64,000 nucleotides of DNA from Aselliscus stoliczkanus (Eukaryota > Chordata > Mammalia > Chiroptera > Hipposideridae), in assembly GCA_033961575.1 (NCBI GenBank), contig CM066736.1, positions 87,093,352 through 87,157,351 on the forward strand. The letters are read 5' to 3'. Under the pieces are notes generated by a model. It was not told the origin of the DNA. It was given only the letters and a program-made list of their open reading frames with translations, and made no database searches. The number at the start of each line of letters is the position of its first letter. Within the stretch, counting starts at the first letter, position 1. A program made the translations under genes and the position numbers. This document shows positions 1 through 64,000 of this stretch, piece by piece.

Positions 1-37
1 AAGCATAACAAGTGTACCAGGAGAAGAGAGAAAGCAA

Positions 38-400
38 GTGATTAAGAATGCATTTGAAGAAATAATAACTGAAAACTTGCTTAACCTGGCAAAGGAACTG
101 GACATACAAGTCTGGGAAATGCAGAGAGTCCCAAACAGGATGAACTCAAACAGGTTCACACCAAGACACATTATAATTAAAATGGCAAAAGTTAAAGACA
201 AAGAAAGAATCCTAAAAGCAGCAAGAGAAAGGCAAATAGTAGCTTATAAGGGAGCTCCCATAAGATGGTCAGCTGATTTCTCAACAGGAACTTTGCAGGC
301 CAGAAACCATTGGCACAAAATATTCAACTTGATGAAAAGTAAGGACCTACAACCAAGACTATTCTACCCAGCAAGGCTATCATTTAAAACTGAAGGATAA
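38..400 (+). pseudogene. L1 ORF1 C-terminal fragment
   Basis: A 120-codon open frame matches the C-terminal half of LINE-1 ORF1p (RNA-binding chaperone). It covers the end of the RRM (Arg-His-Ile-Ile-Ile-Lys-Met-Ala-Lys) and the C-terminal domain (Leu-Gln-Pro-Arg-Leu-Phe-Tyr-Pro-Ala). The N-terminal coiled coil is off-window or lost. It begins the L1 derivative that runs to about 2990. Confidence 0.85.
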
Positions 401-1645
401 GGAGCTTCCCAGACAAGAAAAAGCTGAAGGAGTTCATCACCACTAAACTAGTATTACAAGGAATGTTAGAAGGACTTCTTTAAGATGGAACAAAAAAATT
501 AAAATTATGAATAATAAAATGGCAATAACTACATATCTATTAACAATTACTTTCGAGGTAAATGATTATATTAAATGCTCCAATCAAAAGACATAGGAGG
601 GCTGAATGGATAAGAAAACAAGAGCCCTATGTATGCTGCCTACAGGAAGCTCACTTCAGATTGAAACACACACACACTGACAGAAAGTAAAGGGATGGAA
701 AAAGATATATCATGAAAATGGAAACAGACAAACAAAGCTCGGTAGCCATAATTATACCAGACAAAATAGACTTTAAAACAAAGGCTATAAGAAGAGACAA
801 TGAAGGACCCAGTAATCTCACTTCAGGGTATTTATCCAAAGAAACCCAAAATGCTACTTCAAGGGAACATGTGAATCCATATGTTCATGGCAGCATTATT
901 TATAATAGCCAAGATGTGGAGGCAGCCTGGGTGTCCATCAATGGAAGAATGGAAAAAGAGTAGGTGGTACATATATACAATGAAATATTGCTCAGCCATA
1001 GAAAGGAATGGGTTCTTGCCATCTGAGGCAGCATGGATGGACCTGGAGAGTGTTGTGCTGAGTGGTGTATGTCAGACAGAGAAAGACAGGTGCAATATGA
1101 TTTCACTGATATGTAGAATTTAATAACAAAATTAACAAAACAGAAACAAACTCATAGATTCAGAGAACATGTTGATGGTTGCCAGATGTGAGGGGAGTTG
1201 GGGATAGGGGTGAAAAAATGGGAAGGGATTAAGAAGTAAAAACTGGTTGTTACAAAGTAGTTATGGGATGTAAAGCAAAGCATAGGGGATATAGTCAATA
1301 ATATAGTAATAACTATGTATGGTGTCAGATGGGTACTAGGTTTGTTGAGGTGATAGATAGGAGAGGCCTGCGCGACAGGGTGAAAAAGGTGAAGGGACCA
1401 AGAAGTAAAGTAAAGCATAGGGAATATAGGCAATAATATGGTCATAACTATGCATACTGCCAGCTGGTCACTAGATTAGTTAGGGGGATCACTTCTTAAA
1501 TTATATAAATGTCTAACCACTATTGTGTACACCTAAAATTAATATAAAGTAATATCAAATGTCAACTTTAATTGAAAAATTATAAAGCGGGGGGAGTGGA
1601 AGGGGAATAAGAGGTCCAGGTTTCTAGGTATAAAACAAATAAGTC

Positions 1646-2218
1646 GGGCCGGCCGAGTGGTGCATTGGTTAAGAGCTCGCTCAAGAGTGCGAGCTGAGCT
1701 CTGAGCAACAGCTGTTCGAGGCCAGCCCGAGCTGAGTTGCCGCTGAGCTGCCAACAGGTGGCAGGATGGCTCAGCTAAAAAAAAAAAAAAAAAGAGCTGG
1801 CTTGGGACGCCAGCAGCCCCGGTTCGGATCCCACATATGAGGGCCAGTGACATTGCCCTCCACAGCTAACAACAGCTCCACCTGGAGCTGGGCTGTGCGA
1901 GCCCCGGCGATGGTGTGGGCTGCAGCCCCTGCTGCAGTGGGCTGCCATGGGCTACAGTGAGTGGCCGGCAGCCAGCGTGAGCGGCCGGTAGCCACCGTGA
2001 GCTGCCGATAGCCGCGGTGAGCAACATCCAGAGGCCGGCGACCAATCTGCCTCATCTGGGAAGAGCGCAATGACGATTCCAACATGGGCCAGTGAAGCAA
2101 CATCCTCCGCAATTAGACTGAAGAACAAAAAGACAGCAACTTGTCTAGTCCCCTTCCCCAATTCCCCAATGCTGTTCCCCTCCCCCAATTACCCAATAAA
2201 ATCTTAAAAAATAAATAA
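1646..2218 (+). mobile_element. Chimeric SINE: short B form joined to a head-less long A form
   Basis: A short SINE (A box TGGTGCATTGG, tail GGATGGCTCAGCTAAA plus poly-A to about 1792) is followed directly by a long SINE that lacks its first 25 bases and starts at 'gagctggcttgggacgcc'. It ends with CAATAAAATCTTAAAA. One target-site duplication (acaaataagtc at 1635-1645; taaataagtc ending 2229) flanks the whole, so the pair inserted as one unit. Confidence 0.75.
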
Positions 2219-2389
2219 ATAAATAAGTCATGGGGATGTAATGTACAGTATGGGAATATGGTCGATAATATTGTGATAGCATAATACAGTGTCAGATGGT
2301 TGCTGGACTTATTATCATGGTCATGACTTCTTGAGGTATATAAATGTTGAATAGCTATGGTGTACCCCTGAAGCTAATATAATATTGTA

Positions 2390-2392
2390 TGT

Positions 2393-2434
<42 letters not shown>

Positions 2435-2456
2435 TAGATATAGATATAGATATATA
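2390..2456 (+). repeat. (TAGA)n / (TATAGA)n microsatellite
   Basis: About ten TAGA units pass into three ATATAG units. The tract sits between a TGTTAG duplication and the T-run of the reverse SINE, so it is best read as that SINE's degenerated tail. Confidence 0.9.
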
Positions 2457-2943
2457 ATTTTTTTTAAAGATTTTATTGGTAAATTGGGGGAGGGGAACAG
2501 CGTTAGGGAATCAGGGAAGGGGAACAGACAAGTTGCTGTCTTTGTTCTTCAGACTAGTTGCGGAGGACGTTCCTTCACTGGCCCATGTTGGTATCGTCAT
2601 TGCACTCTTCCCGCATGAGGCAGATCGGTCACCGGCCTCTGGATGTCGCTCACCGCGGCTACTGGCAGCTCACGCTGGCTGCCAGCCACTCACGCTGGCT
2701 GCCAGCCACTCACGCTGGCTGCCAGCCACTCACACTGGCTGCGGGCCACTCACTGTAGCCTATGGCAGCCCACTGCAGCAGGGGCTGCAGCCTACACCGT
2801 CGCTGGGGCTCGCTCAGCCCAGCTCCAAGTGGAGCTGTTGTTAACTGTAGAGGGCAGTGTCACTGGCCCTCATATGTGGGATCCGAACCGGGGCCGCTGG
2901 CATCCCAAACCAGCCCTTAACCAATGCGCCACTCGGCCGGCCC
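2457..2943 (-). mobile_element. Long SINE (A form) with five-unit internal minisatellite
   Basis: The element is reverse-oriented, from poly-T plus AAGATTTTATT (the T+ tail) to GGCCGGCCC. TGTTAG duplicates flank it at 2390-2395 and 2944-2949. The internal 20-bp repeat (ctcacgctggctgccagcca) is present about five times, more than in the other copies. All open frames here are by-products of the SINE. Confidence 0.88.
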
Positions 2944-2990
2944 TGTTAGCTATATTTTTAATAAAAATATTTTTTAAAAAGTGAACCTTC

Positions 2991-4145
2991 CTTTGTGAGA
3001 AAGGCAGTTGGGTGAGGAGCAGATGGAGTAAGAAGAAACAGCAGGATTTCCTGTGGATGTGAAATTCATCAATGTGACAAGGTGGCCAAGGGTATTCCAA
3101 GAAGACAAACAATCTGTACAAGGAAGGGGCTGAGGAACAGCGTATTAAGAGTGGGAGGAAGCTCGATGGCTGACGTGTGTCAGGGATGGGGTGGGGTTGT
3201 AAGAGATGAGGCTACATGCTCAGAAGACATTAGGAAGTGCTGTAAATATCACACTGGGGAGTTTGGATTTTATCCTGGAGGCAGAGGGCGAGCTGTCAGG
3301 CAGTTTTAAACAGAACAGTGGTCTGCAGGTTTTTAAGGAAGACCCTGACAGCAAACATGGACTGGAGGTGAGAAGAGTAGCAATAATCATTTCATCTAAA
3401 AGGCCTTGCAGTGAAGTCTAGAATCTTTATAGAGAAGGTTTTAGAGACGAATACGCTCCATTGGGGAATTGGAATGATGTATTTTCAGTAGCCTCAGCTT
3501 CTCAGTGAGCTGCAGAAGCATTTGGCCAGCAGCTACTTTTTCCTTAGAACAATCCTGTTACCATAGTAACAGGTGGCCCACTTGGAGATGTTCACTTAAT
3601 CTCTCATGGCCAGGTCATCTATTTGGCATGCACAGACTTTGCCATGCTCCCTTCCCCCAGAAGTGCCTTACTGGAGTTGCAGATCCTTGTCTCGTCTTTG
3701 ACTCTGCCCTGGCTTGTATGGTGGTGGCCGCCACCTGGGAGCTGAGCACAGATGCCTCAGTAGCTTGTGTTGAATTTGTCTGCATCCTGTTCACTGTCCC
3801 TTTTCCAGTGAATGCTCTCTTGTCACTCCTCCCCCATCCACATCCTATCCATCCTTAAAGACTCAGTTGAAACCCCTCACCTCCCTTGGCTCACTAGCCC
3901 TGACTTCTCTGGTCCATTTTCATCATTTCTTTCAGTAGGAACATTTTTTTCAGAGCACTTTTTGCGGACCACATCCAATAACGTCTCCCTCCCCTGAACT
4001 CAAAGCTTTTGTACTTTCATTTATTCTGCCATTTTTGTGTTGTCTGGTATCATTAACATTTTCATGGGTGAGCATCCTGTCTCCCCAACTAGACTGTAAA
4101 CTAACTGGGATCATATGTTGTCCTTGAAACACCTAGCCTCGTAGT
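2991..4145. other. P4HA3 intron, no element recognised
   Basis: This is mixed-composition intronic sequence. No exon, RNA gene or well-preserved repeat was seen. The short open frames have no family resemblance. Confidence 0.5.
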
Positions 4146-4640
4146 ATGCCTGTTGTAGCCAGAGTTATCGCTGAAAGGTCGAATCTGACCATGTCAAGCA
4201 CTTGACTAAACGATTTAATGGGTCATTTTTGCTCTTTAATGATTACAAAGCTCCTTGGCCTGGCTGCTGCCAACCCCTGCCAGTTCCCCTTGCACTTAAC
4301 ACCTCAGCTGCACTAAACAACTTGCATCTCCATGAATGAGCCAGGCTTTCACTCGTCTGCAGACATTCTCTTCTCTCTGCCTGGATCGCTCTTCTCTTGG
4401 CTCCTTTTGACCTGTATGACCCCGGTTGTCTTTTGGGCCTTCTGGGAGGCTTCCTGCCTCTCATAAGAACAGGGTACATGCTCCTTCTCGATATTTCCAT
4501 AGCACTAGCACCCTGTACTTGCCCACGAGGGCCCCATGACTTATGTCTGGTTTCATATGTTGTATTTCCAATGCCTAGCACAATGCTTTGCACAGAGAAC
4601 AACCAATAAATATGTATTCCCCCAAATGAATGCTTGTAGG
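4146..4640 (+). repeat. L2-like LINE relic
   Basis: Old LINE-2 3' wording such as 'tctgcctggatcgctcttc', 'gcacaatgctttgcacagag' and a terminal AATAAATA suggest an ancient L2 fragment on the + strand. Confidence 0.5.
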
Positions 4641-4718
4641 TGTACAATAAACAATTGCTAAAGGAATTGAGTGCAAGGTGTCTCCTTAATGGGGAGAAGG
4701 AGCAGATTCCCTAAGACT

Positions 4719-4824
4719 TTTTTTTTTTTTTGAGAGCAGTGTCACTGGCCCTCATATGTGGGACCGAACCGGGGTTGCTGGCTTCCCAAGCCAGCGCTTA
4801 ACCACCACGCCACTCGGCCAGCCC
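4719..4824 (-). mobile_element. Simple SINE (short C form)
   Basis: The element is reverse-oriented, about 105 bp, poly-T to GGCCAGCCC. Perfect duplicates of tccctaagacttttt flank it (4708-4722 and 4825-4839). Confidence 0.9.
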
Positions 4825-4839
4825 TCCCTAAGACTTTTT

Positions 4840-6084
4840 AAAGACCACTGATGTTGTCCTGAAAGAACAGGAGGCAGCATCTGTCCTCTCTCCTGTATGA
4901 GTGACGCAGGAGAGGGTGCCGGGAACACCTGCTGAAGGACAGAGGCAATATCAGTCACCTACTGATTTTCTGCTTCCTAATATTGTAGAGTGATGGGCTG
5001 AGAGGAACTCCCAAGAACATGCTGTTCACATGCTACGTTTTATAGCTGGGTAAACGGGTCCAAAAAAAGGAAGATGCTTTTCCAAGGGCATCTACCTGCT
5101 ATAGCAGCAGGAACAATCACATTGCGGAGGCCTCCGGGAAGGGAAAGGGTTTCTCTGCCCTGAGCAGTTCATTACCCCGTGCTCTGCTTGGACTGCCTGT
5201 GAAGTGCCAGGGCTGGGGCTTTCGGCACAGGACTCTGGGTCATTCATTCATTCACTGACCTCCCCAATACTGAGCACCCACTCCCTGCCAGGCCTTCTCT
5301 GGGCCCTGGGGCTACAGCACTGACAAAAGACCAAGTCCTTGCCCTCATGGAGCTGACATTCTGATGAGAGATGAAGAAGTAGATGCATTATATAATTAAA
5401 TAGTATTTCCCTTTCTCTCCGTGCTATAGTGCTTTTGCAATTAGAAGCCACTTTATTTAAAAATAATGTAAATTTTAGGTCCAAACATTCAGAACAAAAT
5501 AGAGACCTTAAGTTGAATTAATGATTTCAAACCTGTTTGGTCCCCTCCCACCCCCATCAAGGCAGTTGTAGCAAAGCAGATTTTGATGGTCTGTAAGGAA
5601 GGGCTTTTGTAAGCCATGTTTAGGAGCAGGGGCTGCCTCTGAGGGTAGAGAGGTTTCCGATTGTTGGAGATGTTCAATTAATTCAACAGACACTAAGTAC
5701 TCACCATCAGGCAGGCCCTGTGCCAGACACTGGGCTACAAAGATGAATGTGAAACAGCCCTTATTCTTACAGAGCTCACAGCCTTGCAGATGCAAAAGGG
5801 ATTCAAACATCACTTTGTTTCTGTTCAGACCTTCACGGAGTGCTCACCGTCTACAGACTCGATGCTAAAGTTTATTTTCAACTCTAAGATTTTTTTGTCC
5901 CTCTTATTTTTTTATTTTCAAGATCAATAGCTATCACTAAATTAGTAGCATGTGTAAAATATCCTTTCATTAGGGCGGAACTGGCAATCGTTAGGTGTAT
6001 GCTTAGAGAAATGTCTCTGGAAATGACAGCCTTTCCTTCCACATTGTAACCACTTGGCCTTTCTCTTACGTACTTCCCCACCAG
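4840..6084. other. P4HA3 intron with old dispersed-repeat fragments
   Basis: Old MIR/L2-class wording is visible near 5235-5385 ('gagcacccactccctgccaggc', 'catggagctgacattctgat') and 5690-5800. The rest is unremarkable. The segment ends in the acceptor of the 6085 exon. Confidence 0.4.
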
Positions 6085-6149
6085 CTACAGAGATCCGTGG
6101 TGGCATCAGGCGAAAAGCAGTTACCGGTGGAGTACCGCATCAGCAAAAG
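6085..6149 (+). CDS. P4HA3: P4HA3 coding exon, sixth from the end
   Basis: The exon is 65 nt and starts after a polypyrimidine-CCAG acceptor. It ends before GTAAGG. The reading is LQRSVVASGEKQLPVEYRIS followed by K and the first two bases of a Ser codon. It leads into the dioxygenase core (VEYRISKSAWL). The exon enters in frame 0 and exits in phase 2, matching the next exon. Confidence 0.93.
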
Positions 6150-7170
6150 GTAAGGGGTTCTTCCTTGGCAGGAGCTCCGGCCATACCTGCTGCCCACCCC
6201 CCAGCTGGTGGCACAGGTGACTGAAGGTCAGTGACAGCCATTCAGGTGCCATTGGAGATGCTGCAGGAGAACCTGTGGTGCATGTTCATATCTGCACATT
6301 CTTGCTGAGAGGGAGACATTTCCACTTTCCTGACCCAAGGACCCTTCACAGATTGTTTTATGATCTGAGGACTTAAGTAGGAGACCATTAGGAAGAAACG
6401 AAAAAGCTCCTATGCCCTAAACCAAAAAAAATTAAGTGTGTAGTTGTTCTCCTAACCAAGAGTGCTTTTCCAGAGAAGACAGCTTTGTCTCCGTTTGTAA
6501 TCTGACTTTATAAGACTCCACTCCCATCTCCTGACTCAGATTCAAAGCATGACTTGCCGGCATTCAGGCAAGGAGGAAGACTAGGAACTCCAGACATGAT
6601 GGCTACTCTAGCAGGGCAGATTCAGCTGTGAAAGCCCAGCTTTATCCTCTCCCCTCCACTGCAGCACTTTATTTGCACTGTAAGGACAGGACTGATGATA
6701 CATACAGTAAGAGGAGGGTCCCATCACAGCCATGGGAGATGACAATGACAGCATCCTTGGGGAGAGGCCAGACCTCAGGCTGGATGCATAGTTTTTGTTG
6801 TCTTGGAAATGAGATGAGTGATGAAAACTTTGATGCAGAATCATCTGTCTTAACTCATTGGGCCTGGTACATTTAAGGACCTTGCACATTATGAGTTATC
6901 TTTTGAGCTTTGGAAGGGCCATATGACCTCAGCTTCATTGCTTTTCCAATCTCTCTGACATTCTAGTATCAAAGAGAAAATTAACCTTTTTAGGGAGTAG
7001 GTGGTATTTGCTTTACTTTTGAGGTAAAGAAGCCTCCTCTTCCTTCCCATCAGTCTGCCCTGCTGTGAATTTTGGTTCTGTCTTCACAACTTCACTGGAA
7101 CTGGTCCCTTAGAAGTCCATAGTGAACTCCTAATTGCCAAATCATTTTCCTCCCACGAACCTTCACCGAT
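6150..7170. other. P4HA3 intron, nothing recognised
   Basis: No exon of the gene is missing between 6149 and 8587, because the flanking phases match directly. No clear repeat was identified in this part. Confidence 0.5.
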
Positions 7171-7179
7171 CATCCCTTA

Positions 7180-7700
7180 CCCATAAAGTGAAGACCAGTT
7201 TTCTGACCATGGTGTCCTCAGCTTTCTACAACATGCCCTGAGCCTGCTACTCCAGCCTTATTTCCTATTACTTCTTTCATAGAACAAATGCTTTCACATT
7301 TGGACATGCTATGTAGTGTCATGTGCTTACGCTGTTTCTTCAGCCTGGAATACCTCTGTGTCTTTTCCATCTATTGAGATTTTATGCAACCTTCCAACTT
7401 TGACCTACATGTCCGTCTTACCTCAGTAACCTAGTCAGAATTAACAACTGCTTCTTTCATACTCCCCAGCACTTTAAAGGCTGGTCTCCATTTTCACTTC
7501 ACTTTGATATGTACTCAGTTATATTTATGTGTCTTCTCCCATGAGCCCTGTGAACACAATAGCTTTGTCTTGAATGTCTTCATAAACCTAAGAGCACATA
7601 GCTTAGCACTTTGCATGCACTCTGTAGGAAAGAATGAACAAATTAATCCAGCATTTAAAGAGCAAAGAAGTGGTCTTCTCATGTCATTCTGAGACACTTC
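7180..7700 (+). repeat. L2-like LINE relic
   Basis: Phrases such as 'tttcttcagcctggaatacc' and 'ccatgagccctgtgaacaca' match the usual decayed LINE-2 3' region on the + strand. Confidence 0.45.
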
Positions 7701-7914
7701 CCCTCAGAGCCTTATCTCCCCAGGAGGCTCACTGGCTTTGATTGGGGAGCACTTCCTCACTTCCCTGAGACCTACCTTCTGATCCCAAATACCTCTACTT
7801 TGTCAGAACCTCAACAAGACCTTCAGGAAAAGAGACTGAACTTTGCTCTTTGGCTTTCCACCTATCCTGGTTTGTCTTGGAGTGAAGCAGAAGAAGAGAG
7901 ATTTTTCTGTTTTA

Positions 7915-8180
7915 CAGCAGTCACTAACAGCTTACAAAGCATTTTCTCATGCATTGGCACTCACAAGTCTGTGAAGTAGAGATTATTACCATCCCCGTTT
8001 TTTTGTTTGTTTGGTTTTTAATTTTATTGTGGAACCTTGGTGCTTTGAGCCTGTACTCTAACCACCTGAGCTAACCGGCCACCTCCTATAATCTCCATTT
8101 TATAGATGAATACTGAACCTTAGAGAGGTTAAAGGATGAAGTGCCTGGCTTCAGATCACACAGAGGATCAGGGACTGGTC
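7915..8180 (-). repeat. MIR split by a later SINE
   Basis: 'gattattaccatccccgt' and, after the insertion, 'tctccattttatagatgaat' with 'agatcacacagaggatcagg' form the core of a MIR read backwards. The reverse tRNA SINE at about 7997-8094 interrupts it. Confidence 0.6.
7997..8094 (-). mobile_element. Short tRNA-derived SINE, older form
   Basis: The element is reverse-oriented: T-rich tail, AATTTTATTGTGGAACC, and ending 'cacctgagctaaccggcc', the complement of a tRNA-like A box. It is more diverged than the GGCCGGCC SINEs and similar to the one at 51360. Confidence 0.6.
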
Positions 8181-8586
8181 TTACTAATTTGAATACATAG
8201 CTTTTTCCATTGCATGTAGCTATTGACATGTCTCTAAAACATAGCAGTTTTAAAGGCAGGGTTTTTGTCGTTTTCCTCTTTGTGTCCCAGTGGCTGGTAC
8301 TTTGAAACTTCACTCTTCACAGCACTTATCACAGGGCCTGAGTAGGTCTCAGAGAATGTTTGTTGAGGGAATGAATGTATGAATGTTGAGACAGAGCTCA
8401 AAATGGACTGGGCAGACTTAGCATAGGAATGAGTAGGTAATTAAGCATTTGTGTCTATCTTCCTGTCCTCTCTCCCTCCCTCCTTCCCTTTCTTCCTTCC
8501 TCTGGCAACTGACATTCATTCATTCATTCATAGACATTTAGTCATTTCGGGCATCAGATCTAATGCTCCCATCTATGATGTTTCAG

Positions 8587-8746
8587 TGCCTGGCTGAAGG
8601 ACACCGCTGACCCAGTGCTGGTGACCCTTGACCACCGCATTGCTGCCCTCACCGGTCTTGATGTCCGGCCTCCCTATGCAGAGTATCTCCAGGTGGTGAA
8701 TTATGGGATCGGAGGGCACTACGAGCCTCACTTTGACCATGCTACG
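8587..8746 (+). CDS. P4HA3: P4HA3 coding exon with the iron-binding HxD
   Basis: The exon is 160 nt between TTTCAG and GTAACT. It completes the split Ser codon and encodes SAWLKDTADPVLVTLDHRIA and onward through VNYGIGGHYEPHFDHAT. Tyr-Leu-Gln-Val-Val-Asn-Tyr is the conserved beta strand that precedes the facial-triad His-Phe-Asp. It exits in frame 0. This is the longest visible exon of the gene and its sequence is essentially that expected of a functional mammalian enzyme. Confidence 0.97.
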
Positions 8747-9059
8747 GTAACTGCGGGGAGGCAGGGAGGGGAACCAGACTATTATTTATTTCTCTGAGGC
8801 AGAACTCGTCTAGGGCTCCCAGGGAACACTAAGTGAAATCTTAGAGTAAAGATTCTTGTTCCAAGAAGACCTGAAGCCTCAGTTTCAAACTGATTGGTGC
8901 TTACTCATTTTCTTATGTGCCACCATCCTCCTCTCCATAATTTGCTAGAGGGGAGAAGAATGACCTGTCATGGAGTCTTCTGTCTTGCTTCACTCAGGGG
9001 CTTCCAGTGAAAACTGTCCTTCCTCCAGTCACTCTCCTTATCTATGTATTTTATGATGC

Positions 9060-9415
9060 TATTTATGTGAAATTTCTAGAAAAGGCAAAGCTAGAGAGAC
9101 CGAAAGTATTGGGTTGTTGGAAAAGCTATGACACATTTTTGTGATGAAAAACATAGAAAAAACACAGCATGACTTTTCCAACAACCCAATAGATCAGTGG
9201 TTGCCTGGAATTGGGTGTGGGGGTGGGGATTGACTGTAAATTGATATGAGGGAAATTTTTTCAGCTGATGGAAGTGTTCTCAAATTGGATTGGTGGAATG
9301 GTTGCACAACTGTTAAAATTTACTCAAACTCATTGAATGGTATACTTACAATGGATAGATTTTATGATATGTAAATTATATCTCAATTAAACTGTTCTGT
9401 GACACCCCCCCCCAA
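9060..9415 (+). repeat. L1 3' UTR fragment hosting a mariner MITE
   Basis: 'gatcagtggttgcctggaat' and 'gaatggtatacttacaatgg', ending 'atatctcaattaaactgttc', are standard old L1 3' UTR. The 81-bp inverted-repeat element at 9109-9189 sits inside it. Confidence 0.7.
9109..9189. mobile_element. 81-bp mariner-type MITE with TA target duplication
   Basis: The terminal inverted repeats are ttgggttgttggaaaag at the left and cttttccaacaacccaa at the right, perfectly complementary over 17 bp. The element is flanked by TA on both sides (9107-9108 and 9190-9191). Deleting the element and one TA restores the L1 3' UTR phrase 'gaaagtagatcagtggttgcc'. It resembles MADE1-class non-autonomous mariner elements in size and layout; the exact family is not named. 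Confidence 0.88.
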
Positions 9416-9814
9416 AAAAATGGGTTGCTCTTCAGCAAAAAAAATGAGAACTCCAGTCTTATAATTTGGTATTCCTATATAATAAGAATCTGTAATTTTT
9501 ATATATTTATTTATTTATTTCGTCTAGAACCTAAAGGTCCAATTAACCCTTTTTTATAGTACTTTCACTACTGGCAAGCAATTCTGTTTGATTAGCATAC
9601 AATTGACTTATATGAATGTCTAATAAATTAGTAAAAAAAAAAAAGTATATTGAGTATATGCCAGCACAGATGGGCACAAACTTGACTAGGTATAGTTCAA
9701 GGCTATATCCCATCTGTGACACCCCCATTTTTCTACTCCCAGTATTGTGGTGGAATCCTGGCTGTCACTCTGGTGCCAACTGCATAAAATAATATGTTTT
9801 ATTTTTTGTCTCAG

Positions 9815-9877
9815 TCACCAAGCAGCCCACTGTACAGAATGAAGTCTGGGAACCGAGTTGCAACCTTTATGATCTAT
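9815..9877 (+). CDS. P4HA3: P4HA3 coding exon (SPSSPLYRMKSGNRVATFMIY)
   Basis: The exon is 63 nt, 21 codons, in phase 0 at both ends, between TCTCAG and GTGAGT. It encodes the segment after the HxD, including the Gly-Asn-Arg-Val-Ala-Thr strand conserved in collagen prolyl hydroxylases. Open reading continues past the donor for about 230 bases, but that continuation is intronic. This exon position may be a site of alternative exon use in the P4HA family, though only one version is visible here. Confidence 0.95.
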
Positions 9878-11300
9878 GTGAGTCTTGCTCTGAACCTTGG
9901 CTTCTTACTTAGTGACTATTTCTATCTCTCTTTTATTGTTCTCAAAACAATCTCAGATGTTAATTTTGTCTGGTATTCACAACTGAAAAATCTCCAGGGC
10001 TTTTGTAAATTTCAGACAGCATTTTTCTTAGGCGCTATAGGAAACACTACAAGTCAGATTGAGGGGGTTGTGGGAGGGGGTGGTTATTACTTTGTGACGG
10101 ATGTAAATGTATAACTATTTCATTGCTTTTTATACCTGATACTAATAAAAATAAAAACAAATAAATTAATTAATTTTTTTTAAAAAACAAAGAAATACAA
10201 GTCAGACCCAAGTATGTGTAGACCTAAATATGACCTAGTCTCAGATAATGATTAGGATGGGAAGTTGAGTTACATTGAAGGCCAATACAGGAAGAGGATG
10301 TGTGAACCTCTCTCTTTGAGATCCCATAGACAAGTTGGGGTGAAAAGCATGGACCTGTAGATAAGGCTGTGAAACTGTGAGGTGAATGAGGCAGCTGTGA
10401 TTACAGGAGGGAAGAACAGAGTTGCCTAGAGAGAAATTCAGTAAGTATTGCTCTGTCATATGTAGTGAAAATGCTCTTCATCTCCCCATAAAAATCTACA
10501 TTACACCCCCTTAAAAAATAAAGTGGTCTCTTCTCCTAATTTCTGACCTAATCTTACAGGATTTGGTCCCAGTCTTTATGAACTCATCTATCCCCTTCCC
10601 TTCTGATCATATTGGGTTCATCTCCTTTTCTATGGATAGGTCAGAATTTCAATCATCTCTCACTTAAATTATAAGAGGTGTATTACTGTTAACTGATAGG
10701 GTAAATATGCTAAATATAAAGGCTCTATGTAACACCCAAAAATGAAGTCCTCCTTTCAGATTCATTAGAATAGCAGACACCTCCATCCTAGCATTCCCTC
10801 TTTTCTTAGTACTGTATCTGGTCTCTACAGTGCAGCCAAGGAAGGACAATCAGAGGCTGGCACTCTATAATCTTTAATACTGGCAATTCCAACGTGTTTC
10901 TTCTTGTAGCTCAGTTTTATACTTCCAAAACTGGAAGACTGACACTTCCAAGGGTGTTTGACCTCTAGTGGTCATTCTGAGTGTTCTGATTAGGTACAGA
11001 GGGATAACTGACATCAGCTCTCTGGGAAGGGGACACGTCTTGGATCAGAAGCTGGTTGCATCTCTGGTTGATGACTCAAGCTGACATGGAAGGTCAGTGA
11101 AGAATATCGATATCAATCAATGAATGGGACATCTCAGGGCCAGTATTTTTTCTCCCCCAAGTATCTTCTACAGCTGATTCCCTGGTTACAGAGGCCTACT
11201 TACTATGGTAAGGGTAGCATGGATGCAAGAGCCCAGCAGTTTTAAATGGCAAATGCAAGCATGTGTGCATGTGTGCATTTGGGCTTTAAGCATTTGAGAC
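9878..11300. other. P4HA3 intron, nothing recognised
   Basis: The DNA is AT-rich with a few A/T homopolymers (10140-10195). No exon belongs here, because the phases of 9815-9877 and 17796-17864 join directly. Confidence 0.45.
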
Positions 11301-11304
11301 ACTG

Positions 11305-11510
11305 AAATGGAATGCACTTTGGGTTTGGAGTCAGCTGGCCGCATTCTGGTTCTGCCACTTAATATGTGGCCTCAGCACAAATCACGTCTATTCCTTAAGG
11401 TTTTTTTCTTTTGGTCCTGAACATTCTCACAGGGTTGTCATGAGGATTTGATGAGATGATGTAGGAGGATGTCATTCTGGAAAATGTCATATAATATGTT
11501 CCTATCATTG
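11305..11510 (+). repeat. MIR
   Basis: 'gtttggagtcagctggccgc', 'ttctgccacttaatatgtgg' and 'agggttgtcatgaggatttg' follow the MIR order on the + strand. Confidence 0.65.
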
Positions 11511-11710
11511 TACCCCACAAAGCTATTAAAGGGCCCCATAAAGGAGCATCCACGTCGTGGAACCTTGGAAGTATAGGTTATACCCAAGTCTGTCATCTTC
11601 AGGTTGGGGTAAAGACCTTCGCAAACATATCCAAAGACAAGCACTAAGGTTATGGACAGCATAAGGGTAATACTGTAGAGAAGAAACCATCTTTAAGAAA
11701 TACAGAGGAT

Positions 11711-11800
11711 TAAGTGCTGGCTTGGGAAGCCAGTGGCCCCAGTTCGGTCTCACATATGAAGGCCAGTGACACTGCCCTCAAAAAAAAAAGAAAAAAAGAA
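11711..11800 (+). mobile_element. 5'-truncated simple SINE (C form)
   Basis: The element starts at 'ttaagtgctggcttgggaag' without the GGCCGGCC head and ends in an A-rich tail. Near-duplicates of tacagagga flank it (about 11702 and 11802). Confidence 0.75.
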
Positions 11801-12428
11801 GTACAGAGGAATGAGTTGAAATTAAGTTAGTGATTTTCTGCCTAGACCAGATATAAGATCAGTCCAAGTATAAAATAGTGGGAAGTTTACAGACGGAAGA
11901 TTTCCCTCCCTTCCCCACCGACCTCACAATCCTGCTCATGAGCTTCGTAGTACATAGATCAGATTCTCTTTTAATTTGCTGCATAAGTCATTCCTTCCCG
12001 TTATGCTGTGAAACCACAGGTAGAGGAAGGCAGGAAAGTCCAGGTTCCCCTGTTATATCTTTCTTACATCCACATTGGCTGACAACAGGGGTTAGAACAG
12101 AATCATCCAGTTTGTTAGTTACCAGAATACAGGAGCAAATTGTTGCTCTCATTGTCCTTCCCAAAGGGCTACAGGAGGGATCCAAGAAAGGCCAAAAATC
12201 ACCACTGCTATTTCTAGGTTCTGAGCCACCAAGTCAGTCCAGTTCCTTCTAACAAGTGCCAACATCCTAATTCCTATAGCCCCTCGCTCTGTAACATAGG
12301 TGAATATGGTGGGATCCAAGAATATTCTGGGAGACAATTAGCCAGGATGAGGTGTGGACTGGCACTCTTGTGTCATGGTGCTGGTGAGAAAATAATTTAG
12401 CAGTATGCATTAAAAGTTTTAAATATGA

Positions 12429-12533
12429 GGGCCAGCCGAGTGGTGAGGTGGTTAAGCACTGGCTTGGGAATCCAGCAGCCCTGGTTCAGGTCCACATATG
12501 AGAGCCAGTGACACTGCCCTCAAAAAAAAAAAA
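12429..12533 (+). mobile_element. Simple SINE (C form)
   Basis: The element runs from GGGCCAGCCGAGTGG through the B box GGTTCAGGTCC to poly-A. It is flanked by gttttaaatatga and gtttaaatatga, so it entered the target repeat of the L1 derivative that starts at about 12541. Confidence 0.85.
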
Positions 12534-13464
12534 AATGTTTAAATATGAGAGATCCAAGATGGCAGAGTAGATAAACACTGTGCCTGTGTCCTTCCATGAA
12601 CACATTAACACATTGAGGACGGGGCATTTAAATATATAGACACAAATCTGCGTCACCGGTCCACAGTGTGTTAAAATTACAACTAAATTATAGAACAGTT
12701 AACCTGGAGAATCATCTAAAGTCTAGCCAAACAGAAGTCCTATGACTAAAAATATAAAGAAGAAGCGACATTGAGACTGGTAGGAGGAGCAGACACGCAG
12801 AACAGGCCCCAAACCTCCGTGTGGTGGTTGAGAATCAGGAGGGTTATCCCGGCCACAGAGGTTCCCTCTGGAGAAGAAAGGGACCCCAGCCCCCTACACC
12901 AGGCTTCCTAGCCCAGAGCACCAGGGAGGAGGAGCCCCCACAACATCTGACTGTGAAAACAGTGGGGATTCCTACCATCTGGGTGGGATGGAAGGCTGCG
13001 GAAAACCTAGACACCCTCTTAAACGGCCCACGCACAGACTCACTGGCTTGCAGGCACGTATCTTGGGCTCCAGCGAAGGGAAGGTGATTCAGAAGGTGTG
13101 AGAGACATATGGGGGTGTAATCTGAAGTGTGAGCTGTGGGGGAGAGCAGGAGGACAGTTGGTAATTTCCCTATGTGAGCCCTTTTCCTGTGCAGCCGGCA
13201 GGCAGGCGCCATCTTTCCTGTGTTGAGCCCACCCCCACCATGGCCAACTATGAATCTGATTGGCCTGATGAGCTCTGCAGCTCCGCCCTGCAGAGTCACT
13301 GGTATCCTGCCCCACCCAACTCTCCCAACACTAGAGGCACTTTCTCTGGCAAGCTGCCAGCCCCACCCACACCGCACTCTTTTTCGGAAAACTGTTGGAG
13401 TCTGGCAGGCCCCTGGCAGGTGGCAACTGGCCTTGGTGGGCTCTGAGACTTTTGCTGAGTCTCC

Positions 13465-13600
13465 CATAAGACTGTCAGCTGATTTCTCAACAGAAGCTTT
13501 GCAGACCAGAAGGCATTGGCACAAAATATTCAATGTGATGAAAAGTAAGGACCTACAACCAAAACTACTCTACCCAGCAAGGCTATCATTTAAAATTAAA
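13465..13600 (+). pseudogene. L1 ORF1 C-terminal remnant
   Basis: A reading frame matching the ORF1p C-terminal domain (Ser-Ala-Asp-Phe-Ser-Thr, then Lys-Ser-Lys-Asp-Leu-Gln-Pro, then Tyr-Pro-Ala-Arg-Leu-Ser-Phe) is joined directly to 5' UTR sequence. The coiled coil and RRM are deleted. Confidence 0.75.
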
Positions 13601-13606
13601 AGACAG

Positions 13607-14015
13607 GGCCAGCCGAGTGGCTCAGTTGGTTAAGAGTGTGAGCTCTGAGCAACAGGGTTGCCAGTTCAATTCCCACATGGTCCAGTGAGCTGCGCCGGAG
13701 CTGAGCTGCCACTGAGCTGCCAACAGGTAGCAGGATGGCTCAGCTGGTGAGAGTGCATGCTCCTAACAACAACATTGCTGGTTTGACTCCCACATGGCAT
13801 GGGGGGCTGTGTCCCCCCCGCCTCCCCCACAACTAAGATTAAAAATGGCACCTTGAGCTGAGCTGAGCGGCTGAGGACTGCCGACGAGTGGCCGGATGGC
13901 GACTGGACTTGGAGCTGAGCTAGTAGCGCCCTCTACAACTAAGACTGAAGTACAACAACTTGGCAACAACTTGGCTGTTCCCCTTCCCCAATTCCCCAAT
14001 AAAACCTTTAAAAAG
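13607..14015 (+). mobile_element. Dimeric-headed SINE (D form)
   Basis: It contains two tRNA-like modules: TGGCTCAGTTGG with 'ccagttcaattcccacatgg', and TGGCTCAGCTGG with 'ctggtttgactcccacatgg'. An 'aactaagactgaag' body and a CAATAAAACCTTTAAA tail follow. It sits inside L1 copy 2. Confidence 0.8.
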
Positions 14016-14022
14016 AAAAATT

Positions 14023-14175
14023 AGGGCTGGCCGCATGGCTCAGTTGGTTAAGAGCTTGCTTAAGAGTGTCAACTCTGAGCAACTGGGTTGCCAGTTGGAT
14101 TCCAGGCCCGAGTTGAGCAGCCACTGAGCTGCCAACAGGTGGCATGATGGCTCAGCTAAAAAAAAAAAAAAATGG
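14023..14175 (+). mobile_element. Short SINE (B form)
   Basis: The A box TGGCTCAGTTGG is followed by a body ending 'ggcatgatggctcagctaaa' and poly-A. It follows the D form with almost no spacer. Confidence 0.8.
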
Positions 14176-14218
14176 AACAAAAAAAAATCAAAATTATGAA
14201 TAATAAAATGGCAATGGC

Positions 14219-14672
14219 TGGGCCAGCCGAGTGACACGGTGGTTAGGCGCTGACTTGTGAAGCCAGCGGCCCTGGTTCGGATCCCACATATGAGGGCCAG
14301 TGACACTGCCCTCTACAGCTAACAACAGCTCCACCTGGAGCTGGGCTGTGCGAACCCCGGTGACGGTGTGGCCTGCAGCCCCTGCTGCAGTGGGCTGCCA
14401 TAGGCTACAGTGAGTGGTCGACAGCCAGCATGAGCGGCTGGCAGCCAGCGTGAGCTGCCAATAGCCACAGTGAGCGATCATCCAGAGGCTGGCGACAGAT
14501 CTGCCTCATCAGGGAAGAGCGCAATGACAATACCAACATGGGCCAGTGAAGCGACGTCCTCCGCAACTAGATTGAAGAACAGGAAGAGAGCAACTTGTCT
14601 GTTCTCCTTCCCCAGTTCCCCAACACTGTTCCTCTCCCCCAATTCCCCAATAAAATCTTTAAAAAAAAATGG
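14219..14672 (+). mobile_element. Long SINE (A form)
   Basis: The element runs from GGGCCAGCCGAGTGACACGG to CAATAAAATCTTTAAAA. It is flanked by aatggcaatg (about 14207) and aatggcaatg (about 14669). The internal 20-bp repeat has three units. Confidence 0.9.
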
Positions 14673-15948
14673 CAATGACTACATATCTATCAACAATTAC
14701 TTTTGATGTAAATGGATTAATGCTCCAATCAAAAGACATAGCAGGGCTGAATGGATAAGAAAATAAGACCCTTACGTATATGTATGCTGCCAACAAGAGA
14801 CTCACTTCAGATTGAAAGACACACCCAGACAGAAAGTAAAGGGATGAAAAAAGATATTTCATGACAATGGAAATGTAAAAACAAATATACAAACAAACAA
14901 AACAAGCTGGGGTAGCAATACTTAACACCAGACAAAATAGACTTTAAAACAAAGGTTATAAGAAGTGACAATGAAGAACCCAGTAATCTCACTTCAGGCT
15001 ATTTATCTGAAGAAATCCAAAACACTACTTCGAAGGGATATGTGCATCCATATGTTCATTGCAGCATTGATTATAATGGCCAAGATGTGGGGGCAGCCTG
15101 GGTGACCATCAATGGATGAATGGATAAAGCGTAGATGGTACATATATACAATTGGATATTGCTTGGCCATAGAAGGGAATGGGTTCTTGCCATCTGAGGC
15201 AGCATGGATGGACCTGGAGGGTGTTGTGCTGAGTGGAGTATATCAGACTGAGAAAGACAAATGCAATATGATTTTGCTTATATGTGGAATCTAAGAACAA
15301 AATTAACAAACAAAACAGAAACAAACTCATAGATTCAGAAACATGTTGATGGTTGCCAGATGGGAGGGGGTCGGGGGGTGTAGGTGAAAAAAGGGGAAGG
15401 GATTAAGAAGTACAAATTGGTTGTTACAAAGTAGTCATGGGAATGTAGGATATAGAATAAGGAATATAGTAATAATATTGTAATAACTACGTGTGGTGTC
15501 CAATGGGTACTAGGTTTGTTGGGGTGATAGACGGAGGGGTCTTGGGGGCAGGGCAAAAAAGGTGAAGGGATCAAGAAGTACAAATTGATAGTTACAAAAT
15601 AGCCATGAAGATGTAAAGTAAAGCAAAGGGAATACAGTCAATAACATGGCCATAACTATGTATAGCACTACGTGGGTACCAGACTAGCCAGGAGGATCAA
15701 TTCTTAAATAATATAAATGTCTAATCACTATGTGCACCTGAAATTAATATAAAATAATATCGAATGTCAACTGTAATTGAAATACTTATAAAGGGGGTAA
15801 AAGGGGAAGGGAATAAGAGGTCCAAATTTCTAGGTGTAAAACAAATAAGTCATGAGGATGTAATGTACAACAAGGGGAATATAGTCAATAATATTGTGAT
15901 AGCATAATACAATGTTAGATGGTTGCTGGACTTATCTTGGTGACCACT

Positions 15949-16412
15949 TTTTTTTTTTTTTAAGATTTTTTATTGGGGAATTGGGGGAGGGGAACAGCAT
16001 TGGGGAACCAGGGAAGGGGAACAGACAAGTTGCTCTCCTTTTGTTCTTCAGTCTAGTTGCGGAGGATGTTGCTTCACTGGCCCATGTTAGTATCGTCATT
16101 GAGCTCTTCTCGGGTGAGGCAGATTGGTCGCCAGCCTCTGGACTGCCGCTCACAGCAGCTCTTGGCAGCTCACACTGGCTGCCAGCCACTCACACTAGCT
16201 GCCGGCCACTCACTGTAGCCTACGGCAGCCCACTGCAGCAGGGACTGCAGCTATGCCTCCCTGGGGACTCACAGCAGCCCAGCTCCAGGTGGAGTTGTTG
16301 TTCACCATCTTAGCTGTAGAGGGCAGTGTCACTGGCCCTCATATGTGGGATCCGAACCTGGGCCACTGGCATCCCAAGCCAGCTTTTAGCCAATGTGCCA
16401 CTCGGCCAGCCC
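15949..16412 (-). mobile_element. Long SINE (A form)
   Basis: The element is reverse-oriented, from poly-T and AAGATTTTTTATT to GGCCAGCCCC. Perfect ggtgaccactt duplicates flank it (15939-15949 and 16413-16423). It lies inside the 3' UTR of L1 copy 2. Confidence 0.92.
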
Positions 16413-16689
16413 CGGTGACCACTTCTTTAGGTATATAAATCTTGAATAACTATGGTGTACCCCCTGAAACTAATATAATATTGTATGTTAGCTATATTTT
16501 TAATAAAAATCTTTTAAAAATAAAGCAATCAAACTAAAGTATTAAATATATGCATATATTTTGACCCAATAATACTAATGCTTGGATTCTTTCCTATAAA
16601 AACAATCTAAGATGCAAAAATAATTTTATTCATGAAGATGTTCAATGCAGTGCTGTTTATAATAATAAACATTAGGAAATACCCTAAAT

Positions 16690-16945
16690 GTTCAAGAATG
16701 TAATAACATAAAGGTTATGAGCAGAAACTTGTAGTCAGATAGCATTGGCTCAGTTCAAATCCTTGCTTGGTCACTGCAGAGTTATGTGACCTTTTGTAAC
16801 GTTCTTAATCTTTCTGAATCTGTTTCTCACCTGTAAAATGTGAATACTAATAACAATTCTTAGGATTGTTGTGAAGAGTAAGTGTGATAATACGTTTGTA
16901 AGGACTTAGTATAATGCCTACCATATAATCAGTCCTCAATAAAGT
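16690..16945 (+). repeat. MIR
   Basis: 'gttcaaatccttgcttggtc', 'ttatgtgaccttttgtaacg', 'attgttgtgaagagtaagtg' and 'cagtcctcaataaa' follow MIR order. Confidence 0.75.
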
Positions 16946-17417
16946 CAACTATTAGGATGTAAACTATAACACTGCTTTTTTTTTTCTGGATGGTAAAATG
17001 ATGAGTAATATTACTTTTATGTATTTTCCTATATTTTAAAAAATTTTTATGTATTTTTTTGACAATCAGAAAAAAAATCTTCATATTAATAGAGCACATC
17101 CATAATTCTAGAATATACCAGTGGGAAACTCCTTAGCTGATGTTACTTACATAGAGAGGGACTGAGTGACTGGGAAACATGTCAAAGATGCTATCAGTAG
17201 TCCCTAAGGTACCCAACTTTCAAAACTAATCGTTGTATTCTAAATAGTGTTCTGTGAGCCACAGGTCATGATTGATTAGTGGACTGTAAAATAAATTTAG
17301 TGGGCCTGGTCAGCATTTAAGAATTCTGAACTAGAATAGAATAAGATAAAATGGAAAATAACAGAGGGTATCTCATGTAACACTAATGTTTTATGAAACT
17401 TCTACTTTACTTCAGGT

Positions 17418-17423
<6 letters not shown>

Positions 17424-17471
<48 letters not shown>
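17424..17471 (+). repeat. (GT)n microsatellite
   Basis: About 24 uninterrupted GT units lie in the P4HA3 intron, 325 bp upstream of the exon at 17796. Confidence 0.97.
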
Positions 17472-17472
<1 letters not shown>

Positions 17473-17795
17473 TGGGGTTGTGATATGAACTATATTTCTT
17501 CCTGAAGGTCTCAGAGTTTGAATCTACTTATTGTAGCCCTCAGTAAGGATGTTGGCTAGAAGGATAAAGAATTGGGGATTCCTAAATGTCGTCTTCTTGT
17601 GGCCCTGCCATCAAACACTACGGGAGCCATTGAGTAGGTTCCCTTAATTCCTAAATTGGGTGATTGTCTTTCAATAAGTAATTCTCCCAGAGCTGAAATA
17701 GGAGAACACAGGAAGGAATCTGCAGAGATGTCAGGTAGGGCGGAATTGGGCAGGCAGGGGCTATTTCAACTCTGGCTCTTTCTCTGGTGTTTTAG

Positions 17796-17864
17796 CTGAG
17801 CTCGGTAGAAGCTGGAGGAGCCACAGCCTTCATCTATGCCAACTTCAGTGTGCCTGTGGTCAAG
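17796..17864 (+). CDS. P4HA3: P4HA3 coding exon (LSSVEAGGATAFIY...)
   Basis: The exon is 69 nt, 23 codons, in phase 0 at both ends. The acceptor is TTTTAG and the donor GTGAGT. It encodes the Val-Glu-Ala-Gly-Gly-Ala-Thr-Ala-Phe turn and strand, then the Ser-Val-Pro-Val-Val-Lys segment. It is separated from the previous exon by a 7.9-kb intron filled by an L1 derivative and SINEs. Confidence 0.95.
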
Positions 17865-19170
17865 GTGAGTGGGGGTCTGGTCCCAGCGGATGGTCGTAAG
17901 AATGCAGCATCTAACACCCTAGCTTTCATGCTGTCTGTGCTTGCAAACTTATTCCTGAGAGAGGGGATAAGACGAGGCCTTTTCCTGATTCTTGATACAA
18001 AGATAATCCCTCAGTCTTCTTGACAACCCCATGTTATCGTGCCTCTATCTTTTATTGTGTTTACATTTATGTTGCAAGTAAATGATTACATGTCTGCCTT
18101 CCTATAATGATAGATCTCCTCAAAGGAGAGAACTGTTTTAATAACTTTCAGATCCTCTACAGCACTGGTCTCCTCAGTCATTCATTTAGTAAACACTGAG
18201 GGCTGGCTGGAGGCACTGGGGGTACCGAGGAAAACTCATGGTCCTTGTCCTCCAGGAGCTCATAGAGAAGGCAACAGGCAGGAACAAGTTACTGCAATAG
18301 AGCTATGAAAGCAGGTGAGGCCCAGAGGAGAGCCATGTGGTAGGAGGCTTGTTGAATGAATGAGTATTTCCCAAAATCTCAGATCAATTAATCAGGGATG
18401 GACTAATTAGTCATTACTGACTTCAGGAATGAAATGAGGGCAAAGAAATGAGATCATGCCTATGAAGCACTTAGCACAGTGCCAGGCACATCCTAAGCAT
18501 TCAATAAGTAAATGCAGGTATCGATGAATACTCACATGGTTGGCCAAGGCTAAAAGTTAGTCTATAGGAAAAAAAGCTGGGTATGGAGGGAAAAAAGGAC
18601 ACATAGGATTTGGATTCAAAACACCCAATACCAGGGCTTGAGTTCTGACTTTGCTCCTTAGTTGCATTATGTAAAGCCCCTAAGCCTCTACTTCCTTGCT
18701 GGTAAAGTAGAGGGTGTGATAATACTGGCTTCCTGAAGGGTGTTATTAGTGTAAGTGCCTGAATTAATAGGTTCTTAGTTGTATGGCAAAAGTTTTGTTC
18801 CACCTGGTGGTTTTGTTGAGTACCTCTTCCCAGTGATCCAATGACACCCTATGCTCACCTTTCTGCTAGGACTTGTCACTCTGTCTTGCCCTGGTCTGTT
18901 TTTATGTCTGTCTCTCCCACCACTGTGAGCTCCTGAGAGTAGCATTGGACATGATTTGTCTCTGCATCTTTAGGGCCTGGCGCAGACTAGGCCCTCAATA
19001 AATGGCATATGCATGAATGAATGAGTAAATGGCAACTTACAACATTTTGTGCCATTTTATGCATGCCTTGCCCCTAATCTGCGTGGATAATTTTCTTGTA
19101 ATGACATGCATGCATTTATTCTGTCATATGCTTCCATAGACACCCCTGGGATGGGCCCTTGTGTTTTCAG
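17865..19170. other. P4HA3 intron with MIR/L2 relics
   Basis: There are weak old-repeat signals near 18170-18300 and 18420-18510. At 18830-19030 an L2-like phrase set ('ccactgtgagctcctgagag', 'gaccctcaataaatgg'-like) is visible. Nothing is coding. Confidence 0.4.
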
Positions 19171-19267
19171 AATGCAGCACTGTTTTGGTGGAACTTGCGT
19201 AGGAGTGGTAAAGGAGATGATGACACACTACATGCTGGCTGTCCTGTCCTGGTGGGAGATAAATGGG
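19171..19267 (+). CDS. P4HA3: P4HA3 coding exon with distal His and 2-oxoglutarate Lys
   Basis: The exon is 97 nt between TTTTCAG and GTAAGG. It encodes NAALFWWNLRRSGKGDDD then TLHAGCPVLVGDKW. The His of LHAGCPV is the third iron ligand, and the Lys of GDKW contacts the 2-oxoglutarate carboxylate, as in the paralogues. It exits in phase 1; the following exon completes a Val codon. Confidence 0.96.
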
Positions 19268-20064
19268 GTAAGGCCTGCCTTTCTGGGTGTGTGAATGGGG
19301 TGAGGGGTTCACAATAAAGGGAAAGAGGGGTGTGGATGGAAAATAACGTAGCCCTTTCATTCCAAAAGCTTCATTACAGTGCCACATTATATTGAGATGA
19401 TCAGATTCTGGGGCAGTTGTCCCCAACTACACTAGAGGGAGCCCACAAAGGAACCCTGTCACTGAACAGATGTCAGTAAGAGTTTATTGACCTGATCAGA
19501 TGGGCCTTGGTTCCTGAGCACAGCTGAGGAGGACTAGGTGCTAAGTCCCAGTCCTCTATCCCAAGATGAGAACCATCAAGTGTCTCCCCGTGAGGAGATG
19601 GTCTAACAAGGAAGAGATAACTAAGTAGAGACATGTTTATGTCATATATGTGTCCAAAAGCACTGAACTGTGGAGACAGAAAAAGTGGGAGAGGGATTCT
19701 CACGCTGAGATGGCCACTGACGGGAGAAGCCACACCTTTTCTCATCTTGTTACTCTGGAATGGTACCATGGGGGAGGTGGGCTTTTAGGGGCTACATGAA
19801 TGGAAGGCGAGTGATTCTTAGAATCCACAGGTTTGTCTATAGTAGACAAGACCTATTAGGGGCTTTTTCTAGGGGACAGTGTCCTCTTTGCTATTTATCT
19901 CTTCTAGAAGCAATGTGGTGTAGTCCATAGCAGGGCTGGGACCAGGGTGAGGCAGCTGAGTGGCCTGGTGCAGCATTTGAGGCCATTGCACAGCCCAATG
20001 AATGAGCACTGGCGCTGTCCGCTCTGCTGAGCCTGCCCTCTGCTTCCTCCCCATTCTCTCCCAG
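19268..20064. other. Last P4HA3 intron, nothing recognised
   Basis: This is 797 bp of ordinary intron ending in a C/T-rich acceptor tract. No clear repeat was found. Confidence 0.5.
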
Positions 20065-20135
20065 TGGCCAACAAGTGGATCCACGAGTATGGACAGGAAT
20101 TCCGCAGACCCTGCAGCTCAAGCCCTGAAGACTAA
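20065..20135 (+). CDS. P4HA3: P4HA3 terminal coding exon and stop
   Basis: The acceptor is CTCTCCCAG. The coding part is 71 nt, reading VANKWIHEYGQEFRRPCSSS then PED and a TAA stop at 20133-20135. This C-terminus is diagnostic for the alpha-3 isoform. Nothing after the stop looks coding. Confidence 0.96.
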
Positions 20136-20715
20136 AATGTTGGCAGAGAGAACATCGGTGGAATTCCTGGGCTTTCCAGAGAAGCCAGAAGCCAAAAGCT
20201 AGAGTAGGAGAGCAAAAAGAACGACCTTCTGGAAGAGGGCCTTGTCAGCATTGTCTGCTCCTTGCAATTGGGAGACAAGGAAGTGGCCTTTACCAGGGGA
20301 CACCTGAGAATTTGCATTGTTTCTCCTCCAGGCATGAGTCACAGTAGAATGGACAATACAAAGGGCTGGGCAAAAAAGCTGGAGAGAGAAGTTTCTAGAA
20401 CTCAGCCACTCTGTTGGGAACGGGACAAAAACAATAGTCTCTGGGGTTTGGTCAGTGGGGCTTTTGCCAGTTTGAGCCCTGATCACAGGGGCCCCGCAGT
20501 GGCAATGCGGACACTCGCAGGAGGGGCTAGCCCAGCTCCCATGGCTCTTTGCCTGTCTGCCCACTGACTTCTGCTGAAGACTGAGCAGGGAGTATCTCTG
20601 TATCAGGAGTGTACCTCACATGATGACATTTTTTTTTAAGCAGAAAGCAACTTTTTCTTTTTTTTATATGATGATGTTGAATACAGCTATTAAAAAGCTA
20701 TTACAAAGCATTTGT
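20136..20715 (+). other. P4HA3: Candidate P4HA3 3' UTR
   Basis: The sequence after the TAA stop is non-repetitive up to about 20620, then T- and A-rich. The first plausible polyadenylation hexamer is the variant ATTAAA at 20689-20694. The end is a guess from this hexamer only; no conserved downstream element was recognised. Confidence 0.3.
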
Positions 20716-23700
20716 CACAACTGAGAATATCCTTATATTATAATATTGTGTGAAAAAAAGCAGAGTATAAAATTTCCTTTATGCCATAAGCTCAGCTTGA
20801 CTTATCTCCCACCAACCCCCTCTCACTGCACTTCAGGCACGTGGTTCTTTCTATTTCTCAGAACCACCATGGTCATTGTCCACCCAAATGATTCCCACTT
20901 TCCAGGCCTTTGTACTTGCTGCTTCTTGAAATCCTCCCTGGCTGAGCTCGTCTCATCATTCCACTCTCAGCTCAGTGTCACCTTCCCTGACCACTGGAGC
21001 TTCTAGCCATTTTCTTTCACACTTACTGATTTTATTTTCTTTGCAACACATTTCTTGAATTGAAATTGCTTTATTTGTTTCATTGTGGTCAGTTACCTTC
21101 CCTAAAGGGTGAATGCTTTAGGACCCCACAGTACTTTGTAAATGCCTCTATTATTATAGCCCCCATCTCACTGAATTTCAATACTTGTTTATTTGCCTGG
21201 CTGCTCACACTTGACTCTGGACCCCTCATTCCTCTGGGTACCCCTCCCAGTAGGAGGTCTGATTCGAAATAAGTAGGCATTTGGCAAACATTTGGGGGTC
21301 AATGATTAAGAAGACACCCTTTGAGCTGTGCTTTGAAGGACAGGCAGAACTTCTGCAGGCAGAGTGTCAATGAAGAGAAGCATCTCCCAGCAGGATCTGC
21401 AGGAGTAAGGCTGCATTGGTGAGTGACTGCCATACTTGAGCACGTGTGCAACGAGCACATTCCAGGTGACTTGGCTCAGGTTCCTTAACAGGGAAGAGTG
21501 TGAGTCTTGCTCACAAAGAAGCCACACAGCTCTGAGTGGTTAGATGCTGTGCTGCCCCCCACCCACTCCCTGCACCACGCACCTCAGGATTTCTGCTTCC
21601 CAGAGTTCTCTGACTTCCACGGAGAGGGTTCTGATGTGCTGACAGCCAGCTTCCTGCAGAGCCTTGCTGAGCACCTGGTTGCATCCCCAGGATTTCTGCT
21701 GAGTGCTCCCAGATTCTGGAAATTCTCTTACTAAATTACTGATATGGAGAGGACGAAAAATAATTTTCCCTCTACCCTTCAGTGTTCTTAGCTGAGACCT
21801 CTGTAATACTGGTAAGAGACAGATTAATAAGAAAAAACAAACAAATTCATTCACATGCATCATGTAGACTGTATACATGGGAGACACTCAGGGGAAAAAT
21901 AAATAGCTCCCTGAGGTGGCTTGGAATTCAGGATTAAATAGCATCTTAGTAGGGAAAGGGGGAGGATGTAGGCCTCTTAGGGGAAAGTAAATGATTTTTC
22001 GGTAAGAGGAAGGGCCCTTAGAAGGATAGATGGGAGGTGTGACAGTTTGCCATAGTTTGTCTGGGTGTGGTGTCCACTTCTAGTCTCTCCTGTGATGAAT
22101 CAGTCTCTCCCGGTGGGTGAAACTCCCCGGAAGGGGATTTATGACAACAGAGCTCATTTTGGAGGATCCGTCTTTAGGCAGATAAGGGGAGTTCAGAGAA
22201 AGCCCCTCCCTGCACTTGCTGTTTTTCAAGTGCCTACAGCTCAAAATAATCAATTTCCCAGAGCAGCATACGTGGTGTGGGGTGGGAGGGGGGGGCGAGG
22301 AAGGGGGGGTCCATTCTGCTCCCCTTCAGTCTCACACTGATAACCTGCCTCCTCCAGCTCCAGAGTAACCGCCTGAGACAGAAAACTACTGTCCGTGGAC
22401 GACACTGCTCCCTTTCTTCACAGCTGCGGGGATGAGAGCCGGGCCTTCTCAGAACTGCAGGGTGGGTCTGAGTTTCCCATGTGACGGTATGGGCTCCCAT
22501 GTATCAGTGAGTTAATGCTCATCCCAAACCTATGAGGTCGATCCAGTTATTATCCTGTTTTATAGGCAGGAAAGCCGAGTTAGAGTTAGGCAATTCAGTC
22601 TGGCTCCAAACCTTGTACTGTGAACCACTACTTTCCAAATGTCTGAGACGTGACAGCTATCAAACCTCTTGACCAGGACTGAGACCCAAGAACTGTCTGG
22701 CTGCAAATGAAGCGACAACTGCTTATTAAGCATTCCCAGCAGCAGGCGGGGGCCCAGAGGCTATGGAGATGCAGGATGCAGTCCCTGGGAGCTGGCTACC
22801 AGTAGGGGGATGAGACAAATTCATGCAGAGTTAAATGTTAGTTAAGCACGATGTGAAAATGTTGCATGCCATAGTGATGGATTATGCTTGAATGCTGCAA
22901 TCCAGAGCAGAAGGGGTCATTTGTTTTTTCAAATCACATTGCCAAGGTGCTGACTCAGTGCAGGGCCCTTTGGGGGACCAGGAATGGAGAGGAGAATTGG
23001 GTCCTGACTCTGCCCAGACCCTCAGATCATCACAAGACAATGTGGGCCCAGGTGGAGACAGGAGAGAAGCACTAAGAGGCCCCCCACAGTAAGGAGACAT
23101 CGACCAAGTCTTGAAGATGGGGAGGGTCTTGGGAGGGTCTGTAGAGAGGCTCAGAAGAAGGGGCAGGGCCAGGCAAATGGGGAAGGTGGGCAGAAACGAC
23201 TTCCCCTAGAGCTACAAAGAGCACCACCTTACTTTTGGCCAGTATGTTAATTTTCAAAACATTTTAGCACTCCTCTTGAACCTCACCTACCCAGGGAGGA
23301 AAAGTGAGCAGAAAAATGAGGTTTGGAGCAGTGAGTGCCATGCTTGGGGTTACACAGTAGAGCTTGGCCTGAGGCCGCATCTGTCTTCCTCACCAGGGCT
23401 TTCCACCCATGGCTTGCAAAGCCCTGTCCCTCCATTGCAGCACAGCTGGAGAGTGGAAAGGCCTTCTTCTTTTATTCTTTCACTGTCTCCATGTCCTCAG
23501 ACACTCTGATTAGTTCTGCTGAAACATGGTGGGGCTGTGGGGCCCTGACAGTGCTTAGTGGGTAGTTAATTCTAAATAGGACTGACTGACAGGGGCATAG
23601 CTTGTTTATGACTTGGGTTTTTTTTCGTTCTTTTCTTCAACCTTTTTTCTAACAGCTTCGTCCAATCTGGGCTCCTGACATTACACTATATGGCCCTCAA

Positions 23701-24160
23701 GAGCCCACTCCAAGAAATAAATATTTTTTCTGTGCATGATTATTATCGTTATCATTAGTAACCACATGTTGACCATTTACCATCGGCCAGGCACTGTGTG
23801 AGAACTTCGGTGGACTTGGCTGCCCTCAGTCCTCACAATTAGATAGGTACTATTACCCCCATTTTATAGATGAGGGAAACTGAGGCAGAGAATGTGTAAC
23901 TTGCCTGAGGTTACCTAGCTATAAAGTGACAGAGGTAAGATTCAAATCCAGGTCTGTCTGTCTCCAAAGGTCGTAACTAGACCTCTTGTCTGCATTACAT
24001 GTTATTTTTCTGTGGTTGCTTTGCTATCATTAGCAATAGTATCTTTTGAAGACAAATTTTTGAGAGGGGTTTCTGTGAATGGAAAAGGGGCCACATGTTA
24101 AACCGGACAAGCTCAGGAGACTGAAAATAACCACAGAGGATGGCATGAACATAAAAATTC
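20716..24160. other. Intergenic DNA downstream of P4HA3
   Basis: An L2-like relic is visible at about 20820-21010 ('ggcctttgtacttgctgctt', 'tgtcaccttccctgaccact'). A MIR in reverse lies at about 23740-23970. A G-run at 22284-22312 stands out. No gene was recognised. Confidence 0.45.
23740..23970 (-). repeat. MIR
   Basis: 'ggccaggcactgtgtgagaa', 'cccattttatagatgaggga' and 'gattcaaatccaggtctgtc' are the reverse-read MIR core. Confidence 0.8.
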
Positions 24161-24167
24161 CTAACTA

Positions 24168-24285
24168 TGGGCCGGCTGAGTGGCGCAGTGGTTAAGCGCT
24201 GGCTTGGGAAGCCAGCGGCCCCGCTTCGGGTCCCACATAGGAGGGCCAGTGACACTGTCCTAAAAGAAAAAAAAAAAAAAAAAAT
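24168..24285 (+). mobile_element. Simple SINE (C form)
   Basis: GGGCCGGCTGAGTGGCGCAGTGG leads to an A-rich tail. aaaattccta lies on both sides (24156 and about 24281). Confidence 0.9.
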
Positions 24286-24289
24286 TCCT

Positions 24290-26565
24290 ACCTAAGGTGG
24301 GCCATGGGCCATGGCGGGAAGTCACATCCTTGGCCTGCAGCTTTCTTGACAAAGGTCAATCTTTACCTTAAGCCTGTCTGTCCTCTTTTTGCATCTAAGA
24401 TAACATACCCTTACAGTATCAGAATAATCTCTTTTTCCAGACCCCCCAGGGGGCACAACCCACCACACTAGAGCAGGAATCTACAAAAATACCTCATTGT
24501 TATCTTGTTCCCCAAATATTATCTCTAAGTTCTACAAAATGCTATTAATTATGCTGTGCCCATCAATGTAAAAGAAGTGCGTGTCTCTCCGTTTTGTTTT
24601 TTATCCAATCCTGGAGATTCCCCTACCCCCCCCCACCCCTGCGCTTTGCTTTCTCCCACCCCCTTAATCTACAACCAATGGATTTCATGTAACCTTCCTC
24701 CTTTGATTCTAATGTATAAAATAAGTTGCAAAACAGCCATTTGCTGGAGCATTTTCTCAATCCTTTGAGATTTTGCTTCCCGGCAATTGTCGTCAGTTTG
24801 GCTCAAATAAACTCTTATAAGTTTTCTCTTAGGCTAGATATTTTCCATCGACAGTCTCCAATCTTTTCCCAGACTTTGAAAAGGTCTATCCTGTGTGCCT
24901 CTCATGCCTAATGGCTAAGAGCCCTGTTGGGTGTATGTATTTGTTGAATACACAAATTAATCACCTCAATTCCACAGAGGTATAATGAACACCTATTGTG
25001 TGACCAGTCCCATGCTAGATGCTCCATGAGAATCGAAGAAAACGAGAAGGCCTGCTCACTGGCCCTAAGGTGAAATTAACACATGCCCAAATAGAAGAAT
25101 AGAGAATTCTATATAATCCAGTGAAAAGCTGTGGGGTGCTCACCCTAAGGATCATGGGAGCTGGGAGAAAGGGGATAGCCTTATGGCTAGAGTGGACTGA
25201 GAGGGCTTCCACGATGGGGCCCCAGAAATACATGGACAGAGTGAGAATGTATGCCTGTGGAGGGCAGGGAGCAGTTGACACCTCGCTGGTCCCCTTACAC
25301 ACACAAGGGGGCAGGGAGAGCTGTCTGAAAGGGTATTGATTTGGGGTGGGGGTGGGGGGCTTTGTCCACCAATGCCAAGGGCAGCCAGCACAAACTGCCC
25401 TTTCATTGAACCACTCAAAGAATCCCCTGTTTGGGAACCTTGGCTGCTCAAGCTGGGAGAAGCCAAAGGAGAGGGGGTGAGGTGGGAAGATGGACATTTG
25501 CCTGCAGAATGCTGTACACTTTTGGCAAAACTATGAACTCAGCCAAGGACGAGGGGAGGAGACAAATATTTGTGCCTACTCTGTGCCAGCTATTTTATCT
25601 TCCTTGTTTTATTCACAACAATTACCCTTTTGGCGAGGGAGGAAAAGGAGGCTCAAAGAAAAGACTTCCCTAAATTCACACAGCTAGAAACACAGCTGGG
25701 AGGGATGTGGAGTTAGGGAGGTCTCCCCAACCAACAGCTTCTAACCCTCTTTCTCACCTGGGGAATCCCCACAACTTTCTCTCCTTTTGGAATTGAAGCC
25801 TGTCTCTTTCCCTTCTTCCTCTTTGCCCCATCCTTCTTTTATTCCCTTTCTTGGTCACATGACCTTTCCCATCAAATGCTTGATACGCCTGTTCCCCCTC
25901 AGTTCTGAGTAGTAGAAGGTCCCTCTGTCCCTGCCAGGGGGATACTTGCATTTGAACTGGGTAGCCCCCTGGTAAAGTCAAAGATTATCTCAAAGGAATG
26001 AGGTGCTGAGGTGACAGTCTATTTGGCTAAAGGTTAAAGGGCATGATCCAGACGAATCCCCATAGATCCTACCTTCTCTCTCTTCTTTAAAGTTTACATT
26101 TTCGGGTAAGTAAAACAATGACCATGATGCCTCCTGTTCATCTGCTTATCACCTTATCTGGCTGGAGGGCTGGGGTTATTTTCCCTGGCCCAAAAAGGTG
26201 AAGTGACTTGTCCGCAGTTACATAGTGTGTCAGTGTCAGGGCCAAGGCTAGGAGGCAGACTTCCTGACTCAGAGACCCAGGCTCTTTCCAAAGCTTCATA
26301 GGTGCTTCTTGGGGCAGGAGCACAGTTGGCAAATGATGGTACCAATACTTGATGGTGTTTTCATGGCACAAATTTTATGTGTGGTCCATCACTCATTCAT
26401 TCAACTAATCATTACTGATGTCACCTCTTTGCCAGGCCCTTTGCTGGGGCTGAAGATGCTGGGATGACTCTGATGGAGTCTCTGTCCTTGAAGAGCAACC
26501 AGAGAGAAAAATCCAAATGATGACAATACTTGCAGGAAGGGGACATGTGATGTGTTACAAAAGTC
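24290..26565. other. Intergenic DNA
   Basis: Old MIR-class wording occurs at about 25565-25740 and 26130-26330 (reverse). The common 'ggccctttgctggggctgaa' type repeat is at 26395-26510. No gene was recognised. Confidence 0.4.
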
Positions 26566-26569
26566 CAGG

Positions 26570-26682
26570 GCCAGCCGAGTGGCGCGGTGGTTGAGCGCTG
26601 GTTTGGGAGGCCAGCGGCCCCGGTTCGGGTCCCACATGTGAGGGCCAGTGACACTGCCCTCAAAAAAAAAAAAAAAAAAATT
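26570..26682 (+). mobile_element. Simple SINE (C form)
   Basis: GGCCAGCCGAGTGGCGCGGTGG leads to poly-A. It is flanked by acaaaagtccag and gcaaaagtccag. Confidence 0.9.
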
Positions 26683-26689
26683 GCAAAAG

Positions 26690-27400
26690 TCCAGAAGGGG
26701 CACCACTACATATCTGGTGTAACAGGCTCATGTGACACTTGATTTAAGGATAAGGAGGTTTAGGGGTGTGTATGTGTAGGTGTGTGGATGTGTGTTATGG
26801 AGACTGGAGTTTACCTCACAGTATATAATGAGTCCTTAGATTAACGTGTCTCAAACAAAAAATCTATACCGTTTTATTTTGATAAACATATTTTTCTTTG
26901 GTCTTGGAAATTCAGATACATCATTCCAGGAGAAAAGGCTTTGTCTAACTTTATGTTCTGTATTCTGTTTCAGAAAAAAAGATTTTTTTTCCCCCCTTTA
27001 CCAAACCAAATATTGTATTAAATAGTCTTTTCAAGACTACAGTATGGTCCCCTAGGGGGCGCCATCTGCCTAGAAATCCCCGCAACTTTTCACTCTTGCA
27101 GTAAAAAGGGAAAGAGGCCTCCTCCGCGCATCACCTTGGAGGAGCAGGGTTACCTATCCTGCTGCCTCTGCTCAATTTCTTTCTATGGGAGCTGCTGAGC
27201 CTCCTCAGCTCGCAGGCGCTAGAGAGAATCTTCCTTCCGGGGAGCCTTGAGACCTTCTGGCTCTTAGGGTTGTCAAGGGCATGGGGATAGTCAGGGACCT
27301 GCCTGGTGCCTGGGCTAGTCGGCATCACCTCACATGCCCCACTCCATGGCCCTCTGTGGGGCGCTTCCCAGGGTTGCCCCACTCTCTCCCTACACATCTG
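26690..27400. other. Intergenic DNA, nothing recognised
   Basis: It contains a GT-rich stretch at 26765-26800 and a GC-richer block at 27040-27400. There is no gene or clear repeat. Confidence 0.4.
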
Positions 27401-27404
27401 TCTC

Positions 27405-28500
27405 GGAATGAAAAATTAGAGAAGCACAATGAGGTACCATTTCACACTGACTAGGATGGCTATAATTAAAAAAAAAAAGAAAAATAACAAGTGTTGTAAA
27501 GGGATGTGGAGAAACTGGAACCCTTGTGCATTTTTGGTGGGAATAGTGTTCATAGCAGCATTGTTCACAATAGCCAAAAGGTGGAAACAACCCACGTGTG
27601 CATGAACAGATGAATGGGCAAACAAAACACGGTACACACATGCAACGGAATACTTTTTTTTTTTTGAAAATTTTATTGGGGAATTGGGGCAGACAGGAAC
27701 AGTGTTAGGGAATTGGAGAAGGGGGCCAGCCAAGTTGTTGTTCTTCAATCTTCGTTAAAGATCTCCAGTTGCCATCTGGCTTCCCATGGGCAGCTCGTGG
27801 CCTCTCAGCTCAAGGTGCTGTGTTCAATCTTAGTTACAGTGGGCATAGTCACCATCCCATGTGGGAGTCAAACCTGGCCGCCTTATTGTTAAGAACTCAC
27901 TCTTTATCCACTGAGCCATCTGGGCAGCAGCTCAGCTCAAGGTGCCGAGTTCAGTCTTAGTTCCGGGTGGGTATAGCCCACCACTGAACAGGCATTCTTG
28001 TTGTTACACCAGCTGAGCCATCCTGCCACCTGTTGGCAGCTCAGTGACAGCTCAGCTCGGGTGCAGCATTCACTGGCCCATGTAGGAATCGAACTGGCAG
28101 CCCTATTGCTCAGAGCTCGCACTCTAAACCAACTGAGCCGCTCGGCTGGCCCCAGAACTTCTGATATGCTACAACATGGATGGATCTTGAAAATAGTGTG
28201 CTAAGTGAAATAAGCCAGATGCAGAGGGACAAATGTATGATTCCACTTATGTGAGCTACCTGGAATACACAAATTCACAGAGACAGAAGGCAAGTTAGAG
28301 GGTCCCAGGGGCGGTGGGGAGGAAGAACCGGGGAGTTACTGTTTAGTAGGCCAGTTTACATTGGAGATGATGAAAACATTTTGAGTATAGATAGTGGTGA
28401 TGGGTATACAGCATTGTGAATGTAATTAATGCCACTGAATTATACACTTAAAATGGTTAAAATGACAAAAGATTATGTTATGTGTATTTTTTTCACAATT
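27405..28500 (+). repeat. Old L1 3' end interrupted by a SINE
   Basis: 'acaatgaggtaccatttcac', 'agcattgttcacaatagcca' and, after the SINE, 'tacaacatggatggatcttg', 'taagccagatgcagagggac' and 'acttaaaatggttaaaatga' give a continuous L1 ORF2-end/3' UTR on the + strand. Confidence 0.88.
27651..28154 (-). mobile_element. Dimeric-headed SINE (D form)
   Basis: The element is reverse-oriented: poly-T, AAATTTTATTGGGGAATTGGGG, two tRNA-like modules ('gggagtcaaacctggccgcc' and 'aggaatcgaactggcagccc'), ending GCTCGGCTGGCCCC. It splits the old L1 3' end. Confidence 0.85.
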
Positions 28501-28509
28501 AAAAAAAAA

Positions 28510-29238
28510 AACTGTTAACAAATTTCAGAAGGATACTCCTAGGCCAGAGGAGGATTTACAATACTGGGCAGCATTCAGGCCCCAAGTGCACACCAAGTTC
28601 AACTCACTGTTCTGCTTGAGAGCAGCCCCACCTGGTGGGATTGGGGAAGGGAAGCCAATGGACCTTGGGTCTAATGGCTATTACCTTGGTTTCCCTTCAC
28701 AATTGGGATTCCCAATCAGCCCCTTATCTTTTTAGCACCATGGCAATTACTGCTTTTCACTTTGACTACTGGAGGAAGCACACTTTTACTATATTATACA
28801 CTTCTGTCTCATTTAACATTCATGACACCTTGTAATTTAAGGATTATCAACCCATTTTTTTGGATAAGGATCCTGATGGTCGCCCAGTTAGTATGTGACC
28901 GAGTGCCAGTCACCCCTAATGAGTGCCTGTGGCCAGGCCCCAATCTTCTTCCCCACTTCCACACATTCCTGCTTCACTCCTCATCTCTGTCCTGATATGG
29001 TTTGGGAGTGATGACATGCATTGGTCTGGGAGCTCTGGGGCCTGAGTCCTAGTCCAGGTTGTGCTACTGTGTGACCTTGGGCAAATCACCTTCTTAGCAG
29101 GGCTTTTGTTTGCTCATCTGTAGAAAGGCACTGCTAACTTGTCTGCTCAGCCCACTCACAGAGGGATTGTGAGATCTCAAAGGATGAAAATGTGCTTTAT
29201 AAATGGTTCATATTATATTGTGTCAGTTATTTGAAGCT
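28510..29238. other. Intergenic DNA with a MIR
   Basis: Ordinary sequence is followed by a + strand MIR at about 29000-29210 ('ctactgtgtgaccttgggca', 'ctcatctgtagaaaggcact'). Confidence 0.5.
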
Positions 29239-29239
29239 T

Positions 29240-29477
29240 TAGTTTGATTAGTTACTAATATGTGACGTTATCACTGATCATCAGGAAAAAAACTTTCTCT
29301 GCCATCTCACCGTTAACTACTCAGTTAACTGTTCCTTCTGTCCACGTGTAAGAGGCCATAGTTTGATTAGTTACTAATATGTGACGTTATCACTGATCAT
29401 CAGGAAAAAAACTTTCTCTGCCATCTCACAGTTAACTACTCAGTTAACTGTTCCTTCTGTCCACGTGTAAAAGGCCA
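29240..29477 (+). repeat. 119-bp tandem duplication
   Basis: Unit 1 is 29240-29358 and unit 2 is 29359-29477. They differ at about two positions (Ctcacc/ctcaca and gtaag/gtaaa). Each unit carries the near-palindrome gtgacgttatcac and two GTTAAC sites. Confidence 0.95.
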
Positions 29478-32400
29478 GCCACTTGGTTGGTCTCAGGTTC
29501 CAAGGTTTTGCCTGGCAACCAGCTGGGGTTTTCTAGCAAACTGCCGGGAGAGAGAAAGCCAGCTCTAGGAATAAGAGTGCCTCTTGAGTTTACATAACTT
29601 TCTGAGCCATGGAACCAGAGCGAGAATGTGTTGATTCTGGCTGCTGATGGTGCAGCCAGCTAGGGCAGGAGGAGCTGGCCCGAAGCTTACAAACAACACG
29701 CTGTTTCTGCAGGGAAGTGTGGCTGCCATTTGCTTTCTCTTCTCCTGTCGCGGGATCTCTTCTTGCTTTTATCTGGTTAACGTCTTGATTGTTTAACTCC
29801 CTACCCCCAGCTCTGATTGGCAAGCCCTTGAATCCAACTTACGGGTCCTTGACACCTCACTGTCCGAATCAGTCTCTATCTTGTTCATCCACGTCCAAAA
29901 TCTTGAGCCTGTCCCCTCCTCCTCCCTGCAGCCACTGTGCTGGTTAGGCACACCACTGCCCTTTTACTTGGGCTACTACAACGTCCCTGTACTGATTTCC
30001 CTGCCTCTGGTCTGGTGAGGATCAATCCATCTACACAAGATACCCGAGTTCCTTAACTTCAGACAACTCCCCATTCTTGCCACTCAAGGTTTCTATGTCC
30101 TGCCTCCTGCAGCCTTTCCTGTCACAGCCTGGACTCCAACCACACTAATCATACTAATCTCCCAGTTCTCAGACTGACTTGCAAGCCCCCTGGGCTTCTG
30201 CGTGCTGTCCCTCTATTTGCAATGCATTTCCCTTCCTTCTCCACCTCCACTGTGATGATGCTTCAAAGCTCCACTCAAATACCATCTCTTTTGTGAAACC
30301 TTCTCTGACCTGTTTGCAGAGAAGTTTGTTCTCTTTGCCTTTGCATAACACGGTCCCTCTGATGGTCTCTAGACTGTGAGCTTACGTGAAGGGCCTCCAT
30401 ATGTATTTATCTCTGTCTCCAAAGTATATTGGAAGCTTGGCACAGAAGGGGTGCTCCGGTTTGCTTAATCAGCAAATAAGTGCTCAGAACAGCAGGTTTA
30501 AAAGAAGATACCACCAAGACGACATGCCCAGCTCCCGTCATGCCTTTGGCGAGTCCTCTCAATCTCAAGATTCTCCTCCCACCATTAAATGTGTCTACTC
30601 CAAAATTTGCCTACTTTCTTTCAGGAACTTCTCCTTGGGCATTTTTCAGTGTGTGCACGTGTGTGTGACAGAAGGGCCTTTGGTTTGACCCAAACATGCT
30701 CCTTCTGACTCTGTAGCAATCCTTCATTTAAAGGGTCCAGCGGTCTTGTTTATTCCCTTCCTGAGTTTATAGTACTGATCTGTAGTCTTCACAAGGACAT
30801 TGTTATGGCCAGCACATAGTAGGTGCTCATTAAAGCCATGTTGTGTGACATATGAATGGTTCCTTCTCTGAGGTGTAGTGGAATGCTCAGTAGACAGAGA
30901 TGCTGCCCCCTCCTAGCTGGAGCTGTGGACAACACATTTCACATCCCTGAGCTTGTTTCCTTGTCTTTAAATTGGAGATAAAGGATAAAGTGGATGTAAG
31001 TACCTAACACAAAGCTGAATGAACATTTCATTCATTCTCAGTCTCCATCCTTCAAGCCTGAAGAAGCCTCATTTCCCTGATTATCCTCCTCTTGCTAAGT
31101 CCAATAGTTGGACCAACATGACCTCTGCCCAGGATCCCTGGGCAGCATGAAAACCACCTAGGTTTGAATTCTGACACTGCTTCTTCTGAGCTGTATGAAT
31201 TGGGACCTGTCTGGCTACCTGTAAAAGAACATAACATCTTTACCTCATCGGGTTGCTGTGAGGGTTAAACGAAGTGTGTGTAAAGTGAATTAGGTGACAC
31301 CTAACATCTGAAGACTATTATGACTTGCTTGGTGAACCAAAGTGGCTGATGTTTGTGTCCCTGAAACCCACGCATGTGATCATGCTGCCCCCCTGTGGAC
31401 AAAGGGCACACAGCCCGGCAAAGGCACCTCCAAACGGCTTGGTGGGAGAGCTACCACACACAAGGCGCTTTTCTTCTCTGCTTGGGAGCTCATGCTTCAC
31501 CCTGAAGCACCTGGTGAACACCCAAATCAGAACTCAGAATTAATGTGCTGGTTAGAATACAGATCACTTCTTACTCAGCAGGTCTGGGGTGGGTACAAAA
31601 TCTTTAACAGGCTTCCAGATGATACTGATGCTACTGGCCCACTGACCACTGAGGACAGGTCTTAAGCATAACTGGGAGTGACATGACAGGAACTATGTAT
31701 GAAGTGCCTCCCCTGTGCTGGTTACTGAGAGAGCCAGTTAACTTATATTAACACATTTTTTTGCGGGAAACGAGTAAACTCGTCATATAGCTCAAATGCC
31801 CGCTTACAAAGTGTTAACTGTGGTGGATACTAATGATCTCTACTTTTCAGATGAGGAAACTACAGCACAAAGCAAGGACAGTGCGTAGCTATCTCATACA
31901 ACCTGTAAGAGCTGGGCCTAGGGTTCTAATTTAGGCATCCTGGCCTGAAAGCCTTCTAGAAAGTGGACTCCAACAGCATGTAGAGGATGAGCGAGGGAGG
32001 GAACCAGCTAGGATGCTGAAGGGACCTGAGATGAGGCCTCAGCTAGGGCAGGAGCTGTAGGGCGTGAAAGAATGGACAGGGTTTGGTAAGGCTAGATGTG
32101 AGTCTAAGAGGTAGCTGTCTAGAAAGCCCTGACTGTCCGGTTTGAGCAATTGGAGCAATCATGGTACCATTTACTGAGCTAGGAAACGTGGGAAGAACAA
32201 GTTAGTTTTAGGGGGAAGGTGAATTCAGTTTTAGGAGTGGTCAACTTGAGTGGCTTTTCGTCTTCTGGGAGAGATAGGAGGAGGTAGATGGACCTGTGTC
32301 TAGAGCTCAGAAGATGATCTGGGCTGTGGACAAAGTTTGGGTGTTGGCAGATGCAAAGCCATAAGGGTCTGAGGTCACATGGACACTACACAGGCTGCCT

Positions 32401-32629
32401 GTTCTGGGCCAAAGTTGACACACAAATAATTTGAAGAGATGGGACTGGAATCCAGGTCTCCCTGGCTGCAGTGGCGGTTGGCTCTGTTCACTCCACTGGG
32501 CATTCTGGATCTGAGGAGAAGGCAGAGCCTATGATGCTGATGGGTGGCAGGAAAGGGGTTTCTGGGGCTCTATGGCGACTAAATCCAAGAAATTCAGCAG
32601 AAATATGGACAACTCTATAGAAAGGCTAG
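29478..32629. other. Intergenic DNA between the gene tails
   Basis: An L2-like relic is visible at about 29880-30470 ('gccactgtgctggttaggca', 'accttctctgacctgtttgc'). A MIR lies at about 31140-31310 (+) and another at 31690-31960 (-). No coding region or structured RNA was recognised. Confidence 0.45.
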
Positions 32630-33849
32630 ATTGATAAAGGTTGGGAGATATTTATTTTCTTTCACAAGGTCATAAATAACAAAGAAACAAAGTAGGTCCC
32701 AGACTCCAGACCGTGCAGCAGGACAGGGATAGGAAGTTGTCGGGTGGAAAGGTGGAGGGGGCTACGCATCACCTAAGACAGTCACAGAAAAGATGGGCTG
32801 CAGGAAACTGCCCCTCCCTACCCTCGGAAATGTCGTGCCTGGGCAGCGGCGTGCCTGGGCAGCAGCGGGAGGCCGCAGTGCTGTGATGAGGCAGCCGGAA
32901 GAGGGAAAAGATGGAGGATGCTGGGCTGTACTGCTGTCTATGAAGAGTGACATGGAAACCACAAATGGCAAAGATAAGCTGTGTGTCTAGTAGAGGCAAG
33001 CGGGCACTTTGCACACCTCCAGGGACCAGTTATGAAAATGGTTAAATCTGATTCTTAAAAACAACTCCACAGGCTTCAACCTGTGGCTTTGTGCATGGGC
33101 TGTACGTAACCTGGGTTGCCTGTGGCAGGTGAGGGCTTGAGGCCCCTGGAGCAGCCTGGCCTCAGCCCAGGGCGGGTGCCCAGACATGTGGGAGTGCGAC
33201 GGTGGGCTCTCCCCAGATGGGAGGCCATGTGCTTGGACTGGCTGGACCTGATTTTCAAGCTAGTTTCTTGTGATGCTATCCACCACCTCTCCTTACACCT
33301 AAGGATTGGATCCTGGACTCTGTAAGTCTTCCAAGCCTGGAAGAGTAAGACTGGGATAAAAAGGTACCTGACTGGTGTTTTATTTGAAAAGGAAAAATAA
33401 GGACTACCCTGTGCATGGTCCCTCCCCGGAGGGAGGGAGGAGCACGCAAGAACAATCACAAGGAATGGAGGTCCCTGAGCCTGGGGGGACATTTGAACCA
33501 GGTGCACTGCCTAATGCCAGCAATCGGGGCCCAGGGTGGCAGTTCTGATGGAGACTTCACCCTAGGTAAGGCAGGGAGAACAGGCAGGGGCTCCCCCTGA
33601 ACAGGGAAGGGGGAGGGGCTGGGGAGCTTTTGACTAGGGAGGCCGATGTCGGTCACAGGCCCTGGAAAACAATGCTTTTGGCAGGAACACACGGAGGGGC
33701 TTGTACATCTGGGGGTGCCCGTCTATAGGGAGCCGGTGTCACATGGTCGGGCAGGATGGTGAGGAGGAGACAGCGGCATCACAGTGGCCTCTGGTGCGAT
33801 GTATTTACAACAGAGCTCAATGCTGAGGAGGGGGACGGATAGCAGGTCA
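32630..33849 (-). other. PPME1: Probable PPME1 3' UTR with two poly(A) hexamers
   Basis: About 1.2 kb of GC-rich, repeat-free sequence follows the stop. AATAAA hexamers on the - strand lie at 33379-33384 and 32651-32656. The distal one would give a 3' UTR near the roughly 1.2 kb I expect for mammalian PPME1 transcripts. Which site is used cannot be told from sequence. Confidence 0.5.
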
Positions 33850-33868
33850 CTAACAGCCAGGAAACACA
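33850..33868 (-). CDS. PPME1: PPME1 terminal coding piece (CVFPGC, stop)
   Basis: The 19-nt coding part of the last exon follows the acceptor TTCACAG. It completes the Cys codon, then reads VFPGC and a TAG stop at 33850-33852. It gives the expected end of the 386-residue protein. Confidence 0.93.
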
Positions 33869-34591
33869 CTGTGAAGAGTGGAAAGAGAAGGGAAACCAAT
33901 GTGACCATCATTCACTTTCCCCTGCTCACCCCGTCTACTCCAGGACGCCCTCCCTAATGACCGCCAAGGCCCGTGCAGATCTGTCCCACCTCCCACAGCC
34001 CATCAAGGGCTAGACACAGGGTCTGATCTCAGGGTACTGATTTAAACAAAGCTCCAAAAAGTCCAGGGGCACTAGACACTGCTTATTAAGAGAAATTAAG
34101 TCTTTACTGTTGATTCCTGAGATCCGTCAATCGTCAGTTGCCTGAGGGTTGGTTCAGCGTAACGAAGTGATTTGTGTGGCTCACTGTGCCAGGCTCCTGT
34201 CATCATTTCCACTGCCCGCCCAGCCCTGTCACCCTCACCTCCCAGGCCCTACCTAGCATTTTGAGTTCTCTAACGCAGAAGCCATTTGTTTTTCTTCAAC
34301 ATTTCTTCTTCAAACTTCCTGAGCGGGGGGGACAGGTTCCCCTGGACCCTCACCAAAATCAGGTAAGAGACTTTCTAACTGGCAGGCGTGGCTCTTCATC
34401 AAGTTTGTGGGCTCTCTAAGGATTAGGGGCCTTCTGTAGTACGGATGCTAGTCTCCTGAGGGGGGGCCAAGACCATGTCGTTGGGTCACCATGCCTCTGT
34501 CTTCCTCCTCATCCTCAAAGGGCCCACCTGTGTGTCCCTAATCAGATGAATAACGTCCTGGGATGGGAGGCATCCTTTTTTCCTCTAGACC

Positions 34592-34810
34592 AGCCGTTCT
34601 CAACTGGGAGTGATTTTGCTTCCCTTGAGACATTTGGGAAAATCTAGAGACATTTTTGCTTGTTACAACTGTAAGTGTGTGGGGGTGCTACTAGCCTCTA
34701 GTGAGTACAGGCCAGAGATGTTGTTAAACATCCTACAAGGCATAAGGCAGCTCCCACTACAAAGGGTTACCCGCTTCGAATGTCAGTAGTGCTGAGGCTG
34801 AAAGCCTTGC
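34592..34810 (+). mobile_element. MER5A-like hAT-Charlie MITE
   Basis: It begins cagccgttctcaactggg, passes 'gggggtgctactagcctcta' and 'aacatcctacaaggcataag', and ends 'gtgctgaggctgaaagcctt'. These are the order and ends of MER5A. Near 8-bp duplicates (ctctagac / ctctggat) flank it. It lies in the last PPME1 intron. Confidence 0.8.
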
Positions 34811-35192
34811 TCTGGATCTCTACAGCCTCCATGGCAGCCCAGCTTCCTCAGCAGCAGGGCAGGAGAAGGCGTACGGAAGTTCTCGAAGAGCCTGGAAATG
34901 GACTGATTCCCATTTCAGCCTCCTCAGAGAAGGGCACCTCAAGAAGTGCACACTGCAGTGGGGAACTGGGGGGACGAGGCACAATTTGATTTCAGCTCAG
35001 CACACCCACTGGACCAGGGCACACAGAAACCACCGACGATGGTGCTATAGAAACACACAGGTGGGGCTGTGCTGAGGAGGAGGAGGGAAGGCATGGTGAT
35101 CCAAAATAGGCAGGGTGAGGGCAGACATTTACAACCTTGCAACTATCTTTTTGTTGGAGGTGGCTAACACTGTGGGACTTGTACTTCCTTAC

Positions 35193-35260
35193 CACTGGAA
35201 TCCACTGATGGGCTCCGCAAACCTGTGCCGGATCAGGAAAGTGGCAACAGCTTCAGCTAC
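35193..35260 (-). CDS. PPME1: PPME1 penultimate coding exon
   Basis: The exon is 68 nt with acceptor TTCCAG and donor GTAAGG. It reads VAEAVATFLIRHRFAEPISG then FQ and the first two bases of a Cys codon. Read through the donor it seems to stop after FQW. This is an artefact: splicing to 33868 gives the family C-terminus. The Ser in EPISG differs from the Gly I recall at that place in human. Confidence 0.96.
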
Positions 35261-35874
35261 CTGGAAAAGGAAGAGAGGTTCCAGGCCATATGCAGGTTAG
35301 TTGGCAGTAGGGATCAGCTCTGGCGGTCCTGTGGGCTTCTGTGGGAAGGTTAGGCTCTTAGTGGACTCAAGGGTCCTACAGGTCTTGGGAGCTTGCAAAT
35401 CAAAAGGACCCGGGTCCTAGCAGGAGTAGGAGACTCTTCCCTACCTCCCTGACAGGGAGAGCTACTGAGAAGTCAGGGAATGATGTAAAGGCTTACTTGC
35501 CCCCTTAGAATTAACAAAGTACCTTTCTCCTACAGGGGGAACACATATTAATTCCTGTTACTATAGTTTAGGGAGCAGTTACTACCCTAATTCTCCTTTT
35601 TTCCATCTGGATTTTGGGGGTAATGGAGAGACAGAGCTTAAGATCTTAACTGTAGGGCCTTGGGATGAAACAGCAGGGTGTCACTAGCTCCTTAGCCTAC
35701 ACACAGAGAGCCGAGACCACAGGCAGCTGCCAGGAGAGGTTTGGGAGCTGGTGGAGCTGCATCGGTGTAGGCCTCACAGGCTGACTCCCAGGCTTGTTCT
35801 ATCTTTCATGAGTTCCAAGGTTACTTACTCTCACAGTTGTCCTCAAAACGCTCAGTCATCAAGCACAGACTCAC
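35261..35874. other. PPME1 intron, nothing recognised
   Basis: A 614-bp intron with weak MIR-like wording at 35520-35680. Confidence 0.45.
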
Positions 35875-35939
35875 CTTGTCTGGGGCGTCCTCATGGACTG
35901 CGTGACCACACTGAGGTAGGACCTGCATCTGGAACTTCC
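35875..35939 (-). CDS. PPME1: PPME1 coding exon with catalytic His
   Basis: The exon is 65 nt with acceptor CTCCAG and donor GTGAGT. It reads KFQMQVLPQCGHAVHEDAPD then K. The His of QCGHAVHED is the general base of the hydrolase triad. Confidence 0.96.
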
Positions 35940-36460
35940 CTGGAGAGGAAGCAAACCCAGGTGACCTCGGGGACTAAACAGGGCCACTCCTTCCCACCTC
36001 TGCAGCCACCTCTGGCCTCCCCCAATACGCCGGACCCTGTTACCAAGTCTTTGAGGAGGATAGTAGCACATGTAATTGTAACCTTCGGTAAATCATTTTC
36101 CCTTCACTTTTTCCTTCTGCAACTACTCAGTGTGCATTTACTTTGGGCCAGACACACAGGAAGAAACAGTTTCTGTTTTCAGGGAATTATAGTTTAGTGG
36201 GGGAGCAATATACAAGAACCAACATTTTAATGCAGCATGTAGTTCCGATGATTAAACTGAGCACATGAAACTGGAAGAACATAGATAGGAAAGGGGGCTT
36301 CACAACAAAACAGGGATCCAGGAAGGCGTCCAGCGGGTAAAATGTTATTTGTTCCTGGAATAAAAAGTTTGGCACGGTTCTTCTAAGAGCTAATAATGAA
36401 GCTGAACAGGTAAGCAGGGTCCATACCATTAAGGGTTCTGTAAGCTATGCTAAGAATTTT

Positions 36461-36576
36461 GAAATTTTTTTTTTTTTTTTTTTGAGGGCAGCCACTGGCC
36501 CTCATATGTGGGATCCGAACCGGGGCCGCTGGCTTCTGAAGCCAGCGCCCAACCACCGTGCCACACGGCCAGCCCA
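36461..36576 (-). mobile_element. Simple SINE (C form)
   Basis: The element is reverse-oriented, 18 T's to CGGCCAGCCC, with the B-box complement GGATCCGAACC. Confidence 0.88.
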
Positions 36577-38651
36577 CAATTTTAAAATTTATTATGACAG
36601 TAATAAGCTACCATGTGGGTACCTAACCGTGTGCCAGACACTGTGCTAAGCACTTTCTCATACTGTCTTGTGGAACATTGCAAGCTCACATCTAATATGA
36701 CAGCTATTAAGAGTGAACAGTGATGACTGAAAAAGCAAAATCTATAAGTAGGCTAATCAATAAGGGGCCCCGAGTTCCCACAGGTGGAGAGCAGACTCTC
36801 AGAGCCTCAGTGTCTCCATTTACAAGACAAGGGAGTAAGCTCTGAGTGGCCTTCTGGTCATCCTATTCTGTGATTCTTACCCCAGTTACACAATGCTTTG
36901 AAATTTTTTCAAAATACTCTTCTATCCATTTTTTTTAAGTTTATTCTCAAATCTACCCTATACAATTAAGCAGGAGAAATACTGAAACTCTTTTTTGAGA
37001 TGATGAAACTGAGGCCATGATTAGTGAAGTGATTTGCCCAAGGCGGCTTAATCAGTAGAGGAACTAAGACCATTCCATTCAGTGAGGCCCAGCTTATGGT
37101 CCTCTTCTGGCCGTCAGCTGCCCACGGTGCTCCAGCCTATGCTCCTCTCCCTTGTATCTCCTAATGTTCCAAACACAGAGCAGCTTGTGCCCCTCTTGTT
37201 TTTTAAGCTTATATTTTATATGCCTTTTGTGCTTGCCTCCCCAGGAATGTGTCATTTCTGTAAAAATGGGGACTAGTATCATTACTAGTACATTACCAAA
37301 TCCCTAATAGGGCCCAACACAGGGCTAGACATTGAGCAAGTGCTTGCTAAGTCTTGGATGAATGAACTGAGTGAACAACCAGATAAAACTTACCACTCCA
37401 ACACCCCGGGGCCTAATGACTCGGATGCAGTTTTCATTTCTCTTTAGGAGAATAGGTATAAGGAATCAAGGTGAACTCACACATACTAACAACACTAAGT
37501 CCAGTACACATAAAATGACATGATCATGGGTGATCCTCACAATTATTCTATGAGGTGGGCATATTTCCAAACCCTTAAGTTCAGAGGGTTTGAACCTTAC
37601 AGATGAGGAACCTTAAGTTCAGAGAAAGTAAATTATTTACGCAAGTTGCACCGTGAGTGAATGTTCGGTTTCCAGGATTCTTAACTAATTCAGCTAGTTT
37701 AAACACAATGCTGGGAAGATGGTGGCTGGGAATCTGTGCCGACTTAGCCATTTCCCTTTGTTTTATGGGATGTCCCTGATCCCAGCCATTTACTCTATTC
37801 TCATAGGGTACTTTGAAAGAGAAGGTGGTCTTGGCATAATCTTTACTGGGGAAACAGGAGGCCATCTAATGAGGAATCATGAGCGCTTCCTGGACATAAT
37901 GAAGCCATCATTTGTCAGACTCTTACTTCACCCATGTTTTCTCATTTAAACTTCACACAATTGTATTGAGCTATGTCATCTCCATTTTACAGATGAAAAC
38001 ACTCAGGATTAAAGAAGTTAGCAATTCACTCAGGCCACAAAACCAGTAACGGTGATTTAAACCCAGGTCTATAGAATTCCAAGACTGGTGATCTACGCTA
38101 GTTCAAAATGCTATTCCAGTCCAGATTAACTATTTTCAGATAGTATTAGGGGCCATGTTCCATTCTTCTCTCTGCCCAGCGTCAAGCATAGGTCTTACAC
38201 AGAAAGAGTGCTTGGGAAAAGTTTGCTTAAATTGAATTTCAGGAAAGGTGTCTAAGCTCAAAATTACCAACAGTGCCATAAAAATCACAGTCCCAGCCCG
38301 TGGTCCTGCTCCAGGCTTCAGGACACTGCGTAGTTGGAGGGAGGGAAGGGTATAAAAGCCTGGGGCCAGAGTTTGAGAAATCACTCAGGAGCCTTTGCAC
38401 AACTGCTGTGTGGGAATATAGCCCCTTGAACTGTGGAGAGCTCGAGGACAGCTAAAGGAACAGTTTGAGGGGCCCATGAAATATCCAAGTGGACATGTCC
38501 AGCAGGTTTGATACATGCGCCAGGTCTGGAGCTCAGGAGAGAGGTATGAGTTGGGACATTAAGCTTGGGGATTTACCAGGGAATAAATAGAAGTCATTTG
38601 ATTGCCCAGGGAGAGTAAGTAGAAAAGAAGGAAGGTCAAGAACAGAATCTG

Positions 38652-38767
38652 GGGGCTGGCCGAGTGGCGTGGTGGTTAAGCGCTGGCTTGGGAAGCCAGC
38701 GGTCCCGGTTCGGTTCCCACATATGAGGGCCGGTGACACTGCCGTCAAAAAAAAAAAAAAAAAAAAA
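38652..38767 (+). mobile_element. Simple SINE (C form)
   Basis: GGGGCTGGCCGAGTGGCGTGG leads to poly-A. It is flanked by agaacagaatctg on both sides (38639 and 38767). Confidence 0.92.
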
Positions 38768-39234
38768 GAACAGAATCTGCTTAAGCCTGAAATGTTGGCC
38801 TTAAAGTTGGCACCTCTTCTTCCCATAGCCCAAAAGTTGCCAATGCCAATTGACTTCACCTACACCAAGCTGTTCGTCCATACTAAACCTCCACAAAATT
38901 GGTCCCACTTCCTCCACTGTCATCTGGCCAACATACCTGGACCAGAGTACATGTCACTTTCCTACTCAAGCCTCACAGAGCCTGTGAGGCTGCCATCAAT
39001 TTTCTCATGTTACAGACTGAGAAAACTAAAGCTAAGGCAGGTCAAGTACTTGCCCAGTGTCAAAAAATTAGTAGGAAAGAAGCAGTACTCAAATCCAGTT
39101 TTCCAGACCTCACAGTCCTTGCTTTTACCACCTCACCATGCTGTCTTCTAAACAGAGTTTGCACTTTTTTTGTATCTAGATTATCTTGGACCTTTCCGTT
39201 TCCTAAGACTTCAAACAATAAAAACACTGATCAG

Positions 39235-39340
39235 GGGCCGGCCGAGTGGCGCGGTGGTTAAGCGCTGGCTTGGGAAGCTAGCGGCCCCAGTTTGGGTCCC
39301 ACATATGAGGGCCAGTGACACTGCCCTCAAAAAAAAAAAT
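39235..39340 (+). mobile_element. Simple SINE (C form)
   Basis: GGGGCCGGCCGAGTGGCGCGG leads to poly-A. It is flanked by actgatcag duplicates. Confidence 0.92.
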
Positions 39341-39719
39341 ACTGATCAGTATTCAGAATATCTCCTTTCACAATATTATATACCTATAGAGTACTTTACT
39401 GTTTCTAATGCCCTTTTCAAAGACATTGCCTCATTTTAATCCTTACAACTCTTGAGACAAATACTATACAAATAGTAGTATAATTCTCAATTTTAGAAGG
39501 GGGAAAAAAAAAAATCAAAACTCAAAAAAGGGAAGTACTTGCCCATAATCATATATGTAGTGGGGTCAGAAGCAGAGGTAAATGCCAAATTTGGGTCTAA
39601 CTCTAATGCTCATGCTCTCTCCACTGCAGTTCATCATCTCAGAACATTAATTTCCACATGACTGCCCCCTTCTGTGCCCTCAGAGAAGGACCTAGGGACA
39701 TAATTTCTTGATGTCTTAC

Positions 39720-39764
39720 CTTGCATTTGGCCAATAGTCAGATCTTTATCCAATCTATCAACAC
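39720..39764 (-). CDS. PPME1: PPME1 coding exon (GVDRLDKDLTIGQMQ)
   Basis: This is a 45-nt micro-exon with acceptor CTCTAG and donor GTAAGA. It encodes VDRLDKDLTIGQMQ plus flanking split Gly codons. Phase 2 in and phase 1 out match both neighbours. It was recognised only by homology and phase because it is too short to show as an open frame of note. Confidence 0.93.
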
Positions 39765-40230
39765 CTAGAGCAAAATATAAGAATCCATAAGCACCTTACT
39801 AGAAAAGGCAGTGTAAAATACATTTTGCTGTTCAAGTATGAAATAAAAATTGTTACCAAGTTGTAAACACGATGACATTCTTAATTCATGTTAATGGTAA
39901 TCCTAACTCCCTGAGGGTACAGTCTCAGCACATTAAGTTTTCTAGGCAATCACTTTACTTATTTAAACTGGTTTCTGAAAACAGGGTTTTATTTTTTTAA
40001 TTTCCAGTATACTCAGAATATCCTTACACCACTCTAGGAGAAGGGCTTGGGCTTGACCAGGTACAGAGGCCAGGCCAGAATCAGCCCATCCCATGTGGAT
40101 GCTTATGTTTCGTTGGGTTTAGGGCTTTGATGTAGGGAGGAAAAAGGGCATAAATGAGTGAGGATGGTACTTCACCTTGGAAGCACTACCCATTTGGTAA
40201 GTAGTTACATAGATGACAATATACCCATGC

Positions 40231-40604
40231 TGTTATGGACTGAATTGTGTTCCGCCAAAATTCATACATTGAAGCCCTAATCTACAATGTGATCGTATTT
40301 GGTGATATGGGAGTAACTAGGTTAAATAAGGAAGTAATTAAGGTTAAATGGGGTCATAGGGTAGGGCCCTCATATGATAGGATTAGTGTCCTTATAAGAA
40401 TAAACCAGAGAACTTGCTCTTGCTCTCTCTCTGCCATGTAAGGACACAGTGAGAAGGAGGTTGCTTGCAAGCCAGTAAGAAAGCTCTCACCAGAACTCGA
40501 CCATGCTGGTACCCTTTCAGCCTCCAGAACTGTGAGAAAATAAATTAGTTGTTTAAGCCACCCAGTCTACGGTATTTTGTTATGGTAGCCCGAGCTTACT
40601 AATG
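40231..40604 (+). mobile_element. MLT1-class (ERVL-MaLR) solo LTR
   Basis: It starts 'tgttatggactgaattgtgt', passes 'aattaaggttaaatggggtc', 'gtgtccttataagaat' and 'cagcctccagaactgtgaga', and ends 'tactaatg' near a catgc duplicate. These are standard MaLR LTR landmarks. It is an old solo LTR with no viral coding sequence, about 20 bp from the donor of the PPME1 exon at 40624-40753. Confidence 0.82.
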
Positions 40605-40623
40605 CATGCACATACACACTTAC

Positions 40624-40753
40624 CAGCCAAGAGCAGCAACTTAGGAATTGGACAACTAAGAAAGAGATTGGATAGGCCTCGGAACCATCCATCCCAGTAT
40701 TTTTCTGTTTTTGCCAGTTCAATTCTCCAAGTGTATGGATGGTCTTTCTTGGT
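40624..40753 (-). CDS. PPME1: PPME1 coding exon (TKKDHPYTWRIELAKTEKYW...)
   Basis: The exon is 130 nt with acceptor CTTCCAG and donor GTAAGT. It reads TKKDHPYTWRIELAKTEKYW, then DGWFRGLSNLFLSCPIPKLL and LLA plus one base of a Gly codon. This returns from the disordered loop to the hydrolase core. An LTR of the MaLR class ends about 20 bp beyond the donor, inside the intron. Confidence 0.97.
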
Positions 40754-40849
40754 CTGGAAGAATAAGAGCAAGTTTGAGTATCTGAGTGCAACCCCTAGAC
40801 GAACAGGATAAAAACTAGGTCCCTGGGGAAAGGAAAGGGAAGGAAGCTA

Positions 40850-41160
40850 GCACTTATTAAGGCTCTACTATGTCCCAGACATTTTTATTATTATTATTAT
40901 TATTATTAGTTACAGATGTACAAAACAATGTAATAGTTATCCTTTTCACTCCTTACAAAGTGACTCCCCCTTCCCCTCCAGACATTTTAATACACATTTA
41001 ATCCTTACAACAGCATTGTGATGTGATACTGTTGTTATTTCCATGTTTCGATAATTAAAAGTTTATTTTTACTTCTGTTAGTTTCAGTGAACTTAGGAAA
41101 TTTTCTTAAGATCACAAAGCCAATAAATGGTACAGCCAAGACTGAGTTTCTTTTATACCC
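40850..41160 (-). repeat. MIR with inserted (ATT)n and short foreign segment
   Basis: 'cttattaaggctctactatg' and later 'ttacaacagcattgtgatgt' are MIR-like in reverse. They are interrupted by (TTA)n at 40887-40908 and a segment ending near 40980. Confidence 0.45.
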
Positions 41161-42123
41161 ATTTGGCAAAAAAGAACACACCATCAAAAGGATAATTACA
41201 AAAAAACCCACATACTATGAAAAAAATGCTTAAAATATTAAGTGAAAGAAGTGGAGTACAGTAAGTCTAAGTTAGGATCAATACCGGGAAAATGCAGTGT
41301 ATTTTGGGAAAGAACTGGAAAACAGAAAATACAGTGATTCGTTGGTAGAGATTTTCTCCTCCTCTATTTTGATTTATGATAAGGATAGAATGTTCCTGCA
41401 ATACTAACTTAAAAAAGGAAATCTGACACAAATATGACAAAAATGTCAATATCTGTTAAGTCTCAATATAAAGTAGATAGATGGGCAGAGTATGCAATCA
41501 TCAAATGTAAACTGAACAAATAAATGATTCTCTATACTTCTTTGCATCATTGAAAATCTGAAATATTATAACTGAAATAATTGGAATACCGCATCAACCA
41601 CAACATGAAAATCTAGAAATGAACATGAGACAGCAACATATTGTGTTAAAGATCACTGAATGGTTAAGATGTCCATGCTACCCAAAGCAATCTGCAAATT
41701 CAATACAATCCCTATCAAAATCCCAATGGCATTTTTTTCAAAAATAGAAAAAATTCATCTTAAAATTAATAAAGAATTTCAAGGGATCCTGAACAGCCCA
41801 ACATCTCCAACCTCTTACCACACACAAAACTGAATTCAAAATAGATCAGACCTAAAGGTATGAACTAAAAGTAGAAAACGCTTAGAAGAAAATAAAGCCA
41901 TAAATCTTTGTAAGCCTGGGCTAGGCAAAGCCTTCTTAGATATGACACCAAAATCGCAACCAACAAAATTTCTGCACTTCCAAGAACACTATCAAGAATG
42001 TGAAAAGATAAGCCACAGAACAGGAGAAAATATTTGTAAATCAGGGACTTGTATCTAGAATATATAAGAACACTTACAACTCAACAATAAAAAGAAAAAT
42101 AACCTTATTTAAAAATGGGCAAG

Positions 42124-42268
42124 GGCCGGCCGAGTGGCTTAGTTGGTTAAGAGCTCGCTCAAGAGTGTGCGCTGAGCTCTGAGCAATGGTGGTTCAATGC
42201 CAGCCCGAGTTGAGTTGCCGTTGAGCTGCCAACAGGTGGCAGGGTGGCTCAGCTAAAATAAATAAATA
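42124..42268 (+). mobile_element. Short SINE (B form)
   Basis: GGGCCGGCCGAGTGGCTTAGTTGG leads to 'ggctcagctaaa' and an AAAT-rich tail. The target duplicate is atgggcaa. Confidence 0.88.
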
Positions 42269-42285
42269 AATATGGGCAAAGGAGG

Positions 42286-42435
42286 GCCGGCCGAGTGGCT
42301 CAGTTGGTTAAGAGCTGGCTCAAACGTGCAAGCTGAGCTCTGAGCAACAGCAGTTCCATGCCCAGCCCGAGCAGAGCTGCCTTTGAGCTGCCAACAGGTG
42401 GCAGGATGGCTCAGCTAAAAAAATTTTAAAAAATA
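42286..42435 (+). mobile_element. Short SINE (B form), second in the same target
   Basis: GGGCCGGCCGAGTGGCTCAGTTGG leads to 'ggatggctcagctaaa'. Both flanks carry atgggcaaagga, the target already duplicated by the preceding SINE. Confidence 0.9.
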
Positions 42436-42905
42436 AAAATGGGCAAAGGATCCGAATAGACATTTCTCCAGAGAAGATACACAAATGGCCAATAAGCACA
42501 TGAAAAGATGCTCAATATCACTAGTCATTAAGAAAATGTAAATCAAAACCACAATGAGATACCACTTCATACCATATTAATTTGGCTATAATCAAAGAGA
42601 GAGACAATAACAAGGGCTGACAGGGATATAGAAAAACTAGATTCCTCGTACGCTGTTCGTGGAAATGTAAAATAGTGCAGGCACTTTGGATAATAGTCTG
42701 GCTTGGCTGTTCCTCAAATGATTAAACATTGAGTTACCTACCATCCAGCAATTCCACTTGTAGGTGTATACCCAAGAGAAATAAAATCCTATGTCCACAC
42801 AAATCTTGTACTCAAATGTTTGTACCAGCATTATTCATAATAGGCAAAAAGTGGGAAGAAGCCAAATGTCCATTAACTGATGAGTGGATAAAAAATGTGG
42901 TTAGG

Positions 42906-43335
42906 GGGCTGGCCGAGTGGGAGTTGGTTAAGAGCTGGCTTAGGACGCCAGCGGCCCCGGTCCAGGTGCCACATGAGGGCCAGTGACACTGCCCTCTACA
43001 GCTAAGATGGTGAACAACAGCTCCACCTGGAGCTGGGCTGCTGTGAGTCCCCGGGACGGCATAGCTGCAGCCTCTGTTGCAGTGAGCTGCCATAGGCTAC
43101 AGAGAGCAGCCGGCAGCCGGTGTGAGCTGCCAAGAGCCGCAGTGAGCAGCCGTCCAGAGGCCGGCGACCGATCCGCCTCACCCGAGAAGAGCGCAATGAT
43201 GATACCAACATGGGCCAATGAAGCGATGTCCTCCACAACTAGACTGAAGAACAAATGGACAACAACTTGTCTGTTCCCCTTCCCTGGTTTCCCAAAGTTA
43301 TTCCCCGCCCCCAATTCCCCAATAAAATCTTTTAA
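42906..43335 (+). mobile_element. Long SINE (A form)
   Basis: GGGGCTGGCCGAGTGGGAGTTGG leads to CAATAAAATCTTTTAAA. It is flanked by aaaatgtggt on both sides. The internal 20-bp repeat has two units. Confidence 0.88.
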
Positions 43336-43350
43336 AAAAATGTGGTCTAG

Positions 43351-43830
43351 GTTCGGCCGAGTGGCTCAGGTGGTTAAGAGCTCGCTCAAGAATGCGAGCT
43401 GAGGGCCGGCCGAGTGGCGCATTGGTTAAGCGCTGGTTTTGGGATGCCAGCGGCCCCGGTTCGGATCCCACATGAGGGCCAGTGACACTGCCCTCTACAG
43501 CTAACAACAGCTCCACCTGGAGCTGGGCTGTGCGAGCCCCGGTGATGGTGTGGGCTGCAGCCCCTGCTGCAGTGGGCTGCCATAGGCTACAGTGAGTGGC
43601 CTGCAGCCAGCGTGAGCGGCAGGCAGCCAAGCGTGAGCTGCCAATAGCCGCGATGAGCGACATCCAGAGGCCAGCGACCGATCTGCCTCATCCGGGAAGA
43701 GCGCAATGACGATACCAACAGTGAAGCAACATCCTCCGCAACTAAACTGAAGAACAAGAAGACGGCAACTTGTCTGTTCCCCTTCCCCGATTCCCCAACG
43801 CTGCTCCCCTCCACCAATTCCCCAATAAAA

Positions 43831-43867
<37 letters not shown>

Positions 43868-43970
43868 ATGCGAGCTGAGCTCTGAGCAACAGCAGTTCGA
43901 TGCCCAGCCCGAGCTGAGCTGCCACTGAGCTGCCAACAGGTGGCAGGATGGCTCAGCTAAAAAAAAAAAA
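43351..43970 (+). mobile_element. Short SINE (B form) split by a long SINE
   Basis: Left part is 43351-43402 (TTCGGCCGAGTGGCTCAGG to gcgagctgag). Right part is about 43866-43970 (gaatgcgagctgagctctg to poly-A). Its own target duplicate atgtggtcta / atgtagtcta reuses the site of the element at 42906. Confidence 0.9.
43403..43865 (+). mobile_element. Long SINE (A form) nested in a SINE
   Basis: GGGCCGGCCGAGTGGCGCATTGG leads to CAATAAAATCTTT and about 30 A's. It is flanked by aagaatgcgagctgag on both sides (43387-43402 and 43863-43878), inside the B-form SINE. Confidence 0.95.
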
Positions 43971-43980
43971 ATGTAGTCTA

Positions 43981-45036
43981 TCCATACAATGGGCAAGTCT
44001 CTTCATCTCTGAGTCTCAGTTTCTATACTGTTAACATGGGAGAAAAGATCTCCTCTCACCTTTCAGAATGTTGGGGGTGGGGCAGCAAATTGATCAGGTA
44101 TTATTTATATTTTTGTAAACTCTGAAGATGTGCAAAGTATTTTCACTGATTTTAAGGATGAATCATTAAATTAAAAATACTGTGTAAAAAATGTACTTTC
44201 CTCCTTGCTAACAGTAGCATCTCCAAATGCAAAGGAATATGTGGTATACACTAAGTCCATTACCTGCCATTAGTTAGATGTTTATAATCCATCCCAGAAA
44301 GTCTGCTGGTCATGCTCACTAATCATTTCCAAGAAAAAAGCAGCCCTTTCCACTATTATCCTCAAATCAATTGCTCAGGAAGTACTCACAGAACACTTGC
44401 TATGCATACAACCCTGAGCTAACTGCTGAGGGAAATTCATATAGAATATCAGATTTCATGATTTATTCAAAGTACACGGGTTATTTTTGTTGGGAGATAA
44501 TTCGTGGACAATTAGAAGACATTGAATCTGTATTCTAGGGATGATTAACAGTAAATCATAGTATCTTTGAATGTGGCTTATGAAAATAAGTTCTATGAGT
44601 TAGCCAGAACTTCAAAAAACAAAGTGCTAAGTTGTATTATACAGACTCTCAGGGCTATACTGGAGAGGGACTGACATGAACTGAGGTCAGAAAGCTTCCC
44701 AAGGAGATACACCTTGAAAGATGGGTAAAATCTGGATGGGCTTAGCATAGACTGGTATGAAATAGGATTTTCCTCATGAGATGAACTACAGGAATAGAAA
44801 TACAGAGGCAAGAAAGACCTGAAGAGAGAGCAGTCTATTTAAGGGTAGGGTATACCCTATGAGTTTTGTGTTCCAGTCTGTCAGTGCTATCAACAAGTAC
44901 TTTATATATTATAACTAACCTAAGTATCTTGCCCCCAATAGACAAAAAGAACAATGTCACCTCCCTTTCCCCATCCCCACACACTCTGAACCATTCCCTG
45001 CCCCATCCTTCCAAGAAATGGCAGACTTTGACCCAC
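43981..45036. other. PPME1 intron, nothing recognised
   Basis: AT-rich intron. No clear element is visible after the L1 tail. Confidence 0.4.
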
Positions 45037-45160
45037 CTCCATGTCATCTTCCTTTTTCCTCTTGTTTACTGACTCACTTCCTTCTTCATCTTCTTCTTCT
45101 TCCTCTATGATTCCTTCCACTATCGATTTTGAGCCTTCTGGACTTGTAATTCCTTCACAC
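45037..45160 (-). CDS. PPME1: PPME1 coding exon with acidic loop
   Basis: The exon is 124 nt with acceptor ATCCTAG and donor GTGGGT. It reads CEGITSPEGSKSIVEGII followed by EEEEEDEEGSES, VNKRKK and EDDME. The Glu/Asp run and the basic KRKK form a disordered loop known to be cleaved or absent in crystal structures of this protein; the basic cluster is also a candidate nuclear-localisation element. The Glu run is encoded by GAA/GAG triplets that look like a short coding microsatellite. Confidence 0.95.
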
Positions 45161-47060
45161 CTAGGATTTTTTAAAAAGTGCTATCACATATTTCTATTTC
45201 ATATACAAATATCTCAGAGATTCTGATACTTATGGCCTTTAATAATCAAATGTTAAAACTTAACAATGTTCCTGGGAAGAGGATGTGGAAAATGCATTTT
45301 TGAATGTGCAAAAGTAGACAGGGCTATGGAAGGTCATGGTCAATATATGACTGTACTCCAAGGTTTCCAGTTCTTGCACAAATACACGAAAGAGAGTAAT
45401 CATTTCCTGAGGCATGGCGGCAAGAGTTTTACTGGCATTATCTTACACAATCCTCATAACAATTCTCTGAAGTAGCCCTGAAGAGTTAAAAAAGAAAAAT
45501 GGTACAGGACACCTAGCTGATGAGTGGATGAATCCAGGCTCAATTAACTCCGAAGTGTGGTGCTTTTCTACTGTACTCTGCTTATAGCAGAACAAGGCTC
45601 AAACAGAATGGTAAAAGGCCCCCACTTTTTAACTAGCTGATAGAAACTGGCAGTTTACAAAACCATGCCAGCTGAACCTTGGAGATTAGAACATCTGGTC
45701 CTACCAATTACTGTTGTTTATCCTCTAAAAAACAATATCTCTTTATTATGTAATTAGGTAGAAAAATTATTATTATATAAACAGCTGGTACTGTAATTCC
45801 TTTCAGAGAGAACTTATTGGAAAAACTACATTGACAAGTGTTAAAGGTAAAAATCCCAAGCGCCTGGGTAGCAGCTAGGGCCAAGGGCCATGGTAGAAAA
45901 GAATTTGTTATTTTGCCCTTGAAAGGGAAGAGAACAAGCAAGATAAAAAGACACTAGAATAAATTGAAGGTCAGTGAACTCCAGTGGTGGATTTTTAAGA
46001 ATGGTAACATCTCCTCCTCTACCAATCTTTCTGTGAAGTGTATGTTCATAAATGTGTTAAGTGTGGATTTTCTATGGAACTTGAGTTCCACATCTAGGTC
46101 GAAGAACCGTAACAAAGAAACAACATGTGCCTTGGGTTTCCACAGCTATGGATTGGGAGTTCAAGAGAATTTCACCTAGATCAAGAAGGGCAGAAAGGTT
46201 CCAGCTGATATTTATGTGACAATTAAAACACATATAATCTTTTACATATACAGGTTTACATATTAAAGAGAAAACACCACTTAAGTTTACCAACTAAGTA
46301 AAATTTAAAACTCACTGAACTACTTGCATATAAGCCATGTAAATTCCTTATAAAATGCTTTACCACTGCTTACACAAGTCAGATCTCAAAATATTTAGGC
46401 ACTGAAAAATGGGCAGTTTCACAGTTTATTCAAGGCCTCTGCATTGTGTCTGCCAGATATTACTACTCAGATTGCCTTTTCAGGCATAAAATCCATAGTA
46501 TAGACCTTGGACTCAAATACATAGAGTTTGAATCTGAGCTCTGTCATTCACTAGCTGTGTGATCCTAGGAAAATCAATTTACTTTTCTGAACTTCTATAT
46601 CCTCACCTATAAAACAACACTTATCTTAAAGAGGTAAGAATTAAATGAGATAGTGCAAATGAATTAATTAATCTAGGTAAGGATCATCAGTGCCTACCAA
46701 CATCCAAAAAAAGAGACAACCAGACATTAAGTGCCTCCTGATGATGTTAAACAATATTACCTATTCTTAAAAACAAATAAAAAAACAAAATAACAACCAA
46801 CCAACCTGAGCTTGATCAAATCTGTACGCCTAATTAACAATTTACAGATAATACAGGGAACAAAGGAACATGTTAAATTACACCTTGAGGAATCAATCAA
46901 TCAGCAAATCCAGATGGTGGGAAATTCTACAGGGCAAACAACCAGATTTCCTCAACACATAAATTGCAAGGAAAAAAAAAATGGGAGAGATAGAAGTGGA
47001 GCCTATAGAGAGCATTCTGAAATCTTACAGAGGAAATTGTTTTTTCTGGAATTTGTTTCA
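45161..47060. other. PPME1 intron with a MIR
   Basis: A + strand MIR lies at about 46490-46680 ('gagtttgaatctgagctctg', 'ctagctgtgtgatcctagga'). The remainder is AT-rich and unassigned. Confidence 0.5.
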
Positions 47061-47065
47061 AAATA

Positions 47066-47220
47066 CAATAAAACCTTAGATTGCAAGTAATGTGGTTTGT
47101 GCATGTTCCACAAGACGAGCAAACATTTCTAATACATTGTAATGTGATAAACAAACGATATCTTGCAATACGAGTAGTTTGTTTCCAGAACGAATTACGC
47201 TCACAAACCAAGGTATTACT
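47066..47220. repeat. Inverted-repeat element, DNA-transposon-like
   Basis: The left end 'aaaccttagattgcaagtaa' and the complement of the right end ('taccttggtttgtgagcgta') are similar, and the interior has 'aagacgagcaaacatttcta'. This suggests an old TcMar-type MITE of about 150 bp. The family was not identified. Confidence 0.5.
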
Positions 47221-47428
47221 ATGTTGTGCTTAGGGGAAATAAACAGGGGCACAGATGAAACAAGACTGGCCATGAGTTGAAAATGGGCAATGAGTACACT
47301 GGGTTTCACTGTATTATTCTACTTTTATATGTTTGAAAATTTTCTATAACACAAGTTTGTAAAAAAATGAGACAGTGTACATAAAATACACTGTACTGGA
47401 CTGGAAAATAGCAGACATTCAATAATGT

Positions 47429-47876
47429 CGGGCTGGCCGAGTGGCACGTTGGTTAAGAGCTGGCTTGGGACGCCAGCGGCCCTGGCTCGGATCCCACATA
47501 TGAGGCCAATGACACTGCCCTCTACAGCTAAGATGGTGAACAACAGCTCCACCTGGAGCTGGGCTGCTGTGAGTCCCTTGGACAGCATAGCTGCAGCCCC
47601 TGCTGCAGTGGGCTGCCATAGGCTACAGTGAGTGGTTGGCAGCCAGTGTGAGCAGCTGGCAGCCAGTGTGAGCTGCCAATAGCCGCAGTGAGCGACCATC
47701 CAGAGGCCGGCGACCGATCTGACTCACCCGACAAGAGTGCAATGATGATATCAACATGGGCCAGTGAAGCAATGTCCTCCACAACTAGACTGAAGAATAA
47801 AAGGACAGCAACTTGTCTGTTCCCCTTCCCCGGTTCTCTAACACTGTTCCCCTTCCCCAATTCCCCAATAAAACCT
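47429..47876 (+). mobile_element. Long SINE (A form)
   Basis: GGGCTGGCCGAGTGGCACG leads to CAATAAAACCTAAATAAA. It is flanked by aataatgtc (47419-47427 and about 47881-47889). It has a three-unit 20-bp repeat. Confidence 0.92.
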
Positions 47877-48170
47877 AAATAAATAATGTCATTATCATTT
47901 TCATCAACTCTTGTGCCCCGTCTGTTCTATTGGGCAACGTTTTCTCTATTCACCTTGTTTATTTTGTGACCACACAGCAATCTAGGACTCAGGTAATCTT
48001 ATTCAGAAAATCTGCTGGGCCAAATAATCTTAGCTCACCCTTTAGAATCTGGCTTTTGCTCAGGCTATGCTAAAGTTTTTATCCTATAATTTCCTCACAG
48101 TCAGGTTTGGCTTAGAAGAAGACTGTTACCAGAATGAAACTATCCTGTCGGCACTAGAGTGGACACTTCA

Positions 48171-48282
48171 TTTTTTTTTTTTTTTAAGAGGGCAGTGTCA
48201 CTGACCCTCATATGTGGGATCTGAACCCAGGCCACTGGTATCCCAAGCCAGCGCTTAACCACTGCGCCACTCGGCTGGCCCG
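48171..48282 (-). mobile_element. Simple SINE (C form)
   Basis: The element is reverse-oriented, poly-T to TCGGCTGGCCC. The duplicate is ggacacttcattttt on both sides. Confidence 0.93.
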
Positions 48283-48579
48283 GACACTTCATTTTTAATG
48301 TCTATTCTCTGGGATTCTTCATCTTTAACACCCAGACTTGTACTCATAAAGTAATCCAGTATTATATAGAAGACACTATTTGGTCTTGGGATTTCCTCGA
48401 AAAAGAAAAAGAAAAAAAGAAGATCTATACAACTAGTTTGACTGAACTCACTTATAAAAATTATCTAAAATGATGAAGGCATTCACAAGGATGGTAGGGT
48501 AGGTACGTAACAAAAAAACAATCTGTAAGTCCTTCACCATGCTTCAGTCTCCAGCCTAGCAGGGAAAAATAAGACCTAC

Positions 48580-48645
48580 TGTTTGACTTGGCCAACCATT
48601 GAGACACGGGCAGACTCCAAATTTCGAATTTGTCCGCTCTTCACA
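48580..48645 (-). CDS. PPME1: PPME1 coding exon (SVKSGQIRNLESARVSMVGQ...)
   Basis: The exon is 66 nt with acceptor TTCTAG. The donor is GTAGGT, placed so that the exon ends in CA. A careless reading one codon further gives an in-frame TAG, but the next exon starts with G TGT GAA and restores Gln-Cys-Glu. The phases (1 + 63 + 2) confirm the GTAGGT choice. Confidence 0.93.
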
Positions 48646-49720
48646 CTAGAAGAGAAAGGTGAGAAGGGAGAGAGGAGGTTATTCAGCATCCATCTTATCA
48701 TGTCACTAGGGTCAAATGAATAATTCTGCAGATTCTGTGGGACCTATTAAAAATGATGGTTACCAAGGTATCGTATGAGAGATTACCACTACTTCCCACT
48801 TGTTTATTACGGCTATAGCCTAAGTAGTAAAAATTAAGTAAAGACATTGAAGTCATTTCAGTTCGGAAAATATTTACCAAGGATACCATGTGTGAGGCCT
48901 GTGCTCCAGAAGCACATAATTCGGTGGGGAGAAAGGAACAGAAATAGATAATTTTAATAGGCGGAGTGTGACAGAATAGGATAGGCAGGCAGGGGCTAGC
49001 TCCTATAGGGCCTTACGTGCCATGATATAGAGCTTAGGAGTGTGGACTCTACCTTAATAGATTAATCTCCCCAGAATTGTCTACCTAAGTATGCCTAAGG
49101 GCCAAGTAAAATGACTGCATGTTCCTGGGGGAACTGGCAACACCACCTGAAGCAGGCCTCCAGAAAACATCTCTTTAAATCTCATTTTTTAGCTTAAAAA
49201 ATTATGTAAAAATTTAAAGTGCACCCCCCCTTAGATAACAATCTTGTTTTTTATTTTAATGATAAACAGAAGCAAAGAGAACTACTACTTCATTTTTCTA
49301 CCACCAATTGAATCTACAGTATCTACAAATCCACCAGTATTCATGACCATATATTTTGCTCTCATGGCTTTAGTTTCTTATATGAATTATCTCTGTTCCT
49401 GTTCAAGGGCAACCTTAGTGACTGGTTCCCATCCCCTTTTGCTTATGAGGGCCTTATTTCCTTTAGTTATCCTGTCTCTCTCCTATGTTGTCACTTTTTT
49501 CTCTAGTGGATATTATAAAACATTCTTTAAAAACATTCTCTAGCCTTTGAAAACATTCTTAACCTCACATTTACTAGTAGATACTGCCCCATTTCTCTTC
49601 TCCTATACAAAACTTCACAGTAAAGTTTTTACTTGCTTTCTCTATTCGGTCACCTTCCATCCTTTCCTCAACTAATTTCCCCATCTTAATAATGGGTTTT
49701 TATCTCCCACTTATTTTCTG
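48646..49720. other. PPME1 intron, nothing recognised
   Basis: AT-rich intron with a C-run at 49223-49230. No element was named. Confidence 0.35.
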
Positions 49721-49724
49721 AGAT

Positions 49725-50900
49725 TTCCTTTGCAAGGTCACCTCCACCATGCCAATTCTAGTGGTCATGTCTTATCCTTCACCCTCTGTGGTCTCTCAGC
49801 ATTATTTGACACCGATGCTCTGTCCCTCCTTCCAGAAACACTTGCCAAACTCCCCTGGCTTTCCTCCTGTCTCACCAGCTGTGCCTTTTCAGTTTCTTTT
49901 GTTGGAGCTTCCTCTTCTTCCCAAGCTCTAAATATTGTGTGGCATCCCCAGGCTCAGTTCTTGGATCTTTTTTCTATCACCATCAAATCCCTATGTGAGT
50001 GCATTCAATCTTTTGGCTTTCAATATTATCCATGCAATCATTATTCTTCAATTTATCTCTGGCTAAACCTCTTCTAACTACAGATAGTTCCTGACCTATG
50101 ATGGTTCAACTTAACCATTCTTCAACTTTACAATGGTGTGAAAGCAATGCATTCAATAGAAACCATACTTCAAACTTTGAGTGTTGATCTTTCTCCAGAT
50201 TAGCAATACGCAGTATTATACTCTCTTGTGATGCTGGCAGCAGCAGCTAGACACAGCTCCCAGTCAGCCACACGATCACAAGGGTAAACAACTGATACTC
50301 TACAGTGTGTTCATTGTGTCAGGTGATTTTTTGCCCAACTGTAAACTAATATAAGTGCTCTTGGCAAGCTAAGCTACAATGTTCGGTAGCTTAGGTATAT
50401 TAAATGCATTTTCAACTTATGATATTTTCAATTTATTTATCAGGATATAATCCCATTGTAAATTGAGGAGCATCTGCCCACTTAACATTCCACTTGGATA
50501 TATAGAAAATAAGCATTTCAGCTTATCCAATTAAAATCCAGATTCCCTGTCCCTTACCTGCTCTCAAATCTACTTCTGTTTCTATAATACCATATACCCA
50601 ATTGCTTGAGCTAAAAACCTAGAAGTCATCCTTGAGTGCTGCCCCACCCCCAACATCCTATCCATAAGGCAGTCCTATCAGTTCTTCACAATACACTCAA
50701 ATTTGACCATATTACTTCCTCTGTTGACATTCTATGATTACCATCATTACTCTCCTATATTATAACTGTCTCCTAAGCAATTTCCCACTTTCATTATCAC
50801 CCCCACTCCCCACTTCTTTACCTATTCTATTTTCCTAAGTGCAGCCAGAGGGTTGCTGGAGCCAAGATGCAAATCCATCTGTCCGATTTCAAAGCCTAGG
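49725..50900 (+). repeat. L2-like LINE, split by a DNA element
   Basis: 'gaaacacttgccaaactccc' and 'attgtgtggcatccccaggc', then, after the insertion, 'aaacctagaagtcatccttg' and 'atccataaggcagtcctatc', are in L2 order on the + strand. Confidence 0.6.
50081..50476 (+). mobile_element. Tigger-type DNA transposon fragment
   Basis: It starts cagatagttcctgacctatg and ends gaggagcatctg. The ends are inverted repeats and the interior carries 'tgtattaaatgcatt'-like and 'gatgttcggtag'-like phrases typical of a short TcMar-Tigger element. It lies within the L2. Confidence 0.6.
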
Positions 50901-51350
50901 CTCCTAATGACTATACCCTACTGCCTCTCATTAGGATGACCAAGAGAACAAATGCAGGAATTCACTTTATATCTTTACTGAATTAAATAGGTTGGCCTTG
51001 TATTTCAACATCTTTTTATTTTTAAATCTGAAATAGCCAAAATGGTCATGAGTCATAAACTCAATTCAGATATCCAGCAGAGTACAAAACAAAATTACCA
51101 AATACTTCTAGTATTCTTTCTGATTCTCAGGCTCAGCAAGTGGGGTCTAAAAATCAGTGGCTCTCAGAGAACCCAGAACATGTTAACACTCAACAAACAG
51201 AACGCTTATCCTATCCTGCATTTGCCACTAGAATCAAAACTTTAAGAGAAGGCCCACCATGCCCCCTAGCTGGACTGGGTACCTATCTTCTGTATCTACT
51301 GTGCTTTACGTATTTACTTGTTGGTATTTTGATAAGAACTAAGCCTGATT
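50900..51350. other. PPME1 intron, nothing recognised
   Basis: No element or exon was identified between the L2 relic and the SINE at 51362. Confidence 0.35.
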
Positions 51351-51361
51351 CATCCCCAGTT

Positions 51362-51536
51362 TTGTTTTGTTTTTTAATTTTATTGGGGAACAGCCATGGT
51401 CACGGCTTTCATGCTACAGTGGCCCAGTTGACTCTTTGAAGGAGGGCACAGCTCTCGGTGGCCCACGCGGGGATCAACTGGTAACCTTGGTGTTAGCAGC
51501 ACGATGTTCTAACCTACTGAGCTAACCGGTCACCCC
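51362..51536 (-). mobile_element. tRNA-derived SINE, older form
   Basis: The element is reverse-oriented: TTAATTTTATTGGGGAAC tail, B-box complement 'ggggatcaactggtaacctt', end 'ctgagctaaccggtcacccc'. It is flanked by atccccagtt on both sides. Confidence 0.85.
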
Positions 51537-51539
51537 ATC

Positions 51540-52360
51540 CCCAGTTCTTAAATCCAGCACTGACACATCTTAGGTACTAAAAAAAAGTTTACTGAATAAA
51601 TTTAAGAAGTTATCTAGGATAATTTTATCACTGGTTGTTACTGGGGAAATAGGCAGGGTACACGAGCTGCATGTTGAGCTGGCAGCAAGATGGGGAGAGG
51701 GTCTTTGGCGCATCTGAGAGAACGGTAGCGTGAACACAGGGAGGTAGAGGCTGGTGACCTCCCCAAACACACACATCATTCTGGAAAGCCCTATTTGGCA
51801 TGAGATCCTCAGTCCTAGGAAAACTCCCTTAGGGTATGTTTCCCAGGTCCTTAATTTCCAGATATCTCTGATTCAGTTAATAGACATGTTCTGCCTGCCA
51901 GGGCAGACAGCAGTATGCTGTATGAAAATACAAAAGAAACAGAACAGCTTCTACCCTCATGATGGAGGAAGGGAGTTTAGACAGAAATGAAAATTAACAA
52001 TATAAGCATATCCCTTAAGGGAGGATTAATAGACTTAAGGGGTAAACAGTACAATATAATACAGACTTAAAGGTCTCAAACAATTTTACTGAAGCAGCAA
52101 TCTGCATTAGAAAAAGGATTCTGGAGAAGGTACTGGAGATAAGATTTTGAAAAATAGGTAGGAAGACAGGATACTGAAGGTGTTTTATCCCAAGACTGAT
52201 CCCCCTGGGGCAGGAGCAGTGTTTTATTTGTCTCTGAATCTTCACCCTTTAGAACAAAGTAAGTGTTTAATAAATATTTAATGAAATAATTAATTAAATG
52301 AATAAATTAATGACTGAACAGCCTTTACTTAAGTGGAAGCCATAAACAATTCTATCAGTG
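51540..52360. other. PPME1 intron, nothing recognised
   Basis: Ordinary AT-rich intron. A short AATAAAT-rich stretch lies at 52265-52310. Confidence 0.35.
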
Positions 52361-52361
52361 A

Positions 52362-52471
52362 TTTTTTTTTTTTTTTTGAGGGCAGTGTCACTGGCCCTCA
52401 TATGTGGGACCCAAACAGGGGCCGCTGGCGTCCCAAGCCAGCGCTTAACCACCGCACCACTCGGCCAGTCC
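52362..52471 (-). mobile_element. Simple SINE (C form)
   Basis: The element is reverse-oriented, poly-T to CTCGGCCAGTCC. It is flanked by ctatcagtgattttt on both sides. Confidence 0.93.
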
Positions 52472-52952
52472 CTATCAGTGATTTTTATGAAAACTATTTA
52501 CTGAAAGGGTTTTTATTTACCCAAAACACAAATAAAAACTGAAAAAGGAACATAAACCCACCGTCTGTTTCTCTATCATTTTCTCTAGAACACAGAAAGT
52601 GAACCTAGAACCATGGAGCATAAGAAGTGGAAGAGGCCTTAGAATCTCATTTAGTCCGAACTCTCACGTTAGAGCTGGGAACCACTAGATAGCAGATGAC
52701 CCATAATTACTAAGATTCTAGGAGGTACTGTAGTGTATTAGAAAAAGAGTGGGTTTCGTACAACTGAGACAAGTCTGAAACATTTAAAATATTTTTTTAA
52801 AAATTCTGCTCTTTACATAAATGTTTCCACCCATGATATTACAATAAAGCTAAGGCATGGGATTATCTCTTTGAACTTGGTTCTTGAGCTGATGAAAAAG
52901 GAAAGCTACAATCTAACATTTAAAATATAGACAATATATATTTGTGGCTTAC

Positions 52953-53043
52953 CTCCATTCAATGGCATTCTCCAGAGACTTAAAGGTTTTAGGACGACCA
53001 CGTAAGAAATTCTGCATGCTATTAAGAGCATCCATGGCTGTAC
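52953..53043 (-). CDS. PPME1: PPME1 coding exon (GTAMDALNSMQNFLRGRPKT...)
   Basis: The exon is 91 nt between CACCTAG and GTAAGC on the - strand. It encodes the split Gly, then TAMDALNSMQNFLRGRPK and TFKSLENAIEW, ending with two bases of a Ser codon. This region forms part of the lid over the active site where the PP2A tail is inserted. Confidence 0.95.
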
Positions 53044-53204
53044 CTAGGTGTTAAACAAAAATTTTAACTACAGCACTTAACATATTCTGAGCATTTACAC
53101 TTACTTACTGGGTCAACTATATACATCTGCCCTCAATGAAAGCAGAATTCAGTGATGCTTGGGGGAAAAAAAAGATGCAGTTTAAGAAAATTCAGTGCAT
53201 TAGG

Positions 53205-53390
53205 ACTGATGTGATAGCCAGGTTCCAAGATGGCCTCCAATGATTTTTCCCTCCTGGTATTCACCTCTCGTGTAGTCCCCACACAATGAATAGGGCTCAC
53301 TTGAATAAGCAATAGTGTGACTTCTGAGATTGGGTCATAAAAGACATGGCAGCTTATTTTTTCAATGTTAAGTAAAATTACGGGGCATAC
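53205..53390. repeat. Old dispersed repeat, family not named
   Basis: 'ggttccaagatggcctccaa', 'cctggtattcacctctcgtg' and 'ggtcataaaagacatggcag' are recurrent in mammalian genomes, probably as part of an LTR-type repeat. I cannot name the family with confidence. Confidence 0.45.
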
Positions 53391-53439
53391 ATGCAATTAA
53401 AATATATGCAGCCATAAAGATGTTTATGAAGAGTTTCTG

Positions 53440-53765
53440 ATGACATGGCGAATGATTACATAATGTGGAGAGTAGGTGAAATGGGTAAAAGTGTCAAAAG
53501 GTACGAACTCCCGGTTATAAAGTCCTAGGGATGTAATGTACAGCTTGGTGAGTATAGCTAATAATACTGTATTACATATTTGAAAGCTGCTAAGAGAGTG
53601 GATCTTAAAGTTCTCATCACAAAACAATTGTAACTAAGTGTGGTGATAGATATTAACTAGATATACTGTGGTGATCATTTTGCAATATATACATATATCA
53701 AATCATTATACTGTACACCTGAAACTAATACAAAGTTATATATTCATTATATCTCAATTAAAAAA
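53440..53765 (+). repeat. L1 3' UTR fragment
   Basis: 'aaagtcctagggatgtaatg', 'ggtgagtatagctaataata', 'tactgtacacctgaaactaa' and 'tatctcaatt' are L1 3' UTR. They resemble the 3' blocks of the derivatives at 1-2990 and 12541-16535. Confidence 0.8.
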
Positions 53766-53869
53766 TACCTGGAGTGCTTTTGCCACAAAATAACATGAAA
53801 CAAAGATAAATAAGACAGCGGGACATACTTCAAGATGAGTGAAATCAACAATATATTAAAACACAGTGG

Positions 53870-54312
53870 GCCGGCCGAGTGGCGCATTGGTTAAGAGCTG
53901 GCTTGGGATGCCAGCGGCCCTGGTTCGGACCCCACACAGGAGGGCCAGTGACACAGCCCTCTACAGCTAAGATGGTGAACAACAGCTCCACGAGGAGCTG
54001 GGCCGCTGTGAGTCCCCGGGACAGCGTAGCTGCAGCCCCTGCTGCAGTGGGCTATCATAGGCTACAGTGAGTGGCCGGCAGCCGGCGTGAGCTGCCAAGA
54101 GCCGCTGTGAGTGGCTGTCCAGAGGCCTGCAATCCATCTGCCTCACCTGAGAAGAGTGCAATGATAATACCAACATGAGCCAGTGAAGCAACATCCTCCA
54201 CTACTAGACTGAAGAACAAAAGTACAGCAACTTGTCTGTTCCCCTTCCCTGGATCCCCAACGCTGTTCCCCTCCCCCAATTCCCCAATAAAATCTTAAAA
54301 AAAAAAAAAATC
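53870..54312 (+). mobile_element. Long SINE (A form)
   Basis: GGGCCGGCCGAGTGGCGCATTGG leads to CAATAAAATCTTAAAA and poly-A. It has a two-unit 20-bp repeat. Confidence 0.9.
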
Positions 54313-54382
54313 CCTGATCTAGTTCAAATAAAAATAAAAAAAAACCACAGTAACAATAATCGACCATAGGTGGTTCTGTTTT

Positions 54383-54540
54383 TTTGTTTGTTTGTTTGTT
54401 TTTTTTAAAGCTGAGCCATCCTGCTACCTGTTGGCAGCTCAGCGGCAACTCAGCTCGGGCTGGCATCGAACCGCCGTTGCTCAGAGCTCAGCTCACACTC
54501 TTGAGCGAGCTCTTAACCAACTGAGCCACTCGGCCGGCCC
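54383..54540 (-). mobile_element. Short SINE (B form)
   Basis: The element is reverse-oriented: T-rich tail, 'gctgagccatcctgctacct', end CACTCGGCCGGCCC. It is flanked by aggtggttct and agatggttct. It lies 50 bp from the donor of the PPME1 exon at 54596. Confidence 0.9.
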
Positions 54541-54595
54541 TAGATGGTTCTTATAAGTCAAAGATTTAAATTGGGTTATCACTAAGAAAACTTAC

Positions 54596-54750
54596 CTTCT
54601 ACAACATCAATCATGCACAGACCTAAGAGGCTTGGCACCAGGTTGGATGATGCTGTGTGGACTGCAATAGCACCGCCCATGCTATGTCCAATCAGCATAA
54701 TTGGAGGAGGGAGGTCCCCATACATGGCTTCAACCACATTGCCGACATCT
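54596..54750 (-). CDS. PPME1: PPME1 coding exon with catalytic Ser and Asp
   Basis: The exon is 155 nt and the first of this gene in the window. On the - strand it begins after TTTGCAG and ends before GTAAG. It completes the last base of a codon and reads DVGNVVEAMYGDLPPP, then IMLIGHSMGG and on to LCMIDVVE with one base of a Gly codon. It holds the nucleophile elbow GHSMG and, 25 residues later, the catalytic Asp. Confidence 0.97.
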
Positions 54751-56337
54751 CTGCAAAGAGAAGGAAACAAGCTGGGAATGCTCTCTGACAAACACTGTAA
54801 AAATAGTTTTCTTTCCTAACTCCTTCCTTTCATCTGTACCTAGCAGTCCAGGAGTAAAAGGTCTACTAGGCCATCTTGCAAAGGTACCTATGTAAAACTC
54901 CTAGCATGCCCCCAGTATCTACACATGTAACCAGCCACACATCTAGCTAGCTAGCCCTTCTGATAAATGGCAGTTTAAGGACTTAAACACCCAAAATTTC
55001 TGACTTTCCTTTATCACTCTTTCACTGTTCCACACATTTACATAAACATATGCCTTTATTTGAAACCTAAGCTTGAAACTCTAGACAAATCATTTAACTG
55101 CTCTATGCCTCAGTTCCCCCTTTTACAAAACAGGGAAACAACTTTATTAAGCATTATGTAGTGAAGTTTGGAGTCACGAGATGAATTACAGCCCCAGTTT
55201 ATTTTTTGCTACGTGGACTAGGATTAGTCATTTAAACTCTCAGAATGCCAGCATCTACAAAACGAAGTCAAGAATATCATTTACTATTCTGGATTGCTGT
55301 GACGCGTAACTGAGACATCAGTGAATGTGAAAATACAATGAAAAGAGTAAAGTGCTATACAAATGTTAATTATTATTTACAACTTGTCATGTAAAGTTGT
55401 TTGAAGCACGAACATAAATGTAAGCATAATGTTCTGAGAAACTAGATAATTTTTATTGGCTTCTAATCTAGTCTGTAATTATCAGCAGATCTGTTAACAA
55501 AGTCAGACGTTAAAGCTTTGAAAATGAGAAGTGAAGTAGGAACTTGGGATTTTATTTGCATGTAGGCTTTCTTTGGTATAGCAATAGGTAAGTATGGCGT
55601 GTTTCTAGAGACCACTGGCTCTGCTGTCTTTTTTGGGGGGTGGCTGAGTCAGTCAACCTCAAAACACAGTTCTGGCTTGCTGAGTGTCACTATATGCCTC
55701 AAACACTCACACAGTGTTAGCCAACTATAGCAGGAATAAATGTAGAAACACAGCCTTTCAAATATGGTCTCTACAAAGGATTCAGAATAGCAAATATTAT
55801 TTCTGCAGGAATTAATCTTAAAAACTTCATACAATTAGAGATGTGAACAGAGTAGATTCGGCAGATAATCTGAATGGGAGATAAGGAGGCCACCCAATTT
55901 TGTAAGTGAAAATAAATAATAGTTTAATATTCCTTTGGAGTTAAGTTTAAGGCTAAAATTTTGGGTAACAGATATCATGAGTAAAATAAAAGGATGCTAC
56001 AGAAGAGTATCTAAATCCAGGTCTCCTTGAAAATACTTAGTTGGAGGGGTTCTACGATATCTGCTTCATGCATGAAGGTGCATAGGGTCTGAAACAAACC
56101 AACTTAATATTGTCTTAGCTTAGGAAAGGTGTATTTCATCCAGGTAAAGTTGGTTATGATCAATCACTTGATCATCTGTCATCAGGAGAAATGTATTCTA
56201 ATTAAAGTTAGTGAAAGTATTCAGTCACTAGGATTACTAACTTACTTGAGACATGTTCTGAAATTTCAGAGAAATCAAATAAATATGAAGGAGCAGGGAC
56301 TACAAATCTAGTCTATAACTGGATGTACCGCAATTTT
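54751..56337. other. PPME1 intron, mostly unassigned
   Basis: AT-rich intron. MIR-like fragments may be present near 55080-55160 and 55190-55350. No PPME1 exon was found here. Confidence 0.4.
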
Positions 56338-56351
56338 GGTAGTTGCTTTTT
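56338..56351. repeat. Target-site duplication, left copy
   Basis: ggtagttgcttttt, identical to 60991-61004. A T-run follows directly, as expected at the 3' end of a - strand retroinsertion. The pre-insertion site reads CTTTTT/AAAG, a good L1-endonuclease cut. Confidence 0.88.
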
Positions 56352-56447
56352 TTTTCTCTTAAAAGAGATTTTTTTTTCATATTTTGTTCTATTTTTTAAT
56401 AATGTTTTCTTTTTAAATTAACATTGACCTATAGTACATTAGTATAG

Positions 56448-58026
56448 CTAAAGGGGCTTGACTTTGTTGTTCCTGAACAGCCTATTTTTCGACAGCCTAT
56501 GGCAGAGCATTGTGAGGCAGTTGCAACACCTCCTAACCACCCTCCAACATCCGTGGTTGTTTTCCCTTGATGATCTGCTGCTCGTGGTGCTGCTGCAGGG
56601 GCTGCTGGAGCCGTAATTGTTCTCAAGGGATGTCTCGGAGCCACTACTCTGGTGGCCTGTGATAGGGCCATGGTTCCTCCACAATGGCCTGATTCTGTGG
56701 CTGACGGGCCCGAAATCCAGGATGGAACTCGAAGTGGTGGTACCGGTCTCTGGGCTGGATCCAGGGGTGATGGCACTGGATCCAGGAGTGCCCATGCTGA
56801 CCTCCGGGATGGTCTTGGAGTTGATGGTGCTCAGCTCCTGGCTGGACTCAGGCTTGATGGTGCCCGCCTTCTGAAGGGCTGGGGGAGTCGCAGGCTTTTC
56901 GCCCCTCTGCCCCAACTCGTAGTCGTCATGGTGCTGCTCAACTGGTGGCATAGTAGAGGTCCCTGGCTGTTCCTCCTGACCTGGAGCTGGACTCTGCTCA
57001 GTGGGATTGTAGGGCTTGACACGAATAATGCGATGATTGAATTTAGACTTTTTGCTCTGCAGGATGAGGTAGGTGGCCATCGTGTTGTTAAAAGTCCTAT
57101 TGGTCAATGTGTCCTGGATGTTGTCATACCGGAAGCCCAGCAGTGCCATTTCCCTCCTCACCCACGGGTCTATGTTCTCGTTGACTGGCTCGCTATAGGG
57201 CATGAGGTCCTCCTCATCCTGACTGAGCCAAGGATGTGACATAATATCGATTAAATCTCTTCTTTCCATGGGGTTCACCTTGAGCATTTTCTTCAGCAAA
57301 CTCTCTAGTTTAAAAGAGAAAAAGTAGGGTATGGTGTACTTCCCCTTTATCACCTGTTGTCCCATTCCTTACAATTCTGTGCCTTGAACGTGAGGGTTCC
57401 TGCCACTATCCTGTATAATGTTACACCCAGGCTCCACACATCGACCACTGGTCCTTCATAGCTTCACCCTGAAACAGTTCTGGAGCTGCATAGGAAGGGG
57501 TGCCACACATTGTGTTTAATTTGCTGTCCATATATTCCGTGCTAAATCCGAAATCGGCGATTTTAACATTCCTTTTCTGGTCGAATAAAATGTTCTCGGG
57601 CTTTATATCCGGGTGCACGATTCCGCGTTGATGGAAATAGTAAACGGCTGATAAAAGCTGCCGAAAGATGACGCGGGCCTCCCTCTCCTTCATTCGTCCA
57701 TGAGCTGTCAGATGGTCCATCACACTGCCACCGCCCAAATATTCCATTACAAGGAAGAAGGAGGCTTTGGTTTCAATAACCTCATACAGCTGCACGATGT
57801 TTGGGTGCTGCAGAGTTTTCATGCACTGGATTTCTCGCATGAGGAATCTATGGCAACTGACAGAGTTATTTACATTTACAATTTTTATAGCCACGTGGGT
57901 CCCAGTGGGAAGATGCTCAGCCAGCTTCACCTTGGCATAGCTGCCCTTGCTAATGATCTTCAGGAGCTTGTAACGCCCATGAAGGAGCACCTGGTCAGCA
58001 GAAGTGGCTGGATGTTCATGTGCCAT
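56448..58026 (-). pseudogene. MARK/sperm-motility-kinase-like intronless gene, frameshifted
   Basis: The coding region starts at an ATG in optimal context (gccaccATGG, 58026). A 201-codon frame covers the kinase N-lobe and part of the C-lobe: degenerate Gly loop (Ser-Lys-Gly-Ser-Tyr-Ala-Lys, residues 26-32), VAIK Lys48, alpha-C Glu65, His-Pro-Asp 138-140 in place of His-Arg-Asp, DFG 158-160, a Leu-Asn-Thr-Met-Cys-Gly activation segment, APE 181-183. Frame is lost near 57460-57470. A middle frame carries the Asp-Val-Trp-Ser-Leu-Gly-Val helix to about 57370. A second shift enters the last frame, which ends the kinase fold, adds a UBA-like segment (about 57190-57060) and a Ser/Thr/Pro-rich, Cys-containing tail to the stop at 56448. 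The C-terminal KA1 domain of MARKs is absent, as in sperm motility kinases. No introns are present. Two indels make it a pseudogene unless the assembly is wrong. Confidence 0.82.
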
Positions 58027-58200
58027 GGTGGCCAGCTGACACTACACTCACTGACAATACTAACTATGCTAATAAACAATAATAACTGTACTAACTAGCT
58101 GACTAAATATACTAACTACATCAACAAAATTATTAACTGTAATAAACAATAACTATACTAACTATTATAAATTTATAAATGGGGGATAAAAGCAGAAAAC
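58027..58200 (-). other. AT-rich 5' leader of the kinase copy
   Basis: Repeated TAGTTAGTA- and TTGTTTATTA-type words (seen on the + strand as actaacta and aataaacaataa) form an imperfect low-complexity leader just before the ATG. No intron remnant is obvious. Confidence 0.6.
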
Positions 58201-58282
58201 AAACTAGCTAGTCCAAGTCCAACAGGTCACTGCAAATTAGCTTCCTGGGCTTATATGGACTAAACCCTCAGCCCAGCTAGGA

Positions 58283-58352
58283 CCTTATATACGAATGTTT
58301 GTAATTACATCACACTGGTGCTTTATGAGGTCAGAGCCCAAAATGGACCAAT
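58283..58352 (-). promoter_or_regulatory. Promoter-like cluster in the transduced segment
   Basis: Read on the - strand: a CCAAT box in inverted orientation (ATTGG, 58348-58352), a near-CRE TGACCTCA (58326-58333), a CRE half-like TGATGTA (58306-58312) and a TATA box TATATAAGG (58283-58291). They are in promoter order about 260 bp before the ATG. CRE plus TATA is common in promoters active in spermatids. This is motif evidence only. Confidence 0.45.
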
Positions 58353-58377
58353 TACAGCTGAGGATAAACTACAGTGT

Positions 58378-59075
58378 TTTTTGTTTTGTTTTGTTTTTTC
58401 CATTTTTTTTGTTTTATTAGTTTCAGGTGTACAACACAATGCAATAGTTATACTCTTCACCTCCCAAAGTGACAACCCCCCTCCCCCAGCTCGCCACCCC
58501 ACTCCCCCAACACACACCATACACATCCACCACAATTCCCTTGATTCCCCTCCACAGTATACTCCACATCCCGTGACTATCCACACATTCAGTCACAGTT
58601 GGCATACAATACTACACAACATCAGTTTCAGGTATACAGCCTCTACTCCACCCAAAATTTTTACATTATTATATTCCCCGAACTGTGTTTCATATCCCTG
58701 TGGCAATATTGCAGTTGTCCATCCATGCTGTCTAATTCCTTCCCCCACCATCCCCACCCCACTTCCAACCAGCAACCCTCAGTTTCTCCTCCATATCTAT
58801 GAGTCTGTTTATTTTGATCGTTCATTCAGTTTTTCAGATTCCACATATAAGTGAGATCACATGGTACCTGTCCTTCTCCGACTGACTTATTTTACCCAAC
58901 ATAATAAGTCGCTTCACATTATCAATTACATTCCCAGAACTGCCCCCATATCCCTGCAGCAACATTGTAGACCCACTTACGCTGTCCAAAACCTTCCCCC
59001 TCTCCTTCTCCCCGACTCCCTCCCAGCCAGCAACCATCAGTTTTTCCTTTATATCTGCTTGATATGACTTCAATC
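58378..59075 (-). repeat. L1 3' UTR with a duplicated block
   Basis: On the - strand the phrase AAACTGATGGTTGCTGGCTGG (about 59035-59055) recurs as AAACTGAGGGTTGCTGGTTGG (about 58770-58790). Standard L1 'atctcacttatatgtggaat' lies between them. The block ends in AATAAAAC and A-rich sequence near 58378. Confidence 0.75.
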
Positions 59076-59640
59076 TTCTTAAATTTACTGAGACTTGTTT
59101 TGTGATCTAACATGGCCTATCTTGGAAAATGTCCCATGTGTACCTGAGAAGAATGTATATTCTGTTTTGTCAGGGTGAAATGCACTAAAAATAACAAAGT
59201 CCAGCTGGTCTACAGTATCATTTAAGGCCCCTCTTTCTGTGTTGATTTTCTGTCTAAAGGGTCTGTCCATTGATGACAATGGTGATGAAGTCCCCTACTA
59301 TGGTAGTGTTACTGTTGATCTCTGTCTTTATGTCTGTCAAAATCTGTTATGTGTAATTAGGAGTTCCTATGTTGGGTGCATAGATGTTTATTAGGGTTAT
59401 AGTGCCCTTCTTTGTCTTTTATTGTATTCATTTTAAAGTCTATTTTGTCGAAAATAAGTATGGGTACTCCAGCTTTTTTTTCTCATTTCCATTTGCATGA
59501 AATATCTTATTCCATCTGTAAACAGCATATACATGTGTCCTATTTTCTTATCCACTCAGCCACTCTCTGTTTTTTGGAGCATTTAGCCCATTCACATTTA
59601 AAATGATTATTGATAGGTGCATATGTATTGCCATTTTGTT
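59076..59640 (-). pseudogene. L1 ORF2 N-terminal (endonuclease) stump
   Basis: After ORF1 the - strand shows the ORF2 opening (Asn-Val-Asn-Gly-Leu-type words near 59590), the Asp-Lys-Ile-Asp-Phe-Lys stretch, and further endonuclease sequence to about 59076, with stops and shifts. The reverse transcriptase and Cys-rich domains are missing; the sequence jumps directly to 3' UTR. Confidence 0.8.
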
Positions 59641-59673
59641 ATTTGTATTCCTGGTCTCCCTGGGTTAGCTTGT

Positions 59674-60507
59674 TTACCCCTTTCTTTTGTTTAAAAAAAG
59701 TCCTTTTAACATTTCTTGCAATGCTGGCTTGGTGGTAATGAATTCCTTAAGCTTATTCTTTTCTGAGAAGCTCTTTATTTCTCCTTCAATTTTAAGTGAT
59801 AGCCATGCTGGGTAGAGCAATCTTGGTTGTAGGCCTTTATTTTGTGTCACTTTGAATATCTCCTGCCACTCCCTTCTGGCCTGCAGAGTTTCTGTAGACA
59901 AGTCAGCTGTTAGTCTAACAGTTCCTTTGTATGTAACCTGCTGTCTTTCTCTTGCAGCCTCTAGGATTCTGTCTCTGTCTTTAACCTTTGCCATTTTAAC
60001 TATGATGTGTCTTGGTGTGGACCTATTTGGGTTCATCTTGTTTGGAACCCTCTGCACTTCCTGGGCATGTATGTTGATTTCCTTCACCAGGGTAGGGAAG
60101 TTTTCAGTCATTATTTTTTCAAATACATTCTCGACCTCTTGCTTCTTCTCTTCTCCTTCTGGTATTCCTATGAGTCGAAAGTGGTTGCATTTCACCTTGT
60201 CCCATAGGGCTCTTAAACTATTTTCATTGTTTTTTATTCTTTGGTCTTTTTGTTGTGCCCACTGGGTGATTTCTGCTATTTTATCTTCCAAATCGCTGAT
60301 CTGCTCCTCTGCTTCATCTACTCTACCGGTGATTCCTTTGAGTGTGTTCTTCATTTCAGTTATTGTATTCTTTAGTTCTAACTGGTTGTTTTTTATGATT
60401 TCTCTATCCTTCCTTATGTCCTCACTAAGTTCCTTAAACATTCTTATCATCAGTGTTCTAAACTGTGTCTCTGAAAGGTTGGCTCCCTCTGTTTCATTTA
60501 GTTCCAT
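59674..60507 (-). CDS. L1 ORF1 (277 codons open, early stop upstream)
   Basis: ORF1p is the trimeric RNA-binding chaperone of LINE-1. The open frame shows a coiled coil rich in Glu/Lys heptads (about residues 20-85), an RRM (about 95-190, with Arg-His-Ile-Ile-Val-Lys-Met-Ala) and the C-terminal domain (Leu-Gln-Pro-Arg-Leu-Leu-Tyr-Pro-Ala). The probable original start is the ATG at 60559-60561, in the same frame 18 codons earlier. A TAA at 60535-60537 cuts it after eight codons, so only reinitiation at 60507 would give product. It is better preserved than the two fragments at 38-400 and 13465-13600, hence younger. Confidence 0.85.
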   Translation of the reverse strand: MELNETEGANLSETQFRTLMIRMFKELSEDIRKDREIIKNNQLELKNTITEMKNTLKGITGRVDEAEEQISDLEDKIAEITQWAQQKDQRIKNNENSLRALWDKVKCNHFRLIGIPEGEEKKQEVENVFEKIMTENFPTLVKEINIHAQEVQRVPNKMNPNRSTPRHIIVKMAKVKDRDRILEAARERQQVTYKGTVRLTADLSTETLQARREWQEIFKVTQNKGLQPRLLYPAWLSLKIEGEIKSFSEKNKLKEFITTKPALQEMLKGLFLNKRKG

Positions 60508-60691
60508 TTCTAGCGGTTTCTTCTGATCTTTTACTTATGACATGTTTCTTTGTTTCCCCATTCTGGCTGTCGCTCTTGGATTGTTTTGATGTATTAGATA
60601 GATCACCAGGAGAGCCCTGGCTGGATCACGCAGGCACACAGCTCACAGCCCAACACTCACAGGAAAACTCCCAGTCTCAGCCTGTTCCAAT

Positions 60692-60990
60692 CAGCCGCTT
60701 GCAGATCAGGCTGAGCAGCCCCGACAACCAATCACCAGCCTGGCAACTCTGCAAGCGCAGTGTGGAGAGTGGGGACCTGAGACGGCTTGCGCACTCCCCC
60801 GTCTCAGTGAGCAGCCTATTGGAGCCGGAGCACGCCCACCAGGCATTTCCCTGGCAACACAGCACAAGCGGAGGGTGGGAATCCGAGGCTGCTTGCGCAC
60901 TCCTGGGTCTCCGTGAGCAGCCTCTTGGAGCCGGAGGGCACCCGCCCAGCATTTTCCTGGCAACGCAGTATAAGCTGGGCAGAGGGTGGG
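60692..60990 (-). repeat. L1 5' UTR of three tandem monomers
   Basis: Units at 60881-60990, 60775-60880 and 60692-60774 share, on the + strand, 'cttgcgcactc', 'gtgagcagcct', 'ggagccggag', 'cctggcaac' and 'gagggtggg'. The third is the most diverged and shortest. GC content is much higher than the surroundings. In rodents such monomers are the L1 promoter; here that role is inference. Confidence 0.82.
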
Positions 60991-61004
60991 GGTAGTTGCT
61001 TTTT
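60991..61004. repeat. Target-site duplication, right copy
   Basis: ggtagttgcttttt followed by AAAGGG. This is the 5' boundary of the - strand retroinsertion. Confidence 0.88.
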
Positions 61005-61378
61005 AAAGGGATTCTGTCATACTCATTAGTACTCGGCTCATTTCTCAAGAAGCAGCATAAGCATATTACAGACATAACAGAAAAAGGAGTATCAAAGTAA
61101 CCTGAGTTCAAATCTTGGCTCTTCTACTTGGCTCTTCAATGCTATAAGTGGCATTGCATCTTATGTAATGTGTAGGTTCTGAAGTTGATGTTTAAGGCAA
61201 AGACTGTGCTGTCAGTGCTATCTGAAAACCCCATTAATAGCCCATTAAGTATGTCCCTTTGGAGATTTTTGTTTCACAGAATGATTGAATTCATATAATT
61301 CAATTAATTCATATAAATGTTTTATTGCTTCGACTATTTCAGCAAGAATCCAACTTGTTGGCTCTTTTGATTCTTTCT

Positions 61379-61491
61379 TTTTTTTTTTTTTTTTGAGGGC
61401 AGTATGTCACTGGCCCTCACACGTGGAACCTGAACCAGGGCCGCTGGCTTCCCAAGCCAGCGCTAACCCACTGCACCACTTGGCCGGCCCG
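61379..61491 (-). mobile_element. Simple SINE (C form)
   Basis: The element is reverse-oriented, 18 T's to TTGGCCGGCCC. It is flanked by cttttgattctt on both sides. Confidence 0.92.
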
Positions 61492-61494
61492 GTG

Positions 61495-61770
61495 CTTTTG
61501 ATTCTTGATAATCACCTTCGTCTGGTGTAGATGGTTTTAAACATTTATTTTCTTTTTAACTTTTCTGTGCCAGTTATCAACTTATTGTCTCTCAGCTCCA
61601 ACTCACCCTTCATTGCATGTTCTGCAAAATTGGATCTGAGGCCTTTAAATATTTTTTCTTTGCCAGCTGGCATGATGTTAAACTATATTAGTAGAGGACA
61701 AAGGAGAGAAATTGCAGAAAGAGAGGGTTTTATTCCTGATTCATGTTTACTCTACAGGCTCCTTGCACGT
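61495..61770. other. PPME1 intron, nothing recognised
   Basis: Short unassigned stretch between two SINEs. Confidence 0.35.
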
Positions 61771-62164
61771 TTTTTTTTTTAAATTAATTTATTTACTTTA
61801 AAGATTTTACTGGGTAACTGGGGAAGTGGAACAGCCAAGTTGTTGTCCTTCAGTCTTAGTTGTGGAGGGCGCAGCTAACTCAGCTCCAAGTCCAGTCACC
61901 ATCCAGCCGCCCATCGGCAGCACCGGCCGCTCAGCTCAAGGTGCTGTGTTCAATCTTAGTTGCAGGTGGGCGTAGCCACCATCCCACGTGGGAGTCGAAC
62001 CGGAAACCTTGTTACTAAGAGCGCATGCTCTCACCATTGAGCCATCCTGCCACCTACTGGCAGCTCAGCTCGGGCGCAGCTCACTGGCCCATGTGGGAAT
62101 CGAATCGGAGACCCTGTGACTCAGAGCTCGCACTCTTAACCAACTGAGCCACTCAGCCTGCCCG
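61771..62164 (-). mobile_element. Dimeric-headed SINE (D form)
   Basis: The element is reverse-oriented: T-run, AAGATTTTACTGGGTAACTGGGG, two tRNA-like modules ('gggagtcgaaccggaaacct' and 'gggaatcgaatcggagaccc'), end CTCAGCCTGCCC. Confidence 0.85.
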
Positions 62165-62259
62165 TCCGTGGACTTCTTCAGCCCACAGCACCTGCACCAC
62201 ACACAACTTCCCCACTGCCCAACTTCTCCAACACTCCATCCTCCCATCCCCACTGTTTT

Positions 62260-62500
62260 TCTTTCCTAGCTTTATTGAGATACAATTGACATATAAAAAA
62301 TGGTACATAATTAAAATACACAATTTGGTAAGTTTGGATAGATACACTCGTGTTAACATCATGATCAAGGATTACCTTGATCACATCCATCGCCTCCCAA
62401 AATTTCCTTGCATCAATTTTGTGTATGCGTGCGTGTTTGTGTGTGGGGGACTTGTGTGGTAAGAACACTTAAGATTTAACCTCTTAAAATTTTAAGTACA
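62260..62500 (-). repeat. Old L1-like or LINE-derived AT-rich segment
   Basis: 'agctttattgagatacaatt', 'gacatataaaaaatg' and 'ttaacatcatgatcaaggat' are the reverse of common LINE 3' ends. A similar 'agctttactgaggtataatt' recurs at 62963. Confidence 0.5.
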
Positions 62501-62503
62501 CAA

Positions 62504-62627
62504 GGGCTGGCCGAATGATGCGGTAGTTAAGTGCTGGCCAGCAGTCCCAGTTTGGGTCCCACATATGAGGAGGGCCAGTAACACTGACCCCCGCCAAAAA
62601 AAAAAAAAAAAAAAAAAAACTTTAAGT
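62504..62627 (+). mobile_element. Simple SINE (C form)
   Basis: GGGCTGGCCGAATGATGCGG leads to 24 A's. It is flanked by tttaagtacaca on both sides. Confidence 0.9.
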
Positions 62628-62639
62628 ACACAGTATCTT

Positions 62640-64000
62640 ATTGTTAAGGATGGGCGCCATGTATAGCAGGTCTCTGGAACTCCCAATATTTTTATTTTTG
62701 TTGCAGAGTGCGTCTGGTGAGATACCTCCCTGTGAACAGCTTCCCCTGCACCCTAGAGGGCAGATTTATGGCAAGTTCTACCAACATGGCATCAAAGTGA
62801 CTTCTCTGCCTTTGTTCAGTAAGCCACAGTCATGAGTTCTCCAACAAGGTCTAGGTCAGAAACTCAACCCATTTGTGTTCTATCTCACCTGAGGGGATAG
62901 TGGCTGCTTCTTACATCTACCATCTCTATATTCTTTTTTTTCTTTCTTTTTGAATTTTTTCCAGCTTTACTGAGGTATAATTGATAAAAATTATAATATA
63001 TTTGAGTGTATAATGTGATTTTGACAGATGTGTAAATTGTGAAATGATTCCCACAGTCAAGTTAATTAACCCTATATTCTTTAGAGTTCTCTTTACTTCT
63101 TACTAGCCAATTCTTCATTACTCCAATTTCATGTTATAGTTAATAAATCTTTATATTAAACTTTCCCTGTGGTTTCTCTCTCCTGTTTGTCCTAGACTGA
63201 TACATTATTAGACAATGTTTCCTTAAGGCTCTCAATTAATTCTTTAATTTCTTCTAGAATGTCAGCTAAGCCATCATCACCCTTTGTCTGGTTGCTTAGT
63301 CACTTAAATGATGTATTTCACTTTTTCATCAACAGTCAAGAAACCCTTTAAATCCTTAAAAATCATTCATAAATCTTTCTATAGGTATCACTAACATGCT
63401 TGATTATTTCAGACTTTATTGTTCTCACATTACAAAGGCATTAGGAACAACTGAGGAAACAGATTCTTGGCTCCCTTTCCATGGTTTCTCAGGCATATGC
63501 TGATTGAGTGGAATGGTTTTCGTACATTGTTTATTGATATATTCTCTCTCTTTCTCTCTGCAAAGCACTATAGCTGAATGGTCACAATTCTGGTCTATTA
63601 ATTGTGTGACCTTACATAAGTTACTCAACTATCTGAGCTAGTTTCCTCAATGGCAAAAACAAATGATAATATTTACACTACAGAGTTAATAATGTAGATA
63701 AATTAAAATAAAAAACAAATAACTATTTATTTATGAAGTTTATTTTACACTTAATAAAACCTGGCAGATAGGAGGGACACAAATAGCACCTGCTATAACA
63801 ATAAAATTATGGCCACATGAGTTTGGGTTCTAAAGGAAAAAGAGTTTACTCTTGGCTTAAAGCTGCTGAAGTAAGAAGAAATAAGATATTTTTGGCCAAA
63901 GTTGGTCAAACACTTGAGAAGACACGTATTAAGTACATGGGAGAGCATGTATTAAAGCAGGGTGGTAAGAAGAATCCTGCTTACAGTATAAGATAGAGGT
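62640..64000. other. PPME1 intron to the window end, unassigned
   Basis: A LINE-like fragment is visible at about 62945-63060. Elsewhere there is AT-rich sequence with a TTTCTC tract at 63542-63562. No PPME1 exon was found; the next one must lie beyond 64000. Confidence 0.4.

Follow-up and report, generated by a model that had tools for sequence, protein, structure and literature searches.

L1 3' transduction of a complete MARK-like kinase gene in the genome of the bat Aselliscus stoliczkanus

Retrotransposition normally removes promoters from genes. To our knowledge, the precedent for transduction of a whole gene is AMAC1, which was SVA-driven and, in the work attributed to Xing in 2006, reportedly gave rise to a few gene copies. 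The 3' transduction of flanking DNA by L1 is said to go back to Moran in 1999 and Pickeral in 2000, and the half-L1 elements termed HAL1 reportedly to Bao and Jurka in 2010. The relevant passages of one account describe L1 3' transduction by read-through past the element's own signal, a second poly(A), enclosing duplications and a donor with a unique 3' flank (PMC4862182). An excerpt of another describes AMAC1 as a whole gene copied by SVA-mediated 3' transduction (Xing 2006, cited in PMC9917352). Parts of a third treat two further systems, namely MAST2-SVA, in which an upstream exon was spliced to the element's 5' side and then amplified, the donor lying in reach of the exon's transcription unit, and HAL1, a non-autonomous L1 derivative that kept ORF1 and lacks a functional ORF2 (PMC5753468).

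The locus described here lies in a 64-kb stretch of DNA from A. stoliczkanus (64,000 nucleotides of contig CM066736.1, hereafter the window), in which an initial annotation had reported perfect 14-bp duplicates around an L1 derivative, a kinase region and a poly(A) tail. This layout was confirmed: the 14-mer GGTAGTTGCTTTTT occurs exactly twice within the 64-kb window, at 56338 and 60991, and when two boundaries were placed at random 4-4.8 kb from each other, a direct repeat of 14 bp or more ended at both in 12 of 200,000 trials. The element lies on the minus strand and reads, from 5' to 3', L1 5'UTR, ORF1, ORF2 stump, L1 3' end, A-tract, a 2-kb non-L1 kinase unit and poly(A), with the following parts:

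56338..56351, plus strand: left target-site duplication GGTAGTTGCTTTTT, at the 3' end of the minus-strand element
56352..56447, minus strand: last part of the kinase unit on its 3' side, closing with the A-rich tail; the donors lack poly(A) at the corresponding position
56448..58026, minus strand: MARK-like kinase coding region (Pfam Pkinase, 1.5e-54)
58027..58376, minus strand: putative kinase promoter and 5' leader, with an ATTGG box, TATATAAGG at 58291-58283 and CCACCATGG at the predicted start codon
58377..58412, minus strand: inner A-tract, the L1/cargo junction
58413..59060, minus strand: L1 3'UTR, with a terminal AATAAA at 58418-58413
59061..59634, minus strand: ORF2 stump, which covers part of the endonuclease region and is interrupted by numerous stops and breaks in the frame
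59674..60561, minus strand: L1 ORF1 (Pfam Transposase_22 RBD, dsRBD and trimer)
60562..60990, minus strand: truncated L1 5'UTR, with two 106-bp monomers at 60764-60975
60991..61004, plus strand: right target-site duplication GGTAGTTGCTTTTT, at the 5' end of the element

In the window copy, no repeat longer than 6 bp joins either flank to the inner L1/cargo junction, and the outer duplication pair therefore encloses a single insertion. The copy itself is dead. About 0.7 kb of its 5' end is missing relative to full-length relatives, ORF1 has a stop at codon 9, after which an ATG inside the frame (60507) opens an ORF of 277 aa, and the ORF2 stump aligns with the ORF2 region of two relatives, L030 and L031. 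Two deletions of 1 bp each, near 57463 and 57370, disrupt the kinase frame so that ORFs of 201 and 305 aa are left, and HPD stands in place of HRD. On these points the initial annotation is corrected. The proposal that one retrotransposition event had joined L1 and kinase stands in so far as a single insertion took place at this site; the joining itself happened elsewhere, and the window copy is an inactivated descendant of an already joined, amplifying element, without the segment from C5 described below.

The junction between L1 and kinase recurs in the genome. Forty of 731 junction candidates were scored, and the junction was spanned at 29 places (28 loci), while 10 of the 11 kinase-side matches have L1 sequence further upstream; in the separate set of 716 kinase candidates, 82 were scored. 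Target-site duplications (TSDs) were present in 18 of 21 copies checked at both ends and all differ from one another, so that the recurrence with different duplicates proposed for an amplifying family was indeed observed. Eleven are perfect and seven imperfect, L027 being the weakest (14 bp with two mismatches), while the duplication of L019 resembles a SINE and adjoins a stretch of withheld sequence; among the 21 copies, no TSD was found in L018, L020 and L031. None of these 21 copies in this genome carries the kinase without L1 sequence. Related L1-kinase units were thus mobilised whole and acquired a separate TSD at each site, and the tree shows star-like clades. We consider it highly improbable that each locus instead received a kinase retrocopy first and an L1 beside it later: the internal A-tract does resemble an L1 tail and the L1 parts differ between subtypes, but the only duplication is the outer one, with no counterpart at the inner junction, and the same junction is found at 28 further places with different outer duplications. 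The common junction with different outer duplications therefore refutes this two-step history for the window copy, where separate insertions are ruled out by the missing inner duplication together with the recurring junction; when the family first arose, an L1 may still have inserted afresh upstream of a kinase copy.

Segmental duplication of one L1-kinase locus without any retrotransposition has a next to negligible probability. Loci on C14 are 94-96% identical over kilobases, and the 3' flank of L031 is also present at the copy at C14:14.5 Mb, so segmental duplication contributes; however, poly(A) ends and distinct duplications characterise 18 of 21 copies on many contigs, and duplication alone is refuted for the 18 copies with their own TSDs. 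In two copies, on C10 and on C5, a longer L1 with endonuclease and reverse-transcriptase sequence is largely preserved. Endonuclease sequence is present in L030 and reverse-transcriptase sequence in L031; a 398-aa ORF2 piece of L031 gave no Pfam match.

The loci on C14 are donors. They comprise at least L029, P12, P06 and C14:1.81 Mb, which are duplicates of one another, have their native 3' flank in common and continue beyond the retrocopy end without poly(A); a source of this kind elsewhere in the genome had been anticipated in the initial annotation. In L029, P12 and P06, the kinase gene is preceded by an L1 with ORF1 and an ORF2 stump, whose end lies 1.5-1.9 kb upstream; a search for a TSD around this L1 in L029 found none. 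The copy on C9 is a full-length daughter of the whole C14-type stretch, with poly(A) and the 14-bp TSD AAAAACCTTGGCAA. RNA from a C14-type L1 was therefore read through the gene, reverse-transcribed and inserted elsewhere, that is, an L1 transduced a complete gene at its 3' side, the mechanism suggested initially. In the tree, the C9 copy groups with L030/L031 outside the C14 donors, and its exact parent is therefore an earlier or another C14-type locus. Beyond this pair, the family shows one TSD pair around L1 and non-L1 DNA, poly(A) after the cargo, an A-tract or signal at the L1 end, and donors without poly(A) with L1 upstream of the same sequence, on C14 and, for a second step, on C5.

The cargo is related to MARK kinases. 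The best PDB sequence matches of the window kinase are MARK2/3, and among the at least 120 matches listed for the read-through protein the best named one is a MARK2-like protein of Hipposideros armiger (56% over 71% of the query), two unnamed proteins in that list scoring above it. The kinase may belong to the sperm motility (SMOK) kinases, and the testis role initially suggested for it is hypothetical. All kinase copies read are intron-free. Of 20 copies and donors that could be read, 18 have TATATAA 82-85 bp after the cargo start; TATATAA is missing from L023 and L024, and six further copies depart from the simple pattern. Judged from the TATA box, transcription would be expected to start about 120 bp downstream of the cargo start. 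The copies hence do not begin at the parental mRNA start without a promoter, as ordinary processed pseudogenes do, and since the cargo begins 85 bp upstream of the TATA box, the template was read-through RNA. This also bears on how the window subtype, with its direct A-tract junction, arose; no donor of exactly this subtype was found. As a tentative alternative, reverse transcriptase on a kinase RNA may have switched, at the A-tract upstream, to an unrelated L1 RNA by way of its poly(A), so that the window lineage began without read-through. In its favour, in the junctions read, the L1 end meets the cargo at the inner A-tract or another A-rich site upstream of the kinase unit, and the window-type L1 3'UTR is only 74-82% like the C14 and C2 types compared with about 90% for the kinase; against it stand the cargo start and the C14 and C9 loci, which show read-through directly. 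Read-through thus remains our reading of the family, and template switching may explain why L1 and cargo meet directly at the A-tract in the window subtype. The L1 part is mosaic (ORF1 93% alike between C14 and window types, 3'UTR only 80%), and the window lineage therefore did not arise from the C14 arrangement by deletion alone.

A daughter copy became a donor in turn. L026 on C5 has a 17-bp TSD with one mismatch that spans from a SINE-like start to the kinase poly(A), and beyond this TSD lies a 3' segment without poly(A). All 17 candidate places for this segment were scored and all contain it, every one of them adjoining a junction place, and the own 3' flank of L026 thereby recurs at 16 other junction loci. 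In some daughter copies, an upstream exon was also spliced onto the 5' boundary known from L026, which has an acceptor-like CAG: exon E2a (C5:31359909), with AG/GT borders on the same strand about 74 kb upstream of L026, matches the L018 leader at 96% and is also present in the L022 leader. For E2a, the leader is hence a native upstream exon joined exactly at the element boundary; within 10 kb upstream of L026, no leader exons were found.

VAIK, HRD and DFG are kept in three of three donors, and the P06 donor has a 542-aa frame whose last part is out of register. Five retrocopies with open ORFs of more than 500 aa were read: DFG is altered in L010, L023 and L026, C10:119.77 has RRD, and C13:36.84 is intact, so at least one retrocopy, at C13:36.84 Mb, is predicted to encode an intact kinase. 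Full-length open copies also occur at C15:13.05, C14:14.50 and C1:189.27. In 24 kinase sequences including donor L029, singleton variants numbered 315 nonsynonymous, 136 synonymous and 12 stop, and shared variants 185, 78 and 4, at a neutral expectation of 2.54 for N/S; likewise, L1 ORF1 variants among copies (126:52:7) did not depart from neutral N/S, and NG86 omega between donors was 0.85, 1.19 and 1.07. Purifying selection on the kinase was thus not detected by N/S tests in the 24 sequences, and the spread of functional kinases stays a proposal, yet the C13 copy appears intact. Constraint is hinted at by one pattern alone: the fixed differences between clades (99 for A-B and A-C together, in overlapping sets) include no stop, and no indel that breaks the frame is fixed between them, in contrast to singletons with 12 stops in 463 variants and 21 frame-breaking indels of 31. 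L018 and L020 have three frame-breaking indels in common but differ in flanks and leaders, so their spread seems not to have required an intact kinase; neither has a clear duplication.

Taken together, the window element very probably belongs to a family of composite retroelements that are driven by L1 and carry a complete single-exon kinase gene together with its promoter. An L1 picked up the neighbouring gene and promoter, and the unit was copied to dozens of places, presumably by target-primed reverse transcription with L1 proteins acting in cis or in trans. The L1-to-kinase interval may then have shortened and L1 parts been exchanged through template jumping between A-tracts or fresh L1 insertions. 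It seems unlikely that the cargo, for example a germline-active promoter or the kinase itself, helped the lineage to propagate through several subfamilies as a stable retroelement bearing a gene; on that reading, the intact copy at C13:36.84 Mb would be at least one kinase retrogene, promoter included, that the lineage left behind. An L1 lineage has repeatedly copied a whole gene with its promoter, donor and offspring are both readable in one genome, and the ways in which a gene can spread, by transduction, through serial donors and with exon trapping, become directly testable in a natural L1 system.

In the titles and abstracts searched, which are no proof of absence from print, we found no L1 family carrying a kinase gene. 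Compared with L1 3' transduction as described, read-through, second poly(A), enclosing duplications and a donor with a unique 3' flank are the same, whereas here an entire protein-coding gene is carried along, promoter included, and the chimera was amplified. SVA/AMAC1 has whole-gene 3' transduction in common with this family, which is driven by L1 or an L1 derivative instead of SVA, numbers dozens of copies and includes secondary transduction from a daughter donor. Exon trapping is as in MAST2-SVA, here in an L1-kinase composite with several alternative leader exons. Like HAL1 by its description, the elements keep ORF1, which here is mostly open, stands at neutral N/S and is accompanied by a recognisable broken ORF2 stump and a foreign cargo. 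With SVA/AMAC1 transduction and MAST2-SVA exon trapping as known precedents, what is new is an L1 lineage with a full gene at such scale.

The layout described in the initial annotation for the element at 56338..61004 of the window was borne out: on the minus strand it comprises L1 5'UTR, ORF1, ORF2 stump, L1 3'UTR, A-tract, kinase unit and poly(A), enclosed by 14-bp duplicates (56338 and 60991) of which there is no third copy inside the window. Comparable duplicate pairs at random boundaries are rare (12 of 200,000 trials). The L1 5'UTR is truncated and contains two 106-bp monomers, the ORF2 stump is decayed, and an AATAAA is present in the L1 3'UTR. Pfam and PDB sequence matches identified the kinase as MARK-like; the top two matches in a protein search were unnamed proteins (59% and 45% identity), followed by a MARK2-like protein of Hipposideros armiger (56% identity, 71% of the query covered). 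The kinase frame of the window copy is broken by two 1-bp deletions, and HPD stands in place of HRD. With a TATA box 85 bp downstream of its first base and a start-codon context of CCACCATGG, the kinase unit, which begins with CACTGTAG, looks like a gene with its promoter rather than a processed transcript. The window also contains a further L1 fragment (19-806, strand opposite to the element, 73-79% similar to its L1 part) and a 119-bp unit duplicated in tandem (29240-29477, two copies at 98%).

Searching the genome with a 301-bp probe across the L1/kinase junction yielded 731 candidates, 40 of which were scored. Among these 40, 29 places spanned the junction (100% identity for the window itself, 87-94% for the others), corresponding to 28 loci because two at C7:19.91 Mb share one locus with an inverted fragment; 11 further places matched only the kinase side, at 96-98%. 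We read 10 kb at each of 19 other junction loci, 6 kb at each of four kinase-side loci and short pieces at the remaining seven kinase-side loci. L1 sequence was found further upstream in 10 of the 11 kinase-side places, and 0.65 kb of upstream DNA was read at the eleventh (C10:119.77 Mb). The copies show the following arrangements:

Type A (window, L010-L017, L024): L1, A-tract, kinase and poly(A), then other sequence.
Type B: the type-A arrangement, extended 3' by an extra segment of about 390 bp and then a new poly(A).
Type C: L1 and kinase 0.36-1.5 kb apart.

The poly(A) end itself is missing from the type-A copy L016, and a SINE-like stretch lies on the 5' side of all six type-B loci for which that side was read (L018, L019, L020, L022, L026, L027). 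The type-C copies L030 and L031 have a longer L1 retaining much of ORF2, with an endonuclease domain in L030 (Exo_endo_phos, 2.4e-16) and a reverse transcriptase domain in L031 (RVT_1, 1.1e-8). Both ORF2s contain stops or frame breaks; L031 is 5'-truncated and has about 1.1 kb of ORF2 that is missing from L030. Target-site duplications of 11-19 bp (11 perfect, seven with one or two mismatches or a gap) were found in 18 of 21 loci tested at their boundaries, and none in L018, L020 and L031. The 21 do not include L016, which has lost its 3' end, the rearranged L028, the donors, for which no duplication is expected, or the seven loci read in pieces. All duplications differ. The recurrence of the junction on which the initial annotation had made a chimeric family depend was found, at no fewer than 28 loci including the window. 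L031 (C5:135.26 Mb) and L062 (C14:14.50 Mb) have a 3' flank beyond the poly(A) in common, and one therefore probably arose from the other by segmental duplication.

A source locus lacking poly(A) had also been predicted, and loci on C14 indeed read through the retrocopy poly(A) point. Two of seven 3' ends read (C14:0.60 and C14:12.96 Mb) have no poly(A) there and share the same downstream DNA, into which L029 (C14:12.27 Mb) and C14:1.81 Mb likewise continue; poly(A) is present at the other five. The C14 donors L029, P12 and P06 are mutually 94-96% identical (2.8-5.5 kb compared), with VAIK, HRD and DFG intact in all three. Their kinase frames are open over 524, 516 and 542 aa, respectively, the end of the P06 frame being out of register. 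Their L1 sequence ends 1.5 kb (L029 and P12) or 1.9 kb (P06) upstream of the kinase. C9 holds a copy of the entire stretch from the L1 through the 1.5-kb interval to the kinase; it has poly(A), a 14-bp duplication and a broken kinase frame. The C14 loci and this copy represent a donor-offspring arrangement as produced by 3' transduction of an entire gene. In the kinase tree, the C9 copy falls beside the sampled C14 donors and not inside them, which would make its parent either a different C14-type locus or an earlier one. In types A and B, where L1 and kinase meet directly at the A-tract, this arrangement may have come from loss of the DNA between two A-tracts, from template switching or from a new L1 that landed next to the kinase.

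Kinase trees placed the C types and donors in one clade, groups A and B being star-like. Identity by segment is mosaic for the L1 part and not for the kinase. L025 (C14:17.17 Mb) combines a type-B L1 and 3' segment with a kinase coding region like that of the C14 donors, which suggests gene conversion or template switching. Nonsynonymous/synonymous ratios of variants among copies are near neutral expectation, with no purifying signal among donors either, and the kinase is broken in most retrocopies read. A 5'-truncated type-C insertion at C13:36.84 Mb (10-bp duplication) retains an open 525-aa kinase frame with intact motifs. The kinase family is large, with at least 99 matches (82 scored of 716 candidates) and groups on C14 and C2. 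Two more kinase groups lie at C2:1.63-1.78 Mb and C2:174.4-174.9 Mb; one is a series of similar copies that contain many stops and also occur on C84 and C96, and the other has three copies whose proteins are 73-78% identical.

For type B, the secondary donor is L026 (C5:31.28 Mb), where the duplication AAGATGTTCTYCTCTCG (one mismatch) surrounds everything from the SINE-like start through the L1 to the poly(A) of the kinase. What type B carries as an extra 3' segment is ordinary 3' flank at this locus and continues without poly(A). A genome search with the segment found 17 places (all 17 candidates scored), the donor and 16 others, each adjoining a place found with the junction probe. Sequence was read for nine of these 16 (L018-L023, L025, L027, L028), and seven were assigned by position alone, including C8:23.58 Mb, where 179 of 371 bases of the segment matched. 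The 5' leaders of type-B copies differ, yet the junction base next to the SINE-like start is identical, and L026 has a pyrimidine-rich CAG at the point where they join. In its readable parts, one leader first exon upstream of type-B copies gives the impression of being LTR-like (L018 and L022 leader; L019 2303-2499; L027 2210-2271). Another leader exon, E2a, was found at five places: L018, L022, C3:147.60 Mb (adjoining a type-B copy), C6:35.60 Mb and C5:31359909. The C6 copy (35602105-35602285) lies at a locus without the type-B 3' segment that is not among the 17 places. At C5:31359909, E2a is on the same strand as L026, about 74 kb upstream of it, between the border sequences ...CTATAG and GTAATT; what was retrotransposed from the C5 locus thus included spliced RNA, as in the case of MAST2-SVA.
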